From contig JALHNB010000003.1 in assembly GCA_022843745.1 (NCBI GenBank), positions 62,001-126,000 of the forward strand: a stretch of DNA of 64,000 nucleotides, given 5' to 3'. Origin of the DNA: Anaerolineae bacterium (GTDB lineage Bacteria; Chloroflexota; Anaerolineae; Aggregatilineales; Phototrophicaceae). The position numbers and the translations under genes were made by a program. The first letter of the stretch is position 1, and each line of letters begins with the position of its first letter. Of this stretch, positions 1-64,000 are shown piece by piece. The notes under the pieces were generated by a model that saw only the letters and a program-made list of their open reading frames with translations, had not been told where the DNA came from and made no database searches.

Positions 1-1
1 G

Positions 2-265
2 CGTGAATACGGCGAAAAACTTCCAGAGGATGCCAAGAAGCAGACTCAGGAAAGAATTGATGCCGTGCGCAAGGCCGAAGAAGGCGGCGACCCGGAGAAG
101 GTCAAAGCGGCTACTGAAGCGCTGGCGCAGTATATCCAGACGCTCGGTGGTCAGATGTACGAGCAACCGGCTGGTGCTGGCGCTCCTGCCTCGGACGGCG
201 GTGGCGATAACCAATCCAAGAAGGGCGATGAGGATGTAGTGGACGCTGAGTTCACTGAAGCCTAA
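2..265 (+). CDS. dnaK: Hsp70 chaperone DnaK, C-terminal end (partial)
   Basis: Only the last 87 codons are in the window; the gene begins before base 1. The reading frame is open from base 2. The visible part is the helical lid (charged helix with REYGEKLPEDAKKQ and a following EALAQYIQ segment), a Gly/Ala/Asp-rich linker and the ending DVVDAEFTEA, which closely matches the EEVD-like tail DVVDAEF typical of bacterial DnaK. DnaK is the ATP-dependent cytosolic foldase that works with DnaJ, encoded next on the same strand. A terminator hairpin follows 28 bases after the stop, so dnaK and dnaJ are probably separate transcripts although adjacent. Identification rests on the tail and the dnaJ neighbour. 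Confidence 0.9.
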   Translation, partial: REYGEKLPEDAKKQTQERIDAVRKAEEGGDPEKVKAATEALAQYIQTLGGQMYEQPAGAGAPASDGGGDNQSKKGDEDVVDAEFTEA

Positions 266-293
266 CTTGGAAGCGGATAAAAGATAGAGCATT

Positions 294-325
294 AAAGGGC
301 AGGTTAATTTTTTGACCTGCCTTTT
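294..325 (+). terminator. Intrinsic terminator after dnaK
   Basis: An 11-pair stem (294-304 with 315-325; core GGCAGGT/ACCTGCC, one G-U pair) has a ten-base T-rich loop and ends in TTTT. It lies between the dnaK stop and the dnaJ promoter region, and is nearly symmetrical. Confidence 0.65.
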
Positions 326-342
326 CCAGTTAAGATGCGCGG

Positions 343-348
343 TATAAT
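343..348 (+). promoter_or_regulatory. Possible -10 box for dnaJ
   Basis: A perfect TATAAT lies 36 bases before the dnaJ start, just downstream of the dnaK terminator. No good -35 box is found at 16-18 bases, so the promoter would rely on the -10 element. No CIRCE-like inverted repeat is seen here. Confidence 0.4.
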
Positions 349-384
349 GTATGAAACTCCTGAGCGACTAAAACGGAATCGACG

Positions 385-1545
385 ATGGCAAAAGACTACT
401 ATGAATTGTTAGATGTACCACGTACTGCCAGCAAAACAGACATCAAGCAGGCATTTCGTAAGCTGGCGCGTGAATATCACCCCGATGTCAGCAAACATAC
501 CGACGCTGAGGCACGCTTCAAAGAAATTAATGAGGCCTATGAAGTCCTTTCTGACGATGATAAGCGTTCGCGTTATGACCGCTTTGGTCATGCGGGCGTA
601 CAAGGTCAGGGTCAGGGCGCGGGCGGATTCAGCGGCTTTGGTGGTTTCGCGGGATTTGACGAGATTTTCGAGGAATTTTTCAACAACGTTGGCGGTTCGC
701 GCTCTGCCGGAGGCCGTCGGGGGCCACGTCCCGGCGTAGACCGCAAAGTCGATGTGACGGTAACGTTTGAAGAATCAATCTTCGGCATTGAAAAAGAGAT
801 CGAACTGGAACGGATGGATAACTGTGAAGTCTGCGACGGCAACGGCGCGGAACCAGGCACATCCACTGTGCGCTGTCCACAGTGCAGTGGTACGGGTGAA
901 GTGCGTCAGGTACAGCAGACATTCCTGGGATCAATGGTGCGTGTCGCGACCTGCCCGCGCTGCAATGGACGCGGCGAAACGATCCAGACACCCTGCCACA
1001 ACTGCCGCGGCGATGGTCGTATCCGTAAGCGCACAACCCTCAACGTGCAAATCCCCCCCGGTGTGCGTGAAGGGTTACAAATCCAGGTACGCGGCGAGGG
1101 CGATTCCGGCGAAGCTGGCGCACCAAAGGGCAATCTCTATGTCATCGTGCATGTTAAAGATCACGAATTCTTCAAACGCCGCAATAACGACGTGATTCTC
1201 GACATCAATATCAACGTCGCTCAGGCCGCGTTGGGCGATAAAATCAGCGTTCCGACGGTAGATGGCCCGGTTGATCTGGCAATTACAGCAGGCACACAAA
1301 CCGGCAAGGTGTTCCGACTGCGTGGTAAGGGCATCCCCCGCCTTCGCAGCGACGGCTCGAATTCCGGCAGAGGCGATCAACTGGTATACATACAGGTTGA
1401 AGTGCCTAGCCATCTCACGGAGGAACAGCGCAAATTGTTTGAGCAGCTTGCCAAAACACTCGGCAGCGAAATCCAGCCACAGAGCAGCAACGGACGCGGC
1501 TTCTTCGAAAAAGTGATGGATTTCTTCGCGGGTGAGCAAAGCTAA
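385..1545 (+). CDS. dnaJ: Chaperone DnaJ (Hsp40, class A)
   Basis: Co-chaperone that stimulates the DnaK ATPase and hands it unfolded clients in the cytosol. The 386-residue product has every class A part: J domain (about 1-70) with the HPD motif at 32-34, a Gly/Phe-rich linker (about 71-105), a zinc-finger domain with four CxxCxGxG repeats (cysteines 147, 150, 164, 167, 190, 193, 204, 207) and the two C-terminal beta domains that bind substrate. Length is normal for the family. It lies 119 bases after dnaK, and prmA follows after only two bases, so dnaJ and prmA are probably co-transcribed. The dnaK-dnaJ-prmA order is common in bacteria. Confidence 0.97.
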   Translation: MAKDYYELLDVPRTASKTDIKQAFRKLAREYHPDVSKHTDAEARFKEINEAYEVLSDDDKRSRYDRFGHAGVQGQGQGAGGFSGFGGFAGFDEIFEEFFNNVGGSRSAGGRRGPRPGVDRKVDVTVTFEESIFGIEKEIELERMDNCEVCDGNGAEPGTSTVRCPQCSGTGEVRQVQQTFLGSMVRVATCPRCNGRGETIQTPCHNCRGDGRIRKRTTLNVQIPPGVREGLQIQVRGEGDSGEAGAPKGNLYVIVHVKDHEFFKRRNNDVILDININVAQAALGDKISVPTVDGPVDLAITAGTQTGKVFRLRGKGIPRLRSDGSNSGRGDQLVYIQVEVPSHLTEEQRKLFEQLAKTLGSEIQPQSSNGRGFFEKVMDFFAGEQS

Positions 1546-1547
1546 AT

Positions 1548-2462
1548 ATGAATTGGATTGAAGTCTCACTCAGTGTCGATGGTGAAGCCGCAGAAGCGGT
1601 TGCCGAACTGCTTCAGCGTTATGGGCATCAGGGCGTGTCCATTGAGCATGAGGGAATTCCGCCGGATAAACTGGATGAGGATGAACTCCCGCCGCCCAAA
1701 TATCTGACCGTTCGCGCCTATTTCCCGGCAGATGATCGCGCCGAAGAAACCCGCGCACGGTTGGACTCGGCACTCGGCTACATGAACATGATGTACCCCA
1801 TGCCAAAGCCCGTTTATACGCAGGTGGCGGATGAGGATTGGGCGGAAGCGTGGAAAGCGCATTATCATCCCATCCCCATCGGAAAAAAGCTGTTTATCCG
1901 CCCACGTTGGATAGCGCTCGCTGATACCAACGAAAGATTGGACATTTCGCTCGATCCGGGCATGGCTTTTGGCACAGGCACACATCCTACGACGCAGCTT
2001 TGCCTGGAAGCGCTCGAAGATTTAACGCTTCCCGGTGCGCAAGTGCTTGATCTCGGCTGCGGCTCTGGCATTCTGGCGATTGCCGCTGCCAAACTCGGCG
2101 CGGGTCACGTGCTGGCGCTGGATAACGATCCTATCGCCGTAGAAGCGACACAGGAAAATATCGAGCAAAACGGTGTTGCCGAAAAAATCACGGCGCAGTT
2201 GGGCAGCCTGGAAAGCGTGGTCGGCTCGGCTCGGCGCTTTGATCTGGCTGTCGTGAATATTCTGGCGCGAATCATCATCCAGATGTGCGACGAACATCTC
2301 GGCCAGGTCGTGCGCCCCGGCGGAAAAGCGATCTTCAGCGGCATTATCCTCGATCAGGCCGATGATGTCGAAACCGCCCTCCGCAAAACAGGCCTGGAAC
2401 CCTATGCCCGCCGCCTTCAGGGTGATTGGGTCGTGATCGAATCGCGGCGACCAAACGAATAA
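1548..2462 (+). CDS. prmA: Ribosomal protein L11 methyltransferase PrmA
   Basis: SAM-dependent enzyme that trimethylates lysines and the N-terminus of ribosomal protein L11. The 304-residue protein has the N-terminal substrate-recognition domain (about 1-110), the PrmA signature FGTGTHPTT (141-149), the SAM-binding glycine loop LDLGCGSG (167-174) followed by the acidic LDND ending of the next strand, and a catalytic-side NILAR motif. Length fits the family. The start codon lies two bases after the dnaJ stop, indicating translational coupling. A palindromic repeat follows the stop and separates it from the convergent MFS gene. Confidence 0.95.
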   Translation: MNWIEVSLSVDGEAAEAVAELLQRYGHQGVSIEHEGIPPDKLDEDELPPPKYLTVRAYFPADDRAEETRARLDSALGYMNMMYPMPKPVYTQVADEDWAEAWKAHYHPIPIGKKLFIRPRWIALADTNERLDISLDPGMAFGTGTHPTTQLCLEALEDLTLPGAQVLDLGCGSGILAIAAAKLGAGHVLALDNDPIAVEATQENIEQNGVAEKITAQLGSLESVVGSARRFDLAVVNILARIIIQMCDEHLGQVVRPGGKAIFSGIILDQADDVETALRKTGLEPYARRLQGDWVVIESRRPNE

Positions 2463-2477
2463 AATCTGTGTATTTTC

Positions 2478-2505
2478 GTAGGGGCGGTTCGCGAACCGCC
2501 TCTAC
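2478..2505. repeat. GTAGGGGC-type palindrome (copy A)
   Basis: A 28-base near-perfect palindrome with GTAGGGGCGGTTC and its complement GAACCGCCTCTAC. It is flanked by a second inverted pair, ATCTGTGTA (2464-2472) and TACACAGAT (2503-2511), making a long hairpin between the convergent ends of prmA and the MFS gene, where it could end transcription from both sides. It belongs to a dispersed family with other copies at 3734, 5471, 23297, 33738, 35250 and 56121. Confidence 0.75.
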
Positions 2506-2510
2506 ACAGA

Positions 2511-3701
2511 TCACATCTCTGCTTTCATCGTCGCCAATTTATCCACCCGCAGCACAATTCCTGCCGTCAGAATAACCCCACCCATCACCACAAACGCCAG
2601 TGGCATGGATCGAGTCGCCAGCGCCGCATAGGTGGGTGCCATCACCGCGATAAAGATATTCAGAAACATATTGATGAGCGAAAGCACCGTCGCTCGGCTC
2701 CGGCTGGCAATCAGAGAATTCTGATAGGCTGAAAACAGCGGGGATTTCATGTCGTTCGTACCGTACATCAGCGTAATCACAAGCCAGGTTGCAATCGGGC
2801 CGGAAACGGCAGCTAACACCAGATACATAAACCCCGGCAGCAGCGCGATCACCGTAATTCCCCAGCGTGGGCCGAGGATTTGCTCGATGCGATAGGCATA
2901 GCGCTGCGTGAAAGCCGACAGCAGACTCCCCAGCGAGAGCGCTAACCCAATCGCAAAAACATGCACGTCATTTTGATCCAGATAAGGTGGCGCTAACGTC
3001 GTCACCAACGGCCCACCAAACGCCGCCATGAAAACCGAAAGCAGCACGATTCGCCGCAGTTTTCGATTGCCGCGCAGTTCCGCCACGCCATTTCTGAAAA
3101 TCGCCAGTGTGTCCGGCTTCTCGGCCTGCCAGGGTGTTGGCGGTTCGTGCAAAGTCAGGCTGATGAACAGTCCGATGAGCAGCGACATTACTGTCAAAGC
3201 AATCGCAACCGTGACCCGTGCTTCGGCTAGATCACCGATAATCAGGCCACCAACGATAGGAGCGATAAAAAATGCGATCTGCCCGATACTGTTCACCCGC
3301 CCCATCGCACGTTTCATGGTCTCCTCGCGATTTTCCGGCGGCAGACTATCATAGACCAGCGATTCCGTCGCCCCGGAAGCAAACGCGAAACCTATGCCTG
3401 TGAACAGCGCGATCACCAAAAGCGTTGGGTAGCTGCGACTGAAGATAAAAATAAATTCTCCTGTCATCATCAACAGAACCGACATAAAAATCGACCATTT
3501 GCGGCCAATCCGATCTGCGATAACGCCAGTCGGCACCTCGGCCAGGAAAAGGGTAGCGATGACGAGCGACTCGATACTGCTGACCTGCAAAAGGCTCAGG
3601 CCGCGCCCGCGCAAAATCAACGCGTAAGCATGGATATACAGGTGAAAGCGCGTACAGAACGCGATAAACGTGATTTTCGTGATGTTATCAAAACGCTGCA
3701 T
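2511..3701 (-). CDS. MFS transporter, drug-efflux type
   Basis: Twelve-helix major facilitator superfamily transporter of about 396 residues, inner membrane. An N-terminal half with the loop motif GVIADRIGRKW (helix 2-3 loop, the MFS motif A region) and the symmetric C-terminal half are both present. MFS proteins of this size mostly export drugs or small metabolites by proton antiport; the substrate cannot be read. The frame is open to 3719, but the ATG at 3701 is preferred because AGGA sits six bases before it. Upstream is an unusual leader (3702-3977) with a tiny reading frame and two terminators, so expression is probably attenuated. It is convergent with prmA. Confidence 0.85.
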   Translation of the reverse strand: MQRFDNITKITFIAFCTRFHLYIHAYALILRGRGLSLLQVSSIESLVIATLFLAEVPTGVIADRIGRKWSIFMSVLLMMTGEFIFIFSRSYPTLLVIALFTGIGFAFASGATESLVYDSLPPENREETMKRAMGRVNSIGQIAFFIAPIVGGLIIGDLAEARVTVAIALTVMSLLIGLFISLTLHEPPTPWQAEKPDTLAIFRNGVAELRGNRKLRRIVLLSVFMAAFGGPLVTTLAPPYLDQNDVHVFAIGLALSLGSLLSAFTQRYAYRIEQILGPRWGITVIALLPGFMYLVLAAVSGPIATWLVITLMYGTNDMKSPLFSAYQNSLIASRSRATVLSLINMFLNIFIAVMAPTYAALATRSMPLAFVVMGGVILTAGIVLRVDKLATMKAEM

Positions 3702-3733
3702 AGTTCGTCCTGCGGTCATATAAAATAGACGTG

Positions 3734-3762
3734 GTAGGGGCAGGTCTGAGACCTGCCCCTAT
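3734..3762. repeat. GTAGGGGC-type palindrome (copy B)
   Basis: GTAGGGGCAGGTCT followed by AGACCTGCCCCTA, a nearly perfect 13-base inverted repeat with a three-base loop. It lies 33 bases before the chosen MFS start on that gene's transcript, so it would form a stable hairpin in the leader. Confidence 0.75.
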
Positions 3763-3788
3763 GGAAAATTCGGAATTAGACAAGAATC

Positions 3789-3820
3789 AAAAAAACGCGC
3801 CGCAGGTAGCTCTGCGGTGC
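3789..3820 (-). terminator. Second intrinsic terminator in the MFS leader
   Basis: On the minus strand a nine-pair stem (3812-3820 with 3797-3805, core CCGCAG/CTGCGG, one G-U pair) has a six-base loop and is followed, after one base, by seven consecutive T residues (3789-3795). This is a classical terminator placed between the leader reading frame and the MFS gene. Confidence 0.75.
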
Positions 3821-3856
3821 ATTCGATTAGAATAGAATTGTCAAATGATAGACAAT

Positions 3857-3907
3857 GAAAAACGATCCACCTGGGGAGTACCTGGGTTCAGGTTAATTGT
3901 GGATCGT
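3857..3907 (-). terminator. First terminator/attenuator hairpin in the MFS leader
   Basis: A perfect nine-base stem on the minus strand, ACGATCCAC (3907-3899) with GTGGATCGT (3870-3862), is followed by TTTTT (3862-3858). Its loop can form an extra CCTG/CAGG pairing. The 5' arm is also the coding sequence of codons 5-7 of the upstream mini reading frame, so a ribosome there would block the hairpin. Confidence 0.65.
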
Positions 3908-3919
3908 CAGGCCAGCCAT
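3893..3919 (-). CDS. Putative 8-residue leader peptide MAGLTIHN
   Basis: ATG at 3919, eight sense codons (Met-Ala-Gly-Leu-Thr-Ile-His-Asn) and TAA at 3893. A strong ribosome binding site GAGGA (3930-3926) lies six bases before the ATG, which is unlikely by chance in a region with a promoter and terminators. The last codons form the 5' arm of the terminator stem. The likely role is a translated sensor that decides whether transcription continues into the MFS transporter 190 bases downstream. Seen: start, binding site, overlap with the stem. Inferred: regulatory function. It could instead be a chance frame in a small RNA. Confidence 0.5.
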   Translation of the reverse strand: MAGLTIHN

Positions 3920-3983
3920 GTGGAGTCCTCAGAAATAGCATGTTGCAAATAGATTAAAAACAAAAATAACTTGCTTAAAATTC

Positions 3984-4011
3984 ATTATAGCCAACACCGA
4001 TTATCTGTCAA
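3984..4011 (-). promoter_or_regulatory. Consensus promoter for the MFS leader
   Basis: On the minus strand, a perfect TTGACA (4011-4006) and a perfect TATAAT (3989-3984) are separated by 16 bases. Transcription would start near 3977 and run through the leader peptide, the two terminators and the MFS gene. It is divergent from the glucarate dehydratase-like gene, whose start lies only 75 bases away. Confidence 0.75.
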
Positions 4012-4085
4012 TCGTCTGCGGCATCCTTTTTTGGGTATACTCGGTTGATAAATTGCTTCTGTTTTGACAAAAAGGAAATCGAAAA

Positions 4086-5372
4086 ATGAAAATTCTTGAA
4101 ATGCACGTAACACCCATCGCCCTCACCGACCCGCCGCTGCTCAATTCCGTCGGCCTGCACCAACCCTATGCGCTGCGCACGATTGTCGAGTTGGTCACGG
4201 ACGATGGTATCTCCGGGCTGGGCGAAATCCCCGGCAGCGCGAAAATTACAGCCCTTCTGGAAGCCGCAAAAGAATTCGTGATTGGCAAAGACCCGTTTCA
4301 ACTGAATGCGCTCTACGCGGCTCTCGACAGCCAATTTCGCTCGGCGGATAAAGATTTTCGCGGGACAAACCCCTGGGATCAACGCCTGTTCGTACATCTT
4401 TTCAGCGCGTTAGAGGTCGCCTGCTACGACATTATGGGCAAGAGTCTGGGTCGTCCGGTGGTGGATTTGCTCGGCGGCGTGTTCCGCGAGCGTGTGCCGT
4501 TTGCCGCCTATCTGTTTTACAAATATAAAGGTGCGGGAGGCGAACTCGGCTTTGAAATCGACCCGACAGCGACAGGCTGGGCAGCGGCGCGGCAGGCTGA
4601 AGCAGTCACGCCGGAGCAACTGGTCGCGCAAGCCAAAGCGATGTGCGAAGAATATGGCTTTCGCTCATTAAAACTCAAAGCGGGTGCGCTCGAACCGGAT
4701 ATTGAAGTGGCAACCATGTTCGCACTGCGTGAGGCTTTTGGCCCGGATACGCCGCTGCGCATTGATCCCAACGCGGTCTGGTCACTGGAAACGGCGATCC
4801 GCTGCGGTGAAAAAATGCGCGGGATTCTGGAATATTATGAAGACCCGGTTCGTGGACAGGACAATATGGCGAAATTGAAGAAGGCTGTCGATATTCCGCT
4901 GGCGACCAACATGTGTACGACTTCGTTTGGCGATCTGCCCAACAGCATCGCCGTGCATTCTGAAGACATCATCCTAGCCGACCATCACTATTGGGGTGGG
5001 TTACGTGCCTGCCAGGAACTTGCCGCCATTTGCCGGACATTCGGGCGCGGGCTTTCAATGCACTCCAACAGCCACGTCGGCATTTCGCTCACGGCGATGG
5101 TGCATCTCGCCGCCGCTACACCGCACCTGACCTACGATCTGGATACCCATTATCCCTGGCAGCCGGAGGAAATTCTGGTCGGCGGTAAAATTCAGTTTGA
5201 GGATGGCACACTTCGAGTCCCGCATGAGCCGGGGCTAGGCATCGAGCTAGACCGCGCGATGCTGGCAAAGCTTCACGCAAATTACATCGCCTGTGGCATC
5301 ACCGAACGCGACGATGCTGGCGAAATGCGCAAGCTCAAGCCGGAATGGAAATCTGAATTAACGCGGTGGTAG
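4086..5372 (+). CDS. gudD: Glucarate dehydratase-like enolase-superfamily enzyme
   Basis: Mg2+-dependent sugar-acid dehydratase; the glucarate dehydratase family converts D-glucarate or L-idarate to 5-keto-4-deoxyglucarate in the cytosol. The 428-residue protein has an N-terminal capping domain and a barrel with all expected residues: KLK (196-198), metal ligands in DPN (227), YYEDP (Glu252) and ATN (Asn275), Asp299 in LADHHYWGG and the catalytic His in HSNSH (326-330). The strings VPFAAYLFYKY and HLTYDLDTHYPWQ are characteristic of this subgroup. The binding site AAAGGAAA precedes the ATG. Two more superfamily members follow at 6371 and 7651, suggesting uptake or breakdown of aldaric or aldonic acids. 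The exact substrate remains uncertain. Confidence 0.85.
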   Translation: MKILEMHVTPIALTDPPLLNSVGLHQPYALRTIVELVTDDGISGLGEIPGSAKITALLEAAKEFVIGKDPFQLNALYAALDSQFRSADKDFRGTNPWDQRLFVHLFSALEVACYDIMGKSLGRPVVDLLGGVFRERVPFAAYLFYKYKGAGGELGFEIDPTATGWAAARQAEAVTPEQLVAQAKAMCEEYGFRSLKLKAGALEPDIEVATMFALREAFGPDTPLRIDPNAVWSLETAIRCGEKMRGILEYYEDPVRGQDNMAKLKKAVDIPLATNMCTTSFGDLPNSIAVHSEDIILADHHYWGGLRACQELAAICRTFGRGLSMHSNSHVGISLTAMVHLAAATPHLTYDLDTHYPWQPEEILVGGKIQFEDGTLRVPHEPGLGIELDRAMLAKLHANYIACGITERDDAGEMRKLKPEWKSELTRW

Positions 5373-5470
5373 TGTTTTCATCGCAAGCCACCGAAAACGC
5401 CGACCAGATACGCGAGATTGATGATCTTCTGCATGAATCAATTTCCGCAGAAAGATAGTCAAACTTCTTA

Positions 5471-5498
5471 CAGGAGCAGCCGTAAAAACCTGCTCCTA
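5471..5498. terminator. Palindrome (copy C), likely bidirectional terminator
   Basis: AGGAGCAG (5472-5479) pairs with CTGCTCCT (5490-5497) around an A-rich loop. It sits between the convergent dehydratase and toxin genes. It resembles the GTAGGGGC palindrome family in design but with a different core. Confidence 0.5.
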
Positions 5499-5514
5499 TA
5501 GTGTTTCCAAGAAA

Positions 5515-5931
5515 TTACCAAACAATCATCACAATCGCCGCCGCCTTAATCAGCGGGTCGGACGAAATCAATGGCGCATTCAATCGCCGCGCGACTCCAG
5601 CGATCACGCGATCATGCATCTCCGGCACAGCGGCATCCTGTTCGAAATTCAGGATATGATTAGGCTCAAGCGGTATAAAGCGTATGAATGGTTTGCTAAT
5701 GATGTCCCCGTATAGCTTGACGAAATCGGGAAACCACTTATTTTTCACATTAGCATAATATAACTCTGCAATCACAATCGCAGAGATAATCAAAATAGTC
5801 TGATTCTGCTCTGCGGCTTGAAAGATCGCTTTTGCCGATTGGCTGAGTTTCTTATCGTTCAGCAAATACCAGATGAGAGCATGGGTATCAACCACATAGA
5901 ACGGCTCAAGATTCGTCGTTATAGAGTTCAT
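5515..5931 (-). CDS. vapC: PIN-domain toxin, VapC family
   Basis: Probable ribonuclease toxin of a type II toxin-antitoxin pair. The 138-residue protein is a single PIN domain with the conserved acidic residues that bind the metal: Asp15 in VVDTHALIWYL, Glu56 in IAELYY, Asp107 in EMHDR and Asp125 in SSDP. VapC toxins usually cut tRNA or rRNA; the target here is unknown. Its start overlaps the end of the upstream gene at 5906-6253 by 26 bases, the usual antitoxin-then-toxin arrangement. The pair sits between the first and second sugar-acid dehydratase genes on the opposite strand, so it probably arrived as an insertion. Confidence 0.85.
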   Translation of the reverse strand: MNSITTNLEPFYVVDTHALIWYLLNDKKLSQSAKAIFQAAEQNQTILIISAIVIAELYYANVKNKWFPDFVKLYGDIISKPFIRFIPLEPNHILNFEQDAAVPEMHDRVIAGVARRLNAPLISSDPLIKAAAIVMIVW

Positions 5932-6253
5932 CTAGCTCTTGTTCCCATTCTGTCGCGATAGCGTGCATCTGAGCGTGAAATTCCTCTTCACTCATTTCCG
6001 GCACATTCGGATTTGCATACTTGCCAAGCAAGCTATCGCCAGCGCGAACCGGGGTCTGGCGCAGAATTTCGGCATCATGTATCAACTCTTCGCGCGTCGA
6101 ATGGCTGGACACGTGTGTTAAATCTGGCTGTGGTATCTCTTGTGCTGTGCGTTCTTGTATCTGTTTCACACGCAGGCGGTAAATCAACAGATTTTGTTGT
6201 TCAGAGTCTAGCTGTTCAGCCAGCTTGACAACGTCTTCGAAAGTTGCATCCAT
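5906..6253 (-). CDS. Putative antitoxin of the VapC pair
   Basis: A 115-residue acidic, mostly helical protein with no recognised DNA-binding fold visible by eye. The start has a short helical stretch (EDVVKLAEQLDSEQQ) and the end is strongly acidic (EWEQELDELYNDES), as in antitoxins that wrap around a PIN toxin. The assignment rests on position: it lies directly upstream of, and overlaps, the vapC-like gene. A TATAAT on the minus strand (about 6286-6291) could drive the pair. The intergenic region with the divergent dehydratase gene is 117 bases. Confidence 0.6.
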   Translation of the reverse strand: MDATFEDVVKLAEQLDSEQQNLLIYRLRVKQIQERTAQEIPQPDLTHVSSHSTREELIHDAEILRQTPVRAGDSLLGKYANPNVPEMSEEEFHAQMHAIATEWEQELDELYNDES

Positions 6254-6331
6254 TACACAGTTCCTCGTTCATTGAACTCATCATTATTATAAGCCAAATC
6301 TTGCTCACCACACGCCGTTTGGTTATCATCC

Positions 6332-6366
6332 CAACCATCAATATTGCATACTCGAAAAGATGGTTG
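6332..6366 (+). promoter_or_regulatory. Hairpin just before the second dehydratase start
   Basis: CAACCATC (6332-6339) pairs perfectly with GATGGTTG (6359-6366), ending four bases before the ATG at 6371. No normal ribosome binding site is visible there, so the stem may limit initiation or bring a distal element close. Confidence 0.35.
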
Positions 6367-6370
6367 ATTC

Positions 6371-7645
6371 ATGAGCGAAAAAAAGCCTTTAGAAGCAAAT
6401 GTTAATACCGCCTCTCGTCCTTCCGACCTCAAAATCACCGATATACGCATCTGTAACCTCAAGGGTCTGCCGATGGATGCCTCGATCCTCCGGCTGGATA
6501 CCAACCAGGGGATCAGTGGCTACGGCGAGGTGCGCGATTGGGCCAGCCCCAGCTATGCGCTGATGCTGAAAAATCGCCTGATCGGTGAGAATCCCTGCAA
6601 CATCGACAAAATTTTCCGCAAAATCAAGCAGTTCGGACACCACGCACGGCAGGCTGGCGGTGTCTGCGGCATCGAAATGGCGCTGTTTGACCTCGCCGGA
6701 AAAGCTTACGGTGTCCCAGCCTATCAGCTTGTGGGCGGCAAATTCCGCGACAAGGTGCTGTGCTACTGCGATACTGACTCGGTTATGGACGGTAAAGGGA
6801 TGGGCGAACGCCTGAAACGGCGAATGGAACGCGGTTTTAAATTCCTGAAAATGGATATCGGCATTGGTCTACTGGAAGGCGTTCCCGGCACCATTTCTTC
6901 CCCGCCGGAAATGCTGGATGTGCGGCACATTATGCACCCATTTACCGGAATCCAGATCACGCAAAAAGGCATTGATTACCTCGTTGAGTACGTCCGGCAG
7001 GTACGCGACATTATCGGTTACGAAGTGCCGCTGGCTGTCGATCATTTCGGGCATATCAATTTGGAATCGTGCATCCGCTTGGGACGCGCACTCGATCCGT
7101 TCACGCTGGCGTGGTACGAAGACATGATCCCCTGGCAGTTCACCGACCAATACGTGCGCCTATCGCAATCTGTCGCGACACCCATCTGCACGGGCGAAGA
7201 TATTTATCTCAAAGAAGGTTTTAAACCGTTCCTCGAAGCACGCGGTGTCGCGGTTATCCATCCTGATCTCGCGACATCCGGCGGCATTATGGAAACCAAG
7301 AAAATTGGCGACCTGGCGCAGGAACATGGCGTGGCGATGGCGATGCACTTCGCGGGTTCGCCCATTTCGTTCCTGGCGAACATCCACTGCGCGGCGGCAA
7401 CCGAGAATTTTTACGTACTCGAAAATCACTCCGTTGACCTTGCCTGGTGGGACGACCTGATTGACGGCATCTCGAAGCCGCTGATTGTCGATGGCTTTGC
7501 GCCAGTGCCAGAAGCGCCGGGGCTTGGATTCGGCGATATTAATGAGGCCGCCATCCGCGAATGTATGGACTCCGGACGCGGCGGATATTTTGACGAGTCA
7601 ACTTTCTGGGATAACGAACGTTCGCATGATCGGCTGTGGAGCTAA
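6371..7645 (+). CDS. Mandelate racemase/enolase-superfamily dehydratase (second)
   Basis: A 424-residue enolase-superfamily member of the mandelate-racemase/sugar-acid dehydratase group. Barrel residues seen: KMD (160-162) in place of KxK, metal ligands Asp224 (VDHFG), Glu250 (WYEDM) and Glu276 (TGEDIY), and a likely catalytic His326 in HFAGSP. A 20-residue N-terminal extension precedes the usual KITDIRI start. It probably dehydrates a sugar acid; the substrate is not readable and gluconate, galactonate or related acids are all possible. The next gene starts five bases after its stop, forming a two-gene operon with a third family member. No usual ribosome binding site is visible; a hairpin abuts the start. 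Confidence 0.8.
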   Translation: MSEKKPLEANVNTASRPSDLKITDIRICNLKGLPMDASILRLDTNQGISGYGEVRDWASPSYALMLKNRLIGENPCNIDKIFRKIKQFGHHARQAGGVCGIEMALFDLAGKAYGVPAYQLVGGKFRDKVLCYCDTDSVMDGKGMGERLKRRMERGFKFLKMDIGIGLLEGVPGTISSPPEMLDVRHIMHPFTGIQITQKGIDYLVEYVRQVRDIIGYEVPLAVDHFGHINLESCIRLGRALDPFTLAWYEDMIPWQFTDQYVRLSQSVATPICTGEDIYLKEGFKPFLEARGVAVIHPDLATSGGIMETKKIGDLAQEHGVAMAMHFAGSPISFLANIHCAAATENFYVLENHSVDLAWWDDLIDGISKPLIVDGFAPVPEAPGLGFGDINEAAIRECMDSGRGGYFDESTFWDNERSHDRLWS

Positions 7646-7650
7646 AAATT

Positions 7651-8814
7651 ATGAAAATTACAGATGTACAGGCTTGTGTGATCGGACGGCAGGAAGCCCA
7701 CAGCGGCGGCAGCGTGTGGACATTTGTGCGTATTTACACCGATGAGGGCATCGTCGGCACAGGAGAATGCAACTCCGGCGGGCCGGGTTATTCCGGTTTT
7801 GCCACGAAAGAAGCAATTATCGCGATGAAGCATCGCCTGATCGGTGAAGACCCTTTTAATATCAACATGATTTACGAAAAGCTGCGGCGCGGTGGGCGCT
7901 ACGGCGGCTCAACCACTGCCCCGCTGATCTTCGCGCTCACAGGCATCGACAACGCGCTCTACGATATTGTCGGCAAAGCCTTGAACGTCCCTGTATACAA
8001 GCTGTTGGGCGGCAAATTCCGCGATAAGATTCGCCTGTATGCCGACTGCCACGCGGGCGAAACCGACGATGCGCAAGCTTACGCCCAAAAAGCGATGGAA
8101 GTGGTCGAAATGGGCTTTAGCGCGGTCAAATTTGATGTGGATAACACGGGTACAGGCAAGCTCGACGACTATAACTGGACAGTCGGCGCAAAGGAAATGA
8201 CGCATGTCATAGGCCTGATTGAAGGCATTCGCGAGGCAGTTGGCTATGAGATTGACCTGGCGATTGACTGTCACGGTCAATTTGACCTGCCCTCTGCCAT
8301 CACATTAGCGAAGGCCGTTGAGCCGCTGCGCCTGCTCTGGCTGGAAGAACCCGTTCCTGCCGAAAATCTGGATGCACTGGCACAAGTTCGCTCCACCAGC
8401 AGCACGGTCATCTGCACAGGCGAGAATCAATACACGCGCTTTGAATTTATCGAGATGTTCGCGAAAAAAGCGGTAGACATTATCATGCCTGATCTCGCCA
8501 AAGCGGGCGGCATCGCGGAAGGCAAGCGCATCGCGGACATCGCCGACGCGCATTATATCCCGATTGCGCCGCATAATGTCTCGTCACCGCTGGGCATGAT
8601 GGCAGCCTGTCATGTGATGGCAGCAGTGCCGAATTTCCTGCTGCTGGAATTCCACGCGCTGGATATTCCCTGGTGGAATGACCTATGCGACGGTGATAAG
8701 CCCTTCGTCGAAAATGGATTCATGACCGTTTCTGAGCGCCCCGGCATCGGCGTGGAACTCAACCCTGCGGCGGCGAAATCGCTGCTGTGGAACGGCGACA
8801 CCTATTTTGATTAG
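7651..8814 (+). CDS. Mandelate racemase/enolase-superfamily dehydratase (third)
   Basis: A 387-residue enolase-superfamily enzyme, closest in pattern to galactonate-type dehydratases. Visible: capping domain with the TGEC loop (37-40), KFD (160-162), metal ligands Asp206 (DCHG), Glu232 (EEP) and Glu258 (TGEN), and His308 in PHNVSSP. The frame is open to a GTG at 7636, but GGAG at 7638-7641 lies nine bases before the ATG at 7651, and MKITDVQ is the standard family start, so 7651 is chosen. It is co-transcribed with the preceding member. Presumably it acts in the same sugar-acid pathway; the substrate is inferred only to the level of the superfamily. Confidence 0.82.
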   Translation: MKITDVQACVIGRQEAHSGGSVWTFVRIYTDEGIVGTGECNSGGPGYSGFATKEAIIAMKHRLIGEDPFNINMIYEKLRRGGRYGGSTTAPLIFALTGIDNALYDIVGKALNVPVYKLLGGKFRDKIRLYADCHAGETDDAQAYAQKAMEVVEMGFSAVKFDVDNTGTGKLDDYNWTVGAKEMTHVIGLIEGIREAVGYEIDLAIDCHGQFDLPSAITLAKAVEPLRLLWLEEPVPAENLDALAQVRSTSSTVICTGENQYTRFEFIEMFAKKAVDIIMPDLAKAGGIAEGKRIADIADAHYIPIAPHNVSSPLGMMAACHVMAAVPNFLLLEFHALDIPWWNDLCDGDKPFVENGFMTVSERPGIGVELNPAAAKSLLWNGDTYFD

Positions 8815-8885
8815 AACTTGGCTTAAGAAAAATTTGTGGAAGAGTTGATTTAGAAACGATAGCTGGAAATAAGCCAACTCTATAT

Positions 8886-10067
8886 TCAACTGATGAGTGC
8901 ACGCAATTGGCTGTGGGAACTTGGAAGACCATATAATTTGCAGATATTCGATTCAATGTCCCACAGCTTATCAATGCTTAGAAGGCGATCCAGTATCGAT
9001 TTTTGTTGGGAAGTCAGGTTTCTCGTAATATCTATCAAGGAAGTAAAAGGATAGGGATCAAGATTTTGGGGATCGTAAGCAACGAATTGCTTCATATCGT
9101 CTTTCTGTAGCCGAACCTGAATTTTTGGCGTGTGATAAAAGTTAAAGATATACGCATCGTCAATGGTAGATGTAGATAGTTTGCCTTCTTCAAATATAAT
9201 GTCGAATAATCCTAATAATGTGTAGCAAATATGCAGATTATTTTGCAGTTGTTCAATCAAACGGATGGCGGTTGATACGGCTTTTGACCGGTCAATCATT
9301 TTGATTGCTTGAAGAAATCGAACAAGCAATTCATAGTTTTCAACCTCAGGAATTGTGTCAATGAAGGTCTCAATAGCGGATTGAGATACATCGAATTTTG
9401 CGATTTCAACTAAACCTACGGCTGCTGCACAGCGTATTTTTGAATTATTTTTTGTGTCTTTTAATATGGACTCTAGTAGAGTGATGCTTTTGCTCTTGAG
9501 ATCAGACGCTAATCCATCCTTGGATATCCTGCCAAATTCTGAAATGATATAGTATTTGTTAAATTCATTCTCCTCATCGGATGTCATTGACAGCAAATGG
9601 ACGGCTAACTCATCGGCTGTTCCACAACCTACGAGGAGAACTGAAGCTGAGAACCTTATTCCGTGATCTCTGTCACTTAAGAGAGGCACGTATCGATTTC
9701 GGTTTGTGCATATGAGTTGATGTATCAAGGTTGCTTTTTCCGAAAATTCTAGGGGTACAAGTTTGAGGTCTGTGTAGGAGATGAGGTCTTCAAGCAGAAC
9801 AAGCACCATTCGTTTATTTTGGATTTCTGGGTATGTTATGGCTTCGATCAAAAATGGGGTTACATGATAAGCAATTTCGACACCGCGAATCAGCTTTTCC
9901 CTTTCATCACGTCCAATGAGGGCATCCGAATGAACGACCTCGTTTTGTAATAATATAAATGCCTCTTCGCTGATATGCTTATCCTGTGAAGCCAGATTCT
10001 TGAGCCAGCTAGGAACGTTGGAAGCGTTTAATCCATTCCAATCAATGCGGTCAATGCCCTCAAACAT
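8886..10067 (-). CDS. HEAT/ARM-repeat protein, immunity-like
   Basis: A 393-residue all-helical protein without signal peptide or membrane segment. Its start (GIDRIDWNGLNASNVPSWL, then a segment with HVTPFLIEAI) resembles the HEAT-repeat proteins of polymorphic-toxin loci whose N-terminus reads roughly DWxxL...DVPxxLxxL...VPFLIxL. Several helical repeats follow (for example LLSDRDHGIRFSASVLLVGC and SKIRCAAAVGLVEIAKF). Base composition is visibly AT-richer than both neighbours and it stands alone on the minus strand, which points to acquisition by transfer. No toxin gene is adjacent. The function is unknown; a protein-binding or immunity role is inference. Confidence 0.6.
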   Translation of the reverse strand: MFEGIDRIDWNGLNASNVPSWLKNLASQDKHISEEAFILLQNEVVHSDALIGRDEREKLIRGVEIAYHVTPFLIEAITYPEIQNKRMVLVLLEDLISYTDLKLVPLEFSEKATLIHQLICTNRNRYVPLLSDRDHGIRFSASVLLVGCGTADELAVHLLSMTSDEENEFNKYYIISEFGRISKDGLASDLKSKSITLLESILKDTKNNSKIRCAAAVGLVEIAKFDVSQSAIETFIDTIPEVENYELLVRFLQAIKMIDRSKAVSTAIRLIEQLQNNLHICYTLLGLFDIIFEEGKLSTSTIDDAYIFNFYHTPKIQVRLQKDDMKQFVAYDPQNLDPYPFTSLIDITRNLTSQQKSILDRLLSIDKLWDIESNICKLYGLPSSHSQLRALIS

Positions 10068-10125
10068 GGTTTTTGCAATCTACCTCACTACGCCAATTAC
10101 TTACGTTATTAAATAAACTTCTAAA

Positions 10126-10872
10126 TTATCGCTGCCGCAGAACGAAAACACCCCAGCCAAAATAGCGCCGCCCATACGTGAAATATTCGCGTTTTGAATT
10201 TTCGATCCACATGCGCAGCCCCTCGGCATCCGAATCGTCGGGGTGCTGCCGCAGCCAATCGGAAACCGCCATCCACTGCATCGACACGTAGCGATCCCAA
10301 CCGTGATGATCCGCCAACAGCATCTCGACCAGTTCCAGATCGAGTGACTCGAAGCGCTCATACATCCCGGTCAAGGTGGTAAATAATTCGCGATCCCCAT
10401 CGGCGATCATGTCGTAAGCCTCAGCGGGTGGCTCCTCAATCCAGAAGGGTTCGCCGACCAGCAAGAAGCTATTTTTATCTTTTAGCGCAGGCTGCATCAA
10501 CTTCAACGTGCCGACCAGTCCGCCGCCAATCCAGGTCGCGCCGATGCAGCTTACGATGTCAAACTGATGATGTTCTTCGGGATAATCAGCTGCATCGCCT
10601 TCCACGAACATGATGCGTTCGCTGACGGAAAGCTCATTGGCCCGCTGGTGAGCAGCCTCCAGAAACACGGTGCTGATGTCCACACCCACGCCAATAAGCC
10701 CATATTCCGCTGACCAGCGACAGAGCATCTCGCCTTTGCCACAGCACAGATCGAGCTGGCGTGTGCCGGAATCCAGACGGCAAATTTCCCCTAACAACAT
10801 CAACTGCTCCTCCGTAAAAGGATTCAGGATGCGGTGGTTGGTTTCGCCAATTTCGTGAAAACGTAAGGACAT
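10126..10872 (-). CDS. Class I SAM-dependent methyltransferase
   Basis: A 248-residue soluble methyltransferase. The glycine-rich SAM loop LDLCCGKGEML lies near residue 40, followed by the acidic strand end GVGVDIS and a motif resembling FDIVSCIGATWIGGG. The C-terminal half contains aromatic-rich helices that could form the acceptor pocket. The substrate cannot be read from the sequence. It stands alone between the HEAT-repeat gene and the divergent ubiE/menG gene, with tandem repeats in the shared upstream region. No partner gene suggests a pathway. Confidence 0.75.
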   Translation of the reverse strand: MSLRFHEIGETNHRILNPFTEEQLMLLGEICRLDSGTRQLDLCCGKGEMLCRWSAEYGLIGVGVDISTVFLEAAHQRANELSVSERIMFVEGDAADYPEEHHQFDIVSCIGATWIGGGLVGTLKLMQPALKDKNSFLLVGEPFWIEEPPAEAYDMIADGDRELFTTLTGMYERFESLDLELVEMLLADHHGWDRYVSMQWMAVSDWLRQHPDDSDAEGLRMWIENSKREYFTYGRRYFGWGVFVLRQR

Positions 10873-10916
10873 TTTTGACTTCCTGCCGTGTGTACGAATA
10901 ACATCATTATCTTACA

Positions 10917-11010
10917 GGTGTTTAATCGCGACTCTTCTTAATTTTATAGGTTTTTAGGCGCGATCCTTCTTAATCTTATCGGCCTTTAATTGCGATCATC
11001 CTTATTTTCG
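10917..11010. repeat. Three tandem ~31-base repeats in the ubiE upstream region
   Basis: Three imperfect copies follow each other: 10917-10948, 10949-10980 and 10981-11010. Each reads approximately GG-TTTAA-CGCGA-C-TTCTTAAT-TTAT. The third copy contains the -35 box of the ubiE promoter. They lie between divergent genes and could be operator sites or slippage products. Confidence 0.7.
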
Positions 11011-11018
11011 ATTATAAT
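10990..11018 (+). promoter_or_regulatory. Promoter for ubiE/menG
   Basis: TTGCGA (10990-10995) and a perfect TATAAT (11013-11018) are 17 bases apart. The -35 box falls inside the third tandem repeat. The predicted start lies about 35 bases before the ATG. Confidence 0.65.
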
Positions 11019-11058
11019 CATCTGTGATATTTAGCACAAACTGAACAAAGTGAACGTC

Positions 11059-11760
11059 ATGGCACATCTTAAGGGCAAAGAACGCTCTGCTTACGTCCAG
11101 AATATGTTTGACCGCATCGCAGGACGCTATAACCTCATGAATCGCATCATGACGGGTGGGCAGGATATGCGCTGGCGGCGATTCGTCGTCCAGCAGGCGC
11201 GAATACCCGCAGGCGGCACACTGCTCGACTTGGCGACAGGCACAGGGGACATTGGCTTCGAAGCGATCAAAGCGGTATCGGGGATTCATGTCGTCGGTGC
11301 GGATTTTTCGCTGGGCATGATGATAGTCGGCAAAAGCCTGCCGATGGGCGAAAAAATGGATTGGTGCGGCGCGGATGCTTTGCAGCTACCCTTCCCCGAT
11401 AACACGTTTAATGCGGTCACATCCGGCTATCTCATGCGCAATGTGATCGATATTCCACGCACATTGAAGGAGCAGCTTCGCGTCCTCAAGCCGGGTGGTC
11501 GAATTGTCGTCCTCGACACATCGCCGCCGCCGGATAACTGGACTCGCCCATTCATAGAGATTCACCTGCGCTATATCATCCCTACGCTGGGACGCATCAT
11601 CAGCGGCAACGCGGATGCTTATCAATATCTGCCCAGTTCGACACAAGCCTTTAAAACGCCGGAGGAATTAGCCGCGATTATGCGCGAAGCAGGCGTGCGT
11701 AACGTCGAATATCAGACATTCATGCTTGGCACGATGGCGGTACATTGGGGCGAGAAATAA
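11059..11760 (+). CDS. menG: Demethylmenaquinone/ubiquinone methyltransferase UbiE/MenG
   Basis: SAM-dependent C-methyltransferase that completes menaquinone (or ubiquinone) synthesis at the membrane face. About 233 residues. Family signatures: FDRIAGRYNLMNRIMTGG near the start with WRRFVV after it, LLDLATGTGDIGFEAI as SAM loop, LPFPDNTFNAVTSGYLMRNV and LKPGGRIVVLDTSPP. GTG at 11050 is also possible; ATG at 11059 is preferred because AAAGTG lies six bases upstream and the next residues match the family start. A strong promoter overlaps tandem repeats upstream. The electron carrier it makes would feed the complex I encoded at 46058-55819. Confidence 0.92.
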   Translation: MAHLKGKERSAYVQNMFDRIAGRYNLMNRIMTGGQDMRWRRFVVQQARIPAGGTLLDLATGTGDIGFEAIKAVSGIHVVGADFSLGMMIVGKSLPMGEKMDWCGADALQLPFPDNTFNAVTSGYLMRNVIDIPRTLKEQLRVLKPGGRIVVLDTSPPPDNWTRPFIEIHLRYIIPTLGRIISGNADAYQYLPSSTQAFKTPEELAAIMREAGVRNVEYQTFMLGTMAVHWGEK

Positions 11761-11763
11761 GTT

Positions 11764-11943
11764 TTACGGCTTATCATCACTCGGCGGAGGCACGACATGC
11801 CCTGTCCGCTTTGATTTCCGTTTGATAATCTTTTGCTCGTGCTTACGTTCGCGGCGTTTCTCTTTTTTCTCCGCCAGCTTGTCCGCTACCTCGGAGTCTT
11901 TTTTCTTCTTATGGTGCGCTTTGGGTGTATTCATGCCTTTCAT
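11764..11943 (-). CDS. Small lysine/arginine-rich basic protein (59 residues)
   Basis: A short gene convergent with ubiE, its stop only four bases from the ubiE stop. The ATG at 11943 is preceded by GGGAGG (11955-11950) at six bases, an excellent ribosome binding site. The product starts MKGMNTPKAHHKKKK, has a highly charged middle rich in Lys, Arg and Glu (AEKKEKRRERKHEQ), and ends VVPPPSDDKP. It has no membrane segment. The composition suggests nucleic-acid or ribosome binding, but no family is recognised. Evidence that it is real: the strong binding site, the compact fit between genes and a coherent helix-like charge pattern. Function unknown. Confidence 0.6.
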   Translation of the reverse strand: MKGMNTPKAHHKKKKDSEVADKLAEKKEKRRERKHEQKIIKRKSKRTGHVVPPPSDDKP

Positions 11944-12056
11944 GATCTGCCTCCCAATAGATTGTCTACCGATCCTATTGTAAGCGTAGCGGAAAACGAA
12001 AAAGGAGCATACTGATAAATGCCATGCTCACGGAAGATTTTCGTCCCGAAGGTGGT

Positions 12057-13526
12057 TCAGTTATCCAGCCGCCACAGCACAACTGATGCGGTATCGTTCG
12101 TTTCACCGGGGCGTGGATAAGCGGCGATTTTTGTTGCCGCAGCATCCAGCGTTTGAACATCAACGCCGATCAGAGGCGCGTAATCGACCAGCACGTAAAC
12201 CGCACCGTGTGCTGAAAGCGCGTCTTCGATTTGCGGCAGCCCCGGCGCGTTGGCACAGATCATCTCCACAGTGACAGCATAAAAATTAGCCCGCAGGCAG
12301 CTATCCCGGAACATGCTGGCGACAATCGGAATATTTTTTTCTTCGATAGAATCGGGGAAGGCTTGCACCGCCTCGCGCAGACCAAATCCGCTGCTGTGGT
12401 CGGTGATAAACTGGCGGCGTTCCTCGGCAGACAGGGGGAGCGTACCGGGGTCATTGTAAGCAGTTTGCATAAATGGGAATATCGCGAAGAACGAAATCGC
12501 GATCACCAACGCGGATACGATCCATTTTTCGCGCCGTTCGTCCAGAAGATTGACCAGCGATCCCAACCCTGCACCCGCTAAAACCAGCATCAATGGCAGC
12601 GCGGCGATGTAATGCCTCGGCAGCACTTCGCGCCCAAAGACCATCATGATGATAAGCGGGAGTCCGGCAGCAAGCAGCAGAATTCCGCCGATTTTCCGCG
12701 TCTGCGAGATTATCAACAACAGTGCCAACCCGCCGATCAGGAAGGCTGTCCAGGCTAACGTGCCAAAACTGGTTAGCTGCGTCCACAACTGCGCGAGATT
12801 GGCGACAAAAGCCAGATTTTGACTGCTTGAATCGCCCACACCAATCCAGCCGAGTGCGATGCCAAAAAAATCGTCTCCACGAATCAGCAGATAGGCGAGA
12901 GGCGGTATAAAACATATCGCCGCCGTGAAACCAGCAATCACCAGATTGACGATGCGTGTGCGAAGCGGATGCTGACTCAAGAGCAGAATTATCAGGATGA
13001 CGGTCAACACGAAAGGGGCGGCTGTAAATTTGAACAGCACCGCAGCCGCCAACACCAGCCCTGTGATAATCGCATCGCGAATCGTACCACTTCGCGCCAG
13101 TCTCAGGCTGCTCCACGCCGCGACAACCACGAGCGCACCTGCTTCAGCATCGCTCAAAGCTGTGCGCTCATAGAAAAATAAATAGGGCGATGCGATCCAC
13201 ATCACCCCAGCCAGAATCATAGCCGTTGTGCCAAAATGACGCTTTACCAGCGCACATCCCGCAGCCAGGCCGACCATGCTGACAAAAATTGTCGCGATAC
13301 GTCCGATTAAAACCGGAGAGTTTTGGGGGTAAAAGGCTGCAATTAACCAGTGATTGATAATCTTACCATCACTGATATTCCAGAATGGATGCCCATTCCA
13401 GACCTCGACAGCGCGGGTTAAATGGAGTCCTTCATCGTTATGAAGTGGCAGGCTTTCCAGGGCGGCAACGCGCGTTCCCCACAAGATCAGCGAAAGGATA
13501 ACGAATCGCCAGCATTTGAAAGCCAT
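12057..13526 (-). CDS. GT-C family membrane glycosyltransferase (ArnT/PMT-like)
   Basis: A 489-residue polytopic membrane protein of the dolichyl-phosphate-mannose-type glycosyltransferase fold. It has the acidic loop after helix 1 (LHNDEGLHL, residues around 29-37), a second conserved stretch YERTALSDAEAG, then about ten hydrophobic segments and a soluble extracytoplasmic C-terminal part. Such enzymes transfer a sugar from a polyprenyl-phosphate donor to a lipid, protein or glycan outside the membrane. The acceptor is unknown. It is followed downstream by another minus-strand gene only far away; upstream, infA ends 28 bases before its start, so it may be read with the infA cluster. Confidence 0.75.
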   Translation of the reverse strand: MAFKCWRFVILSLILWGTRVAALESLPLHNDEGLHLTRAVEVWNGHPFWNISDGKIINHWLIAAFYPQNSPVLIGRIATIFVSMVGLAAGCALVKRHFGTTAMILAGVMWIASPYLFFYERTALSDAEAGALVVVAAWSSLRLARSGTIRDAIITGLVLAAAVLFKFTAAPFVLTVILIILLLSQHPLRTRIVNLVIAGFTAAICFIPPLAYLLIRGDDFFGIALGWIGVGDSSSQNLAFVANLAQLWTQLTSFGTLAWTAFLIGGLALLLIISQTRKIGGILLLAAGLPLIIMMVFGREVLPRHYIAALPLMLVLAGAGLGSLVNLLDERREKWIVSALVIAISFFAIFPFMQTAYNDPGTLPLSAEERRQFITDHSSGFGLREAVQAFPDSIEEKNIPIVASMFRDSCLRANFYAVTVEMICANAPGLPQIEDALSAHGAVYVLVDYAPLIGVDVQTLDAAATKIAAYPRPGETNDTASVVLWRLDN

Positions 13527-13553
13527 ATTGAGTACGCGCTGGTGTTTGGGGGT

Positions 13554-13808
13554 TTAGGGCATTTCTTCTTCGTGAGCAGCGCCCGGATCACGGTAGCGGT
13601 AGGTAATACGCCCTTGCGTGGGGTCGTAGGCGCTCACTTCAACCTTGACCTTATCGCCCAACAGGATACGAATATAATATTTGCGCATTTTCCCCGAAAG
13701 GTAGGCGCGAACTTTATGGCCGTTTTCCAGTTGCACGATAAACTGCGTATTGGGGAGGGCTTCCTTCACAATACCTTCGGCTTCAATTTTGTCTTCTTTT
13801 TTCGACAT
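13554..13808 (-). CDS. infA: Translation initiation factor IF-1
   Basis: A single OB-fold protein that binds the A site of the 30S subunit during initiation. The 84-residue product contains the family core: [44 protein letters not shown] and [14 protein letters not shown] 13-residue Asp/Glu/Pro tail after the usual end makes it slightly longer than the standard 72 residues. The frame is open to 13835, but the ATG at 13808 is preferred: AAGGAAA lies upstream and [12 protein letters not shown] matches the family start. It is in a row with rpsU and two S1 genes, a translation cluster, rather than in the common ribosomal protein operon. Confidence 0.95.
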
Positions 13809-13837
13809 ACATTTCCTTGTAAACTTAAACAACAATG

Positions 13838-13860
13838 CCGCTGCCCACGAAAGGCAGCGG
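13838..13860 (-). terminator. Hairpin between rpsU and infA
   Basis: A perfect eight-base stem CCGCTGCC/GGCAGCGG with a seven-base loop lies 34 bases after the rpsU stop and 29 before the infA start. The T content after it on the minus strand is weak (CATTGTTGTTT), so it may only attenuate or stabilise the mRNA. Confidence 0.5.
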
Positions 13861-13894
13861 TTTTAATGATTGGCTCAACTAAGGAGCATTCGAC

Positions 13895-14095
13895 TTAACG
13901 AGTTGCAGCTTTACGCTGGCGGCGACGCGCCCGGCGAATGGCTTTTTTCTTCTCGATTCGCCGCAGCTCACTCTTCGAAATGTGCCAACGTTTGCGACGT
14001 ACAGTGCTTAACACGCCGCTGTTAGTGACGCGCTTGCGGAAGCGTCGCAGAAGCGACTCTTGTGATTCATTGGGTTTCAATGTAACGGTTGCCAT
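13895..14095 (-). CDS. rpsU: 30S ribosomal protein S21
   Basis: Small basic ribosomal protein that helps 30S subunits engage the mRNA start region. The 66-residue product matches S21: VTLKPNESQESLLRRFRKRV, then a tail rich in Arg and Lys (RRIEKKKAIRRARRRQRK). The frame is open to 14128; the ATG at 14095 (MATVTLKP) is chosen because it gives the family start, although no strong ribosome binding site is visible. It lies between an S1 gene and infA, all on the minus strand, so the products of this cluster all act at translation initiation. Confidence 0.93.
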   Translation of the reverse strand: MATVTLKPNESQESLLRRFRKRVTNSGVLSTVRRKRWHISKSELRRIEKKKAIRRARRRQRKAATR

Positions 14096-14147
14096 AATTG
14101 TGCTGTTCACCCCCTTCCCGTAAAGCAACGAGATTATTGATCATTAA

Positions 14148-15374
14148 TTAGGCATTGCTCAATTGTACAGAGTCAGCATTTTCGGTGCTATGTGACTCTA
14201 GTTCTGGTTGTTCCGGTTGTTCGGATTGGGCACGTCGTTTTTCATCCCAACGAGCCTGTTCCTCACCGGTGACTTCCTTCAGGCTTAGACCCAAACGCTG
14301 CTTATCAGGTTCAATGCTGATAACGCGCATGAGCAGGCGCTGGCCTTCGTGTACAATCAAGGAAGGATGTTCGGGTTGTGGCTCGGACATCTGGCTCACA
14401 TGAAGCAGAGCTTCGATGCCAGGGTCAAGGCTGACGAACGCGCCAAACTGGGCCACGCGCGAGACTTTACCTTCGACCAGTTGACCAACATGGTAAACTT
14501 CTTCGACCACTTCCCAGGGATTTTTCTGGAGTCGCTTGAGGCTCAGGCCGATGCGTTTGCCTTCTTCGTCAAGACGCAGCACGTAAACCGTGACTTCGTC
14601 GCCAACGTTCAGGACTTCACGCGGGTGCTTCACGCGATGCCAGGCCAATTCGGAAATGTGAATAAGGCCGTCTGCGCCACCCAGATCGACAAATGCGCCG
14701 AAATCGCGCAGTCCACTGACCACGCCCTTACGCACTTCGCCTTCTTGCAGTTTATCTAACAATACTTCTTTACGCGCCTCGCGTCGTTCGCGCTGCGCAT
14801 CACGCTGGCTAAAGACAAGCCGACGACGTTTCCAGTTGACTTCGATAACCTTCAGGGTGACTCGCGCCCCAACCAGGCCACTCATCTGTCCCTTACGATC
14901 ATCTTCGTTCAGGCCGCGTGCCAGGCCAACAACGTGACTGGCGGGAACAAACCCGCGCAGATTGCCGAAGGGGACGATCAAGCCACCACGATTTGCTTCG
15001 GTGACAATACCTTCCCAGATTTCATCGTTCTCCATGAGCTTCTCAGCATTTCGCCAGTCTTCACTCTGACGCGCCTGTGAAACAGAAAGCACGAGATTGC
15101 CATCTTCATCTTCAGCGCGAAGCACCATCACGTCCACAGGTTCACCCACATGGTAGGTAATCCCGCTTTCTTCCAGGCGCTCCAGGTCGCGGCGCGGCAC
15201 AATGCCATCACGCCCCAGCCCCACGTCTACAATCAAGCCCTGATTATCAACAGCCAGTACCGTGCCACCAATAATCTCGCCCCGTTCCGGCTCTTTTTCG
15301 GCAAAAGATGCCTCTAACAGCGCGGCGAAATCCATTTCGTCGGTTATCGTTCCCAACGTATTCTCAATCTGCAT
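14148..15374 (-). CDS. rpsA: S1 RNA-binding domain protein, ribosomal protein S1 family (copy 1)
   Basis: A 408-residue protein with four S1 OB-fold domains at about 34-104, 116-192, 210-282 and 295-366. The third has the strongest ribosomal S1 match (RDFGAFVDLGGADGLIHISELAW). The N-terminal stretch is acidic (DFAALLEASF) and the C-terminal tail is Glu/Gln-rich. S1 proteins of this four-domain kind help the 30S subunit bind mRNA, mainly in Gram-positive-like lineages. A second, similar gene lies directly upstream at 15666-16850, so the two are tandem paralogues. Followed by rpsU after 52 bases. Which copy is on the ribosome cannot be decided here. Confidence 0.88.
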   Translation of the reverse strand: MQIENTLGTITDEMDFAALLEASFAEKEPERGEIIGGTVLAVDNQGLIVDVGLGRDGIVPRRDLERLEESGITYHVGEPVDVMVLRAEDEDGNLVLSVSQARQSEDWRNAEKLMENDEIWEGIVTEANRGGLIVPFGNLRGFVPASHVVGLARGLNEDDRKGQMSGLVGARVTLKVIEVNWKRRRLVFSQRDAQRERREARKEVLLDKLQEGEVRKGVVSGLRDFGAFVDLGGADGLIHISELAWHRVKHPREVLNVGDEVTVYVLRLDEEGKRIGLSLKRLQKNPWEVVEEVYHVGQLVEGKVSRVAQFGAFVSLDPGIEALLHVSQMSEPQPEHPSLIVHEGQRLLMRVISIEPDKQRLGLSLKEVTGEEQARWDEKRRAQSEQPEQPELESHSTENADSVQLSNA

Positions 15375-15438
15375 ATCGTTTTCAGCCCCCCAAGGGTAAG
15401 ATTTTTTTTGATCTTCTTAGGTGTGGGACACGTAAAGA

Positions 15439-15471
15439 CTCGGTTAACTCAAGAAATATTGAGTTACCGAG
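15439..15471. promoter_or_regulatory. Long hairpin between the two S1 genes
   Basis: CTCGGTTAACTCAA (15439-15452) pairs with TTGAGTTACCGAG (15459-15471), with one bulged base and a six-base loop. On the minus transcript it lies in the 291-base spacer, about 65 bases before the copy 1 start. No T-run follows, so an RNA-processing or control element is more likely than a terminator. Nothing else gene-like was seen in the spacer. Confidence 0.5.
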
Positions 15472-15665
15472 CGCACGACTGGTTTTTTGTAAAGTTGATG
15501 TTAACCAGATGGAGCGCAACCAGCCCAACAGCAGGGACATGCTTTCCCACATCCCCCAGAGACCAAGCAGGATTATACAAGTTAAGAATTTGTTTGTCAA
15601 TGAAACAACTAAGAGGAATTCGATTCAAAAAAGCCCAGAAATAGGGCTGTTTTGATCGAAGTATT

Positions 15666-16850
15666 TTACTCGCTGGGTGCGTCCTGCGGTGCGGCCTCTT
15701 GAGGCGGTGCATCAGCGGGAGGAGTCTCTGGTGGTGCTTCAGAACCATCACCCGCATCAGTACCCCAGCGCTGGGTAAACCCAACTCGCCGTTTTTCCGG
15801 CTCCAGATGGCTGATCCGCAGGCTGAGGCGATCACCCTTTTTGACATACGAGTGCGGCTCTTTGAGTGAACCATCGCCCATTTCGCTCAGGTGCAGCAAG
15901 CCCTCAAGGCCATCGTCGAGTGCGACAAATGCACCAAAATCGACCACATTGGTAACGGTGCCTTCGACAAGCTGCCCCTCGTGGTAGCGCTGTGCGGCAT
16001 CTTCCCACGGATCATTCAGCAGGCGTTTGCGGCTGAGTGCGATACGGTTGGATTCACGATCCAGGTTGAGGACGTAAACTTCAATTTCTTCGCCGACCTT
16101 CAGCACATCACGCGGGTGGTCAACACGATGCCACGCCAGTTCGCTGACATGGATCAGGCCGTCCGCGCCGCCCAGGTTGACAAACGCGCCGAAATCGCGC
16201 AGACCTGTGACTGTACCTTTGACGCGATCCCCTTCGCTGAGTTCCGCGAGGAGACGTGCTTTCTGCTGCGCACGCCATTCTTTCTGGGCTTCACGTTCGC
16301 TGAAGATCAGGCGGCGACGATCCTGGTCAACCTCGATCACCTTGACGACCAGTTCCTTGTCGCGCAGGTCATCCCAGGTATCACGACGTTCACCCGATAG
16401 ATTCATCGAGATCAGGTGTGAGCTGGGGATAAAGCCTTCCAGCCGATTCCAATGCACCAGAATACCGCCACGATTGTGTCCGGTGACACTCACATTGACG
16501 ACTTCTTCGCTTTTCAACAGTTCACGGGCTTTTTCCCAATCGTATTGCTGAAGACCCATGTTGATCGAGACGATCAGATTATCGTCCTGGTCACGCGGGT
16601 TCAACACATACACCGGGACTTCCATACTGACTTTCAGGCTATCGCGGAACCTCGGGTCAAGACGTTCGATGTCCTGATGCGGGACAATGCCATCCCGTTT
16701 CGTACCCATATCAACGATAATTTCACGATCATCTATCTGGAGGATGATCGCATTACGAATTTCACCGCGACGCGGTGGCACATAATTAAACGAGGAATCC
16801 AGTAGCTGCTGAAACTCCGATATTTCCTTTTCACTCTCATCAAAGCTCAT
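15666..16850 (-). CDS. rpsA: S1 RNA-binding domain protein, ribosomal protein S1 family (copy 2)
   Basis: A 394-residue paralogue of the next gene downstream, also with four S1 domains (about 26-95, 109-183, 202-272, 285-355); the third is again the most conserved (RDFGAFVNLGGADGLIHVSELAW). The N-terminus has the same acidic DFQQLLDSSF-like helix and the tail is Pro/Ala/Glu-rich. A TTG at 16853 is in frame, but the ATG at 16850 is preferred with AAGGTGG upstream. Its 5' leader is long (about 560 bases to the likely promoter) and contains a strongly structured region. Probable role: mRNA recruitment by the 30S subunit, or RNA binding elsewhere. Confidence 0.86.
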   Translation of the reverse strand: MSFDESEKEISEFQQLLDSSFNYVPPRRGEIRNAIILQIDDREIIVDMGTKRDGIVPHQDIERLDPRFRDSLKVSMEVPVYVLNPRDQDDNLIVSINMGLQQYDWEKARELLKSEEVVNVSVTGHNRGGILVHWNRLEGFIPSSHLISMNLSGERRDTWDDLRDKELVVKVIEVDQDRRRLIFSEREAQKEWRAQQKARLLAELSEGDRVKGTVTGLRDFGAFVNLGGADGLIHVSELAWHRVDHPRDVLKVGEEIEVYVLNLDRESNRIALSRKRLLNDPWEDAAQRYHEGQLVEGTVTNVVDFGAFVALDDGLEGLLHLSEMGDGSLKEPHSYVKKGDRLSLRISHLEPEKRRVGFTQRWGTDAGDGSEAPPETPPADAPPQEAAPQDAPSE

Positions 16851-16887
16851 CAATATCTACCACCTTATGGAAGAAAGTTACAACCCC

Positions 16888-16907
16888 CTGCACAATTCCA
16901 GGGGACA
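16888..16907 (-). promoter_or_regulatory. Hairpin before the S1 copy 2 start
   Basis: CCCCTG/CAGGGG stem with an eight-base loop, about 40 bases before the S1 start on the minus strand. It could be part of leader control; no T-run follows. Confidence 0.35.
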
Positions 16908-17071
16908 AAAATTCATCACGGCGGCGCTTTATACCAACCATTAAGCTGCGCCGATTGCATCTGCAATTGATTGAACATGTTGATCTTGGCATGATACAGG
17001 GATAATTTGTGGTCAACACCCATACCTGTTTTGGATCACTCACTGCATGATATTTCGTCTACAGTGTTATC

Positions 17072-17326
17072 AGTGTGGCTTGGGTTGCGCCACGCCGAGT
17101 CGCCAAGAACATAAACTTCTGGTGGTGTCAGGCTGCTCGCGGGCGGGAGGTTGTCGGAGCCGTTTTATTTAGCTCCTCACGCCCTGTGTTGGTGATTGGT
17201 ACAACTTTTTGAAGGGCGTCCTTTTTGCGGGATCTCCTGCATTTCCACAGCAGCTTCTACCAACAATCTGTGAAGTATTGGGGACATCACAGCGCAACTT
17301 ACATTGGCCTCTGTTCCCAAGTCACT
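17072..17326 (-). ncRNA. Candidate structured RNA upstream of S1 copy 2
   Basis: The 613-base gene-free stretch 16854-17466 holds a region whose ends pair and whose interior folds into nested and local helices: AGTG/CACT (17072/17323), CTTGGG/CCCAAG (17079/17316), TTGCGC/GCGCAA (17085/17292), GTGGTGTC/GACATCAC (17122/17283, one G-U), GCTGCT/AGCAGC (17132/17249), plus hairpins GGAGC/GCTCC (17156-17176), ACGCCCT/AGGGCGT (17179-17219), GCGGG/CCTGC (17227-17240) and CTTC/GAAG (17254-17275). Strand is uncertain; minus is favoured because a promoter-like element lies upstream on that strand and S1 lies downstream. It lacks hallmarks of RNase P RNA, tmRNA, SRP RNA or 6S RNA. It may be an mRNA leader or a separate small RNA. 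Confidence 0.5.
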
Positions 17327-17354
17327 TGAGCATGTTTCTTAATATCATTATCTT

Positions 17355-17384
17355 CCATTAGCCCATTTATCACGAGGCTAATGG
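17355..17384. repeat. Perfect inverted repeat CCATTAGCC/GGCTAATGG
   Basis: Nine-base perfect arms (17355-17363 and 17376-17384) with a 12-base loop, next to the structured region. It is either an extra helix of that RNA or the end of the preceding phosphoribosyltransferase transcript; on the minus strand AAGATAATG follows, with no T-run. Confidence 0.55.
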
Positions 17385-17418
17385 TCAAATGTCATTATGA
17401 TACACGCCCTAATTATTC

Positions 17419-17448
17419 ATTATAGCAGAAAAGAATAAGAACTGTGCA
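17419..17448 (-). promoter_or_regulatory. Promoter-like element for the structured RNA / S1 leader
   Basis: On the minus strand TGCACA (17448-17443) and a perfect TATAAT (17424-17419) are 18 bases apart, directly after the phosphoribosyltransferase stop. Transcription would begin near 17412, upstream of the structured region. Confidence 0.4.
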
Positions 17449-17466
17449 GGAATATTCGCTTAGAGT

Positions 17467-17982
17467 TTAATTTGATTCCGGCTCACCTACCGGAAGGCCG
17501 CGCATACCTCGATCCAGTTCCCAGGGATAGACGATATAAGCATCGGTTACAGCCGCATAAAAATCCGGCTCAGACTTATTAAAAAGTGAGCGATAAGGGT
17601 TAAAGTGCAGGACGCAAGTAAACGGCGTTGCGCCTGATTTCTGGACACGACCCTTGACGGTTGTGCTGGTGCGCCCGCTACCCCAGACATCATCCACAAT
17701 CAGGGTACGGCGGCTAATCAACAGGGAGGAATCGGGGAATTGGAGAAAAGTCGGCCAGGCCATCAAACCAGCGGAGGCCGTCGCGGGGAAATCTACGGCT
17801 GCGGTCAGCACATGCCGGATGTCAAGCGCCTCGGCCAGCAGCCCGCCGGGGATAATGCCACCGCGCGTAATCAGCACCATTGCATCGAATCTTCCGGCGA
17901 CCTGCAACTGCGGCACCATCTGGTCGATCAATTTATCGACATCCGTCCAGCTTAAAACCTCGTGTCTCGTTGGATCTTTCAC
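17467..17982 (-). CDS. Phosphoribosyltransferase-family protein
   Basis: A 171-residue protein with the type I phosphoribosyltransferase fold. The PRPP-binding motif is LIVDDVWGSGRT (two acidic residues then GSGRT), and an upstream flexible-loop region VLITRGGIIPGGLLAEAL matches xanthine/hypoxanthine-type enzymes. Such proteins recover purine bases with PRPP or act as regulators. The end YPWELDRG is typical of the Gpt/Hpt-like subgroup (PWE motif). The substrate base is not determined. It stands alone on the minus strand between the dehydrogenase gene and the S1 leader. Confidence 0.8.
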   Translation of the reverse strand: MKDPTRHEVLSWTDVDKLIDQMVPQLQVAGRFDAMVLITRGGIIPGGLLAEALDIRHVLTAAVDFPATASAGLMAWPTFLQFPDSSLLISRRTLIVDDVWGSGRTSTTVKGRVQKSGATPFTCVLHFNPYRSLFNKSEPDFYAAVTDAYIVYPWELDRGMRGLPVGEPESN

Positions 17983-18073
17983 TGCGCTATTCCCCCATCC
18001 ATTTGATTACTATTCATCTATTATTTCACGGATTATACGTTCGATCTTAAACCCTGGTCAATGACACGAATCA

Positions 18074-18145
18074 CAACTTCTCGGCGATCCTTTGTCATAA
18101 TTTCTCGGCGATGCTTTATTACAGCTTCTCGGCAATGCTTTTCGC
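18074..18145. repeat. Three tandem 24-base repeats at the rocA 3' end
   Basis: Three copies with a 24-base period, anchored by CTTCTCGGCGAT at 18077, TTTCTCGGCGAT at 18101 and CTTCTCGGCAAT at 18125. On the minus strand the first copy encodes the dehydrogenase C-terminus (Ser-Ile-Ala-Glu-Lys-Leu-stop); the other two repeat the same codons, including the stop, beyond the gene end in the same frame. Confidence 0.75.
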
Positions 18146-19678
18146 CTGTGTATAGAGCAGAAGATAATCCGGGCCGCCTGTTTTGCTATCTGTACCACTC
18201 ATATTGAAGCCACCGAACGGGTGAACACCCACCAGCGCCCCTGTGGACTTGCGATTGAGATAGAGGTTGCCGACATGAAATTCGCGACGTGCCTGTTCCA
18301 GACGCGCACCATTCTGACTAAAGAGCGAACCTGTCAGGCCATATTCGGTGCTGTTCGCAATCGCCAGCGCATCATCAAAATCACGAGCGCGAATGAGTGT
18401 CAGCACAGGGCCAAAAATTTCTTCCTGGGCGATTCGCGCGTCACCTGGCACATCACCAAAGATGGTCGGCGGGATAAAGTAGCCCCCTTCCGGCGTTTCA
18501 AGCCGCTGACCACCGAGCAGAAGCTGGCCTTCCTGCGTACCAATCTCGATATAATCCATGATTTTCCGCATCGCGTCCTTGTCAACCACTGGCCCCATAT
18601 CCATTTCATTGGTTTCGTCTGTCGGGCCGATGCTCAGTTCTTTTGCCAGCTCGACGATGCGCCCAGCCACGTGATCGTAAACGTCATTGACGATAATTGC
18701 GCGTGACCCTGCGGAACATTTCTGCCCCTGGAAACCGAATGCGCCGGAGACGATGCCCTGCGCGGCAGCTTCGAGATTCGCGGTTTCATCGACCAGCACA
18801 GCGTCCTTGCCGCCCATTTCCAGAATCGTGCGCTTAAGCCATATCTGCCCCGGCTGAACAACCGATGCCTTATTGAAAATTTCGATGCCGACTTCTTTCG
18901 ACCCGGTGAAGCCGATAAAGCGTGTTTTGGGATGTTCGACCATCCGCGCACCCAATACCTCACCAGGGCCAGTCACAAAATTGAGGACTCCCGGCGGCAG
19001 GCCAGCATCCCAGAATGCTTCAGCAACAATATAGCCGCACAACATGCTCTGACTGGCAGGCTTGAAAACGACGGTGTTGCCCGCCACAATTGCCGCAGCG
19101 ACCAACCCGGCAGGAATCGCGCAGGGGAAATTCCAGGGAGGAATGACCGCGCCTACGCCCAGCGGAATGTATTGGAGCGCGAGATGTTCAGGTGGATAAG
19201 AGGTGAGTTGGTTGCTGCTATCGGCGATACGCATCATTTGCCGCGCATAATATTCGAGAAAATCAATCGCTTCAGCCGTATCAGCATCAGCTTCGAACCA
19301 GCTTTTGCCCACTTCCAGCACCATCACCGCGCTGAACTCATGCTTGCGCCGTCGGATTTCTGCCGCCGCCCGCAGCAAGTAGCGGGCGCGTTCCTCAGCA
19401 GGGACATACTGCCATGTCTTAAAAGCTTCCGCCGCCGCTGCGACAGCCTGGTCAACCGATTTCACATCGCCTTCAGCAAAATAACCGATCACTTCTTTGG
19501 GGCGTGCTGGGTTGATAGATTCAGAAACTTTATCCAGTTCAATCCGCTGCCCATTGATGACCAGCGGGTAGGTACGGCCTAATTGTGCTTTCACTATTGT
19601 GAGCGCGGCTCGAAACGCAGCCTGATTTTCTGGCAGGGAAAAATTGGTAAAGGGTTCGTTACGAAATTCAGGTAGCAT
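18119..19678 (-). CDS. rocA: 1-pyrroline-5-carboxylate dehydrogenase
   Basis: NAD-dependent aldehyde dehydrogenase that oxidises glutamate semialdehyde (from proline or arginine breakdown) to glutamate. The 519-residue protein has the family elements: [13 protein letters not shown] near 179, the Rossmann-type FTGSKEVG (257-264), the general base in LEMGGKDA (Glu287), the catalytic Cys321 in [11 protein letters not shown], and [11 protein letters not shown] near the end. Length suits the stand-alone RocA/PruA type rather than the fused PutA. No proline dehydrogenase gene is adjacent. The last codons are triplicated downstream. Confidence 0.93.
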
Positions 19679-19717
19679 CTCGGTATCTCCTCGAAAATTC
19701 TAATGCGCCTATTCTAC

Positions 19718-19784
19718 TATGCTGCAAGCGTATCGTCACTATGCTTGCCAGTGTATCGTTACGATGCTGCAAGCGTATCGCCAC
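19718..19784. repeat. Three tandem ~22-base repeats upstream of rocA
   Basis: Copies at 19718-19739, 19740-19762 and 19763-19784 read approximately ATGCTGCAAGCGTATCG-CAC. Copies one and three are almost identical and the middle one has diverged. They lie between the divergent rocA and DUF4258 genes, so they could be operators. Confidence 0.7.
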
Positions 19785-19824
19785 TTGCGGCAAAATTTCA
19801 TAAGTTTTTTGGTCACTGGACTGA

Positions 19825-19851
19825 TTGAAAAATCTCTATTTCAGATATAAT
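19825..19851 (+). promoter_or_regulatory. Possible promoter for the DUF4258 gene
   Basis: A perfect TATAAT (19846-19851) has TTGAAA (19825-19830) 15 bases upstream, slightly short spacing. The coding start is 65 bases further on. Confidence 0.4.
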
Positions 19852-19915
19852 AACGATATGTCGAAATCTTTAAGGGTTATGTGGATGTTTTAAATACATT
19901 AATTGCGAGGTCATT

Positions 19916-20257
19916 ATGTTCCAGGATGTTTCACTCAGCGGTCATGCTATGCACCGATCTGTCCAGCGCAACATCTCTGACGAAGACATCGAATTTATCA
20001 TCCAGAATGGAGATCGTCTTCATCGCACCGGCGTGATCTTCTGCCAGCTTCGCGAGCGCAATATCCCCGATGATACACCTGGCAATCATCGTGGCTGGAA
20101 GCTTGTGGGAACAACGGTGGTGCTGTGCAAATGTGGGCTTTACGTGGTGACACTCTATCGTGAAGAAAGAGCGTTCCATCGTGACAGCCGCAAAGCCAAA
20201 TATAACCTGCGTCCCGAAAGCACCAGTTGTCCCTGCTGCGGCGCTTATGCAAGCTGA
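19916..20257 (+). CDS. DUF4258-like small protein with C-terminal Cys motif
   Basis: A 113-residue protein. The N-terminal half matches the DUF4258 pattern: SGHAMHRSVQRNISDEDIEF and a following strand with IIQNGD, then VVTLYREERAFH in a beta region. Members of this fold resemble small RNase-toxin-like proteins, but the function is not established. The C-terminus adds CPCCG, and CKC sits in the middle (KCG), so a bound metal is possible. Its end overlaps the convergent methyltransferase gene by 13 bases. No antitoxin-like partner is adjacent, so a toxin role is not supported. Confidence 0.65.
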   Translation: MFQDVSLSGHAMHRSVQRNISDEDIEFIIQNGDRLHRTGVIFCQLRERNIPDDTPGNHRGWKLVGTTVVLCKCGLYVVTLYREERAFHRDSRKAKYNLRPESTSCPCCGAYAS

Positions 20258-21420
20258 AAATCTTCGCAGATTAAGACGATAGGCTGTCCCTGATAGCGAG
20301 TGAGCGCCAATGTGCGCGACTCATCACCCTTCAATTTTAACCCCGCGATCAATTCCTCCGGTGTTATCGCAGCTCCGCGCTTTTTAACCGTAACGTTCCC
20401 GACATTTCGTTCCCGTAAATATGCCCGCAGCTTTTTCAGATGAAATGGCATCCAATCCACAATTTTCCACGTCCGTACCCAGGGCGAATCCGGCTTTTGA
20501 TCGGACGTGAGATAGGCAATCGTTTCGTCAAGCTGATATGCGCCCAATGCCAACGCCGCGTCCGCGACCAATCCCGCACGTAGCAGCGCTGCATCCGGCT
20601 CGATCAGCCAGCCAAGCGGCGGCGATAACGGCGCACTCACAGGCAAATCGCTGGATTCCCAATGATATGCTTGCTGCGGAGTCAAAAGTGTCGCCTTTCG
20701 CGCAGGCATTTCAGAACCAAGCCATAGCACTGCTTCTTTGAGATCGCCCTTGACCGAAATAAATTCGACGCTGCCGCCGTAAGCTTCCAACTGCTCCAAA
20801 TCGACCCCTGGCGACAGCTTGACCACCATGCGCGGCGCACTCCATTCGCGGATGAGTGACAATGGCGGTTGGTAGCGCTCAACATCGTAAATGCGTTTGC
20901 CATTCGAATCTCGTCGTGCCGGGTCGAAAAAAATGAGATCGCTGTCCGGCAGACCATCGCGAACATCCGCCACACGAAATTGAGCATTTAGCCCAAGCGC
21001 CGCCGCGTTGTATGCCGCGATTCGGACTCGCACTGGGTCAATGTCAAAGCCTGTTACATCGCCGCCCTCCTGCGCCATCGCCAATGAATCTGCACCAATC
21101 CCGCAGCAGACATCGATCACGCGCAAACTAGTCGCAATTTGACTACGATAACCGCGTACCAGGGGGTCACTCGCCTGTTCGAGGGCATCACGGGTGAAAA
21201 ACATTTTCGCCGCATTATCGCCAAATTTTTCGACAGCTTTACGTCTTAACTGAGCCATTTCCAACGCAGCGCGGGCTTGCTCCTGCGAATAATCGCGGCG
21301 CAGGCGGGTTATCAGCGGCAAAATGCGATTTTCGGCGAGGTCTTCGCCAGCAAGATTATCCAGAAGCAGCACACCAGCCGGGGAAATCAGAAAATCGAGG
21401 TCGGATAGGCTAATCGTCAT
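20245..21420 (-). CDS. Class I SAM methyltransferase with THUMP-like C-terminal domain
   Basis: A 391-residue protein: N-terminal helical part, a SAM-binding domain with VIDVCCGIGADSLAMA (about 99-114), FDIDPVR as acidic strand end and LIFFDPARR as the catalytic-loop motif, then a C-terminal region with VKLSPGVDL and a basic RNA-binding-like end (NVTVKKRGAAITPEEL). This combination matches the family annotated as THUMP-like class I methyltransferase, thought to act on RNA. The substrate is unknown. Two bases separate it from the upstream EamA transporter gene, so the two are co-transcribed. Its end overlaps the convergent DUF4258 gene. Confidence 0.78.
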   Translation of the reverse strand: MTISLSDLDFLISPAGVLLLDNLAGEDLAENRILPLITRLRRDYSQEQARAALEMAQLRRKAVEKFGDNAAKMFFTRDALEQASDPLVRGYRSQIATSLRVIDVCCGIGADSLAMAQEGGDVTGFDIDPVRVRIAAYNAAALGLNAQFRVADVRDGLPDSDLIFFDPARRDSNGKRIYDVERYQPPLSLIREWSAPRMVVKLSPGVDLEQLEAYGGSVEFISVKGDLKEAVLWLGSEMPARKATLLTPQQAYHWESSDLPVSAPLSPPLGWLIEPDAALLRAGLVADAALALGAYQLDETIAYLTSDQKPDSPWVRTWKIVDWMPFHLKKLRAYLRERNVGNVTVKKRGAAITPEELIAGLKLKGDESRTLALTRYQGQPIVLICEDFQLA

Positions 21421-21421
21421 C

Positions 21422-22258
21422 TCAAATGGCGATCAGGACAATGGCTGCCAGCGCTACCGCGATCCCGATGCGCTGTCGGAATACGATGCGCTCTTTAAGG
21501 ATCAGCCATGCCAGCAAAACGGTTGAGGCAGGATAAAGGGATGACAATACAGAAGCAACATCCAGCCGTCCGGCTTGCCCTGCCAGAACATAAAACGCAT
21601 TACCACCCGCGTCGAGCGCACCCGCCAGCGCGATGATTGGCAGCAGACCCATTTCAGGGACTCGCTTCTGGCGTGAGAAGGTGGCGACTGTGACCAGCAT
21701 CAGCAGGGATGCCAGACGCGCACTGACCAGCGGCCAAAAAACGGCTGTGTCACCTGCCTGATGGAGTAGAATTAGAAAAACACCAAAACCCACACCCGCC
21801 AGAATCGGCAGCTTCAGAGCTTGAATATTAATACTGGAATCCTCACCCTGCGAAACAAACCAGACGGAGATTAACGCCAGCCCAAAGCCGATTAATTTCG
21901 CGACACCGGGTAAACCTTCGATAAAAATGCCGAAAATCACCGGGATCATGGCGCTCACGACGGCGGCAACTGGCGCAGCTACGCCCATCTGCCCCGATGC
22001 CAGCGCCCGATAGAGCGCCATCAGGCCGAGTGCGCCCGCCAGCCCACCGATGCCACTCCACAGCAAATTTTCGAGTGGCGGCATTTTTTCGGCAAACAGG
22101 ATTGCGAGGAGAGTCAGCAAAATAGCCCCGACGGCCTGCGAAGCGATGACCACGCTGAAAACGCTCGTCCGTTTGGTTGCCATCCCGCCGCTGAAATCAC
22201 CCGCGCCCCAGCAGGCGGCTGACACCAGCCCGAAAAAGACTGGCGCAAATTCGTTCAT
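21422..22258 (-). CDS. EamA/DMT-family transporter
   Basis: A 278-residue inner-membrane protein with about ten hydrophobic helices in two homologous five-helix halves, the drug/metabolite transporter arrangement. The first half begins FFGLVSAACWGAGDFSGG and ends with a helix containing LMALYRALASGQMGVAAPV; the second half has the matching AFYVLAGQAGRLDVASVLSSL. Substrates of this family include amino acids, nucleosides and other metabolites, and cannot be assigned here. The gene lies between two methyltransferase genes on the same strand, with 18 bases to the upstream one and one base to the downstream one. Confidence 0.82.
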   Translation of the reverse strand: MNEFAPVFFGLVSAACWGAGDFSGGMATKRTSVFSVVIASQAVGAILLTLLAILFAEKMPPLENLLWSGIGGLAGALGLMALYRALASGQMGVAAPVAAVVSAMIPVIFGIFIEGLPGVAKLIGFGLALISVWFVSQGEDSSINIQALKLPILAGVGFGVFLILLHQAGDTAVFWPLVSARLASLLMLVTVATFSRQKRVPEMGLLPIIALAGALDAGGNAFYVLAGQAGRLDVASVLSSLYPASTVLLAWLILKERIVFRQRIGIAVALAAIVLIAI

Positions 22259-22276
22259 CGTATTCGCCCTATTAGC

Positions 22277-23086
22277 CTATTCATCCGGTGTTTCGGCAGA
22301 ATCAGGATCAATCGAAAGAAGGGTAATGGCTTGCCCAGCCAACGTTTCGACGGTGGGGTTGACCAGCAGCGTCCAGTTTTGCGCGGTTTCCCGGCTGAAT
22401 TTTGCCACCTTATTGATGTCCTTGATAAGTCCGGTCATCACTGCGGGCTGCATGAAGGCAACCGCTTTCGGGAGGCTGCTGAATGCCAGAAAAACAGGTC
22501 CGTTTTCACCCTTCACTGTGACCGCCTGCCATTCGACTTTTTCACCCTCTTTGAGCGCCCACCCAGGCTTATTCGGTGTCTGGCGAATCAGCAGGTGAAC
22601 ATAGCGACCCGGAAAAGCGACATCGCTGTCCGCGACCTGCTTGATGCGATCAACCGTGTGCTGTTCGGTATGCGGTTTTTCGCCACGAATCAGCACGCCA
22701 CCGGATTCAAGCGCGGCCTCGACCAGAATGCGCGTGAAGCCTGCTGTTTCGAGCCGCGTCACCCAGGCCTGATCGACACTCTCCGCCGGATCGACAGCAA
22801 TAAAACGCCCACCAGGTCGGAGCATGGTAAGCGCATGTTTGAAAAAATCATCGTCAAATGGGTGATCGAAAGCAGCAATCGAGTCCACGCTGTCCGGCAA
22901 GAATTCCGAAGTAGGAATTCCCGCCGTGATGTCCAGATCGCCGCGATGTTCAGCGAGTACCGCACCCGTGCGCCCGCCGACATCGAACAGCCGGAGAGCC
23001 GCGCCGCTGGGTGGCAGATGCTTCGCCATCACCTGGATAAATGGCTTATTATCCATTCGCGGATTTACGGGTGGCCTATTTTCCAT
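22277..23086 (-). CDS. SAM methyltransferase-like protein with extra C-terminal domain
   Basis: A 269-residue protein. The first part resembles a class I methyltransferase: LRLFDVGGRTGAVLAEH as degenerate SAM loop, then FDHPFDDDFFKHALTMLRPGGRFIAVDP. The second part (about 170-269, beginning WALKEGEKVEWQAV) has a separate alpha/beta pattern (GPVFLAFSSLPKAVAFMQPA) of the kind seen in small SseB-like domains; this is tentative. The start overlaps the upstream 64-residue gene by 11 bases, and its first two possible ATGs (23086 and 23056) lie in the two copies of a 30-base duplication. No ribosome binding site is visible, so expression likely depends on coupling. Confidence 0.6.
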   Translation of the reverse strand: MENRPPVNPRMDNKPFIQVMAKHLPPSGAALRLFDVGGRTGAVLAEHRGDLDITAGIPTSEFLPDSVDSIAAFDHPFDDDFFKHALTMLRPGGRFIAVDPAESVDQAWVTRLETAGFTRILVEAALESGGVLIRGEKPHTEQHTVDRIKQVADSDVAFPGRYVHLLIRQTPNKPGWALKEGEKVEWQAVTVKGENGPVFLAFSSLPKAVAFMQPAVMTGLIKDINKVAKFSRETAQNWTLLVNPTVETLAGQAITLLSIDPDSAETPDE

Positions 23087-23107
23087 TCGTGGATTTGCGG
23101 ATGGCCT
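23048..23107. repeat. Tandem 30-base duplication at a gene junction
   Basis: TCCATTCGCGGATTTACGGG (23052) and TCCATTCGTGGATTTGCGGA (23082) are copies with a 30-base period, about 90 percent alike over the unit. The duplication covers the stop of the 64-residue gene and the start of the methyltransferase-like gene. Confidence 0.75.
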
Positions 23108-23270
23108 CGATAAGCTGCAAAAACTCGTCCCACTCTTCTTTGAAGAAATGGAGCGTCACCTGTCCCATTTCGAGGTGGAAAACAGTTTCGCCATCGGGTT
23201 CCTGGGAGGCCCAGGCCTGATAGCTTTCAGTCTCGGCAATCGTTTCGGTTGGGATATTATCTTCAGGCAA
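23076..23270 (-). CDS. Small conserved-looking protein (64 residues)
   Basis: An acidic 64-residue protein beginning MPEDNIPTETIAETESYQAW, with an alternating beta-like centre (GETVFHLEMGQVTLHFF) and a helical end (EEWDEFLQLIEAIRKS). The start is a TTG at 23270 with a strong AAGGAG eight bases upstream, which supports a real gene. No family is recognised. It overlaps the methyltransferase-like gene by 11 bases and is probably co-transcribed with it and with the EamA and THUMP-like methyltransferase genes downstream. Confidence 0.65.
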   Translation of the reverse strand: MPEDNIPTETIAETESYQAWASQEPDGETVFHLEMGQVTLHFFKEEWDEFLQLIEAIRKSTNGK

Positions 23271-23296
23271 GATTGTAGCTCCTTAAAATCAGGGGT

Positions 23297-23326
23297 TGCA
23301 GAGGCAGATCGCTGACCTGCCTCTAC
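23297..23326. repeat. GTAGGGGC-type palindrome (copy D)
   Basis: GCAGAGGCAGATC with GACCTGCCTCTAC around a short loop, a slightly decayed copy. It lies in the 88-base gap between pnp and the next minus-strand gene and could terminate pnp transcription. Confidence 0.65.
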
Positions 23327-23358
23327 GGAAAATTCGAATTTTGAATGGGTGGTAAAAC

Positions 23359-25641
23359 TTAGCTGCGGGGGCTGTGATCACCACTGTTACGACGGTCATC
23401 ACGGCGATCACCGCCGCCACCGCGACGATCACGATCACCGCCACCACGACGATCACCGCCACCGCTTGGCGCACGACGATCACGGCTGCGGGCTTCTTCG
23501 GCTGTCCAGCCTTCGAGGACGGCCTGACGGCTCAAACGAACTTTACCGTCGTTATCCACGTCTGTGACCATAATCATGATTTCATCGCCCATGCTGACGA
23601 CATCATGAACGCTGTTCACGCGGTAGTCGGCAAGCTGCGAGATATGAACCATGCCTTCTTTGCCGGGCAGGAACTCAACAAACACGCCATAGTTTTCCAG
23701 CCGCGTGACTTTGCCGGTGTAGACACGCCCAATTTCGGCATCTTCGGTCAAGCCACGAACTTCTTCCAGCGCTCGTTCGGCAGAAGGGCCATCGACAGCG
23801 GCGATAAACACCGTGCCATCGTCCTCAATGTCGATTTTCACACCCAGGCGATCCTGGATACTGCGGATAACCTTGCCACCCTGACCGATAACCGCACCGA
23901 TTTTCTCCGGATCGATCTTGATGACGGTCATGCGCGGCGCATAGGCACTTAAGTCTGCACGGGGTGCGGGGATCACGCTGAGGATCACATCCAGGATTTG
24001 CAGACGGGCAACACGCGCCTGTTCCAGCGCTTTCGCCATGATCTCGTCGGACACACCCGTGATTTTGATGTCCATTTGCAGCGCGGTGATGCCCTGCGAC
24101 GTACCAGCGACCTTGAAATCCATATCACCCAGGTGATCTTCCATCCCCTGGATGTCGGTGAGAACGGCGACGTTATCACCTTCTTTGATGAGTCCCATCG
24201 CGATACCTGCCACCGGACGCTTGATCGGCACACCTGCGTCCATCAACGCCAATGTGCTGCCGCAAACGCTTCCCATCGAGGTGCTGCCATTCGAACTCAG
24301 CACTTCGCTCACCAAACGAACGGTGTAGGGGAATACATCTTCCGGCGGGATCATACTGCGCAAGGCCGTTTCAGCCAGCGCACCATGACCAATCTCACGG
24401 CGACCTGTCCCACGAAGCTGTTTGACTTCGCCAGTGCTGAAGGGCGGGAAATTGTAATGGTGTAGATAGCGCTTGGTTTCTTCCGGGCTGAGGCCGTCCA
24501 GATTTTGCGAATCGCGCGGTGTACCCAGTGTCGCGATGGTCATGACCTGGGTCTGACCACGTTTGAATAGGCCAGTGCCATGTACGCGCGGGATCACGCC
24601 GACTTCGGCTGAGAGGGGGCGAATGGTGACGAAATCACGACCATCAGGCCGAACATGGTCAACCACAATACGTCGGCGCACTTCTTCTTTAATGACTTCC
24701 GAGAGCGCCTCGCGCACATCACCCAGCTTGATCGGCTCTGTACCGTCGGTGATTGCGGCGTTGCGGGCTTCATACTCTGCGGTCAGTTCTTCACGCAGCG
24801 CTTCTAAAGCTTCGTTGCGACCACCGCGTTCGGTTTGCTCAGTGATAATCTGGCGTACTTTATCGCGTGTTTTGCCAGCAACTTCTTCGCTCAGTTCGTC
24901 GCTGATCTTGGAGCTGACATATTCTGATTTTTCTTTGCCAATCTGTTCGCGCATCTGGTTTTGAAGCGCGAGGATCGGTTGGATCGACTCATGCGCCAGC
25001 TTGAGCGCCTTGAGCATCGTTGGCTCGTCCACTTCCACTGCGCCGCATTCGACCATGTTGATCGCATCGGCTGTACCAGCGACGCGCAGATCGAGGATGC
25101 TGTTTTCCATCTGTGGGATTGTCGGGTTAACGACGAAGTTGCCGTCAATCAGGCCGATACGCACCCCGGCGACAGGCCCGCCCCAGGGAACGTCCGAAAT
25201 CATCAGCGCGGCGCTGGCAGCGATAATGCCCAGCATGTCGATCTGATGTTCCTGGTCATGGCTGAACGCGGTCAGAATAATCTGCACGTCGTTAATCATG
25301 TCCTTCGGGAACAGTGGTCGCATCGAGCGATCCACAACACGCGATGTTAAAATCGCGCCTTCCGCAGGTCGTCCTTCGCGCCGGAAAAAGCTGCCCGGAA
25401 TGCGACCCGCAGCATACATTTTTTCTTCGTAGTCTACGGTCAGGGGGAAAAAGTCAATTCCTGCGCGAGGGTGTTTGCTCATCGTCGCAGTGGCGAAGAC
25501 GACTGTATCGCCGACCTGCACTGTGACCGCGCCACCAGCCTGTTCAGCCAGCTTCCCGGTTTCGATGATAATCTCTGTATCACCTAATTTACTCGTAAAT
25601 CGATGAACTGTCGTTCCTATTTCATTGGGTACCGATACCAT
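23359..25641 (-). CDS. pnp: Polyribonucleotide nucleotidyltransferase (PNPase)
   Basis: Phosphorolytic 3'-5' exoribonuclease that degrades mRNA in the cytosol. The 760-residue protein has two RNase PH domains around a helical linker (first with [13 protein letters not shown] and [15 protein letters not shown], second with [14 protein letters not shown] and [19 protein letters not shown]), a KH domain ([20 protein letters not shown], about 563-620) and an S1 domain ([20 protein letters not shown], about 635-705). The tail (about 715-760) is an unusual Arg/Gly/Asp-rich stretch of RRGGG repeats likely to bind RNA. It follows rpsO, the classical rpsO-pnp order, with hairpins in the spacer. Confidence 0.97.
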
Positions 25642-25692
25642 ACGTTATCTCCTGTCTTCCTTAATAATCAACAAAGCCTGGAAGCCAGGGAC

Positions 25693-25730
25693 TGTGATGT
25701 AATGCTAAACGCGCTGCGCTTGGCATCACA
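25693..25730 (-). promoter_or_regulatory. Stem-loop in the pnp leader
   Basis: TGTGATG (25693-25699) pairs with CATCACA (25724-25730), with a smaller internal GCGC pairing, about 50 bases before the pnp start. In other bacteria a stem upstream of pnp is the site of RNase III and PNPase autocontrol; the position is similar here, the function inferred. Confidence 0.45.
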
Positions 25731-25764
25731 TTCCAATTCCTGCCCGACCAGGCATAAATAAGAA

Positions 25765-25780
25765 TGGCTCTCGCGAGCCA
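25765..25780 (-). terminator. Hairpin after rpsO
   Basis: TGGCTC/GAGCCA stem with a four-base GCGA loop, 28 bases after the rpsO stop, followed on the minus strand by TTCTTATTT. Probably a partial terminator between rpsO and pnp. Confidence 0.55.
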
Positions 25781-25807
25781 CTCATAAAACACAAGATTTT
25801 CCGCTAC

Positions 25808-26077
25808 CTAGCGGCGCAATCCTAACCGCTGAAGAATTTCTCGGTAACTGTCCGGGTTCGTCTGGCTCAAATACTTCAGGTGACGGCGGCGGCTTCCGAC
25901 CAGCTTGAGCAGACCACGACGTGAATGTTGGTCGTGTTTGTGGGTTCTCAAGTGTTCAGTGAGTTGAATGATGCGCGTGGTCAATAAAGCAATCTGGACC
26001 TCTGGCGACCCGGTGTCTGTCTCATGCCGGGCGTAATCTTTAATGATGCTGTTTTTATCTGTCTTTTCGAAACTCAT
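25808..26077 (-). CDS. rpsO: 30S ribosomal protein S15
   Basis: Primary 16S rRNA-binding protein of the 30S platform. The 89-residue product is full length and matches S15 throughout: [35 protein letters not shown] and [16 protein letters not shown] precedes the ATG by a short distance. It is transcribed from a strong promoter 75 bases upstream, and the leader has two mutually exclusive pairings that may serve S15 autocontrol. pnp follows downstream. Confidence 0.97.
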
Positions 26078-26103
26078 GTGTATCCTACCGCCCTGTATAT
26101 GTC

Positions 26104-26129
26104 ACCAACCAGACCGGACAGTTGGTCTG
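26104..26129 (-). promoter_or_regulatory. Switch-like leader structure of rpsO
   Basis: Two overlapping helices compete: ACCAAC/GTTGGT (26104-26109 with 26121-26126) and CAGACC/GGTCTG (26110-26115 with 26124-26129). The site is in the rpsO 5' leader, where S15 is known to repress its own mRNA in several bacteria. Confidence 0.4.
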
Positions 26130-26151
26130 ATGGTCAAAAATCGTTAGTTTG

Positions 26152-26180
26152 ATTATAGCAGAAGCCATCCGACGTGCCAA
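26152..26180 (-). promoter_or_regulatory. Promoter for rpsO-pnp
   Basis: On the minus strand TTGGCA (26180-26175) and a perfect TATAAT (26157-26152) are exactly 17 bases apart. The element lies within a larger inverted repeat GAAGCCATC/GATGGCTTC (26161-26169, 26190-26198). Confidence 0.7.
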
Positions 26181-26230
26181 TCCTGTCTCGATGGCTTCAA
26201 ACGACAAAGCATATTTCATAATATACTTCG

Positions 26231-26268
26231 TTATATAAAAGCCATCAGATATTCTCAACGATGGCTTC
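26231..26268 (-). terminator. Terminator after the NYN gene
   Basis: AAGCCATC/GATGGCTT stem (26239-26246 with 26260-26267), followed on the minus strand by TTTTATATAA, about 40 bases after the NYN gene stop. A second copy of the same stem lies at 26161-26198 around the rpsO promoter, so this may be a duplicated hairpin. Confidence 0.6.
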
Positions 26269-26307
26269 GTGTTTCAAATCTCAAATAACCTCGGTGGCAG
26301 TGATGTT

Positions 26308-28473
26308 TTAGCGCGAAGTTCGGGGTTGTTCGGTGCGTTGAGCTTCGGCAACCAGGTTGACTGTGTGGTGGGTGCGAAAGAGGCTGTATTGTCCAGGGCG
26401 GCCTGGGATAAGGTTCAACACATTTTCAGCTTCCATGACCGAGAACCAGAATTCAAAATCCCAGCGCGTCGTCGCGTCCAAAATCCGCAAATTCTGCTCA
26501 GAGATGAGCTGATTGCGCTCATATAAGTTGAGCATCAGGCGGATAAACTGGTCACGCTGTGACAAAACCAGGCGGCAGACTTCGCTATTGAGATGCAGCG
26601 AAATGCCTTTCGTGAAAAAGTCGCTCTGTGGGTTAGGGTATTCACTCACCTCACCCGCATCATTTTCAACCAGATATTCCACCGCACGCTGGAAGGTCAT
26701 GCCACCGTCAAAGGCCAGCAATCGGCGGTGCAGGCTGCCCAGTGGACACCATGAAAAGCCGCGAAAACTGGTGAACTGCTCGACGCTGACGATAATGCGG
26801 CGCACCATATCGGCGGTGTCTGGCTCAAGCTGCTCGAGTTCATCAAGATTAACGCCTGCCCAGCTTTGCTCGGTCTGGTCGGCCTGCTTCATAGCGTCCA
26901 TACCGGTAATCTGGTAATTCGGGTTCAGCTTGATAACCGGAACAAGATCGTCGGCATTATGGCGATGCGGAACAAGTTCACGCTGAAGCACACGCTCCCG
27001 GACGAGGCAGTCGATCCAGTCCGAACGCCATTGGTCGCTGTAATTGCAACCAGGGCGATCCAGATCGCGATCCATCGCCAAGCCCTTGAGCAAAAAGCCG
27101 TAGTTGACATATTCCCAATTGCGGACTTCCAGTGTTTTCTGGACACGCAGGACAATACGATCCCGAATGAGGCGTGTTTTTTCGACAATCGGGTGTGGGG
27201 CGTTGAGGATCACATTACCGCTGCCGGATACCGCTTTAAGAAGGCCAAGCGACATCGCCTGCAAAACCAGATCTTCGCCACGCGCCTTCGAGACAACCGC
27301 ACTGACGAGGCGTAACTGCTCGACAATCTGCTGGCTGGCGATCACTTCGGTACCGAGTTCCTGCACGAGCCGATCAAATTGGATGACGACGCTCGTCCAT
27401 TGCGACGGCGTGAAACCAACCGCATCGGTTTCATCTTCGCGATCTGCGACAGCCGCTTTACTCAGCGACTGGTGGGTTTGCAGATTGGTGAAATCTTCGA
27501 TGTATTCAATGGAGATGCCGGGGTTATTTTCCAATTGGCGGCTGGTGCTGCCCCGTACACCCCAGACAACCACGTGCTTACCCCGCGCCCGCAGCGTATT
27601 CAAAACCTGATTGAAATCGCGATCACCGCTTGCCATGATGTAAACATCAGCAGCATCATCGTGACTGGCATCGGTAATGACATCTTTTGCGATACGCATG
27701 TCAGCACTGTTCTTGCCCGGAAGGTTAAAAACCGGGTCGATATTTGCCAGCATCAGACGGCTTGGCGCTTCATCGGCGACTTCCCGCCCAGACGAATCCA
27801 CCAGCGGCGGGAGGCTGCCACGCTGTCCCCACGGCGCATAGGCCGCCATCTTGACGACTTGCCCATGGGCTTTGGCCTGCATGACAAAACGCTCAATCAA
27901 ATGATCGAGGTTAACGGTGAAGCCCTGCTCGGTCAGGCTGATTGAGATATTTTCGAAATCAACGTAAACAGCGACATTTTTGGTCTGGATGCCAAGCAGC
28001 GTTTCCAGCGGTTGGAAGATGACTTCGGAGGCGAACTCTGTCCCCTCCAGAACATTTTCCGAACCCCAGACACGAATACGGGCGTTACGAGTCGTCTTGA
28101 CACGGCGTACCAGCGGGATAAGGTCGCGGCTGGTCGTCGCCAGGATCAACTCGTCTACCGGATCGGGGTCAAATGAAAAATAGTGAAGGATAAGCGCATC
28201 CGCCAGACTTGCGCGGTGGGGCATGTCAAACGTATCATAGCCAGCGGCTTTAAAAACACGCTGCGTATTCGGTGACAAGCCAAACGTCTTATCCTGATAA
28301 ATCTGCCAGTTGGCGACGGCTACGGCTTTGAGTTTATCGGCGCTCATCAGCCCGGCAGCCAACGCAGCTCCACCACGCAGCCCTACAGCCAATTCTTGTA
28401 AATCGACTGAGATACCACGCTTCAGAAATTGTTGGAGCAGATCATCCACATCAACGATTAAATAAGCGGCCAT
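26308..28473 (-). CDS. Large protein with two NYN (PIN-like) ribonuclease domains
   Basis: A 721-residue cytosolic protein. The centre (about 165-325) is a clear NYN domain: VYVDFENISISL, then SADMRIAKDV and IMASGDRDFNQVLNTLRARG, the acidic residues that bind metal in NYN/PIN nucleases. The N-terminus (about 1-145) repeats the same pattern in degenerate form: YLIVDVDDLLQQF, SLADALIL and LATTSRDLIPLVRRV. The C-terminal half is helical with winged-helix-like parts (for example KAVSGSGNVILNAPHP). The family probably cleaves or binds RNA; the target is unknown. It has its own promoter and a structured leader. It neighbours pnp and rpsO, a hint of an RNA-related role. Confidence 0.75.
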   Translation of the reverse strand: MAAYLIVDVDDLLQQFLKRGISVDLQELAVGLRGGAALAAGLMSADKLKAVAVANWQIYQDKTFGLSPNTQRVFKAAGYDTFDMPHRASLADALILHYFSFDPDPVDELILATTSRDLIPLVRRVKTTRNARIRVWGSENVLEGTEFASEVIFQPLETLLGIQTKNVAVYVDFENISISLTEQGFTVNLDHLIERFVMQAKAHGQVVKMAAYAPWGQRGSLPPLVDSSGREVADEAPSRLMLANIDPVFNLPGKNSADMRIAKDVITDASHDDAADVYIMASGDRDFNQVLNTLRARGKHVVVWGVRGSTSRQLENNPGISIEYIEDFTNLQTHQSLSKAAVADREDETDAVGFTPSQWTSVVIQFDRLVQELGTEVIASQQIVEQLRLVSAVVSKARGEDLVLQAMSLGLLKAVSGSGNVILNAPHPIVEKTRLIRDRIVLRVQKTLEVRNWEYVNYGFLLKGLAMDRDLDRPGCNYSDQWRSDWIDCLVRERVLQRELVPHRHNADDLVPVIKLNPNYQITGMDAMKQADQTEQSWAGVNLDELEQLEPDTADMVRRIIVSVEQFTSFRGFSWCPLGSLHRRLLAFDGGMTFQRAVEYLVENDAGEVSEYPNPQSDFFTKGISLHLNSEVCRLVLSQRDQFIRLMLNLYERNQLISEQNLRILDATTRWDFEFWFSVMEAENVLNLIPGRPGQYSLFRTHHTVNLVAEAQRTEQPRTSR

Positions 28474-28494
28474 TAATCTATCCTAAAAACACAT

Positions 28495-28552
28495 ACCACC
28501 TGTCCCACACGAGACGGTGGTAATAAAACTGCCTTCGATAGCGACAAGGCAG
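28495..28552 (-). promoter_or_regulatory. Two strong hairpins in the NYN gene leader
   Basis: ACCACC/GGTGGT (28495-28500 with 28516-28521) and CTGCCTT/AAGGCAG (28529-28535 with 28546-28552) stand in series just before the ribosome binding site AGGA of the NYN gene. They could be cleavage sites for an RNase, including the encoded one. Confidence 0.5.
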
Positions 28553-28646
28553 AACATAATATTTGTCTTGTAGCTTAAAAATAATCTCAAAAATGTTTAT
28601 CTTTATTTTCTGAACTTGCCAGACTGAACGGTTTTCGATTGAGTCA

Positions 28647-28675
28647 AGTGTAACAAACACCTGTACGCATATCAA
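28647..28675 (-). promoter_or_regulatory. Probable promoter for the NYN gene
   Basis: On the minus strand TTGATA (28675-28670) and TACACT (28652-28647) are 17 bases apart, giving a leader of about 165 bases. The rest of the gene-free stretch 28676-28980 is AT-rich and holds nothing else that can be named. Confidence 0.45.
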
Positions 28676-28982
28676 CCGTCTACTCTACACAAATTCAACG
28701 GGCTTCTATTATTATACTACAACCCATTCATCTTCGTTCCTTAATGCCCTTATCGGCAATATGAAAAATAAACACAAATTTTGTGCAATTTGACTAAAGG
28801 TACATTTTGGCTGTAATGAGGTGTGATGAGTGGTGACTATGTAAGCACATACAGTAGATACAGTACCATATAGGTATTAAAATTGTATCCGTTCAGTATA
28901 TAAATTGCGTTAAAATCTGCTTCTATTGCTGGTCGCTATGTTGCATTGACATTTGCTCATCCTCACCCCCGCCCGCTGCGCG

Positions 28983-29060
28983 TCTCCAAAGCATTGGAGA
29001 GGGGGAGTCAAGCCGATTTTAAGCCCCTCCCCATTCAATGGGGAGGGGTTTGGGGTGGGG
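28983..29060. repeat. CCCCTCCCC/GGGGAGGGG dispersed repeat after proS
   Basis: An imperfect palindromic element: a TCTCCA/TGGAGA hairpin (28984-29000), then CCCCTCCCCATT with AATGGGGAGGGG (29024-29048) and a G-rich TTTGGGGTGGGG flank. It lies just after the short ProRS gene on its strand and can act as a terminator. A related element is at 42297-42325. Confidence 0.65.
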
Positions 29061-29095
29061 ATGGGTCATAATAAGAACTAGCAATCAAGTTAGTG

Positions 29096-30532
29096 CTAGT
29101 AAGCCTTCGAGATGAGCGCGACTTCCTGGGCAGCAGCACCCGTCATCACGCAAACACCTTTTTCCTGCGGTTGGTCAAATGGGAAACAGCGAATGGTCGC
29201 GCCCGTTTCCTCTTTGACACGGCGCTCGTCGGCATCCGAGGCTGCCCACCACGCCCGCGCCCAACCACCCGCCTCGACGACCTGTCGCAATTCGTCATAG
29301 GATTTGACATCATGAATATTCGAGTCACGGAATTCCGTGGCCTGCCGCAGCATACTGGCGTGAATATCGTTTAACAGATCGCCCACAGCGGTAGCAATGC
29401 CGTCCTGAGACACAAACTGCTTGCCCGATTTATCCAGAACATCTCGTCGCGCCAGTGCAACCGTATTATTCTGCACATCTTTGGGGCCGATCTCAAGCCG
29501 GATGGGGACACCGCGCATCTCCCAATCGTTAAATTTGAACCCTGGCGACTGCCCTTCGCGAACATCAACGTGGACACGGATGCCCGCCAGTTCAGCCTTG
29601 ATACGGGCGACAGCTTCCATGACACCAGCTTTTTCCTCTTCTTTGCGGAAAATCGGCACAATCACAACCTGATATGGCGCGAGGCGTGGTGGCAACCGAA
29701 GACCTTTATCATCACCGTGCGCCATCACGATAGCGCCAATCATGCGTGTGCTGAGTCCCCACGAAGTTGTCCAGCAGAATTGACGCTCGTTACCCTCATC
29801 CAGATATTGAATGTTAAACGCTTTGGCGAAATTCTGACCGAGGTTGTGACTGGTGCCAGATTGCAGCGCCTTTTTATCGCCCATCATCGCCTCGATGGTG
29901 TAGGTACGCAGCGCCCCGGCGAAACGCTCGATATTGCTTTTGCGCCCGCGAATCACAGGGATCGCGGCTTCATTAATGGCGAAATCGGCATAAATATTCA
30001 ACATCTGAATGGTTTCGGCCTCCGCGTCAGCTTCGGTAGCGTGCGCGGTGTGGCCTTCCTGCCATAAAAATTCGGTGGTGCGTAAAAATGGCCGTGTGCG
30101 CAGTTCCCAACGGACGACGTTCGCCCACTGATTAATGAGCAGCGGCAGATCGCGATAGGACTGAATCCACTCACTGAATGCTTCGCCGATGATCGTCTCC
30201 GAGGTAGGCCGCACAACCAGCGCTTCTTCAAGCTGCTTGCCGCCTGCGTGAGTCACAACAGCCAATTCCGGGCTGAAGCCTTCGACGTGTTCGGCTTCGC
30301 GCTTCAGATAGCTTTCGGGAATAAACAGCGGAAAATAGGCGTTCTGATGCCCAGTTTCTTTAAAACGGCGATCCAGCCCTCCTCGAATCCCCTCCCACAG
30401 TTCATAGCCATACGGCTTGATGATGATACAACCACGTACTGGCGATGGTGCAGCCAAATCCGCTTTATAGACGATCTCGTTATACCATGCGGAAAAATCT
30501 TCACTCTGGGGGGTGACAGCCTGGGAAGCCAT
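29096..30532 (-). CDS. proS: Prolyl-tRNA synthetase, archaeal/eukaryote type (no editing insertion)
   Basis: Class II aminoacyl-tRNA synthetase charging tRNA-Pro. About 478 residues, with motif 2 region RPTSETIIGEAFSEWI and RWELRTRPFLRTTEFLWQEGHTAH, motif 3 region GLSTRMIGAIVMAHGDD, an anticodon-binding domain (YQVVIVPIFRK) and the C-terminal domain with a Cys-containing end typical of the short type 3 class. It lacks the INS editing domain present in the second enzyme at 31933-33696. A GTG at 30562 is in frame; the ATG at 30532 is preferred because MASQAVTPQSEDFSAWYNE matches the family start. Having both classes in one genome is uncommon. Confidence 0.93.
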   Translation of the reverse strand: MASQAVTPQSEDFSAWYNEIVYKADLAAPSPVRGCIIIKPYGYELWEGIRGGLDRRFKETGHQNAYFPLFIPESYLKREAEHVEGFSPELAVVTHAGGKQLEEALVVRPTSETIIGEAFSEWIQSYRDLPLLINQWANVVRWELRTRPFLRTTEFLWQEGHTAHATEADAEAETIQMLNIYADFAINEAAIPVIRGRKSNIERFAGALRTYTIEAMMGDKKALQSGTSHNLGQNFAKAFNIQYLDEGNERQFCWTTSWGLSTRMIGAIVMAHGDDKGLRLPPRLAPYQVVIVPIFRKEEEKAGVMEAVARIKAELAGIRVHVDVREGQSPGFKFNDWEMRGVPIRLEIGPKDVQNNTVALARRDVLDKSGKQFVSQDGIATAVGDLLNDIHASMLRQATEFRDSNIHDVKSYDELRQVVEAGGWARAWWAASDADERRVKEETGATIRCFPFDQPQEKGVCVMTGAAAQEVALISKAY

Positions 30533-30648
30533 ATAAACGTCATTTCCTTGAAATAATTGCACGATGAAAAAAGCAATTATACCGGAGAAATGGGATTAAG
30601 TGGACAGGAAATTATCTAGTTTTTACACCTATAACCCCTATACCCCGC

Positions 30649-30678
30649 TTGACAGGTTAGAATATTTCATGTTATATT
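30649..30678 (+). promoter_or_regulatory. Strong promoter for the 79-residue gene
   Basis: A perfect TTGACA (30649-30654) and TATATT (30673-30678) are 18 bases apart (17 to the alternative TTATAT). The predicted transcript starts about 40 bases before the small gene. Confidence 0.75.
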
Positions 30679-30725
30679 GTAACCAGCATGTTGTAGTTAG
30701 ATGGTTATAAATAAGTGAGGTTACG

Positions 30726-30965
30726 ATGTTCAATTGGCTGAATTACCTAAGCACAGAACACCGCGAAACGTTTAATCGTGAAACTGAAGAAGCAATCATT
30801 GTTCGTGAGGCATACGCGAAGGGCGAGAATAGATTGCCCTTGCATCAAGTAGCGCTGCTGGCACTCGGTCAGCGTTTAAGCACCTGGGGTGATTCGTTGC
30901 AAAATCGCTATAACGATGCTCAGGCGTTGGAATTCGAACGCGAAACAGCCAACGATCCCTGCTAA
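30726..30965 (+). CDS. Small protein of unknown function (79 residues)
   Basis: A 79-residue soluble helical protein beginning MFNWLNYLSTEHRETFN and containing LHQVALLALGQRLSTWGDSL. TGAGG lies five bases before the ATG, and a near-consensus promoter lies upstream, so this is a real, probably well-expressed gene. It points the opposite way to both neighbours and sits between the short ProRS and a hydrolase. No family, motif, metal site or membrane segment is recognised. The stop is at 30963-30965, 40 bases before the convergent hydrolase end. Confidence 0.7.
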   Translation: MFNWLNYLSTEHRETFNRETEEAIIVREAYAKGENRLPLHQVALLALGQRLSTWGDSLQNRYNDAQALEFERETANDPC

Positions 30966-31004
30966 GTAAATGCCCCACGAATGATCCCGACAATTTAGAT
31001 GGAG

Positions 31005-31793
31005 TTATTTCGTAAGCTGTTCTTTCAGCCAGCTTACGCGGTCATGCCGGGCGCGATCATCGAGATCATGCCCGGCGATATAAGTCTCGATTTTCTTCGG
31101 TTCGCTGGCAGCCTCAAAAAACAGCTTTGCTCGATCCTCTGGCACGTAAAAATCATCCTTCGCGAATTGGAAAAACACCGACGCAGCCTGACCGACATAT
31201 TTTACCGGTTCGAACTGCGCCATATCCGCTTTATAGGCTTCGAGTTCAGCGCCTTCTAATTTCGCGCTGTACAGATACCAGTCATTAAATGAGGGCGCGC
31301 TCGCCATCAAAACGTAAGTTTTGATGCGCGTATCGAATCCCGCCATCAGCGCACCATACATCCCGCCAAAATCGTGACCGACATAACCCAATCGCGCTGT
31401 ATCGATATCGGGGCGTGAAGCTAAAACGTCCACCGCGCGGCGCAGGTCAATCACCTGTTTCACAGATTGCTCGTGATCGTCGTGTATATTGCGCTGTCGA
31501 TACCAGCTTGTCTCCGACCACATGGTACTGACCAGCAGCGAGGCAAAGCCATCATGTGCCATCGCCACAGCCTCGCTCAAAAATTCATTGCGATTCGAAA
31601 GAAGCGAGTGCGGCTCATACCAATGCACGTAGAGAATCGCTGGAAATGGGCCGCTGCCGGACGGCGCGACCCAATACGCTTCGATTGTATTTCCGGTGAG
31701 ACTGGAAAACCGTATATCCTGAATCGAGACATTTGAAACCGTTTCGATGTTGATAGGCAGTGTGGAATCGTAATCGAACATGGATATTGGCAT
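31005..31793 (-). CDS. Alpha/beta hydrolase (dienelactone hydrolase-like)
   Basis: A 262-residue soluble alpha/beta hydrolase. The nucleophile elbow appears as GYVGHDFGG with Asp (or a Ser-replaced centre) at the expected place, an oxyanion-region ILYVHWYEP precedes it, and the acid/histidine pair is likely in FAKDDFYVP and the AGHDLD stretch near the end. The frame is open to 31970, but the ATG at 31793 is chosen: AAGGA lies eight bases upstream and the region before it is a repeat-like, non-coding sequence. The substrate is unknown. The use of Asp in the nucleophile position would suit a dehalogenase or epoxide-hydrolase chemistry, but this is uncertain. Confidence 0.7.
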   Translation of the reverse strand: MPISMFDYDSTLPINIETVSNVSIQDIRFSSLTGNTIEAYWVAPSGSGPFPAILYVHWYEPHSLLSNRNEFLSEAVAMAHDGFASLLVSTMWSETSWYRQRNIHDDHEQSVKQVIDLRRAVDVLASRPDIDTARLGYVGHDFGGMYGALMAGFDTRIKTYVLMASAPSFNDWYLYSAKLEGAELEAYKADMAQFEPVKYVGQAASVFFQFAKDDFYVPEDRAKLFFEAASEPKKIETYIAGHDLDDRARHDRVSWLKEQLTK

Positions 31794-31851
31794 AGGAATA
31801 TTCCTTGAATAGCGCTTAGCGATTAGCCTTTTAGTGCCGAGTATAAGTCCT

Positions 31852-31908
31852 GAGTGCTGAGTTTTAGAATTTATAGACTTAGAACTCAGCGCTTTTAACT
31901 CAGCACTC
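31852..31908. repeat. Inverted repeat GAGTGCTGAGTT/AACTCAGCACTC
   Basis: Perfect 12-base arms at 31852-31863 and 31897-31908, with another partial copy (ACTCAGCGC, 31884-31892) in the loop. It lies between the end of the long ProRS gene and the hydrolase start, where it may terminate proS transcription. Confidence 0.6.
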
Positions 31909-31932
31909 GCCTTTTGCTGACTGGCTGACCCG

Positions 31933-33696
31933 CTAATCTTTATATGGCACTTTGACCAGCTTGCTATCAATATCCGTTTGCAGCGTCAGAAGTTCAGATT
32001 TGATTTTCGCGATGATGTCAGCTAAAGGAATAACCTCGACTGTATCGCCGTCGCGCCGTTTGAACTCGACACCGCCGGCTTCAAGCGAACGCTTGCTGAT
32101 CGTGATTCGCAGCGGCAGGCCAATCAAATCGGCATCGTTGAATTTAACGCCTGCACGTTCGTCGCGGTCATCATAAAGGACTTCGATTTTTTGCGCCCAT
32201 AAATCCGTGTAGAGCTTTGAGGCTGCTTCCGCGATCCCATCTCCCGGCAGCGCGGCAATATAAACCTGATAAGGGGCGACACTTACGGGCCAGACCAGAC
32301 CGCGCTCGTCATGATGTTCCTCGGCGATACACGCCAGCAGTCGCGTCACGCCAATGCCATATGATCCCATGATAACGGACTGGTGCTTGCCTTCTTTGTC
32401 CAGGAATGTCCCGCCCATCAGATCGGTAAAGCGCGTCCCCAACTGAAAAATATTGCCGACTTCCACCCCACGCACAGCACGCAGGGCATGTTCACATACC
32501 AGACAGGGATCGCCCTCACGCGCGGAAGCGATATCCGCGACGATGTGCGCGGAATAATCACGGCCATAATTGACATTTTTGAGGTGATAACCATCCTCGT
32601 TCGCGCCAGCGACAAGATTGGACGATTGAGGAATCAGATCATCTACAACGATGATGCTGTCTTTCACACCAACGGGGGAGCCATAGCCAGGGACAGCGCC
32701 AATCGCGCGGATTTCTTCCTCACGAGCTGGGCGCAGCACTTTGGCTTTCACCGCGTTGCCAAGCTGCGTTTCATTTAATTCCATATCACCGCGCACAACA
32801 GCAAAAATAAAGCGTTCCACATCAGCCGACTCTTCCGTGATGGTGGCGACCATAAACACCGCTTTGGCCGTTTGCGTTTCGGGGACATTCAAAAATTTCG
32901 CCAACGATTCAATGGTTGTCGTGGCAGGCGTGGCGATTTTTTCCATCGGCGCGGCGGGTTCAGCAGGCACAGCAGACTTTTTAAATTTGGCGATCTGGCG
33001 GTTGGCCGCATAGCCGCAGTTATCGCAGATAAGAAGTGTATCCTCCCCAATCGGCGTGAGATACATGTATTCGTGCGCCAGCTTGCCACCCATCATGCCC
33101 ATGTCGGATTTCACGGCGATTGAAGGCAGTCCACAGCGATTAAAAATATCAAAATAAGCCTGATGATGGGCGCGATACTGCTTTTCCAGCCCTTCCCAAT
33201 CCGCATCCAGGCTGTAGCTGTCCTTCATCAGAAACTCACGCCCGCGAATCAGCCCAGCGCGTGGACGAGGGTCATCACGCCATTTCGTCTGAATCTGATA
33301 CACGAGCGCGGGCAGTTGGCGATAGGATTGAATCTCCTTGCGGACGAGGTCGGCAACGACTTCCTCGTGGGTCATTGCCAGCACCATGTCGCGTCCCACT
33401 TTGTCGTTAAACCGCCCCAATTCATCGTCGATTTCATACCAGCGATTCGACTCTTTCCAGATGTCCGCCGGGTGAATCACGGGCATGGTGACTTCCTGGC
33501 CGCCAATCGCGTCGATTTCCTCGCGGATAATCGCTTCGATTTTCGCCAGTGAGCGCTGCGCCAGCGGGAGATAGCTGAAAATCCCGGCGGCAAGCTGGCG
33601 GATAAACCCAGCGCGAAGCAGCAGTTGATGGCTGACCACTTCGGCTTCGGTGGGTGCTTCGCGGAGCGTCTGGCTAAAGAGTTGGGACATACGCAT
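31933..33696 (-). CDS. proS: Prolyl-tRNA synthetase, bacterial type with editing domain
   Basis: Class II synthetase of 587 residues, the standard bacterial ProRS. Visible: motif 1 region (RSLAKIEAIIREEIDAIGGQ), motif 2 (WRDDPRPRAGLIRGREFLMKDSYS), the INS editing domain between motifs 2 and 3 (about 225-400, containing TKAVFMV and GAVPGYGSPVG), motif 3 (SYGIGVTRLLA) and an anticodon-binding C-terminus. The editing domain removes mischarged alanine from tRNA-Pro. GGAGAG lies ten bases before the ATG at 33696. It is the second ProRS of the window and of a different class from the one at 29096-30532. No T-box leader is seen. Confidence 0.95.
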   Translation of the reverse strand: MRMSQLFSQTLREAPTEAEVVSHQLLLRAGFIRQLAAGIFSYLPLAQRSLAKIEAIIREEIDAIGGQEVTMPVIHPADIWKESNRWYEIDDELGRFNDKVGRDMVLAMTHEEVVADLVRKEIQSYRQLPALVYQIQTKWRDDPRPRAGLIRGREFLMKDSYSLDADWEGLEKQYRAHHQAYFDIFNRCGLPSIAVKSDMGMMGGKLAHEYMYLTPIGEDTLLICDNCGYAANRQIAKFKKSAVPAEPAAPMEKIATPATTTIESLAKFLNVPETQTAKAVFMVATITEESADVERFIFAVVRGDMELNETQLGNAVKAKVLRPAREEEIRAIGAVPGYGSPVGVKDSIIVVDDLIPQSSNLVAGANEDGYHLKNVNYGRDYSAHIVADIASAREGDPCLVCEHALRAVRGVEVGNIFQLGTRFTDLMGGTFLDKEGKHQSVIMGSYGIGVTRLLACIAEEHHDERGLVWPVSVAPYQVYIAALPGDGIAEAASKLYTDLWAQKIEVLYDDRDERAGVKFNDADLIGLPLRITISKRSLEAGGVEFKRRDGDTVEVIPLADIIAKIKSELLTLQTDIDSKLVKVPYKD

Positions 33697-33737
33697 GGTG
33701 AATGATCTCTCCTACAAATGATTAGTAAATTCGATTT

Positions 33738-33788
33738 TTTGTAGGGGAGAGAGGGATTTTTAACACCCTTCAGACCCGCCCTTACAAA
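33738..33788. repeat. GTAGGGGC-type palindrome, decayed (copy E)
   Basis: TTTGTAGGG (33738) and CCCTTACAAA (33779) form the outer arms; the centre has lost symmetry. It lies between proS and the kinase-like gene on the same strand. Confidence 0.5.
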
Positions 33789-33825
33789 TTTGGGTCTGAA
33801 GAAAGTTTAACAAACCAGAATTTGT

Positions 33826-34899
33826 CTATAAGCGGCGCTTGACGGCTTCGATCACCGGGTTCAGCCAGACGCGGCTAAACGGCTCATGAATTTGTGTGTA
33901 ATTTTCAGGGGTCATCGTTGCCAGCTTGCCCAGCCAGTTGACCAAAAACAGCCACATGAGGGCGTGATCCCAGAGGTATTCAAATCGCTCGTCATCCCAG
34001 CCGGGGCTTGCCAGTTCTTCACATTTCTGGCGATAAAAAGCGATCATATCATGAATGGGCATCGCGGGCCGGAGTTTCATCCGCACAGCCTGGATAAACC
34101 CGACCAGATCGAGAATCGCCGGGCCGATTCCAGCTAACTGCCAGTCGAACACAATCTGGCGACCATCAATCGGACGCGCGATATTCCCCGGCCAGTAATC
34201 ACCGTGAATCAATGTGGCCGTTTCGGAACGCAAAGGAAGAACAATTGCATCAGCGGACTGGGTAAGCTTGCCAAATAATTCCAGGTGACGGGCCGTGTTG
34301 AGCTGCGGCAGTGGTACTTCCATCACAAGCGCCTGCACCGCGTCAACCGCCGCGACAATCGTATCCATATAATCAGCATCCATCGGCCGCGCCAGCCAGG
34401 GGTAGTTGATTAAGTCCTCGGCTAATCCCCAGAAACGATCATGCATGTTGACCAGATTGGTGATCGCGTCACGATAATCATCAACTGTCCACGCGGGCGC
34501 GGGGCGCAGCGCGGTCAAAACTTCGAGGATAATCCAACCGTCGATTTCGTCCCCCGCGACTAATCCTGGCACAAGCAGTGGCAAATGGGGCGCAAGCTGG
34601 CGATAAACGCCATATTCACGCTGACCAATCGCAGTCAGAACTCGTCCACTGCGGCTGACAGGTGGCTCCTTAAGCAGCAGCGGCAAGCTTTGATCTTCGC
34701 CATCAATGCGTACACCGACAGAAAGTGCGCTCAAAGTGGTTCCCGATTCGTTGAGTGATGCGCCCGGCATCGTCGCGGGCAAGGGGATTGGCGTGATGTC
34801 CAGCAATCGCAGCGAACTGGCAGCCAGATAACGCCGCAGCCCCGCTGTTAATTCCGAACGCGAAAAAGGCCAATCGCGCTCGGTGACTTCACTCACCAT
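33826..34899 (-). CDS. Aminoglycoside phosphotransferase-family kinase-like protein
   Basis: A 357-residue protein of the APH/choline-kinase fold. The catalytic loop is LIHGDYWPGNIA and the metal-binding motif is IVFDWQLAGIGPAILDLVGF, both in the expected order and spacing. The family phosphorylates small molecules such as choline, ethanolamine, homoserine, sugars or antibiotics; nothing here shows which. The N-terminal part contains the ATP-binding lobe (LLKEPPVSRSGRVL). It lies three bases downstream of the MazG-like gene, implying co-transcription. It is not safe to call it a resistance gene. Confidence 0.8.
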   Translation of the reverse strand: MVSEVTERDWPFSRSELTAGLRRYLAASSLRLLDITPIPLPATMPGASLNESGTTLSALSVGVRIDGEDQSLPLLLKEPPVSRSGRVLTAIGQREYGVYRQLAPHLPLLVPGLVAGDEIDGWIILEVLTALRPAPAWTVDDYRDAITNLVNMHDRFWGLAEDLINYPWLARPMDADYMDTIVAAVDAVQALVMEVPLPQLNTARHLELFGKLTQSADAIVLPLRSETATLIHGDYWPGNIARPIDGRQIVFDWQLAGIGPAILDLVGFIQAVRMKLRPAMPIHDMIAFYRQKCEELASPGWDDERFEYLWDHALMWLFLVNWLGKLATMTPENYTQIHEPFSRVWLNPVIEAVKRRL

Positions 34900-34902
34900 C
34901 CA

Positions 34903-35202
34903 TCACTCCCAGGTACGCTTATAATTTTTGTCCAGTTTGTCCATTACCGCCTGCCCCAGGTCGATCTGGCTGACGCTGGCTAACTGCAACAAGTATAGCA
35001 TTACGTCAGCCAATTCGCTGGCGAGCGCTGCTTTATCGGTACTATTGTCATCCCATTGGAAATGTTCCAGCACTTCGCTGGCTTCCAGAACGAGCGAAAT
35101 GGCGAGGTTTTTAGGCAACTGTGGACGCGGGGAATCTTCACGATACCAGCCTTTATTTTCGACAAAAGCGTGCATCGCGGCTTCAAGTGTTTTTAGTTCC
35201 AT
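34903..35202 (-). CDS. MazG-like nucleotide pyrophosphohydrolase
   Basis: A 99-residue all-helical NTP pyrophosphohydrolase. The metal site is seen in LVLEASEVLEHFQW and ELADVMLYLLQLA (EAxEVxE and ExxDV motifs). Such small MazG-like enzymes remove damaged or unwanted nucleotides. The frame is open to 35256; the ATG at 35202 (MELKTLEAAM) is chosen as the family start, although no strong ribosome binding site is visible. It overlaps nothing and is followed after three bases by the kinase-like gene. Confidence 0.82.
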   Translation of the reverse strand: MELKTLEAAMHAFVENKGWYREDSPRPQLPKNLAISLVLEASEVLEHFQWDDNSTDKAALASELADVMLYLLQLASVSQIDLGQAVMDKLDKNYKRTWE

Positions 35203-35249
35203 AGGTTTAGTAGTCTGTCTTGTAAACAGGATAGAAATGGGTTCACATG

Positions 35250-35274
35250 GACGCACGGCTGCCGCCCCTACAAA
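35250..35274. repeat. GTAGGGGC-type element, half copy (F)
   Basis: On the minus strand TTTGTAGGGGCGGCAGCCGT is followed by GCGTC, closely matching copy G at 56121. It lies between the glycosyltransferase end and the MazG-like gene. Confidence 0.6.
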
Positions 35275-35309
35275 AACGGTTCGCGATGGACCGATTTATT
35301 TGCGGGCGA

Positions 35310-36770
35310 TCAATAGGCGTTCTTATCCCGGCGCAAAATGATAATCATAATCTGGCGCAGAATGATCTGAATATCGAGCCATACCGACCAGTTTTCGACA
35401 TACCACAGATCAAAAGCAGTGCGGTCAGCAATCGAGGTGTCGCCACGTAAGCCATTCACCTGTGCCCAGCCGGTCATACCCGCTTTTTCGCGATGACGTT
35501 CCATATAGCGCGGGATTTGTTCGCGAAATTCCTCGACATACACCGGACGCTCCGGGCGCGGCCCTACCAGACTCATGTGACCGAGCAGCACATTAATCAA
35601 CTGCGGCATCTCGTCCCAATTGGTGCGGCGCATGATTCGTCCCAGTGGTGTGCGGCGTGGATCATTGGCGACAGTCCAGCCAGGGCCAGCGGCTTCGGCA
35701 TCCTGGCGCATGGAACGAAATTTAATCATCGGGAAGGGGTAGCCATCCAGCCCCATGCGCTCCTGAATATGAAAGGCTGGCCCCTCGGAATCCAGACGAA
35801 TGAGAATTGCTGTCAACAGCATCAGCGGAGAAAAAAATATTAACCCAAAGAACGAGCCGAAAATATCCAACCCGCGTTTGAGGCTCAATTTCCAGCCGCG
35901 CAGAGCGATGTCGCGCACGGTAATCAGCGGTGTGCCGCCCAACTCGCCCACGATCAGATCACCCGCCATATAAGCGAACATATCCGGGTAAATTTTGATG
36001 TCCACGTTACCACGCTGGCAGCGGGTAATCAGATCGACCAGTTCACTACGCTGCGCATCCGGCAAAGCGATAATCACCTGCTCAACACCATAGGAATCGA
36101 TCAAACTGGTGATGTTATCGTAGGTGCCGATGACGGGAACACCTGCGATGCTGCTCTTTACTTTTGTGCGCCCAGTTACCACACCGACCACCCGATAGCC
36201 CAGATCGGGCTGCGATTTGATACGGTGGGTAATATCCCGCGCGATCTTGCCCACGCCGATAATGAGCAGATTATCGGCGAGAATGCCACGCCGCCGCAGC
36301 CATGTGCGTCCAATACGGTAGATTTCACGTCCCAGGACAACAAAAACGGCGCTGAAAATCCAGGCGTAGAAAAACATCGCACGCGGATAATCAACCTCAA
36401 ACTGTGTACTCTTGAAAATCAGACCCTGCACACCATAGGTCAGCACCGCACCCACCGTTACTGCGCCCAGAATTTTGCGGGCATGGTCGATGCGGCTGAG
36501 TACACGCGGTTGATGGTAGAGCCTCGAAATATAGAAAATCAGAATGATGAGTGTGACGTGCAACAGCATCGTCGGGATATAAATCTCAAAACCAGGGGGA
36601 TTGGAAGGAATACTAAAGAGCGAGAGGATATTACGCGCCCGGTAGCTAAACATAAAAGCCCCAGTCACCGCCGCAATATCCAGCAGGACAAGGCAAATAT
36701 TCAGAATGGTGGGAAGCCAGTTGCGACGCGCTACACGCTCACCGATAGAGGGCGACGTATCTCCGGCCAC
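35310..36770 (-). CDS. Polyprenyl-phosphate sugar phosphotransferase (WcaJ/WbaP type)
   Basis: Membrane enzyme that starts surface-polysaccharide synthesis by moving a sugar-phosphate from a nucleotide sugar to undecaprenyl phosphate. About 486 residues: four N-terminal membrane helices, a cytosolic Rossmann-like domain (NLLIIGVGKIARDI), one more hydrophobic segment and the catalytic C-terminus with LKRGLDIFGSFFGL, FRSMRQDAEAAG and GHMSLVGPRPERPVYVEEF. The frame stays open to 36992, but that would overlap the upstream gene by 262 bases with a low-complexity, helix-breaking segment; a GTG at 36770 with AGGGCGG upstream leaves a 40-base overlap and is preferred. The neighbours are glycosyltransferases. 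Confidence 0.85.
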   Translation of the reverse strand: MAGDTSPSIGERVARRNWLPTILNICLVLLDIAAVTGAFMFSYRARNILSLFSIPSNPPGFEIYIPTMLLHVTLIILIFYISRLYHQPRVLSRIDHARKILGAVTVGAVLTYGVQGLIFKSTQFEVDYPRAMFFYAWIFSAVFVVLGREIYRIGRTWLRRRGILADNLLIIGVGKIARDITHRIKSQPDLGYRVVGVVTGRTKVKSSIAGVPVIGTYDNITSLIDSYGVEQVIIALPDAQRSELVDLITRCQRGNVDIKIYPDMFAYMAGDLIVGELGGTPLITVRDIALRGWKLSLKRGLDIFGSFFGLIFFSPLMLLTAILIRLDSEGPAFHIQERMGLDGYPFPMIKFRSMRQDAEAAGPGWTVANDPRRTPLGRIMRRTNWDEMPQLINVLLGHMSLVGPRPERPVYVEEFREQIPRYMERHREKAGMTGWAQVNGLRGDTSIADRTAFDLWYVENWSVWLDIQIILRQIMIIILRRDKNAY

Positions 36771-37627
36771 AGGCTGGGGCCGCCCTTGAGCAGCAATCCC
36801 AGAATCACCAGACTGTGCAGCCAAAGAGGTGTCGTCGCCTGATAATGTTTCCGGTAAAAGATCAGCATCGCTCTCTGAAATTCGAACTGCGCTTTCTTGC
36901 TTTTCCGGCTGGCCGCCCGTTTGACGTGCTTTACGACCACTTGCGGGTGATAAAACACTTTCCAGCCCGCCTTTTTTATCCGGTATGCCCAATCCAAATC
37001 CTCTCCATACATAAAAAACGTTTCGTCCAGCAGGCCAGCCCGTTCAATGGCTTCACGCCGTACCTGCATATATGCACCCACGACGGAATCGACTTCGATT
37101 TCCTGATCGGGGTCAACAAACGTCATATTATACCGCCCAAAACGCGGATTGTTCGGAAACAGCTTGGATAACCCCGAAAAGCGGTAAAATGACACCGAGG
37201 GTGTAGGAAAACTGCGGCGGCAGGCCAGATCGAGGCTGCCATCTTCCAGAACGAGTTTTGGCCCGGCCACACCCACTTCAGGACGCGAATCCATAAACCG
37301 GGTCATCTCGTAAAACGCATGGGGTGGCACTTCAGTATCCGGGTTCAGCAGGACAGCATAGCGCGGTGCTTCATTCTTTTCGCAGAATCCCAACGCCCGC
37401 AAGCCCAGATTGTTACCAAACGAAAAGCCACCGTTGCTGCCACTCTCGATCACCTGGACACTTGGGAAATACTGCCGCACCATATCCGCGCTGCCGTCGC
37501 TGGAATGATTATCAACAACAACAACCTGATAGGTAAAATCGCCTTCGCTTGCCAGGACAGTTTCCAGACAGCGTTTCAGCAAATCGCGTGTGTTCCAGTT
37601 GAGAATGACGATTCCTACGTCGAGCAT
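36731..37627 (-). CDS. Family 2 glycosyltransferase
   Basis: A 298-residue GT-A fold enzyme. It begins LDVGIVILNWNTRDLL, has VVVVDNHSSDGSADMV as the nucleotide-binding part, VLLNPDTEVPP as the DxD-like motif, and a C-terminal FMYGEDLDWAYRIKKAGW catalytic stretch typical of rhamnosyl- or galactofuranosyl-like transferases. The ATG at 37627 is chosen because GAGGAG lies four bases upstream. The C-terminus adds one hydrophobic helix. It overlaps the start of the priming phosphotransferase, so both act in one polysaccharide pathway. The sugar is unknown. Confidence 0.87.
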   Translation of the reverse strand: MLDVGIVILNWNTRDLLKRCLETVLASEGDFTYQVVVVDNHSSDGSADMVRQYFPSVQVIESGSNGGFSFGNNLGLRALGFCEKNEAPRYAVLLNPDTEVPPHAFYEMTRFMDSRPEVGVAGPKLVLEDGSLDLACRRSFPTPSVSFYRFSGLSKLFPNNPRFGRYNMTFVDPDQEIEVDSVVGAYMQVRREAIERAGLLDETFFMYGEDLDWAYRIKKAGWKVFYHPQVVVKHVKRAASRKSKKAQFEFQRAMLIFYRKHYQATTPLWLHSLVILGLLLKGGPSLWPEIRRPLSVSV

Positions 37628-37761
37628 AGCACTCCTCATCTGGCGCGATTGTACCACAAACGACAATTTGCCAACATATCACCAACTTGACGATTTCCCG
37701 CCGCTTTTTTTTGGCGAATCTGTATGCCATAATGCAACGGCGCTATGGGCATGAGGTGGGA

Positions 37762-38981
37762 ATGGCTGTTCAACCAGAAAAACAAGCGATTGCTTTAAGC
37801 CGATTGTCGATCTTCAGCAGGGTCGATTGGGTTGCCATCGTTATCCTGATAATCGCAGCAGTCGCTATTTTCACCCCGGTTGTCCAGGCGATGATCTCCC
37901 GACCCGACTCCGATCACGGGCCGCACCTCCAGGTTGCCACTCAGCTTGAAGAAACCGGGCAAATCCTGCGCCCACAATTCCTCTATCACGTGTGCATCGT
38001 CGCCGTGTATCGCTTATTGAACGGTCAGATCAGCCTCGAAACGGCAGCCTTGATCGTCGAAGTAGCGTTTCGCACCGCGCTTGGCGTTGTCATCTACATC
38101 TTGTTCTGTGGAGTTTGGGACAAGCCGCGCACAGTTCGATCTTCGCTTTTGTTCGTCGGGCTGGCGCTGGGATTGATGCTGATGACGGTGATCAATTTTT
38201 TAAGCTGGTCAGAGGGTGAAGACGGGCGGCTGTCCGGTGGATATAACCTGACCAACGTTTACCACAATCCCACATCCGAACTGCTGGAGCCTTTAGCACT
38301 CGCATTTTTTATGGTCGTTGTTCCCCGATTGCTACGTTCACATCATGAAAATCGCCGCGTAATCTGGCTGGTCGCAGGTGTATTAATTGCACTCGGCTCG
38401 ATAGCAAAGCCGAATTTTACGATCATTATTTTGCCCGTGATGGGCTTAATCGGAGTCTATCGTTTCTGGAAAAAAGAGCCGTTTGATTGGTTTTTGTTCA
38501 TCCTGGGTGTCATTATTCCGGCGGGCATTGTGCTGTTGTGGCAGTTTAATTTTCATGAGGGTGTTCAAGGGCGCGGCTTCGCACTTTCACTCTTTCATTA
38601 TTCGAGTCCCCGGTTTCCAGAAACGCCGCTTTCGCTGCTATTCCCATTGGCGGTCTATTTTTATATCTCCGGGAAGCGCGAAAAGATGCCCTCTTTAATT
38701 TAGCATGGCTGGCGTTTGGCGTAGGGCTGGCCTATCAGTATCTGTTTATTGAGTTGAATGCTGGCAGTGGTCGTAACTTCGTTCATGGCGCACGAGTAAC
38801 GCTCCTGATCGTGTTTATCATCGCGATAGCGTTTTTCCTCAAGCAAAATATGGATTCACTCAAACGTGCCAACTGGAAAGTGATCGCCTGCATGAGCATC
38901 TTCGCGCTGCACATCATTTGCGGCTTTTACTGGTATTACGTGCATCTGGTCGATGAAAATTTTCAGCGCTGGTGGCAGTAA
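37762..38981 (+). pseudogene. Polytopic GT-C-like membrane protein, broken by a frameshift
   Basis: A multi-helix membrane protein split into two frames. The first part runs from the ATG at 37762 (GAGGTGGGA upstream) and stops at 38703 shortly after IFISGKREK-like sequence (YISGKREKMPSLI). The other frame continues immediately with KDALFNLAWLAFG, GVGLAYQYLFIELNAGSG and further helices to the stop at 38981. Adding one A to the AAAA near 38685 would join them, so one base is missing: a real mutation, a sequencing error in a homopolymer, or less likely programmed slippage. The product (about 406 residues if repaired) has about ten helices and conserved DSDHGPHLQVA after the first helix. Role: probable surface glycan enzyme. 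Confidence 0.65.
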
Positions 38982-38994
38982 TCGCGCCATCGGA

Positions 38995-40644
38995 CTATTG
39001 CTCTATACAGGCTACGAGGCAGTAGACGGTAAGACCCGGATGATGCCAGTAATGCGGGGTATTATGCACACCCCAATCGTAGCCTGTCCACATTGGGCGG
39101 CTTATATACGCCATACGGGTCAGCCGCCGATCCAACATCGCCAGATAATCGCGAACGTTCTGCAAATAATCAGGCGGGACAACCTCGCGTGACGACAGGA
39201 TTTGGTTATACCAGGCATCGGAAAGGATCATATAGTCCACATTTTCCGCCAACAGATCATCTGGGTCGACTAAATTTCCAGCATAAGTCTGCGTCCAAGT
39301 GTAATCGGCCTCGTCCAACGGGACATTATACGAGCCATTGAGATGTATACGTGAACCACGCGGCAGATGATCGTATACCCAATCCTGCATGAGGTTGCGC
39401 GTATCAGGCAGTGAAAACAGATGCGCGAGTTGAGCGGATAGACTCAGCGGCACAATCACGAATGCCAGCACGATAACAGCATTGATGAGCAAGTTATTGA
39501 TCTGTAGGTAATCGTAAATCCATCCCAAGCCCACGCCTGCCAGCAGTGTCAGTGGGGGAATAATGGGGATCAGCAGTTGATCGCTGCCCAACCGCCCGCT
39601 GCGCAGGACGACAATCGCATATGCCACCACATAAATGAGCAGGATGATCATAAACAGGTTTTTGTTTTGTGTGTGTTTGCTTCGCCGCCCCAAAATCGAA
39701 CCAACGCCAGCGATCACCATCAATGAGGCAGGAACACCTAACGCGAACACGATGAGATGGCGCAGTTCATAAAAGAGGCCGTTGCCAAAGACGAACTCAT
39801 TATCCAGACTGCCAAGATAATGCCGGAAACCATACAGCACACCATCGAGAAATACGCTGCGTTCCAACAGGGCATAGGGTGTGCCGACCAAAAATGCTAA
39901 CGGAAAGAGCAGCCAGCCAAAGAAAATTACCTTGAGTGTTTGCTGGCGACGAATGAGCAAAATAAGCCCCACCAGAAATACGACGATAAATACAGCGGCG
40001 GCATTATAACGGCTGGAGGCGGCTAATCCGGCAAGTGCGCCAGCCAGCCAGAAAAAAGAACGCTGATGTGTACGCAAGCTGACGAGGCTGGCCCATACAG
40101 CCAATATCGCGCAGGCGGCAGCAAGACTATTGGGAGTGGCATAATGAGAGTGCTGCACCAGGGTGTACGAAACAGCAGTCAATAATCCCGCTGCCAACGC
40201 TGCACGTCGCCCCGCAAGTAAACGAGCTGTCGCATAAACCCCGGCTACGGTCAATACGCCTGCCAATGCTGAATATACCCGCCCGATGATATACAGATGA
40301 AATGGCGCGTACTGGCGGCCTATGAAATCCATTGAGGTGCGCTCATCGAGGGGTAAAGAATCAGCCGCACCTGTCGCCCAGAAGGCAATCAAATTCAGGT
40401 TGGTAAGCAAAGTGGGATTGACCAGATAACCAGTTCTAAAGTGGTTGTCGGCCAGCATTTGCAGTGGAATAGCAATAAACTGATATTCATCAGGATGGAT
40501 AGGCACTTCGGCTGGCAAAAGCTGATAGGGGGCGGTACTGGGGGCATATTGTGGAAGCGGCTGACCAAAATTAATACCCACTAAACGCAGTCCAGCGGCG
40601 AAAATGAGCAGCGCTGTAATGAAAAACCAATCAGACTTCGCCAT
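38995..40644 (-). CDS. GT-C family membrane glycosyltransferase (PMT-like)
   Basis: A 549-residue polytopic membrane protein, about eleven hydrophobic helices. The first extracytoplasmic loop has IHPDEYQFI, the acidic catalytic site typical of dolichyl- or polyprenyl-phosphate sugar transferases; a second conserved stretch is VQHSHYATPNSLAA. The C-terminal 120 residues are soluble and outside. An ATG at 40656 is in frame; the one at 40644 (MAKSDWFF) is equally plausible and is chosen. It overlaps the murE end by 14 bases, so both may be co-transcribed. The acceptor is unknown. Confidence 0.75.
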   Translation of the reverse strand: MAKSDWFFITALLIFAAGLRLVGINFGQPLPQYAPSTAPYQLLPAEVPIHPDEYQFIAIPLQMLADNHFRTGYLVNPTLLTNLNLIAFWATGAADSLPLDERTSMDFIGRQYAPFHLYIIGRVYSALAGVLTVAGVYATARLLAGRRAALAAGLLTAVSYTLVQHSHYATPNSLAAACAILAVWASLVSLRTHQRSFFWLAGALAGLAASSRYNAAAVFIVVFLVGLILLIRRQQTLKVIFFGWLLFPLAFLVGTPYALLERSVFLDGVLYGFRHYLGSLDNEFVFGNGLFYELRHLIVFALGVPASLMVIAGVGSILGRRSKHTQNKNLFMIILLIYVVAYAIVVLRSGRLGSDQLLIPIIPPLTLLAGVGLGWIYDYLQINNLLINAVIVLAFVIVPLSLSAQLAHLFSLPDTRNLMQDWVYDHLPRGSRIHLNGSYNVPLDEADYTWTQTYAGNLVDPDDLLAENVDYMILSDAWYNQILSSREVVPPDYLQNVRDYLAMLDRRLTRMAYISRPMWTGYDWGVHNTPHYWHHPGLTVYCLVACIEQ

Positions 40645-42211
40645 CGACACCCTCACCAGCGGTTGGTAGTGTCAGTAAAGGCATACCCCGCAGCGCAAGA
40701 CGCACAGCCTCGCGATCATCCCAGGGATATTCCGTTTTTCCAAAACACATACTTTGTTCGTGACCTTTGCCACAAGCCATCACAATATCACCAGCTTGTG
40801 CCATCCAGCAGGCTTCATACAAGGCTTCACCACGATCCGGCACACGCATAAATGTCCGACCCTCGACTCCGCCCTGCGCGATACAGCCGTTTGCCATCGC
40901 CTGCAAAATCTCATCCAGCGATTCCGTGCGCGGGTCTTCGGCGGTCAGAATGGTGAAATCAGCGATTTGCGCGGCGACTTCAGCCATCATCCGGCGTTTT
41001 TCACGATCACGCAGCCCAGCGCTGCCAAAAACGGCGATCAATTTTTTACCCGGCGCAAGCATTTGCCGCCCGGCTTGCAGCGCGTTTTTGAGCGCGTTGG
41101 GCGTATGCGCAAAATCGACAATCACCATAAAATCCTGCCCCTCATCAATGCGCTCCATCCGTCCTGGAACGGTTTTGACGGCTTCTATCCCCTCAAAAGC
41201 CGAGCCAGAACCACTCGAAAGCGCAAGACCTGTCTCGATGGCGGCGAGGCAGTTCAAAACATTAAAGCTGCCCACGAGCGTCGTGAAAAACACGTCGGAT
41301 GTCAGTTTATGGTTATAGCCGTTTTCAAATTTGATCTGAAATCGTGTGCCATCGGGGCTGTATTGGAAATTCGTCGCTTGAAAATCCGCGCCGTCTTGCA
41401 AGCCATATCGGATCACCTTATCGGCTGGAAAAGCTGCAAAAAAATCGGCATTCGGGTCGTCGGCGTTGATAATTGAAATTTTCGGCTGGCCTGCCTTGCG
41501 GTACGAACGGCTCAACATTTCGAACATACGCCCTTTGGCAGCGCGATAATTCTCGAATGTGCCGTGATAATCCAGATGTTCATGCGTGACATTGGTCAGC
41601 ACCGCCACATCAATGTCCACGCCATTGAGTCGCCCCTGTGCGAGTCCGTGACTGGTCATCTCCAAAACGCAATGCGTCAGGCCGTTGGCGACCATTTGTG
41701 CCAAAAGTCCTTGAATTTGTGGTGCGCCGGGTGTCGTCACATGCAGCCCGGTGTCAACCGTTTTATCGCCAATATCAGCGGCAACGGTGCTGATGAGTCC
41801 GGCTTTACCATCGGTTGCGACTCGCAAAATACTGTGTATCAGAGTGCTGGTGGTGGTTTTGCCGTCTGTTCCGGTCACACCGACGACGATCAATTTACGC
41901 GCGGGAAAATCGTGATACGCTGCCGCCAGAAAACCAACCGCTTCCTGCGCATTTTTCACCTGTGCATAGGGAACTGAGAGGTTTTTCAGTTCACGTTCAC
42001 CGACAATCGCCGCCGCGCCACATTCAATCGCCCGTGCGATAAAATCATGACCATCCACCGACAGGCCGCGCCGCGCGACAAAAACGCCGCCGGGCATAAT
42101 ATCGGAATCGGCTTCCACGACGGGCGCAGAAATTTCCGTATCGCCGGAAGCGCGAATTAAATCATCCTGTGGAAGCGCATTGAGAAGTTGTTTAAATGTA
42201 TTTGTTGTCAT
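40631..42211 (-). CDS. murE: UDP-N-acetylmuramyl-tripeptide synthetase MurE
   Basis: Adds the third amino acid of the peptidoglycan stem peptide. The 526-residue ligase has the ATP-binding loop VGVTGTDGKTTTSTLI, LEMTSHGLAQGRLNGVD and DVAVLTNVTHEHLDYHGTF, and the diamino-acid selecting region ILTAEDPRTESLDEIL. Here EDPR replaces the DNPR typical of meso-diaminopimelate enzymes, so lysine or ornithine may be used; this is inference. Length fits. It lies at the start of a minus-strand row with the GT-C gene. Confidence 0.94.
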   Translation of the reverse strand: MTTNTFKQLLNALPQDDLIRASGDTEISAPVVEADSDIMPGGVFVARRGLSVDGHDFIARAIECGAAAIVGERELKNLSVPYAQVKNAQEAVGFLAAAYHDFPARKLIVVGVTGTDGKTTTSTLIHSILRVATDGKAGLISTVAADIGDKTVDTGLHVTTPGAPQIQGLLAQMVANGLTHCVLEMTSHGLAQGRLNGVDIDVAVLTNVTHEHLDYHGTFENYRAAKGRMFEMLSRSYRKAGQPKISIINADDPNADFFAAFPADKVIRYGLQDGADFQATNFQYSPDGTRFQIKFENGYNHKLTSDVFFTTLVGSFNVLNCLAAIETGLALSSGSGSAFEGIEAVKTVPGRMERIDEGQDFMVIVDFAHTPNALKNALQAGRQMLAPGKKLIAVFGSAGLRDREKRRMMAEVAAQIADFTILTAEDPRTESLDEILQAMANGCIAQGGVEGRTFMRVPDRGEALYEACWMAQAGDIVMACGKGHEQSMCFGKTEYPWDDREAVRLALRGMPLLTLPTAGEGVDGEV

Positions 42212-42296
42212 AAGCTCAACGCATTTAGAGTGCGATTTATAACGTTTTGAACCTCAATACAGCTTATAATGGCTTGGCTGGCGAGTCTGTATTTCT

Positions 42297-42325
42297 CCCC
42301 TTTCTCCATGCAATGGGGAAAGGGG
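42297..42325. repeat. CCCC-GGGG palindromic repeat
   Basis: CCCCTTTCTCC pairs with GGGGAAAGGGG around ATGCAAT, followed by a G-rich TTGGGGG tract. It resembles the element at 29024-29048. It lies 29 bases after the stop of the next gene upstream on the minus strand and can terminate it before murE. Confidence 0.6.
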
Positions 42326-42353
42326 TTGGGGGATAGGGGTTGAGTTTTCAGGC

Positions 42354-43211
42354 TTATTCGTCCTCTTCTTCGTCTTTGCCCTTTTGCTTACGTTCAATCG
42401 GGGCTTCAAGTGTGCGTTTGGCGGCCTCGGCCAGCGAAGCAGCGAACGATTCGTGATCGTTCAGCGCGAATGAAAATGCTTCTTCTTCCGCACGAAAGCG
42501 TACCAACCCCTGCGCACCGGGGGCATCCAATCGTCGCAGTGCGCCAATTTGCTGGACGTGTTCCAGCGGAATTTTGCGCAGCACATGGGCATCATCCAAA
42601 ATTACCAGATAGCGCGGCATCAGATAGAGTCGGATCGCTTCCGCAAGCGACCATGCGCCGTAAATATCCTGAATGGCGGGATTGGCGCTCACCGGGCCGA
42701 CATGAATATAGGGTCTGCGGCGACGATAGGCTGTCACCAATTCGAGCGATGTGACCTGCTTCAACTCACGCACGAACACCTGCATCTGGCCGCGATTCAT
42801 GCGGAAAGCCAGCAAATCCCAATCACCAACATTTTCCAGGTGCAGCCAGATTTCATTGAGGCCATCCTTATATTTTTGCGGACGACCAAACCAGCACAGC
42901 CCTTCAAGCGAATAGCGAAATTGCTCCACGACAGCGCGGCTGCGATCATAAACAATAAGCGCGTTGGGTGTCACGCCAATGATGGCCTTCCCTGCACGGC
43001 GTGAATTCCGATTGATGGTTTGGAGCGTATAACGGAGCTGCCAATCGTTGATAAATTTTATCGTCGGATTTTCAGTACGGATTTCATCCAGCCGCTTCTG
43101 AATGGCCTGCTGATGACGTATCTGGGCGAGAACTGCCCACACGAACAGCAAAATGAAGCCAACAAAGATTAAGCTAATGGGCAAAAACACCTGCGTGCTG
43201 ACATCTGTCAC
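42354..43211 (-). CDS. Membrane-anchored protein of unknown function
   Basis: A 285-residue protein with one N-terminal membrane helix (FLPISLIFVGFILLFVWAVL, about 8-28), a coiled stretch (IRHQQAIQKRLDEI) and a cytosolic beta-rich region that may hold two similar small domains (VIGVTPNALIVYDRS... and RYLVILDDAHVLRKIPL..., each strand followed by helices). The tail is highly charged (RKQKGKDEEEDE). No family is recognised. It sits between the atp cluster terminator and murE on the same strand, so it has its own start. Function unknown. Confidence 0.65.
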   Translation of the reverse strand: MTDVSTQVFLPISLIFVGFILLFVWAVLAQIRHQQAIQKRLDEIRTENPTIKFINDWQLRYTLQTINRNSRRAGKAIIGVTPNALIVYDRSRAVVEQFRYSLEGLCWFGRPQKYKDGLNEIWLHLENVGDWDLLAFRMNRGQMQVFVRELKQVTSLELVTAYRRRRPYIHVGPVSANPAIQDIYGAWSLAEAIRLYLMPRYLVILDDAHVLRKIPLEHVQQIGALRRLDAPGAQGLVRFRAEEEAFSFALNDHESFAASLAEAAKRTLEAPIERKQKGKDEEEDE

Positions 43212-43274
43212 GTTAGACTCCGCAATCTCGACACCGTAAGTTTACAGAAATCGCAGCGAACACGCCAGACAAAT

Positions 43275-43305
43275 AAAAACGCGCTAGTTATGAAACCAGC
43301 GCGTT
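43275..43305 (-). terminator. Terminator of the nuo-atp operon
   Basis: AACGCGCT-GGTT with its complement AACT-AGCGCGTT makes a 12-pair stem, followed on the minus strand by TTTTTATTTG. It lies 27 bases after the last gene of the cluster. Confidence 0.8.
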
Positions 43306-43331
43306 GTATTACAAATTGCTATGGGGTGAAA

Positions 43332-44186
43332 TTAGCCGAGCCGTCCGGCAATTTCACTCAGTCCGCTGCGGACGCTGCCATCAACCACGCGATCCTGGCT
43401 GCGGATAATTAAACCGCCCAGAATGCCAGGGTCAACGGTAAAGGTCACGTCCTGAGCGCCGATTTCCTGCTTGGCTTTGGTCTGTTCAGATTCCGAAAGC
43501 GGCATCGCGCTTACAACTTCAACATGACCGCCAAGCGATTTGGCTGAGTCCGGCACTTTCGAGAAGAAATCGTCGATAAGCACTTGCTGGCGTTTTGCAT
43601 CCAGCGATTCGCCGATCAGACGCTGTGCGAGGGCAACCGAGATCGCGGCAACCTGGCTGCGAAGACCCGCCAATTGGGTGTCGCGTTCTTCGGTAGAGGC
43701 AGCACGTGCCTGCGCACGAATGGCTTCAGCTTCGGCACGAGCCTCGGCCTCCACTGTTTTACCAACTTCTTCACCGCGTCCCCGCGCTTCGGCAACGATG
43801 CCTTGTGCCTCGGTACGTGCTGATGCCAAAACTTTCTCGGCCTCAGCTTCGGCGTTCAAACGGGCATTGGCTGCTGCGGTTGCGTCTTCCAGACCCTTCT
43901 GGATTTTCGCGCTGCGTGCATCCAGCATATTGAGGGCTGGCCGCCAAAGCAGGGTGCTGAGCGCACCAAAGATAATGCCGAAGTTGATAATCTGCGCGAG
44001 CAGATAGCCGGCATTAATACCAAGCGGTTCGAGTGGGCTGACAGCTTCTTCGGCAGCCACTTCACCTTCCACCGTTGTTTCTTCGGTGGAGGTTTCACCC
44101 TCTTGCGCCAGGGCGATCACAGGGAAAGCCAGAAGCGCGACCAGGGCCAGGAGGAGCAGAATGCTCTTGAGACTTAATTTACGCAT
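43332..44186 (-). CDS. atpF: ATP synthase b subunit fused to the delta C-terminal domain
   Basis: Peripheral stalk of F-type ATP synthase. A signal-peptide-like start (MRKLSLKSILLLLALVALL, about 1-28), an acidic extracytoplasmic stretch (29-50) and one membrane helix (about 59-80) are followed by an Ala/Glu-rich coiled coil (about 85-200), as in subunit b. Residues 222-284 (HVEVVSAMPLSESEQ then VDPGILGGLIIRSQDRVVDG) match the end of subunit delta, which joins the stalk to F1. The delta N-terminal helical domain, which binds alpha in other bacteria, is not present. b-delta fusions are known elsewhere, but this one is short. It is last in the nuo-atp operon; F1 genes are absent. Confidence 0.88.
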   Translation of the reverse strand: MRKLSLKSILLLLALVALLAFPVIALAQEGETSTEETTVEGEVAAEEAVSPLEPLGINAGYLLAQIINFGIIFGALSTLLWRPALNMLDARSAKIQKGLEDATAAANARLNAEAEAEKVLASARTEAQGIVAEARGRGEEVGKTVEAEARAEAEAIRAQARAASTEERDTQLAGLRSQVAAISVALAQRLIGESLDAKRQQVLIDDFFSKVPDSAKSLGGHVEVVSAMPLSESEQTKAKQEIGAQDVTFTVDPGILGGLIIRSQDRVVDGSVRSGLSEIAGRLG

Positions 44187-44209
44187 GTGTATCTCCGTGC
44201 TGTGTGCAA

Positions 44210-44464
<255 letters not shown>

Positions 44465-44490
44465 TTAGGATAGTTATTCGAGATTATTGA

Positions 44491-45675
44491 TTAATGTTCA
44501 GCGTGTTCTTCGTCGCCGTGATGGCCTTCCATCGCCTGCGAAGCAAACACCAGAGTCAGAACCGCGAACACGAGCGCCTGGGCAAGCCCGACGACAAGTT
44601 CCAAAATGTAGAAAATGACTGGCAAACCCGTTCCAACCAGGAAGAGCATGACTGCCAACAGAATTGCACCCGCAAAGATGTTACCAAAGAGACGGAAGCT
44701 CAAACTAACGATTTTTGAGAGTTCCGACACCAGTTCCAGCGGGCCGACGATCAGATCAATAGCGCCAAGTGGCTTGTTGCGAAGATTTCCCATCGAACGC
44801 AGGGGGAAGAACTTCTGAAGGTAATTCAAGCCTTGTGCGCGGAAACCGAAATATTGAATAGTGCAGAACGAGATCAGCGCCAGACCGAGTGTGAGGTTCA
44901 GATCGCTTGCAGCAGGGCGAACGAAGGGTGTGATATGGAACTTATGTCCTTCGAGCAGCTCTTGTGCGCCTGCATTGGCGGGGACTGCGGCGTGATGATC
45001 TTCCGAAACCAGGCCAGCTTTTACGGCATCTTCATGAACCTTGCCGTGCAATTCACCAAGTCCGGTTTGTTCAACGCACGCGACATGCTCTTCCAATGAT
45101 ACGGTCTCACCACCATTGAGAGGTTGTTCGTTGCGAAGCTGGAAGAAACTCCCAGAAACGCGCGTGGCGTCATAGCCGTTTTTCTCAGGATAGGCACAGT
45201 GGAAAAGCCCAAAACTTTCGACACCGGGGATGAGACTCATCCAGTTCGCGATCAACAGGAAAAGCGTGATCGTCGCGATCAGCGGGAAAATCGTTTTGGC
45301 GATCCGGATACCACCAATACTTTTCGTGATGCCGTAGATACCATCCGCGATAAGCTCGACGAAACCCTGGAAACGACCTGGTATTTCATTTGTCCAGTTA
45401 TTGGAAGCGCGACGAGCGAAGAACATGATCGCCAACACAATCACATCGACAATCGCAACAGCGACCATCGTATTGATAAGGTTGAAATCATCTCCAAGTT
45501 CGATACCCAGTGGTTTCCAATGATAAACCAGGACTTCGCCAGGAACCTGGATCACTGGAATAGCTGGAGCAATACCATTGCTGGGCATGAAAACAAAGGG
45601 CAACCAGGCGCACATTATCGCCGCAAAAACCAGCAGCCCGACTATTACCAGGCAGCCGCGCTGGCTTGTTGTCAT
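44491..45675 (-). CDS. atpB: ATP synthase Fo subunit a, with large insertion
   Basis: Membrane subunit that carries protons past the c ring. At 394 residues it is over 100 longer than usual. The helices and the essential Arg328 in LSFRLFGNIFAG are normal. Between MSLIPG (about 151) and PAASDLNLTLGLALI (about 255) there is an insertion of about 95 hydrophilic residues rich in His and Glu, with two cysteines (160, 200); normal proteins have only a short loop there. The insertion should face outside. It is next to atpZ upstream and atpE downstream, 41 bases apart. Confidence 0.92.
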   Translation of the reverse strand: MTTSQRGCLVIVGLLVFAAIMCAWLPFVFMPSNGIAPAIPVIQVPGEVLVYHWKPLGIELGDDFNLINTMVAVAIVDVIVLAIMFFARRASNNWTNEIPGRFQGFVELIADGIYGITKSIGGIRIAKTIFPLIATITLFLLIANWMSLIPGVESFGLFHCAYPEKNGYDATRVSGSFFQLRNEQPLNGGETVSLEEHVACVEQTGLGELHGKVHEDAVKAGLVSEDHHAAVPANAGAQELLEGHKFHITPFVRPAASDLNLTLGLALISFCTIQYFGFRAQGLNYLQKFFPLRSMGNLRNKPLGAIDLIVGPLELVSELSKIVSLSFRLFGNIFAGAILLAVMLFLVGTGLPVIFYILELVVGLAQALVFAVLTLVFASQAMEGHHGDEEHAEH

Positions 45676-45715
45676 AATGGCACTCCTTTCTTATCAGTAA
45701 AGTACAGCTTATTTC

Positions 45716-46003
45716 TCAAAGATTAACCTCCTCATTTTTTGAGTCTGTAGCTTGTTTGTCTTTCGGCAGAGGCTGTATTCGGCTTAACAACCCCAACACG
45801 ATGCGAAACACAACAAATAAAGTGATAGGAACACTAATAACGATCATTCCAACTGTAAAGGGGCCTTTTAGCCCAAATTGGGCATCAAGCCACAGCCCCG
45901 CAAACAGTGCAACAAACACCATCAGGGTAATCCAGCATCCTGCCTGACCAGCAACAACGGCGTAGGATAAGTTTAATGTGCGCGATGGCTTTCTATTCGC
46001 CAT
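45716..46003 (-). CDS. atpZ: AtpZ/AtpI-like ATP synthase accessory protein
   Basis: A 95-residue protein with two hydrophobic helices (GQAGCWITLMVFVALFAGLWL and VGMIVISVPITLFVVFRIVL) and a charged C-terminus, which fits the small AtpZ/AtpI assembly or magnesium-transport-associated proteins usually placed first in atp operons. It begins the atp part here, 54 bases after nuoN. The family is weakly conserved, so the assignment relies mainly on position. Confidence 0.7.
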   Translation of the reverse strand: MANRKPSRTLNLSYAVVAGQAGCWITLMVFVALFAGLWLDAQFGLKGPFTVGMIVISVPITLFVVFRIVLGLLSRIQPLPKDKQATDSKNEEVNL

Positions 46004-46057
46004 TATGATTTATCACTTCGCGCATTCTATCACAAACGAATCCTGAATGCTACATAA

Positions 46058-47578
46058 TTACGAAAATAACGACCCGGCACTTCGCATGGCCCAATCAAAG
46101 ATCGGCTGTGCGCCAACAGTCCCCAGAACAATGACGACCAAGGCGGTCACGCCCAGCACCCACACATAGGATATGGACATGGGAATCGGCTTGTCTTCGT
46201 CCGGGCTGCGGTCTACATACATCACCTTGATGACCACGAGATAATAGTAGAGCGCCACTATCGAATTCAACACACCGACGATTGCCAGCCATGTCAGGTT
46301 CGCCTGAACAGCCGCGTTAAACAGGAAGAACTTGCCGAAAAAGCCCGCTGCTGGAGGAATGCCTGCCAGTGATAGCAGCGCAATCGTCAGCATTAATGCC
46401 AACCAGGGGCTGCGGCGATTCAAACCTGCGAGGTCTTTGATTGTTTCGCTGCCTGTCGCTTCTGTGAAAAGGATGATAACTGCGAAAGCCAGCAGATTCG
46501 TAAACGTGTACATGAACATATAGAAGCCGACGGATGCGACTGCCTGTGTTTGACCTTCAAGCGTTTGTGCCTGAATTGCCGCGACACCGATCAGCGTATA
46601 ACCCGCCTGGGCAATGGATGAGTAGGCCAGCAAGCGCTTGATATTACGCTGTGACAGGGCGACAACATTACCCACGACCATCGAGACAACCGCCAGAACT
46701 GCCATCAACTGAACCCAGAAATCCTGGAGATGTTGATCGCCGATGACGAGCGCACTGGGGAAAACTGCGATAAAGAAACGTACTAGCAGCGCGAAACTTG
46801 CCGCTTTACTGGCGACACTCACGAACGCGGTAACAGGGGTTGGTGCGCCTTCGTAAACATCCGGTGTCCAGAAATGGAACGGCGCGGCGCTGATTTTGAA
46901 ACCAAAGCCGACCACAATCAACACCATCGCGCCTAAAACGGGGATGGCGTTGGGGATAAACTGACTACTGGTGATATATTCCGCGATCAGGTACAGATTC
47001 GTCTGCCCGGTGAAGCCATAAAGCAGGCTGAGGCCGAATAACATAATCGCCGAGGCGAACGAGCCAAAGAGGAAATATTTCATGCCGCTTTCGGCTGACT
47101 TACTATCATCGCGTTTGAATGTCGCGAGGATATACAGGGGAATAGTCATCGTTTCGAGCGCGAGGAAGACCATAATCAAGTCTGATGCCGCGCTCAGGAG
47201 ACACGCGCCCAGCGTCGAAATGATGATAATCAGGTAAAACTCGCCTTTGCGCCCAATATCTTTCACATCAATCGACATGAAACAGGTGATCGCGCCAGCC
47301 AGCAAAATCATCACCTTGAAAATCTGTGACAGCACATCATGGCGCACCATGCCACCCCAGAACAGCAGATTGCCATCCGCAGGCGGCGCCCAGCCCGGAA
47401 TGAGCGGGGTGATTGCCAGCAGAGCCAGCCCTGCGCCCGCAACATAAGCAATATTGCGTCGCTGGCTTTCGGGCAGATACAGGTCGAGGAACAGCACGAC
47501 CATCGCCATAATCGTCAGCCCGACTTCAGGCGCGATGGATGGTAAACTCGCGAGAAAATTAAATTCGGTTGCGTTCAA
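46058..47578 (-). CDS. nuoN: NADH-quinone oxidoreductase subunit N
   Basis: Antiporter-like membrane subunit of complex I that moves protons. The 506-residue protein has about fourteen helices with the family glutamate and lysines, including FLALETMTIPLYILATF, SAAPFHFWTPDVYEGAPTPVTAF and RNIKRLLAYSSIAQAGY. The start is two bases after the nuoM stop. The last nuo gene before the atp part of the same operon. Confidence 0.95.
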   Translation of the reverse strand: MNATEFNFLASLPSIAPEVGLTIMAMVVLFLDLYLPESQRRNIAYVAGAGLALLAITPLIPGWAPPADGNLLFWGGMVRHDVLSQIFKVMILLAGAITCFMSIDVKDIGRKGEFYLIIIISTLGACLLSAASDLIMVFLALETMTIPLYILATFKRDDSKSAESGMKYFLFGSFASAIMLFGLSLLYGFTGQTNLYLIAEYITSSQFIPNAIPVLGAMVLIVVGFGFKISAAPFHFWTPDVYEGAPTPVTAFVSVASKAASFALLVRFFIAVFPSALVIGDQHLQDFWVQLMAVLAVVSMVVGNVVALSQRNIKRLLAYSSIAQAGYTLIGVAAIQAQTLEGQTQAVASVGFYMFMYTFTNLLAFAVIILFTEATGSETIKDLAGLNRRSPWLALMLTIALLSLAGIPPAAGFFGKFFLFNAAVQANLTWLAIVGVLNSIVALYYYLVVIKVMYVDRSPDEDKPIPMSISYVWVLGVTALVVIVLGTVGAQPIFDWAMRSAGSLFS

Positions 47579-47580
47579 AA

Positions 47581-49311
47581 TTACGCTCCCCCTCCCAGCA
47601 TAGCAAGAACTGGCCGCAGACCGGACTCGATCATGGGAGCCATCAGCGACGGATACACGCCCAGAATAATCAGCGGTGCGCCGAGTAAGATCAGAATAAC
47701 ACGATCCGTGATGGCAATATCCCCGACTTCCGGGTACTTGGCGGCATCAAATTCGCCAAAAAACACTTGCCCGGTGACGCGCAGCACATAGGCCGCCGTG
47801 ATGACGATGCCAAGTGCAGCGATGACCACCATCACCGAGTAATAATTACTGAGTGTGAAACTGCCGATATTCAGATGGACTTGATCCGACGCATTCCACA
47901 TACCCACAAAAATCGGATACTCGGCGACGAAACCGCTTAACCCCGGCATACCCATACTCGTTAAACCGCCTATGACAAAGGCGACGGCAACCCAGGGCAT
48001 CTTTTTGACGAATCCGCCCAGGCTGGGAATATCGCGAGTGTGTGCGCGGTCATAAACCATACCGACGCAGCCGAAGAACAGCGCCGTCATCGCGCCGTGA
48101 CTGAACATCTGTAAGCCCGCGCCCGTCATACCGATTACGTTCATGGTCGCGAAGCCCATACTTACCAGACCCATATGGCTGACCGATGAAAAACCGATGA
48201 CATATTTGAAATCGCGCTGACGGAAGGCGATGAACGCCCCGTACACGACATTAATCAGCGTTAAAAAGACAATCCAGGGGAGGTGGACTTCCGCGCCGCC
48301 AGGGAGAAGCTGTACGCCTGCCCGCAGCGCTGCATACGCGCCGAGTTTCATCAGCACACCTGCGTGGATCATCGAAACAGCGGTTGGCGCGGCGACGTGA
48401 CCATCCGGCGACCAGTTGTGGAAGGGGAAAAGACCTGCCAGCACCGCAAAACCGATGAAGATGAAGGGGAACCACAATTTCGCGAATGTCAGTGTTTCGA
48501 CACCTGCATAACCCGCGACATCAAACGCGCCGTGTTCGGATGCCAGCATCAACGAGGTCATATTAAAATTGAAAGGCGTGATACTCTGCTCGATCAAACC
48601 CGCATCTTTGGCATTCTGGAAAATCTGCGCACCGTCGGGTGTTGCGTAGAAGCTGCTGGCGACGAACACCATTGCGATCACACCGACCAGCGCGATGACC
48701 GAGCCAACCAGAATGTAAAGCGTGAGCTTCATCGCCGCATATTCGCGCAGCTTGATCCATCCCCACGTCGCTATCAACAAGTACATGGGGAAGATCGCCA
48801 GTTCGTAGAAGAAGAACAACACGAACATATCAATCGAGACGAACACCCCGTAAACACCTGCGACGAGCAGCATGAAGAACGCCATGAACTCGCGTGTGCG
48901 GTCTTCAAGTCGCCATGAAATCAGCACACCTGCTACCGTAACCATGCCCGTGAGCAGCACCATCGGCGCGTTCAGGCCGTCAACACCCAGGTGATAGCTG
49001 ATACCCAGGCTTTCAACCCAGGTAACATGTTCTTCAAAAGCGAGGCCGTCTTTAAACATCGTCGTCGCAGGCGAGTCGCCCGCTGCTGCCGAAATCGCTG
49101 CCTGATTTTCAGTCACATCGCCAACCTGCGCGTTATAACCAAAGAATACGGCTGCTGACAGGATCAATACAATTGATGCCGCCGTGATCGAGATGCCCCG
49201 GATGAGGTCACGCCGCTCACCATCAATAAAGAGCATAATCACCGCCGCGATGATGGGCGTAAAGACGATGACACTCAAAACCGGAAACACAAATCCTTCG
49301 GTCATACTCAT
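47581..49311 (-). CDS. nuoM: NADH-quinone oxidoreductase subunit M, second copy
   Basis: Antiporter-like proton-moving subunit of complex I, 576 residues. Core motifs: FFFYELAIFPMYLLIATWG, LFPFHNWSPDGHVAAPTAVSM and QRDFKYVIGFSSVSHMGLV. It has a longer N-terminal loop than the first copy (about 50 extra residues around 60-100). Its start overlaps the stop of the upstream nuoM by four bases. Having two adjacent nuoM genes implies an extra pumping subunit (a 2M-type complex), though one could belong to a different complex. Confidence 0.92.
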   Translation of the reverse strand: MSMTEGFVFPVLSVIVFTPIIAAVIMLFIDGERRDLIRGISITAASIVLILSAAVFFGYNAQVGDVTENQAAISAAAGDSPATTMFKDGLAFEEHVTWVESLGISYHLGVDGLNAPMVLLTGMVTVAGVLISWRLEDRTREFMAFFMLLVAGVYGVFVSIDMFVLFFFYELAIFPMYLLIATWGWIKLREYAAMKLTLYILVGSVIALVGVIAMVFVASSFYATPDGAQIFQNAKDAGLIEQSITPFNFNMTSLMLASEHGAFDVAGYAGVETLTFAKLWFPFIFIGFAVLAGLFPFHNWSPDGHVAAPTAVSMIHAGVLMKLGAYAALRAGVQLLPGGAEVHLPWIVFLTLINVVYGAFIAFRQRDFKYVIGFSSVSHMGLVSMGFATMNVIGMTGAGLQMFSHGAMTALFFGCVGMVYDRAHTRDIPSLGGFVKKMPWVAVAFVIGGLTSMGMPGLSGFVAEYPIFVGMWNASDQVHLNIGSFTLSNYYSVMVVIAALGIVITAAYVLRVTGQVFFGEFDAAKYPEVGDIAITDRVILILLGAPLIILGVYPSLMAPMIESGLRPVLAMLGGGA

Positions 49312-50951
49312 CCCCCCAGACCAAGCATTGCGGTCACAGAGCTGTTGATAATCGGCAAAATCCAGTTGGGTACGATGCCCGTCACCAGCATCAACACCAG
49401 CAGCGGCGCAATCGCCACCACTTCACGCAGTTCGATCTCCAGGTTATAGTCGCGCCAGTGCATATTGAATGGGCCGTGCAGCACTGCCCGGATACCCTTC
49501 AAAATGTACGCGCCCGTGAACAGCAGGCCGATCATCGAAACAATCGTCAGCCCTGTGTAAACCGGCCATGTACCCCGGACGACTAAAAATTCGCTGACGA
49601 AGCCATTCAGACCCGGTAGTCCGAGACTTGCCATGCTGGTGAAGATAAAAATCGCACCGTAGATAGGCGCTTTCACCCAGAAACCCCCGTACTGCGTCAT
49701 ATCACGGGTATGCGTTTTGTGATAAATTGCTCCGGCAAGCAAGAACATCGCCGCCGAACTGAGGCCGTGATTAAACATTTGCAGAACCGCGCCGTTGGTC
49801 GCCAAAATCGCGTGAAGGCTCAGTTCGCTGTTACTCGTTCCGGCGAAAGCATGACCATACGCCAGCGCTGTCACCGCCAAACCCATCACGACGAAGCCCA
49901 TATGATTGACCGAACTGTAGGCGACTAAACGCTTGATGTCCGTCTGACCAAAGGCCGCGAATGCGCCCAAAACAACGCCAAGCATGGCGAGAAAGGCGAA
50001 AATGCCTGCCGCGTTAGTCTCGAACGCACCCAGCAAATTGATCGGTGCAATCCACACATCCGGGAACAGCGGGATAACCAGTCGCAGGAAGCCGTATGCG
50101 CCCAATTTGAGCATCACGCCTGCCAGCAGCATCGAGCCTGCTGTTGGCGCTTCGCCGTGAGCATCCGGCAGCCACGTATGGAAGGGCCAGACCGGAACTT
50201 TAATCGCGAATGCCAGGAAGAAGCCAATAAATGCCAACGCCTTGACGGTTTCAATGGGTATACCAAGCAGAACATTCGAGCCTGCCTGCTGCGCCAGAGT
50301 CGGCCACAGCGTCGTCAGTGTCACGATGTCAAATGTCGGGTGTCCCAACACGGTTGAAGCTGACCAGCCAATAAGCTGTGTCGCCAGCAGGAAGCCCAGC
50401 GAACCGCCCAGCGAGTAGATCATAAACTTGGTTGAAGCGTACTGACGATTCGGCCCGCCCCACTGGTTGATGAGGAAATACATCGGGACGAGGCTGAGTT
50501 CCCAGAACACGAAGAAAATCATCAGGTCGAGCGAGACAAACACACCGAGCAGGCCTGTTTCGAAAAACAGAAGCAGTGCCAGGTGCATATTCAGGCGATC
50601 CTCGATCTCCCAGCTAATCAGAATAGCCAACGGCGTCAGAATTCCGGTCAGCAAAATCAGCGTCGCGCTGATCCCGTCAATACCGATATGCCAGGACGCG
50701 CCGAGAAGCTCGAACCAGGGGACGTTGATTTCCAGGTGATACTGCGAAACGATACTGCCTGCGTTCGAGGCGTTGACATAATCCACAAACACGCCAACCG
50801 CGATACCGCCGACGATCAGGCTCATCACAAGGGCTGCCCATTTCGCGATCATCTTCTGCTTGGGTAGCAGCAGCATGATAAACGCGGCAACCGACGGAGC
50901 AACGACGAGCAGCGAAAGCGGGTCTATCTGTAAACCGAGAATGTTAATCAT
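49308..50951 (-). CDS. nuoM: NADH-quinone oxidoreductase subunit M, first copy
   Basis: Antiporter-like proton-moving subunit of complex I, 547 residues. Core motifs: FWELSLVPMYFLINQWGGP, VWPFHTWLPDAHGEAPTAGSM and GQTDIKRLVAYSSVNHMGFVV. Lies nine bases downstream of nuoL and overlaps the second nuoM by four bases. About fourteen helices. The two NuoM proteins differ clearly from each other, so the duplication is old. Confidence 0.93.
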   Translation of the reverse strand: MINILGLQIDPLSLLVVAPSVAAFIMLLLPKQKMIAKWAALVMSLIVGGIAVGVFVDYVNASNAGSIVSQYHLEINVPWFELLGASWHIGIDGISATLILLTGILTPLAILISWEIEDRLNMHLALLLFFETGLLGVFVSLDLMIFFVFWELSLVPMYFLINQWGGPNRQYASTKFMIYSLGGSLGFLLATQLIGWSASTVLGHPTFDIVTLTTLWPTLAQQAGSNVLLGIPIETVKALAFIGFFLAFAIKVPVWPFHTWLPDAHGEAPTAGSMLLAGVMLKLGAYGFLRLVIPLFPDVWIAPINLLGAFETNAAGIFAFLAMLGVVLGAFAAFGQTDIKRLVAYSSVNHMGFVVMGLAVTALAYGHAFAGTSNSELSLHAILATNGAVLQMFNHGLSSAAMFLLAGAIYHKTHTRDMTQYGGFWVKAPIYGAIFIFTSMASLGLPGLNGFVSEFLVVRGTWPVYTGLTIVSMIGLLFTGAYILKGIRAVLHGPFNMHWRDYNLEIELREVVAIAPLLVLMLVTGIVPNWILPIINSSVTAMLGLGG

Positions 50952-50960
50952 GTTGCTCCT

Positions 50961-53333
50961 CTAGCCCCCAGCCTGCAAAATTCCGGCTGAAACGGCGAAG
51001 ATAATGCCGATCAAGATCGCGGCAATGGCGATGAACAGCAGATATTGCTGCGCCCGTCCGGTTTGGATGCGGCGGAACCACACCCCAAACGCCCCAATCG
51101 CACGTGGGATGCCATCACCCACGCCGTCGATCAGCCACAAGTTGAGTACCTTTATCAGGTCGCCCGTCCAGACGAACAAACGCGCGATGAGGTGCAAAAT
51201 CGTGTCAATGACACCTTTGTCGATGAACTCGCTGACGACCACGCGCGAGAACCACTGCGATGGTTTAATGAAAATCGCCGTGTAGAGTTCGTCAAAGTAG
51301 TATTTATTCTTGAGTGTCGTATACAGGCCGTCGCCGAGAATAGCGATCACCGGATCAGGTTCGCCAGCAACCAGCGGCTTGCGCCAATACATCATGTAGC
51401 CGAGTCCCAGGCCGCCAAGCGCAACAACAAACGAGGTTAACACCGGAACGATGTTGAACGGCGGTGAGGCAGATTGCATTTCTGGCAGGAGGGTCGCTCC
51501 GACGAAATGATGAAAGGGGTTGTGTTCCGGCGAGAAGATCGAGCCTAAAATCGGGAAGTCGGATGGTACACCGACAAATCCGGCGAAAATTGCAAAGAAG
51601 GCCAGTATAATCAGCGGCAGAGTCATCGTCACGCTGACCACACCCTGCCCAAGATTGGCATGTGCGGCTTCTTCCGTGCGCGGTTCGCCCCAGAAGGTGA
51701 GGCCAAGCTGACGCATCGTGTAGAACGCGGTCAGGAAAGCCGCCACCGCCAGACACACAAATACCAGCGCGTGTGGGCCATAACCGTGAGTCAGACCCAG
51801 GTAGGCATCAGCCAGAATTTCGTCTTTTGACCAGAAACCTGCCGTGAGCAGTGGGAAGCCCGCCAGCGACAAACCACCGATCAGAAATGTGTAGAAGGTG
51901 ACGGGCATCGTCTTACGCAGACCGCCCATGTTCATCATATCCTGTGGATCGAAATGCGGTTCGGCGTGAGCTTCGCCGTGTACGTCATGGTCGTCATGCC
52001 CATGATCGTCGTGGGCATGGGCATCATGCGCAGCGTGTTCGTCATGTCCGTGATCGTCATCACCGTGCGCATGTTCGTGAACGTGATGCGCACCATGCTC
52101 CATACCATGAATGACCGAACCGGATGCCATAAACAACAACGCCTTAAAGAAGGCGTGTGTTATCAGGTGGAACGCAGCAGCGATGTAAGCACCAATGCCG
52201 AGTGCCGCCATCATGAAACCCAACTGCGAAATAGTCGAATAGGCCAGCACTTTTTTCACATCATTTTGAGCGACAGCAATGGTTGCCGCGAAAAGCGCCG
52301 TGAACGCGCCGACAATTGCCATTAGTGTTAGCGGTGAAGTCAAGTCCCCGTCATGGGGATGTCCCCCCGCCGCGAGCAGCGGATACATGCGGATAATGGC
52401 GTAAATACCTGCCGAAACCATCGCGGCAGCATGGATCATCGCGCTGACAGGTGTTGGGCCTTCCATCGCGTCCGGCAACCAGACGTGCAGCGGGAACTGC
52501 GCCGATTTACCAATCGTGCCGATCACCAGGAAAACACCGATCAACCCGGCAGCGCTGATTCCGCCAAAAACAATCGCAGGGGTTGTCGCCAGATGATTGA
52601 GAACTTCTGCGTTATAAAGAATGTCGCGAAAACTGAGCGTTCCGGTTTCTGAATAGAGATAGGCAATACCGAGGAGCATCACCACATCGGCAACGCGGGT
52701 CGTCGTAAAGGCTTTGATCGCGGCTTTGTAGGCGCTTTCTTTTTCGTACCAGAAGCCGATGAGCAGGTACGAACACACACCCATGATTTCCCAGCCGACG
52801 AACAGCAGCAGCAGGTTATCGGCCACGACCAGCGTGAGCATCGCGCCTGCGAACAGCGAAATCAGCGCGAAAAAACGCGCCTGCCGAGGATCGTGCGCCA
52901 TGTAGCCGATAGAGTAGATGAAGATCATCGTACAGGCCAGCGGCACCATAATCAGCATAATCGTCGTCAGCGGGTCAACCAGCACACCCATGTTGAATGA
53001 TGTTGTGCCTGTCGCCAGCCAGGGGACGCTGCTGCCAAAAACTTCTTCACCAAAATGATGCTCAAAGCCGCCCACATAACCCACCACGTTCAGGCTGATG
53101 AGCCACGCGGCGATAATTCCGCTGAGGCCAACAACGATGCTGGCAACGCGACCAAGATCGCTCACAACCGGAACTTTCAGGCCAGGATAACCGGGATGGT
53201 TATGATCGCCATATTCCGCGCTCGTGGCGAGGACACTTTTGCTGCGGTTGGTGATGAGCGTGATAATCAAAAACGCCAGCAGCGGCCCTACCGGGATGAG
53301 CCAGGGTAAAAAATTCGGATCGTTAATGTTCAT
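50961..53333 (-). CDS. nuoL: NADH-quinone oxidoreductase subunit L, with His/Asp-rich loop
   Basis: Distal proton-moving subunit of complex I, 790 residues. Core motifs: FVGWEIMGVCSYLLIGFWYE, QFPLHVWLPDAMEGPTPVSAM and DVKKVLAYSTISQLGFM. A loop after the helix with VIHGMEH carries about 50 residues of His and Asp repeats, absent from typical NuoL, before the conserved MGGLRKTMPVTF. The C-terminal lateral helix and final helix are present. Frame is open to 53348; the ATG at 53333 with AGGGGA upstream is preferred. Confidence 0.93.
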   Translation of the reverse strand: MNINDPNFLPWLIPVGPLLAFLIITLITNRSKSVLATSAEYGDHNHPGYPGLKVPVVSDLGRVASIVVGLSGIIAAWLISLNVVGYVGGFEHHFGEEVFGSSVPWLATGTTSFNMGVLVDPLTTIMLIMVPLACTMIFIYSIGYMAHDPRQARFFALISLFAGAMLTLVVADNLLLLFVGWEIMGVCSYLLIGFWYEKESAYKAAIKAFTTTRVADVVMLLGIAYLYSETGTLSFRDILYNAEVLNHLATTPAIVFGGISAAGLIGVFLVIGTIGKSAQFPLHVWLPDAMEGPTPVSAMIHAAAMVSAGIYAIIRMYPLLAAGGHPHDGDLTSPLTLMAIVGAFTALFAATIAVAQNDVKKVLAYSTISQLGFMMAALGIGAYIAAAFHLITHAFFKALLFMASGSVIHGMEHGAHHVHEHAHGDDDHGHDEHAAHDAHAHDDHGHDDHDVHGEAHAEPHFDPQDMMNMGGLRKTMPVTFYTFLIGGLSLAGFPLLTAGFWSKDEILADAYLGLTHGYGPHALVFVCLAVAAFLTAFYTMRQLGLTFWGEPRTEEAAHANLGQGVVSVTMTLPLIILAFFAIFAGFVGVPSDFPILGSIFSPEHNPFHHFVGATLLPEMQSASPPFNIVPVLTSFVVALGGLGLGYMMYWRKPLVAGEPDPVIAILGDGLYTTLKNKYYFDELYTAIFIKPSQWFSRVVVSEFIDKGVIDTILHLIARLFVWTGDLIKVLNLWLIDGVGDGIPRAIGAFGVWFRRIQTGRAQQYLLFIAIAAILIGIIFAVSAGILQAGG
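51950..52105 (-). other. His/Asp-rich repeat coding for a metal-binding-like loop in NuoL
   Basis: Short degenerate repeats of GATGACCACGGTCAT-like units on the minus strand encode a stretch of alternating His, Asp, Gly and Ala. It is low-complexity DNA inside nuoL, not a separate gene. Confidence 0.75.
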
Positions 53334-53341
53334 AAATTCCC

Positions 53342-53650
53342 CTACCACTTCAGCAGGTTAACGTCTTCGACGATAACCGATTTTCGGTTGCGGTAGACCG
53401 AGATGATAATCGCCAGACCAACAGCAGCTTCCGCCGCCGCGATGACAAACACGAAGGCGGTGAAAGCCTGCCCACCCATATTCTGCGGTGTCAGGTAGCG
53501 CCAGAAAGCCACCAGATTGATATTGACGGCGTTCAGCATCAACTCAATGCTCATCAAAATCGACACGGCATTACGGCGCGAAAGGACGCCATAGATGCCG
53601 ATACAAAACAGCGCCGCCGCGACTAACAGATACATCCAGAGTGCAATCAT
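53342..53650 (-). CDS. nuoK: NADH-quinone oxidoreductase subunit K
   Basis: Small three-helix subunit of the complex I membrane arm, 102 residues. It contains [26 protein letters not shown] with the conserved helix 2 Glu, and [16 protein letters not shown] with the helix 3 Glu. Both are part of the proton path next to NuoJ. Normal length. Stop of nuoK and start of nuoL are separated by eight bases. Confidence 0.95.
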
Positions 53651-53667
53651 ATCGTCAGTTCCCCCTG

Positions 53668-54192
53668 TTATTCGTCATCACGGGCGATCACAATCGCGCC
53701 GATCATCGCCGCCGTCAGCAGCAGTGACGCTACCTCAAACGGCAGCACATATTGATTGCCATCCACCAGCGCGATGCCCAGGTCAGTCGTCGTCGCGACC
53801 ACATCGGACACAGGCTGCCCCGCATAAGCGCTGCTTGCACCCCAGACAGGCAGGATAATGCCCGCCGCCAGGAAAATAAACAAAAGTCCACCCACCAGCC
53901 CTGCCAGCCACCATTGGCGATTAAACGCTTCGGTCAGGCTGGTCATACTCCGCGTGAGCATAACCGCGAAAATAATCAGAATGGCAATCGCGCCGATGTA
54001 CACCAGCACCTGCACTGCCGCCAGGAATGGCGCACTCAACAGCACGAAAAATCCCGCCACACCGAACAGGCTGAGGATGAGATAGAGCGCACCGTGAATC
54101 AGGTTGCGGGTTGTGACGACACCTAAACCGCCTCCCAAAATGAACAGGCTGAAAAGTATAAAGGCGATTGACTGGGCGTTAATGGTTATCAT
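53668..54192 (-). CDS. nuoJ: NADH-quinone oxidoreductase subunit J
   Basis: Five-helix membrane-arm subunit, about 174 residues. [20 protein letters not shown] is the conserved helix 3 stretch with the pi-bulge Tyr. A further-upstream ATG at 54267 is in frame, but the sequence before 54192 does not look like NuoJ and GAGGAAA sits just upstream of 54192. The protein ends [20 protein letters not shown]. Between nuoH and nuoK in the operon. Confidence 0.92.
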
Positions 54193-54205
54193 AAATTTTC
54201 CTCGA

Positions 54206-55447
54206 TTAGTCCCCGGCGGGCGCACCGGCAGGGTGAGCCAGATCGCTGTGTGCGGCGGCGGCTTCATCGGCCAAACGCTGCTGGCGACCCCGATTGCGAA
54301 TCATATTCAAGACCACAGCGATAATCGCGAGATTGCCCAGCAGCAGGACTATCGTCTGCGGCAAGTTGGAGACAAAATCGCCTGCCTCATTAGGCGCAAG
54401 GCCGAGGCTGGTGGTGATACGCATCAGGAAAGCCTGCACCAGCACCACGACAATAGACAGCGGCACCATAAATTTCCAGTTGAAATTCATCACCTGGTCA
54501 ATACGGAAACGCGGCACGGTATTGCGGATGAGCAGCATGGCGAAATAAACCGCCATCGTTTTGAGTCCCAGGTAAACAAAGCCGAGAGCCGGAATTTGTT
54601 CAACACCTGGCCCCCACCAGCCACCCAGGAACAGCACGGCGGTTAACACGGCGACGGTGAAAACGTGCATAAATTCACCCGCCATAAACATTCCGAACTT
54701 GAAGCCGGAATATTCGATATTGTAGCCTGCGACGAGTTCAGATTCCGCTTCGATGAGATCGAACGGTGCACGACCCGTTTCGGCCAGATTGGAGATGAAG
54801 AAAATCAGGAACGCCAGCGGTGACGCAAAGATGTACCACATACCACCCTGTGCGCGGGTAATATCCTGCATACTCATGCTGCCAGCCATCATCACCGGGA
54901 TCAGCAGCGCCAAAATCATCGGCACTTCGTAGCTGACCAACTGCGCGATGGTGCGGAACGCCCCCAGGAGCGCATATTTATTGTTGCTCGACCACCCCGC
55001 GACCATCACCTTGACCGCGCCAATCGAGCCAACGCCGACAAAATACAGGATGCCGACGCTCAAATCCGAGCCAACGTGCAGCGGTGTGAACGGGATGACC
55101 GCCCAGATCAGCACCACAACGGCGAAAGCGATAATCGGCGCGAGGTTAAAAATAAAACGATCTGCGCCTGCCGGGGTGATGTCCTCTTTGGTGAGCATTT
55201 TGAGGGCATCGGCTACCGACTGCAACAGACCGAAAGGGCCAACGCGGTTGGGGCCGAGTCGATCCTGAATACGGGCAGCGAACTTACGCTCAACCCAGAT
55301 GAGCAGGATGACCGTCACCAACGGCAGCGTGGCGACCAGCACAACACCCAACAGCGCCGAAAGGAGATTCGCCAGATTGGGGTCTGTGCCACCAGCCACC
55401 ATACACGCGGCCAGCGTATTTATCAGATCACGGCATTGCTGTTCCAT
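54206..55447 (-). CDS. nuoH: NADH-quinone oxidoreductase subunit H
   Basis: Membrane subunit forming the quinone channel at the join with the peripheral arm, 413 residues. Motifs: WVERKFAARIQDRLGPNRVG at the first loop, NLAETGRAPFDLIEAESELV, and VPRFRIDQVMNFNWKFMVPL near the end. A C-terminal extension of about 40 mainly polar residues is present. No nuoI or other peripheral-arm gene is adjacent, although nuoI usually follows nuoH. Nine bases after nuoA. Confidence 0.95.
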   Translation of the reverse strand: MEQQCRDLINTLAACMVAGGTDPNLANLLSALLGVVLVATLPLVTVILLIWVERKFAARIQDRLGPNRVGPFGLLQSVADALKMLTKEDITPAGADRFIFNLAPIIAFAVVVLIWAVIPFTPLHVGSDLSVGILYFVGVGSIGAVKVMVAGWSSNNKYALLGAFRTIAQLVSYEVPMILALLIPVMMAGSMSMQDITRAQGGMWYIFASPLAFLIFFISNLAETGRAPFDLIEAESELVAGYNIEYSGFKFGMFMAGEFMHVFTVAVLTAVLFLGGWWGPGVEQIPALGFVYLGLKTMAVYFAMLLIRNTVPRFRIDQVMNFNWKFMVPLSIVVVLVQAFLMRITTSLGLAPNEAGDFVSNLPQTIVLLLGNLAIIAVVLNMIRNRGRQQRLADEAAAAHSDLAHPAGAPAGD

Positions 55448-55456
55448 AAAGTTCTC

Positions 55457-55819
55457 CTAGATCCACTCCAGCGCATTTTTGCGCCAGGCGTAAATCAGCG
55501 CATCGGCCAGCAGGAAGATGAACAGAAACCCCGCGCCGAACGCGAACCAATCAAGCTGTTTGTAAGCGACTGCCCAGGGGAATAAAAAGACCATTTCGAC
55601 ATCAAAGACCAGAAAGACCAGCGCATAGATGTAATACTGGACTTTGAACTGTACCCAGGTATCACCGACGGTTTCTACACCGCACTCATAAGTCTGCTGC
55701 TTGATGGCGTTGGGTTTATGCGGGCGCAAAAACCACGATCCAGCGATAGGCAGCAGGGGGAAAACCCAGGCAATAGCGAAAAAGACACCAATAAAAGCCC
55801 ATTCATTTAGAAGTTGCAT
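55457..55819 (-). CDS. nuoA: NADH-quinone oxidoreductase subunit A
   Basis: Three-helix membrane subunit of complex I, 120 residues, containing KQQTYECGVETVG with the loop Cys near the quinone site, and LVFLVFDVEMVFLFPWAV. First gene of the nuo-atp operon; a promoter-like element lies 100 bases upstream. nuoB, which normally follows, is missing here. Confidence 0.95.
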   Translation of the reverse strand: MQLLNEWAFIGVFFAIAWVFPLLPIAGSWFLRPHKPNAIKQQTYECGVETVGDTWVQFKVQYYIYALVFLVFDVEMVFLFPWAVAYKQLDWFAFGAGFLFIFLLADALIYAWRKNALEWI

Positions 55820-55919
55820 ATGGAGCGATCACTCCTGAATTCATTAGATGTGCGTCGTCAGCAGCTTGTGCTGCCAGGGTTACTGTGAGTTGATTGTGCG
55901 TTTTTGGACAAACGGGGAT

Positions 55920-55949
55920 AGTATAGCATCCCTACAGCGTATCTGCCAG
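55920..55949 (-). promoter_or_regulatory. Probable promoter of the nuo-atp operon
   Basis: On the minus strand CTGGCA (55949-55944) and TATACT (55925-55920) are 18 bases apart, about 100 bases before nuoA. The 351-base gap 55820-56170 otherwise holds a small GCAG/CTGC hairpin (about 55861-55874) and copy G of the palindrome repeat. Confidence 0.5.
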
Positions 55950-56120
55950 TTTTAATCGTGTTTCAAAATCCGCTTGCCCCCTGTTAACAATTTCACATTT
56001 TAACATAGGGCAGCGTGGATAACAAAACAACCTTGCAACGAAAAGTTAATCAAAAACCAAGACTTGTTTTTGCACCGCCCATGCTCTACAAATGACTTCA
56101 TTAAATATTGGATACGCAAA

Positions 56121-56146
56121 TTGTAGGGGCGCGCAGCCGTGCGCCC
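56121..56146. repeat. GTAGGGGC-type palindrome (copy G)
   Basis: TTGTAGGGGCGCGCAGCC is followed by GTGCGCCCAA; arms are only partly matched. It lies 25 bases before the first FemX-like gene. Copy F at 35250 shares the same core. Confidence 0.6.
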
Positions 56147-56170
56147 AAACTATAAAATTGAGAATAGACC

Positions 56171-57214
56171 ATGATTTACAAGGTGATCGAGCCTTCGCCG
56201 CCGGATTGGGACAATTTTGTCGCCGGACATCCCCGCGCACACGTCCTACAGCAGCCCGCCTGGGGTGAATTGAAAGCCGTGTTTGGCTGGCAAGTCACGC
56301 GGGTGGCGCTGGCGGACGAAAAAAATCGTATCGTCGCCGGAGCGCAGATTTTATTTCGTGCGCTGCCCTTCCGCCGTGTATCGGGTGTGATGGCCTACAT
56401 CGGTATGGGGCCATACATCACTGCCGACGATCAATGGAAGCCGCTGTGGGGTGCGATCCACAAACGCGCCCGTCGGCAGCACGCCGCTTTTCTCAAGTGG
56501 GAACCGGGCATCTATATCAATGAGACACCGCCGGATTTCACGAATTGGGATTTTTCCGCCAGCCCACAAACCATCCAGCCGCCGCGCACAATTTTGATCA
56601 ACATTCGCGGCAGTGAAGACACCATTCTCGCACGCATGAACCAGGGGACACGCCGCAAAATCCGCCAGAGTCAGAAAAGTGATGTGCATTATAGTGAAGC
56701 GCCCAAATCAGGGCTGGCGAATTTTAACCAGATGATGCAAACCACTGGCTCACGCAATACATTTGGCGTTCACGAGCCGAAATATTATGAACGCGCCTAT
56801 GAATTGTTCGTGCCTGCCGGAGATGCCGCGCTGATTCTGGCGGAGCATGAAGGCGATCCGCTGGCGGGAATCATGGTGTTCGCGAAGGGAAAAACCGCCT
56901 GGTATCTCTATGGCGCATCATCAGATGTTAAACGAAACTTAATGGCGACTTATGGTGTGCAGTGGGCGGCAATCCAATGGGCGAAGGCACGCGGCTGCGA
57001 ATCTTACGATCTTTGGGGCATTCCTGACGAAGATGAAGCGACGCTCGAATCCCAGTTTCAGGAGCGCGAAGATGGCTTGTGGGGCGTTTATGGTTTTAAG
57101 CGCGGCTGGGGTGGGCAAGTCGTGCGCTCGATGGGCGCATGGGATAAAGTCTATAATCCATTCGTGTATCAGGCCTATAAACTGGCACTGAAATTGCAGG
57201 AGTCAAATTCATGA
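56171..57214 (+). CDS. FemX-like peptidoglycan aminoacyltransferase (first)
   Basis: A 347-residue protein of the FemAB family, two linked GNAT-like domains. N-terminal part: HVLQQPAWGELKAVFGWQ; coiled helical arm region with ARMNQGTRRKIRQSQKSDV; C-terminal part with AWYLYGASSDVKRNLMATYG and SYDLWGIPDEDE. Family members add amino acids from aminoacyl-tRNA to the peptidoglycan stem to build cross-bridges. A second paralogue lies at 59512. Its stop overlaps the macro-domain gene start by four bases. If murE here makes a non-diaminopimelate peptidoglycan, these genes fit as bridge makers. Confidence 0.82.
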   Translation: MIYKVIEPSPPDWDNFVAGHPRAHVLQQPAWGELKAVFGWQVTRVALADEKNRIVAGAQILFRALPFRRVSGVMAYIGMGPYITADDQWKPLWGAIHKRARRQHAAFLKWEPGIYINETPPDFTNWDFSASPQTIQPPRTILINIRGSEDTILARMNQGTRRKIRQSQKSDVHYSEAPKSGLANFNQMMQTTGSRNTFGVHEPKYYERAYELFVPAGDAALILAEHEGDPLAGIMVFAKGKTAWYLYGASSDVKRNLMATYGVQWAAIQWAKARGCESYDLWGIPDEDEATLESQFQEREDGLWGVYGFKRGWGGQVVRSMGAWDKVYNPFVYQAYKLALKLQESNS

Positions 57215-57834
57215 AAATAATTTTTGTAGACCCAAACCCTCCATTTAGTGCTGCTATCCAAGAATTTTTCAAAGATTTGCCCGGCGTTGAAACGTTGATC
57301 GGACGCTTCGAGACGCTGCCCGATTTTGACTGCATGGTCAGCCCCGCCAATTCATTTGGACTGATGGATGGCGGTGTTGATGCCGCGATTATTCACTTTT
57401 TTGGTGGTGAGTTGATGACGCGCGTTCAAAAACGCATTGTTGAGGAATATCTCGGCGAGCAGCCTGTCGGCACTTCAATGATCGTTGAAACCAACCATCC
57501 TAAACACCCTTTTCTGGCGCATACTCCCACCATGCGCGTTCCCCTGACGATCTCACGAACAGATAACGTTTATCTGGCGATGTGGGAGCTGCTGCGTGCT
57601 GTTCATCATCATAACCAGACATCCGAGCGCAAAATTAATATCATCGCCTGTCCCGGTTTAGGCACTGGAACAGGACATGTCCCTTTCCGGCAAGCAGCGC
57701 GGCAAATGGCACTTGCGTACAGGAATTACTTATACCCGCCGACTTATCTGGATTGGAACTTAGCCCAGACACGCCAACTCGAAATTCGTTATGGTGGGGA
57801 CGATGGATTTCATTTTCCACCTGAATGGGCATAG
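57211..57834 (+). CDS. Macro-domain protein
   Basis: A 207-residue protein with the macro-domain fold that binds ADP-ribose or its derivatives. The strand-loop CMVSPANSFGLMDGGVDAAI corresponds to the NxN/GGG loop and NIIACPGLGTGTGHVPFRQAA to the second phosphate-binding loop. The N-terminus is MKIIFVDPNPPFSAAI. Possible roles: hydrolysing ADP-ribosylated protein, or O-acetyl-ADP-ribose. It overlaps the first FemX gene by four bases (ATGA), so it is translationally coupled, an odd partner for peptidoglycan genes. Confidence in the fold is high, in the function low. Confidence 0.8.
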   Translation: MKIIFVDPNPPFSAAIQEFFKDLPGVETLIGRFETLPDFDCMVSPANSFGLMDGGVDAAIIHFFGGELMTRVQKRIVEEYLGEQPVGTSMIVETNHPKHPFLAHTPTMRVPLTISRTDNVYLAMWELLRAVHHHNQTSERKINIIACPGLGTGTGHVPFRQAARQMALAYRNYLYPPTYLDWNLAQTRQLEIRYGGDDGFHFPPEWA

Positions 57835-57844
57835 GAAAAATATT

Positions 57845-58909
57845 ATGCTTTTGCGTGTTTTATTATTGTTCTCGTTTTTGGGATTCATATGGACTGCCGC
57901 CGCGCAAGCAGAGCCGACCACCGCCTCCGAATATTCCCAGCGCGGTAGTGAATTGGCAGAGGCGCAGGATTATGAAGCCGCGTTTGCCGATTTCGCCCAG
58001 GCTATCGAGCTAGACCCCGATTTCTTACCCGCTTACGCCGAGCGCGGCAGGGTATATTTTGAAGTTCGCGATTACGAAGCGTCGGCAGCCGATTTCACGC
58101 GCGCGATTGAGCTTCTGCCCGATGAAATGCTTTTCTATTACAACCGAGGACGCGCCTATCTGGAACTGCAAGAGTATGAATTAGCCGTCGATGATCTGAC
58201 GCGCGTGATTGAACAGGACGCGGAGGATGAGGCTGCCCTCCGCTTCCGGGCAGCGGCACTCTTTGAACTAGAACAAACAGATGCGGCACTCGCGGACATC
58301 AATAAAGCGATTGAGATCGCGCCTGAATTACCCTGGGGCTATAACGGGCGCGGCGAAATGCTGCAAAAAATGGGCGATCACGAAAAAGCTATCACCGATT
58401 TTACGCAGGCCATCGAACTTTACCCCGATTTTGCCCGTGCCTACATGAATCGTGGGGTTAGCTATGGTCAGCTTCAGGACGCGGCAAAAGCGCTGACCGA
58501 TCTGAATATCGCCGTCACGCTTGCACCGAACAACCCCGACACCTATTTTTATCGCGCGAATCTGCTTGGCGCACTCCGCCAATATCAGGAGGCGATTGAC
58601 GATCTCAATATCGCTGTCGAACTCTCGCCGGATAATGGCACACTCTACGTGGTGCGCGGCGATGCCTACCGTCTGAATGGCGATTATGATCTGGCAATTG
58701 ACGACTACACGACGGCGATAGCCTTCGTGCCGGAAGACACCCGCGCGATTTACAGCCGGGGCTTAACCTATTATCTCCAGCAGGATTTTGAAAACGCCCT
58801 GGTCGATTTTCGCGCCTATGTCGAGATGATCGGCGAAGCCAACACGCCGCAGCAGGTACGCGATTTGATTCAACAGCTTGAACAAAGCGTCAGTAACACC
58901 GACGAATGA
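57845..58909 (+). CDS. Secreted TPR-repeat protein
   Basis: A 354-residue protein with a signal peptide (MLLRVLLLFSFLGF, cleavage likely after AQAEP near residue 23) and about nine tetratricopeptide repeats from residue 30 to 350. Each repeat has the pattern A-Y-x-x-R-G, A-x-x-D-x-x-x-A-I-E-L. AGGAAA lies before the ATG at 57845, and the frame open upstream to 57791 runs inside the preceding gene. TPR arrays bind peptides and assemble complexes; an extracytoplasmic scaffold is likely. It starts ten bases after the macro-domain gene's stop. Confidence 0.85.
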   Translation: MLLRVLLLFSFLGFIWTAAAQAEPTTASEYSQRGSELAEAQDYEAAFADFAQAIELDPDFLPAYAERGRVYFEVRDYEASAADFTRAIELLPDEMLFYYNRGRAYLELQEYELAVDDLTRVIEQDAEDEAALRFRAAALFELEQTDAALADINKAIEIAPELPWGYNGRGEMLQKMGDHEKAITDFTQAIELYPDFARAYMNRGVSYGQLQDAAKALTDLNIAVTLAPNNPDTYFYRANLLGALRQYQEAIDDLNIAVELSPDNGTLYVVRGDAYRLNGDYDLAIDDYTTAIAFVPEDTRAIYSRGLTYYLQQDFENALVDFRAYVEMIGEANTPQQVRDLIQQLEQSVSNTDE

Positions 58910-58930
58910 AATGATTGAGGGATAGGTTAA

Positions 58931-59500
58931 ATGATTGATTTTGAAACACATTTTAAAGATTTTTTTGCTGAAGTAAGCTCAGGAAAGATCGAGATTTACA
59001 ACGAATTCAGCTTACAGCATGAACTAGGTCTGTATTTACGATCACTGCTTAACGCGAACTATAAAGTTCAATTCGAGCGTCCAGTTTCCTACTTTGGCTT
59101 AGTAAGGCACGGCTTTGAAAAGAAGGAAATTGACATAGCTATTTATTCCATTGATCTGCTTGAGAGATATGCTGTCGAATTAAAATATCCTAGAAATGGT
59201 CAACACCCAGAGCAAATGTTTAAAGCTTGCCAGGATATCTGTTTTGTGGAACAGCTTGCTCTGGCCGGTTTCACGCGCTGTTATTTTGTGATGGTTGCCG
59301 ATGATCCCAACTTTTATTTCTCAAAAAAATCTTCAGATGGCATTTACAGGTATTTCCGGCAGCAGCATCCTATAAATGGTGTTATAGAAAAACCGACAGG
59401 TGTACGAGATCATGCTTTTGAGATAAAGGGGCAATACAGTCTTATATGGAATAATCTAAATGTGCCAACAAAATTTGCTATTGTATCTGTTGGCGGATAG
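58931..59500 (+). CDS. PD-(D/E)XK-like protein
   Basis: A 189-residue soluble protein, AT-richer than its neighbours. FEKKEIDIAIYSIDLLERYAVELKY carries Glu, Asp and an ExK-like signature of the restriction-endonuclease fold (Asp in EIDI, Glu and Lys in VELKY), followed by helices PEQMFKACQDICFVEQL and then strands (RCYFVMVADDPNFYF). No target-recognition domain or methylase partner is seen. The end VPTKFAIVSVG is a beta strand. GAGGGA lies before the ATG. Related hypothetical proteins are widespread; nuclease activity is inference. Confidence 0.6.
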   Translation: MIDFETHFKDFFAEVSSGKIEIYNEFSLQHELGLYLRSLLNANYKVQFERPVSYFGLVRHGFEKKEIDIAIYSIDLLERYAVELKYPRNGQHPEQMFKACQDICFVEQLALAGFTRCYFVMVADDPNFYFSKKSSDGIYRYFRQQHPINGVIEKPTGVRDHAFEIKGQYSLIWNNLNVPTKFAIVSVGG

Positions 59501-59511
59501 ATAGGTTTATT

Positions 59512-60582
59512 TTGCTCACTGTTCAACCAATAACTGATCCTGCTATCTGGAATGACTCGCTGCGCAAGATGCCCTATGCGCATATTTTGCAAACCTGGGA
59601 ATGGGGCGAATTTAAGCGCGTCACCACAGGCTGGAAACCGCTGCGACTGGCATTCAAACAGGATGAAAAAATCGTCGCGATGGCTTCGATTGGAGTCCGG
59701 CAGATCGGGCCACTGCGGGTGATGTACCTGCCCAAAGGCCCTGTGATGGACTACGAAGATGCCGATTTGTGTCTTGAAATTTTCGATCAATTGCAGCGCA
59801 TCGCCCGCCAAAAATTCGCGGTATGGTTGAAAATTGACCCGGATGTCGTCGCGGGTCGCGGTGTCCCTGACGAATCAGACGACGTGCTTTATCTGCCGGG
59901 TCAAAGCGTGATTCATGATTTAAAAACACGCGGTTGGCGATTTTCCGAGGATCAGGTGCAGTTCCGCAACACAATCACGATTGACCTGCGTCCCGACGAA
60001 GATGCGCTGCTGGCGCAAATGAGCCAGAACACCCGCCGCAAAGTCCGTACCGCTGAAAAAAAAGGCGTGAGTGTCCGCACAGGGACGACTGCTGATCTGG
60101 ACACATTGTATCAACTCTATAAAATGACAGGCGAACGTGACGGCTTTATCACGCGACCATTGGATTATTATCGGCAGGCGTGGGAGCGTTTCATGCGGGC
60201 TGGACTCGCGCATGTATTGATCGCCGAGTCCGAGGGCGCAGCGATTGCGCATGTTATTTTGCTCCATTTTGGGCGCACCTGCTGGTATTTTTACGGCGCT
60301 TCATCGAATGAGCAGCGCGATAAAATGCCCAATTACCTGCTGCAATGGGAAGCGATGCGCTGGGCTAAAGCACAGGGATACGAAGTTTATGATCTGTGGG
60401 GCGCACCGGATAAGTTTGATGAATCCGATTCGATGTGGGGCGTGTATGAATTTAAACGCGGCTTTCGCGGCACGGTGACAAGGCACATCGGCGCGTGGGA
60501 TTATGCGCCCTTTCCGCCGCTGTACCACGCCTATACCCAGGTCTGGCCGCGCGTACTAGGCTGGATGAAACGACGAGGCTGA
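59512..60582 (+). CDS. FemX-like peptidoglycan aminoacyltransferase (second)
   Basis: A 356-residue FemAB-family protein, paralogue of the one at 56171. N-terminal part: AHILQTWEWGEFKRVTTGW; arm: AQMSQNTRRKVRTAEKKGVS; C-terminal: CWYFYGASSNEQRDKMPNYL and YEVYDLWGAPDKFDES. The start is TTG at 59512, eleven bases after the previous stop, without a clear ribosome binding site, so coupling to the upstream gene is likely. The two copies share the same ending (HIGAWDY versus MGAWDKV). Expected role: adding amino acids to the peptidoglycan bridge. Confidence 0.84.
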   Translation: MLTVQPITDPAIWNDSLRKMPYAHILQTWEWGEFKRVTTGWKPLRLAFKQDEKIVAMASIGVRQIGPLRVMYLPKGPVMDYEDADLCLEIFDQLQRIARQKFAVWLKIDPDVVAGRGVPDESDDVLYLPGQSVIHDLKTRGWRFSEDQVQFRNTITIDLRPDEDALLAQMSQNTRRKVRTAEKKGVSVRTGTTADLDTLYQLYKMTGERDGFITRPLDYYRQAWERFMRAGLAHVLIAESEGAAIAHVILLHFGRTCWYFYGASSNEQRDKMPNYLLQWEAMRWAKAQGYEVYDLWGAPDKFDESDSMWGVYEFKRGFRGTVTRHIGAWDYAPFPPLYHAYTQVWPRVLGWMKRRG

Positions 60583-60622
60583 TTAAGGGGTATAATTCAG
60601 ACGAGAGTTGAAAGGATTTCCG

Positions 60623-60967
60623 ATGGTGGATATGGTGGTTGTTAAAGGGAAAGTAACCGAGGACGGTCAGTTAATTATCGAATTGCCGTCTGATACCCCA
60701 CATGGCGATGTTGAAGTCGTGGTGCGAAAAATTGCGCCTGCTGCCGCGCTCGAACTGACACCTGAAGAAGAAGCCTATTGGGATGCTGAGTTCGAAGCCT
60801 TAATAAATGACCCGAAAACCTTCACTGGGATGGGTTTAACAATTGGGGAAATTGCTCAGTCTCCCGCAATAGGCATATGGGCAGATCGAGAAGATATGGC
60901 TGACCCCGTAGCATATTTAGAAGAGATGAGGCGCAAAAGAAAACAAAGAAAGCTGGATCATGATTGA
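60623..60967 (+). CDS. vapB: Antitoxin of the second VapBC-like pair
   Basis: A 114-residue acidic protein. The N-terminus (MVVVKGKVTEDGQLIIELP) looks like a small AbrB-like beta domain, and the C-terminus (IGIWADREDMADPVAYLEEM) is the flexible toxin-binding arm common in such antitoxins. The ATG at 60623 with GAAAGGA upstream is chosen; an upstream frame at 60608 is weaker. It overlaps the downstream PIN gene by eight bases. About 40 bases after the second FemX gene. Confidence 0.68.
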   Translation: MVDMVVVKGKVTEDGQLIIELPSDTPHGDVEVVVRKIAPAAALELTPEEEAYWDAEFEALINDPKTFTGMGLTIGEIAQSPAIGIWADREDMADPVAYLEEMRRKRKQRKLDHD

Positions 60968-61343
60968 TGGTGTACTCGATACAAGCATCGTTATTGATCT
61001 GTTACGTCAATTTCAGCCTGCCATTCAATGGTCAGCGTTAGTTAGTAAACAAAATATGGTTATCACTCCCATCGTATGGATGGAAACAGTAGAAGGCGCA
61101 AGAAATGGCGCTGAACGTTCGCGAATTTTGCGTTTCTTACGTCAATTTCCTATTGAGCATTCAATATACGACGATAACAACTGGTCAATGTTACAATTTG
61201 CGCAATTTAATCTCAGTTATAATGTTGATTTGACGGATGTCATGATCGCGTCCGTCGCAGTTCGCCTGAACGTGCCACTCTATACACTCAATATCAAACA
61301 CTATGCTCCTTTGCCCAATCTTGATGAACGAAGACCTTACTAA
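60960..61343 (+). CDS. vapC: PIN-domain toxin (second VapC)
   Basis: A 127-residue PIN domain protein. Metal-binding acids: Asp7 in VLDTSIVIDLL, Glu42 in VWMETVE, Asp93 in LTDVMIAS; the fourth position, in TLNIKHYAPL, is Asn111, as in many VapC toxins. Probable ribonuclease toxin neutralised by the overlapping vapB product. Unlike the pair at 5515-6253 it is on the plus strand and belongs to a different VapC subgroup. Confidence 0.83.
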   Translation: MIDGVLDTSIVIDLLRQFQPAIQWSALVSKQNMVITPIVWMETVEGARNGAERSRILRFLRQFPIEHSIYDDNNWSMLQFAQFNLSYNVDLTDVMIASVAVRLNVPLYTLNIKHYAPLPNLDERRPY

Positions 61344-61346
61344 ACA

Positions 61347-62207
61347 ATGACGATACTCTACGACCACCATATGATTCAAACGAACGGGGTCAATCTCCAT
61401 GTCGTCCAGGCCGGGCCGGAAGATGGGCCACTCGTGATTCTGCTGCATGGCTTCCCCGAATTCTGGTACGGCTGGCGGCATCAAATTCCCTATCTGGTCG
61501 AAAAAGGCTATCGAGTCTGGATACCCGATCAGCGCGGCTATAACATCAGCGACAAGCCCAAAGACATCAAAAGCTATAACCTCGATCAATTGGCGGCTGA
61601 CATCAATGGCCTGATTGAGGCTACAGGACGCGAAAAAGTGTACCTCGTCGGGCATGATTGGGGTGGGGCTGTGGCGTGGTGGACAGTCTTGAAATATCCG
61701 CAGCGAATCCAGAAATTGGTGATCCTCAACGCGCCACATCCAGAGGTTTCCGCGCGTACCATGCGCCACGACCCGGAGCAGCGCCGCAAAAGTCGCTACT
61801 TCCTCTTTTTCCAGCTTCCCTGGCTGCCGGAAATGCTGTCCAGCGCAAATAATTGGCGGGTCGCCGTTGAATCCCTCATCAGTAGCAGCGCTCCCGGCAC
61901 ATTTACGGATGAGGATTTCGAGTATTATCGCGAAGCATGGTCACAACCCGGCGCGTTTGCCAGCATGTTAAACTGGTATCGTGCGGCGATCCAGGCACAG
62001 CCATCATCACCGCCCAGCCCGCGTGTCAGCGTACCGACGCGCATCCTGTGGGGAGCGCAGGATTCATTTCTGATTCGCGAAGCGCCCAAAATGAGCCTGG
62101 AATTCCTGGATAATGGCGAGTTGACCTATTTCGAATCTGCATCTCATTGGCTTCAGCATGAAGAGGCCGAGCGCGTCAATCAATCATTGAGCGAATTTTT
62201 GCGCTAG
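61347..62207 (+). CDS. Alpha/beta hydrolase, epoxide-hydrolase-like
   Basis: A 286-residue soluble hydrolase. The oxyanion-hole motif HGFPEFWYGWRHQI, the nucleophile elbow VGHDWGGAVAW with Asp as nucleophile and the late His in ASHWLQHEEA match soluble epoxide hydrolases; haloalkane dehalogenases have a similar layout. A lid domain lies between (about 130-230). Starts three bases after the toxin gene, so it may be co-transcribed. Substrate unknown. Confidence 0.82.
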   Translation: MTILYDHHMIQTNGVNLHVVQAGPEDGPLVILLHGFPEFWYGWRHQIPYLVEKGYRVWIPDQRGYNISDKPKDIKSYNLDQLAADINGLIEATGREKVYLVGHDWGGAVAWWTVLKYPQRIQKLVILNAPHPEVSARTMRHDPEQRRKSRYFLFFQLPWLPEMLSSANNWRVAVESLISSSAPGTFTDEDFEYYREAWSQPGAFASMLNWYRAAIQAQPSSPPSPRVSVPTRILWGAQDSFLIREAPKMSLEFLDNGELTYFESASHWLQHEEAERVNQSLSEFLR

Positions 62208-63221
62208 TTATAGCTCAAAACGCTGGACAGCAACCGTATACGCGCCTGTGCTTTCGCCCTCACGTCCGAAAATACGCACCTGCCATTTGCCCGTCTGGTT
62301 AATATTGCAGACGAAAACGATGCCCGAATCGTCCTGTAAAATCGATTCGGAATGGCATACTCCAGAGGCAGCCTGCCCAGCTGGGTTGAAAATAGCGACA
62401 TTGCGGCTGACTCGATGCGCGGTCATCGAGATAAACTGCACATAAATCGCCAGTTCTTCACCGCTGCGGGCATCAAACAGGTACTCATGTGCATAGCCCG
62501 GCTCCAAAGCGTCAGCCAGTGCGTCGGTGCGTCCAACGGATTTACTCTGACTCGGCTCAACCAGATACACAGCATCGGCGCGATCAAAAATCGGTGTACC
62601 CTCGATTTCCGTCACTGCACCTTGCTCACCCATCAACAGGGCGCGGATTTGCCCCGGCAGCGAAGATCCCAGAACCGTCAGTACGAAATAGCTGGCTGTC
62701 ACACTCATCAGAATCGTTGCGCCGCAGCCGACATACGTCCACAGGCCGCGCTTTTTTTTCTCGCGTTTGACAGGCTTGAGCGCCCGCAGTTCCTCTCTTG
62801 AGAGTTCTTTAGTAGCCCGTTTATCGGAAACAGGCTTATCAGCGGGCGCATCAGCCGAAAGATCGGGAAGCGCCTTTTTAATTTCAGCAGCAGATTTTGC
62901 GGGAACGTTTGTGGATAGCGGGGAAACTGTAAATGGAGAGGGTGTCGTATCTGTACCCTGCGTTCTCTGTGTGCTTTGTGTACTTTGTGTTCCCTGACGC
63001 AGCGTATACAGGCGTGAACGCGCTTTGCCATGTGTCGGGTCGAGCGCCAGCGCACGTTGCAGCAAAGCCATCTCATGGTCAGGCGTTTCGCAGGCCTGTG
63101 CCGCCAGATACCACAAATCCGCCGTCGGGTTTTTCGCCAATAAAGGTTGCAGCAAGCGACGCGCCAGCCGTTTATCGCCCGTCTCAATGGCTTTGATAAT
63201 TGGAAAAAGTGTCTCCATCAT
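62208..63221 (-). CDS. Membrane protein with TPR-like start and C-terminal PPC-like domain (first)
   Basis: A 337-residue protein. Helical repeats at the N-terminus (IKAIETGDKRLARRLLQPLL, WYLAAQACETPDHEMALLQR), a long Pro/Thr/Lys-rich linker, one membrane helix (WTYVGCGATILMSVTASYFVL, about 172-192) and an extracytoplasmic end (about 230-337) of strands: AHEYLFDARSGEELAIYVQF, VAIFNPAGQ and GKWQVRIFGREGESTG. The last part resembles the bacterial pre-peptidase C-terminal (PPC) fold. Function unknown. A paralogue follows at 63316. Its stop directly abuts the convergent hydrolase stop. Confidence 0.65.
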   Translation of the reverse strand: MMETLFPIIKAIETGDKRLARRLLQPLLAKNPTADLWYLAAQACETPDHEMALLQRALALDPTHGKARSRLYTLRQGTQSTQSTQRTQGTDTTPSPFTVSPLSTNVPAKSAAEIKKALPDLSADAPADKPVSDKRATKELSREELRALKPVKREKKKRGLWTYVGCGATILMSVTASYFVLTVLGSSLPGQIRALLMGEQGAVTEIEGTPIFDRADAVYLVEPSQSKSVGRTDALADALEPGYAHEYLFDARSGEELAIYVQFISMTAHRVSRNVAIFNPAGQAASGVCHSESILQDDSGIVFVCNINQTGKWQVRIFGREGESTGAYTVAVQRFEL

Positions 63222-63242
63222 GGCAAATCACCGCCTTAAACT

Positions 63243-63297
63243 GCTCGTCTATTGATCTATTCGTCTATTGGTCTACTGGTCTATTTGTCTGCTCATC
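63243..63297. repeat. Degenerate ~10-base tandem repeat
   Basis: Five to six units of GTCTATTG-GT/TCTACTG-GT type follow each other (TCGTCTATTGATCTATTCGT and so on) between the two paralogous membrane-protein genes. Only 94 bases separate those genes, so it is the whole spacer. Confidence 0.55.
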
Positions 63298-63315
63298 TAA
63301 AAGAACTATTTTCGA

Positions 63316-64000
63316 TTAAAAACCTTCAAGCGTCACCACGTAAACACCCGTGCTTTCCCCGATGCGTCCAAAAATTTGCAGCTTCCAATCTCCCGTTTTG
63401 TGAACCTGACAGATAAAAGCGATACCGGAATTATCTTTCAAAATAGAGTCGCGTTGGCAGTGGTCTTCAGCGTTGACATCATCGGGATCAAGAACGGCAA
63501 CGTTGGGGCTGACATTTTGGGCAGTTGGCGAAAAAAACTGAATGCCTATCGCCAGTTCTTCGCCAGAATATCCCTGGAAGGTGTATTCATGTGTGTAGCC
63601 GGGGTCAAGTACATCGCTGAGGGGCTTTTGCCGTTGTAACGATTTGCTCTGGTTGGCCTGCACCGACATGGAGACGGATGGCAAAGCGGTCATGATCTGG
63701 CTGTCGGTATAGGCGTATGTTGCATCCGATGTGGGCAGGGAATCGTTGATTTCATCAACATATCTGCCAAATACAGGCGTGCCGTCGATGGCTACAGGAC
63801 GTGAGCCGGAGAAAAGACTCCGAAGCTGCGCAGGTATCGGCGAACCCAGCACTGTCAGCACGAAATAACTGAGCGACAAGGTGAGCAGAATCGACGCACC
63901 GAAACCAATATACGTCCAGGAAGTGCGCTTTTTACGCCAGATTTTTTTTGATATTTCTGCGTCATTTGGCTTTGGCGGCGGCGTGGATGGCGGTTCATCA
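63316..64000 (-). CDS. Membrane protein paralogue with PPC-like end (partial)
   Basis: The minus-strand frame is open from 63999 to the stop at 63316, so the gene runs past the window edge (at least 228 residues seen). It aligns to the gene at 62208-63221: one membrane helix (WTYIGFGASILLTLSLSYFVL, about 28-48 of the part shown), then the extracytoplasmic PPC-like domain ending GKWK-like GDWKLQIFGRIGESTG. A Pro/Lys-rich linker precedes the helix. The two share FVLTVLGS and the ending IFGR-GESTG. Function unknown. Confidence 0.65.
   Translation of the reverse strand, partial: DEPPSTPPPKPNDAEISKKIWRKKRTSWTYIGFGASILLTLSLSYFVLTVLGSPIPAQLRSLFSGSRPVAIDGTPVFGRYVDEINDSLPTSDATYAYTDSQIMTALPSVSMSVQANQSKSLQRQKPLSDVLDPGYTHEYTFQGYSGEELAIGIQFFSPTAQNVSPNVAVLDPDDVNAEDHCQRDSILKDNSGIAFICQVHKTGDWKLQIFGRIGESTGVYVVTLEGF

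Follow-up and report, generated by a model that had tools for sequence, protein, structure and literature searches.

The window, by which we mean the whole 64-kb stretch of DNA that was analyzed, carries on its minus strand an MFS exporter gene that is preceded by a consensus promoter, an eight-codon leader ORF and three hairpins (Table 1). The exporter start codon at 3701 was preferred over that at 3719 in a comparison with the proteins of relatives and is probably the correct one, since those proteins begin near the residue encoded there. A profile of nine orthologues had NorA as its nearest PDB entry (E=8.7e-9), and NCBIfam drug-efflux models matched the exporter below their cut-offs, with no NCBIfam cut-off being reached. 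Among the neighboring genes, two overlapping short ones at 5515-6253 on the minus strand resemble, by eye, a PIN-domain toxin and antitoxin. On the plus strand, three consecutive enolase-superfamily-like genes occupy 4086-8814, the first being closest to glucarate dehydratase, below the cut-off of the model, and the second and third having been judged by eye.

Table 1. Features of the exporter locus and its putative switch region (window coordinates).
Feature	Position	Strand	Evidence or remark
Sigma-70-type promoter TTGACA-16-TATAAT	3984..4011	-	12/12 consensus positions
Leader Shine-Dalgarno (SD) GAGGA	3926..3930	-	sequence
Leader ORF MAGLTIHN plus stop, ATG...TAA	3893..3919	-	MAG-starting mini-ORF in 17/40 orthologue upstream regions
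Strand 1: leader codons 5-7, 5' arm of stem 1, ACGATCCAC	3899..3907	-	
Stem 1 3' arm GTGGATCGT	3862..3870	-	then T5
Strand 2: loop element CAGGTACTC (3884-3876) plus stem 1 3' arm (3870-3862)	3862..3884	-	
Strand 3: terminator 2 5' half plus loop, predicted target of strand 2	3802..3824	-	
Intrinsic terminator 2	3789..3824	-	T7 at 3795-3789
Stem 2 arms CCGCAG and CTGCGG	3817-3812 and 3805-3800	-	
Interspersed palindrome TAGGGGCAGGTCTCAGACCTGCCCCTA, third hairpin, between terminator 2 and exporter	3735..3761	-	
MFS exporter gene	2511..3701	-	Pfam MFS_1 E=1.4e-31

An earlier note on this DNA had listed the promoter, GAGGA with the eight-codon frame behind it, a 9-bp stem whose 5' arm is codons 5-7 and which is followed by T5, and a second stem with T7 ahead of the transporter gene, and each of these elements was recovered here. 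Promoter sites scoring at least 9/12 occurred at a mean of 1.4 in the shuffled 2-kb region, both strands summed. The duplex of GAGGA with an assumed anti-SD tail was calculated at -5.6 kcal/mol. Strand 1 forms 9 Watson-Crick pairs with 3862-3870, and strand 2 is complementary to either strand 1 or strand 3. Relative to dinucleotide shuffles, the folding z was -3.50 for the stem 1 segment, -3.77 for the terminator 2 segment (-18.3 kcal/mol) and -6.22 for the entire 259-nt leader, which includes the third hairpin. It is important to note that a simple terminator scan of the 2-kb region was at chance level (3 found versus 2.8 expected), listing stem 2 and not stem 1, and the anatomy alone is therefore insufficient to settle whether the region is an attenuator. 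The third hairpin is outside the conserved switch: the core of this palindrome was not found between leader and gene at any of the 16 further loci, described below, that carry a leader, and a DNA search of the same genome with the leader as query gave 84 matches (both strands and the query itself counted), nearly all to the palindrome part, so that besides the locus itself only palindrome matches were obtained. A similar GC-rich palindrome follows the exporter stop codon at about 2483-2500.

In order to compare the leader across relatives, upstream DNA was read for all 40 loci of an orthologue set that came from 38 genomes in a 98-genome family search (E<=1e-60; window locus included), the genomes with named records being Anaerolineae, Anaerolineaceae, Anaerolineales, Chloroflexi or Chloroflexota metagenome-assembled genomes. 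A mini-ORF beginning with Met-Ala-Gly (MAG) was present upstream of the gene at 17 of the 40 loci, among which related rows are not independent (L041, L042, L047, L052 and L057 are near relatives); dinucleotide shuffles gave a mean of 0.38 per 40 loci and a maximum of 3 in 200 sets. These leaders are 5 to 9 codons long, lie 94-218 nt from the exporter and have a ribosome-binding site, the SD being weak in L011, L041, L042 and L047. The peptides are MAGLTIHN, MAGTFLHR, MAGTTDRK, MAGTPNIL, MAGKTL, MAGIR (twice), MAGTLNTSK (twice), MAGTLNTLK, MAGTRVNK, MAGILNTTK, MAGTFSTA, MAGTLNTVN, MAGTTVNP, MAGTLHTS and one that starts with GTG, (GTG)AGTR; residue 4 is Thr in 12 of the 17 and Ile, Leu or Lys in the other five. 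The regular expression for MAG builds in identical first two bases of codons 2 and 3, and only the freedom of the wobble bases and a tally of all mini-ORF N-termini are informative for selection. Ala2 is encoded by GCT in 10 leaders, GCA in 5 and GCC in 2, and Gly3 by GGT in 8, GGC in 6 and GGA in 3; wobble bases this free are as expected if it is the peptide, and not the RNA, that is kept at these codons. In the tally over all 40 loci MAG was found 17 times and the runner-up motif 7 times, and among ten chosen loci (nine lying outside the clade described next, plus L012) MAG was found in all ten and the next motif in two. These results argue that the leader peptide sequence is under selection.

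In a quick maximum-likelihood tree of the 40 orthologue proteins and 5 outgroups, which carries a long-branch warning and has 13 of its 42 inner forks open, one clade of 31 rows (SH-aLRT 97) contains all 23 orthologues without a MAG leader. The leader is present in all nine rows outside that clade, and the simplest account is thus an ancestral leader that was lost on later occasions within the one clade. The earlier note had regarded its reading as refuted should leader codons and stem not be conserved in relatives that keep the exporter. Set against that condition, the leader held in the nine rows outside the clade but not in the 23 of 40 loci that lack it, and across the relatives that have it the pairing role of the leader is kept although its sequence is not. 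Several leaderless loci (L040, L046, L048, L049, L059, L061, L064, L073, L074 and L077) look alike upstream when compared by eye: they have in common the end of a different gene and a recurring CCCCATCTCCCCATTTTGATGAGATAGACG-like segment, which is perhaps an operator or promoter element replacing the attenuator.

Spot checks of other resistance genes covered MFS paralogues, ABC-F loci and RrnaAD loci. There was no MAG mini-ORF on the strand of the gene in stretches of ~1 kb at five MFS paralogues of the same genome, nor at five of its ABC-F-profile loci, where two lay on the other strand. A TATAAT-to-MAG pattern gave 3 matches in that genome versus 4 for the reversed-pattern control, none opening a frame that stops within 30 codons. 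At eight RrnaAD loci from relatives (8 of many matches), gene-strand frames occurred only in L183, namely MAGRGLLQT and one with a TTG start. A partial check of distant MFS homologues (E<=1e-40 in 396 genomes of the class, plus others) revealed no matching leader in those with enough upstream DNA: there was none in L107, L108 (= L070), L112 and L113, L165 was read by eye, L065 and L071 had only TTG-start frames running into the gene, and L072 had a 23-codon TTG frame. The upstream DNA of L066 (= L109; 146 nt), L067 (14 nt) and L164 (17 nt) was too short to judge. In L113, a Thermomicrobiales MFS homologue with 35% identity, an upstream frame MGGGTRQTRFS follows GGAGG at 1215-1250 with a GC-rich hairpin downstream, and this frame is a possible distant cousin of the MAG leader.

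The 17 leader-bearing loci were divided by eye into two types, and a subsequent check of T-runs agreed with the division: exactly five loci, designated terminator-type (L009, which is the window locus, L010, L011, L045 and L060), have five or more uninterrupted T between leader and gene, in a run that follows a GC-rich hairpin and amounts to T5 to T7 (T5-T6 in the latter four). The other 12 loci have no T-run longer than 4 in that interval, and in these, designated SD-type, the SD-bearing segment just before the exporter start codon is complementary to the leader ORF, in most cases from codon 3 of the leader onward, clearly in 10 loci and weakly in 2. Under a looser rule (5 of 8 T after the stem) a hairpin was also found in L015, with a broken T tract behind a GC hairpin, and, weakly, in L012, and these two could keep a residual terminator role. 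In a shuffle test of the SD segment, the narrow windows of which were set after the result of a wider test was seen, ten of the 12 SD-type loci had p values of 0.001-0.048, the two weak ones being L051 (0.25) and L062 (0.09), and Fisher's combination of seven of these loci, with each lineage represented once or twice, gave 8e-9. In the earlier, wider test, shuffles were as good in 0-4 of 200 for nine of the 12 loci, and the result was weak in L012, L062 and L078 (38, 28 and 14 of 200, respectively). In 12 of the 17 loci, a group that includes L010 and not L051, the best downstream partner of the leader ORF ended between -1 and 3 nt from the start codon of the exporter, and when 8 leaders were swapped among targets the native target came out on top for 4, in second place for 2, and once each in third and fourth place. 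The two types are not sharply separate, as L010 shows both.

For the window locus, the duplex of strands 1 and 2 (1:2) was calculated at -16.7 (p=0.016) and that of strands 2 and 3 (2:3) at -19.2 kcal/mol (p=0.005), versus -18.3 for the terminator segment. The other four terminator-type loci have comparable 2:3 complementarity, with individual p values of 0.046 to 0.18; the weak single tests were those of L010 (2:3, p=0.18), L060 (2:3, p=0.11) and L011 (1:2, p=0.235), and over all five loci Fisher's combination gave 8e-4 for 1:2 and 7e-4 for 2:3. Leader codons are accordingly one arm of the candidate regulatory stem, with tests at the other loci mostly, and not all, significant. By eye, the other four terminator-type leaders have no T-run directly after stem 1, and we propose that stem 1 acts as the 1:2 stem. 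The complementarity would allow mutually exclusive structures, the outcome of which is a terminator or a sequestered SD. To mimic a ribosome positioned at codon 2, 3 or 4, the RNA was folded again without the part that extends to its leading edge, and the antiterminator became the minimum-energy fold, in place of the terminator, only in L010, masked through codon 3 or 4 and not codon 2. Under all three masks the terminator stayed the minimum-energy fold in L009, L011, L045 and L060, and antitermination in these four loci would therefore have to be kinetic (co-transcriptional). On the tree, terminator-type and SD-type loci interleave, with SD-type L014 being the sister of terminator-type L060 and the fewest changes among the 17 rows being 3. 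As such, a single leader peptide seems to attenuate transcription at some loci and translation at others, and on this quick tree the output has switched at least three times.

The leader, its conservation and its alternative pairings can be read directly from the sequences, and on that basis the attenuation proposed in the earlier note is well supported, the MAG leader being kept in relatives along with its pairing role. We consider it very probable that the window locus is a ribosome-mediated leader-peptide attenuator of the exporter. RNA polymerase would start near 3977 and a ribosome would translate the MAGLTIHN leader. After a normal finish, strand 1 would pair with strand 2 and terminator 2 (3:4) would form, ending transcription ahead of the exporter. 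A ribosome held within the first codons would cover strand 1, and the freed strand 2 would pair with strand 3, letting the polymerase enter the MFS gene. At the majority of orthologues that carry it, the leader is coupled instead to sequestration of the exporter SD, and the same stall would open translation. Most likely, the exporter is turned on when something stalls ribosomes in the MAG frame, the best candidate being a ribosome-targeting inhibitor sensed at Met-Ala-Gly, which we infer the exporter would then remove. The earlier note had also held that the second terminator needs its own release mechanism; under our proposal no separate release is needed, since strand 2, freed by the masking of stem 1, can pair together with its loop element with the 5' half of terminator 2.

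A leader that senses the supply of aminoacyl-tRNA (Ala, Gly or Thr), as an amino-acid attenuator placed before an exporter, would account for the Ala2 and Gly3 common to the 17 leaders, for which they were selected, and for Thr4 in most of them, and yet we judge it improbable. No run of regulatory codons for one amino acid is present in the 17 peptides, Thr4 is replaced in five, release of an exporter by starvation would have the wrong sign, and the protein is nearest the drug antiporter NorA among PDB entries and resembles drug-efflux models, if below their cut-offs. Little credence is due to the view that the leader ORF is not a switch and raises exporter translation by ribosome loading or reinitiation, as has been proposed at bacterial leader ORFs (PMC4833913), because in the 17 loci the leader is complementary to the exporter ribosome-binding region, weakly in some, or lies ahead of a terminator, and its distance from the exporter would be long for reinitiation. 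Equally hard to sustain is the alternative offered in the earlier note, a free-standing small RNA at 3977-3789 unrelated to the exporter: promoter and terminator do bracket a putative transcript of about 190 nt, which the interspersed palindrome separates from the gene, but even divergent genomes keep the MAG frame in front of this one gene, 12 loci have no hairpin with an unbroken T-run and have a frame complementary to the ribosome-binding region (clearly in 10), and Rfam gave no match at gathering score within the window.

Returning to a ribosome stalled in the leader, its sequence constrains what might be sensed. At five residues, the shortest leaders would extend only a little way into the exit tunnel, and whether the ribosome stalls would therefore be settled close to the peptidyl-transferase or decoding centre, in the first codons; the stall would have to fall at or before about codon 4. 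Macrolide leaders are described as carrying MRLR/K-type stretches (PMC4335068). An MRLR/MRLK-type stretch is absent from all 17 leader peptides, and a macrolide-type sensor was rejected on that ground. Stalling by chloramphenicol and linezolid is counteracted by glycine in the P or A site, and MAG, with its neighboring Gly, is thus a poor fit for these two drugs as inducers. Alanine in the E site is reported to favour their action, and bottromycin A2 to pause ribosomes with a Gly codon in the A site (PMC13410324). Bottromycin clusters are described as encoding an MFS exporter gene, botT/btmA (PMC7113386). The early invariant Gly codon and the MFS exporter found here make this a candidate inducer class, although it would not explain the Ala that is common to the leaders. 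We know of no leader peptide that senses bottromycin, and we regard it as a testable lead and draw no conclusion.

We speculate, tentatively and with some doubt, that in Chloroflexota the M-A-G-(T) family, whose leaders can be as small as five codons, uses the first three of them to sense one particular ribosome inhibitor, either bottromycin-like (Gly in the A site) or an antibiotic yet to be discovered, and that outputs have been swapped around this fixed sensor. If so, the MAG sensor could be used as a natural bioreporter of the inhibitor. The proposed attenuator suggests that drug-sensing leader peptides are at work in a largely uncultured phylum; it isolates a minimal three-residue sensor that is directly testable in vitro, and it provides a natural series that holds one sensor constant as control shifts between terminator and ribosome-binding site. 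Identifying the inducer would show what these bacteria are protecting themselves from.

A search limited to one open-access collection of papers found no described leader like the MAG family, no Chloroflexota host and no such swapping of outputs; the mechanism itself is of a known kind, that of mef, erm(K), bmrCD and ermC. The mef(E)/mel attenuator of Streptococcus pneumoniae has the leader MTASMRLR, and erm(K) is described with two adjacent terminators (PMC4335068). These systems resemble the locus described here in having an eight-codon leader near the 5' end, alternative stems and one or more intrinsic terminators, and mef(E) also in having an efflux gene downstream, whereas the leader here begins MAG, is without the MRL(R/K) stretch and belongs to a different phylum. 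In Bacillus subtilis, ribosome-mediated transcriptional attenuation controls the multidrug transporter BmrC/BmrD (PMC4191407), and there too a transporter lies behind such an attenuator, ABC there and MFS here. The comparison extends to translation. In cat-type translational attenuators the leader region controls access to the downstream SD. For ermC, the leader ORF region is likewise described as controlling access to a downstream SD site (PMC13410324). This is the control that we propose for the 12 SD-type orthologues, with the differences that the leader codons here would pair directly with the SD region, and that in the terminator-type orthologues this leader is put to a different output.
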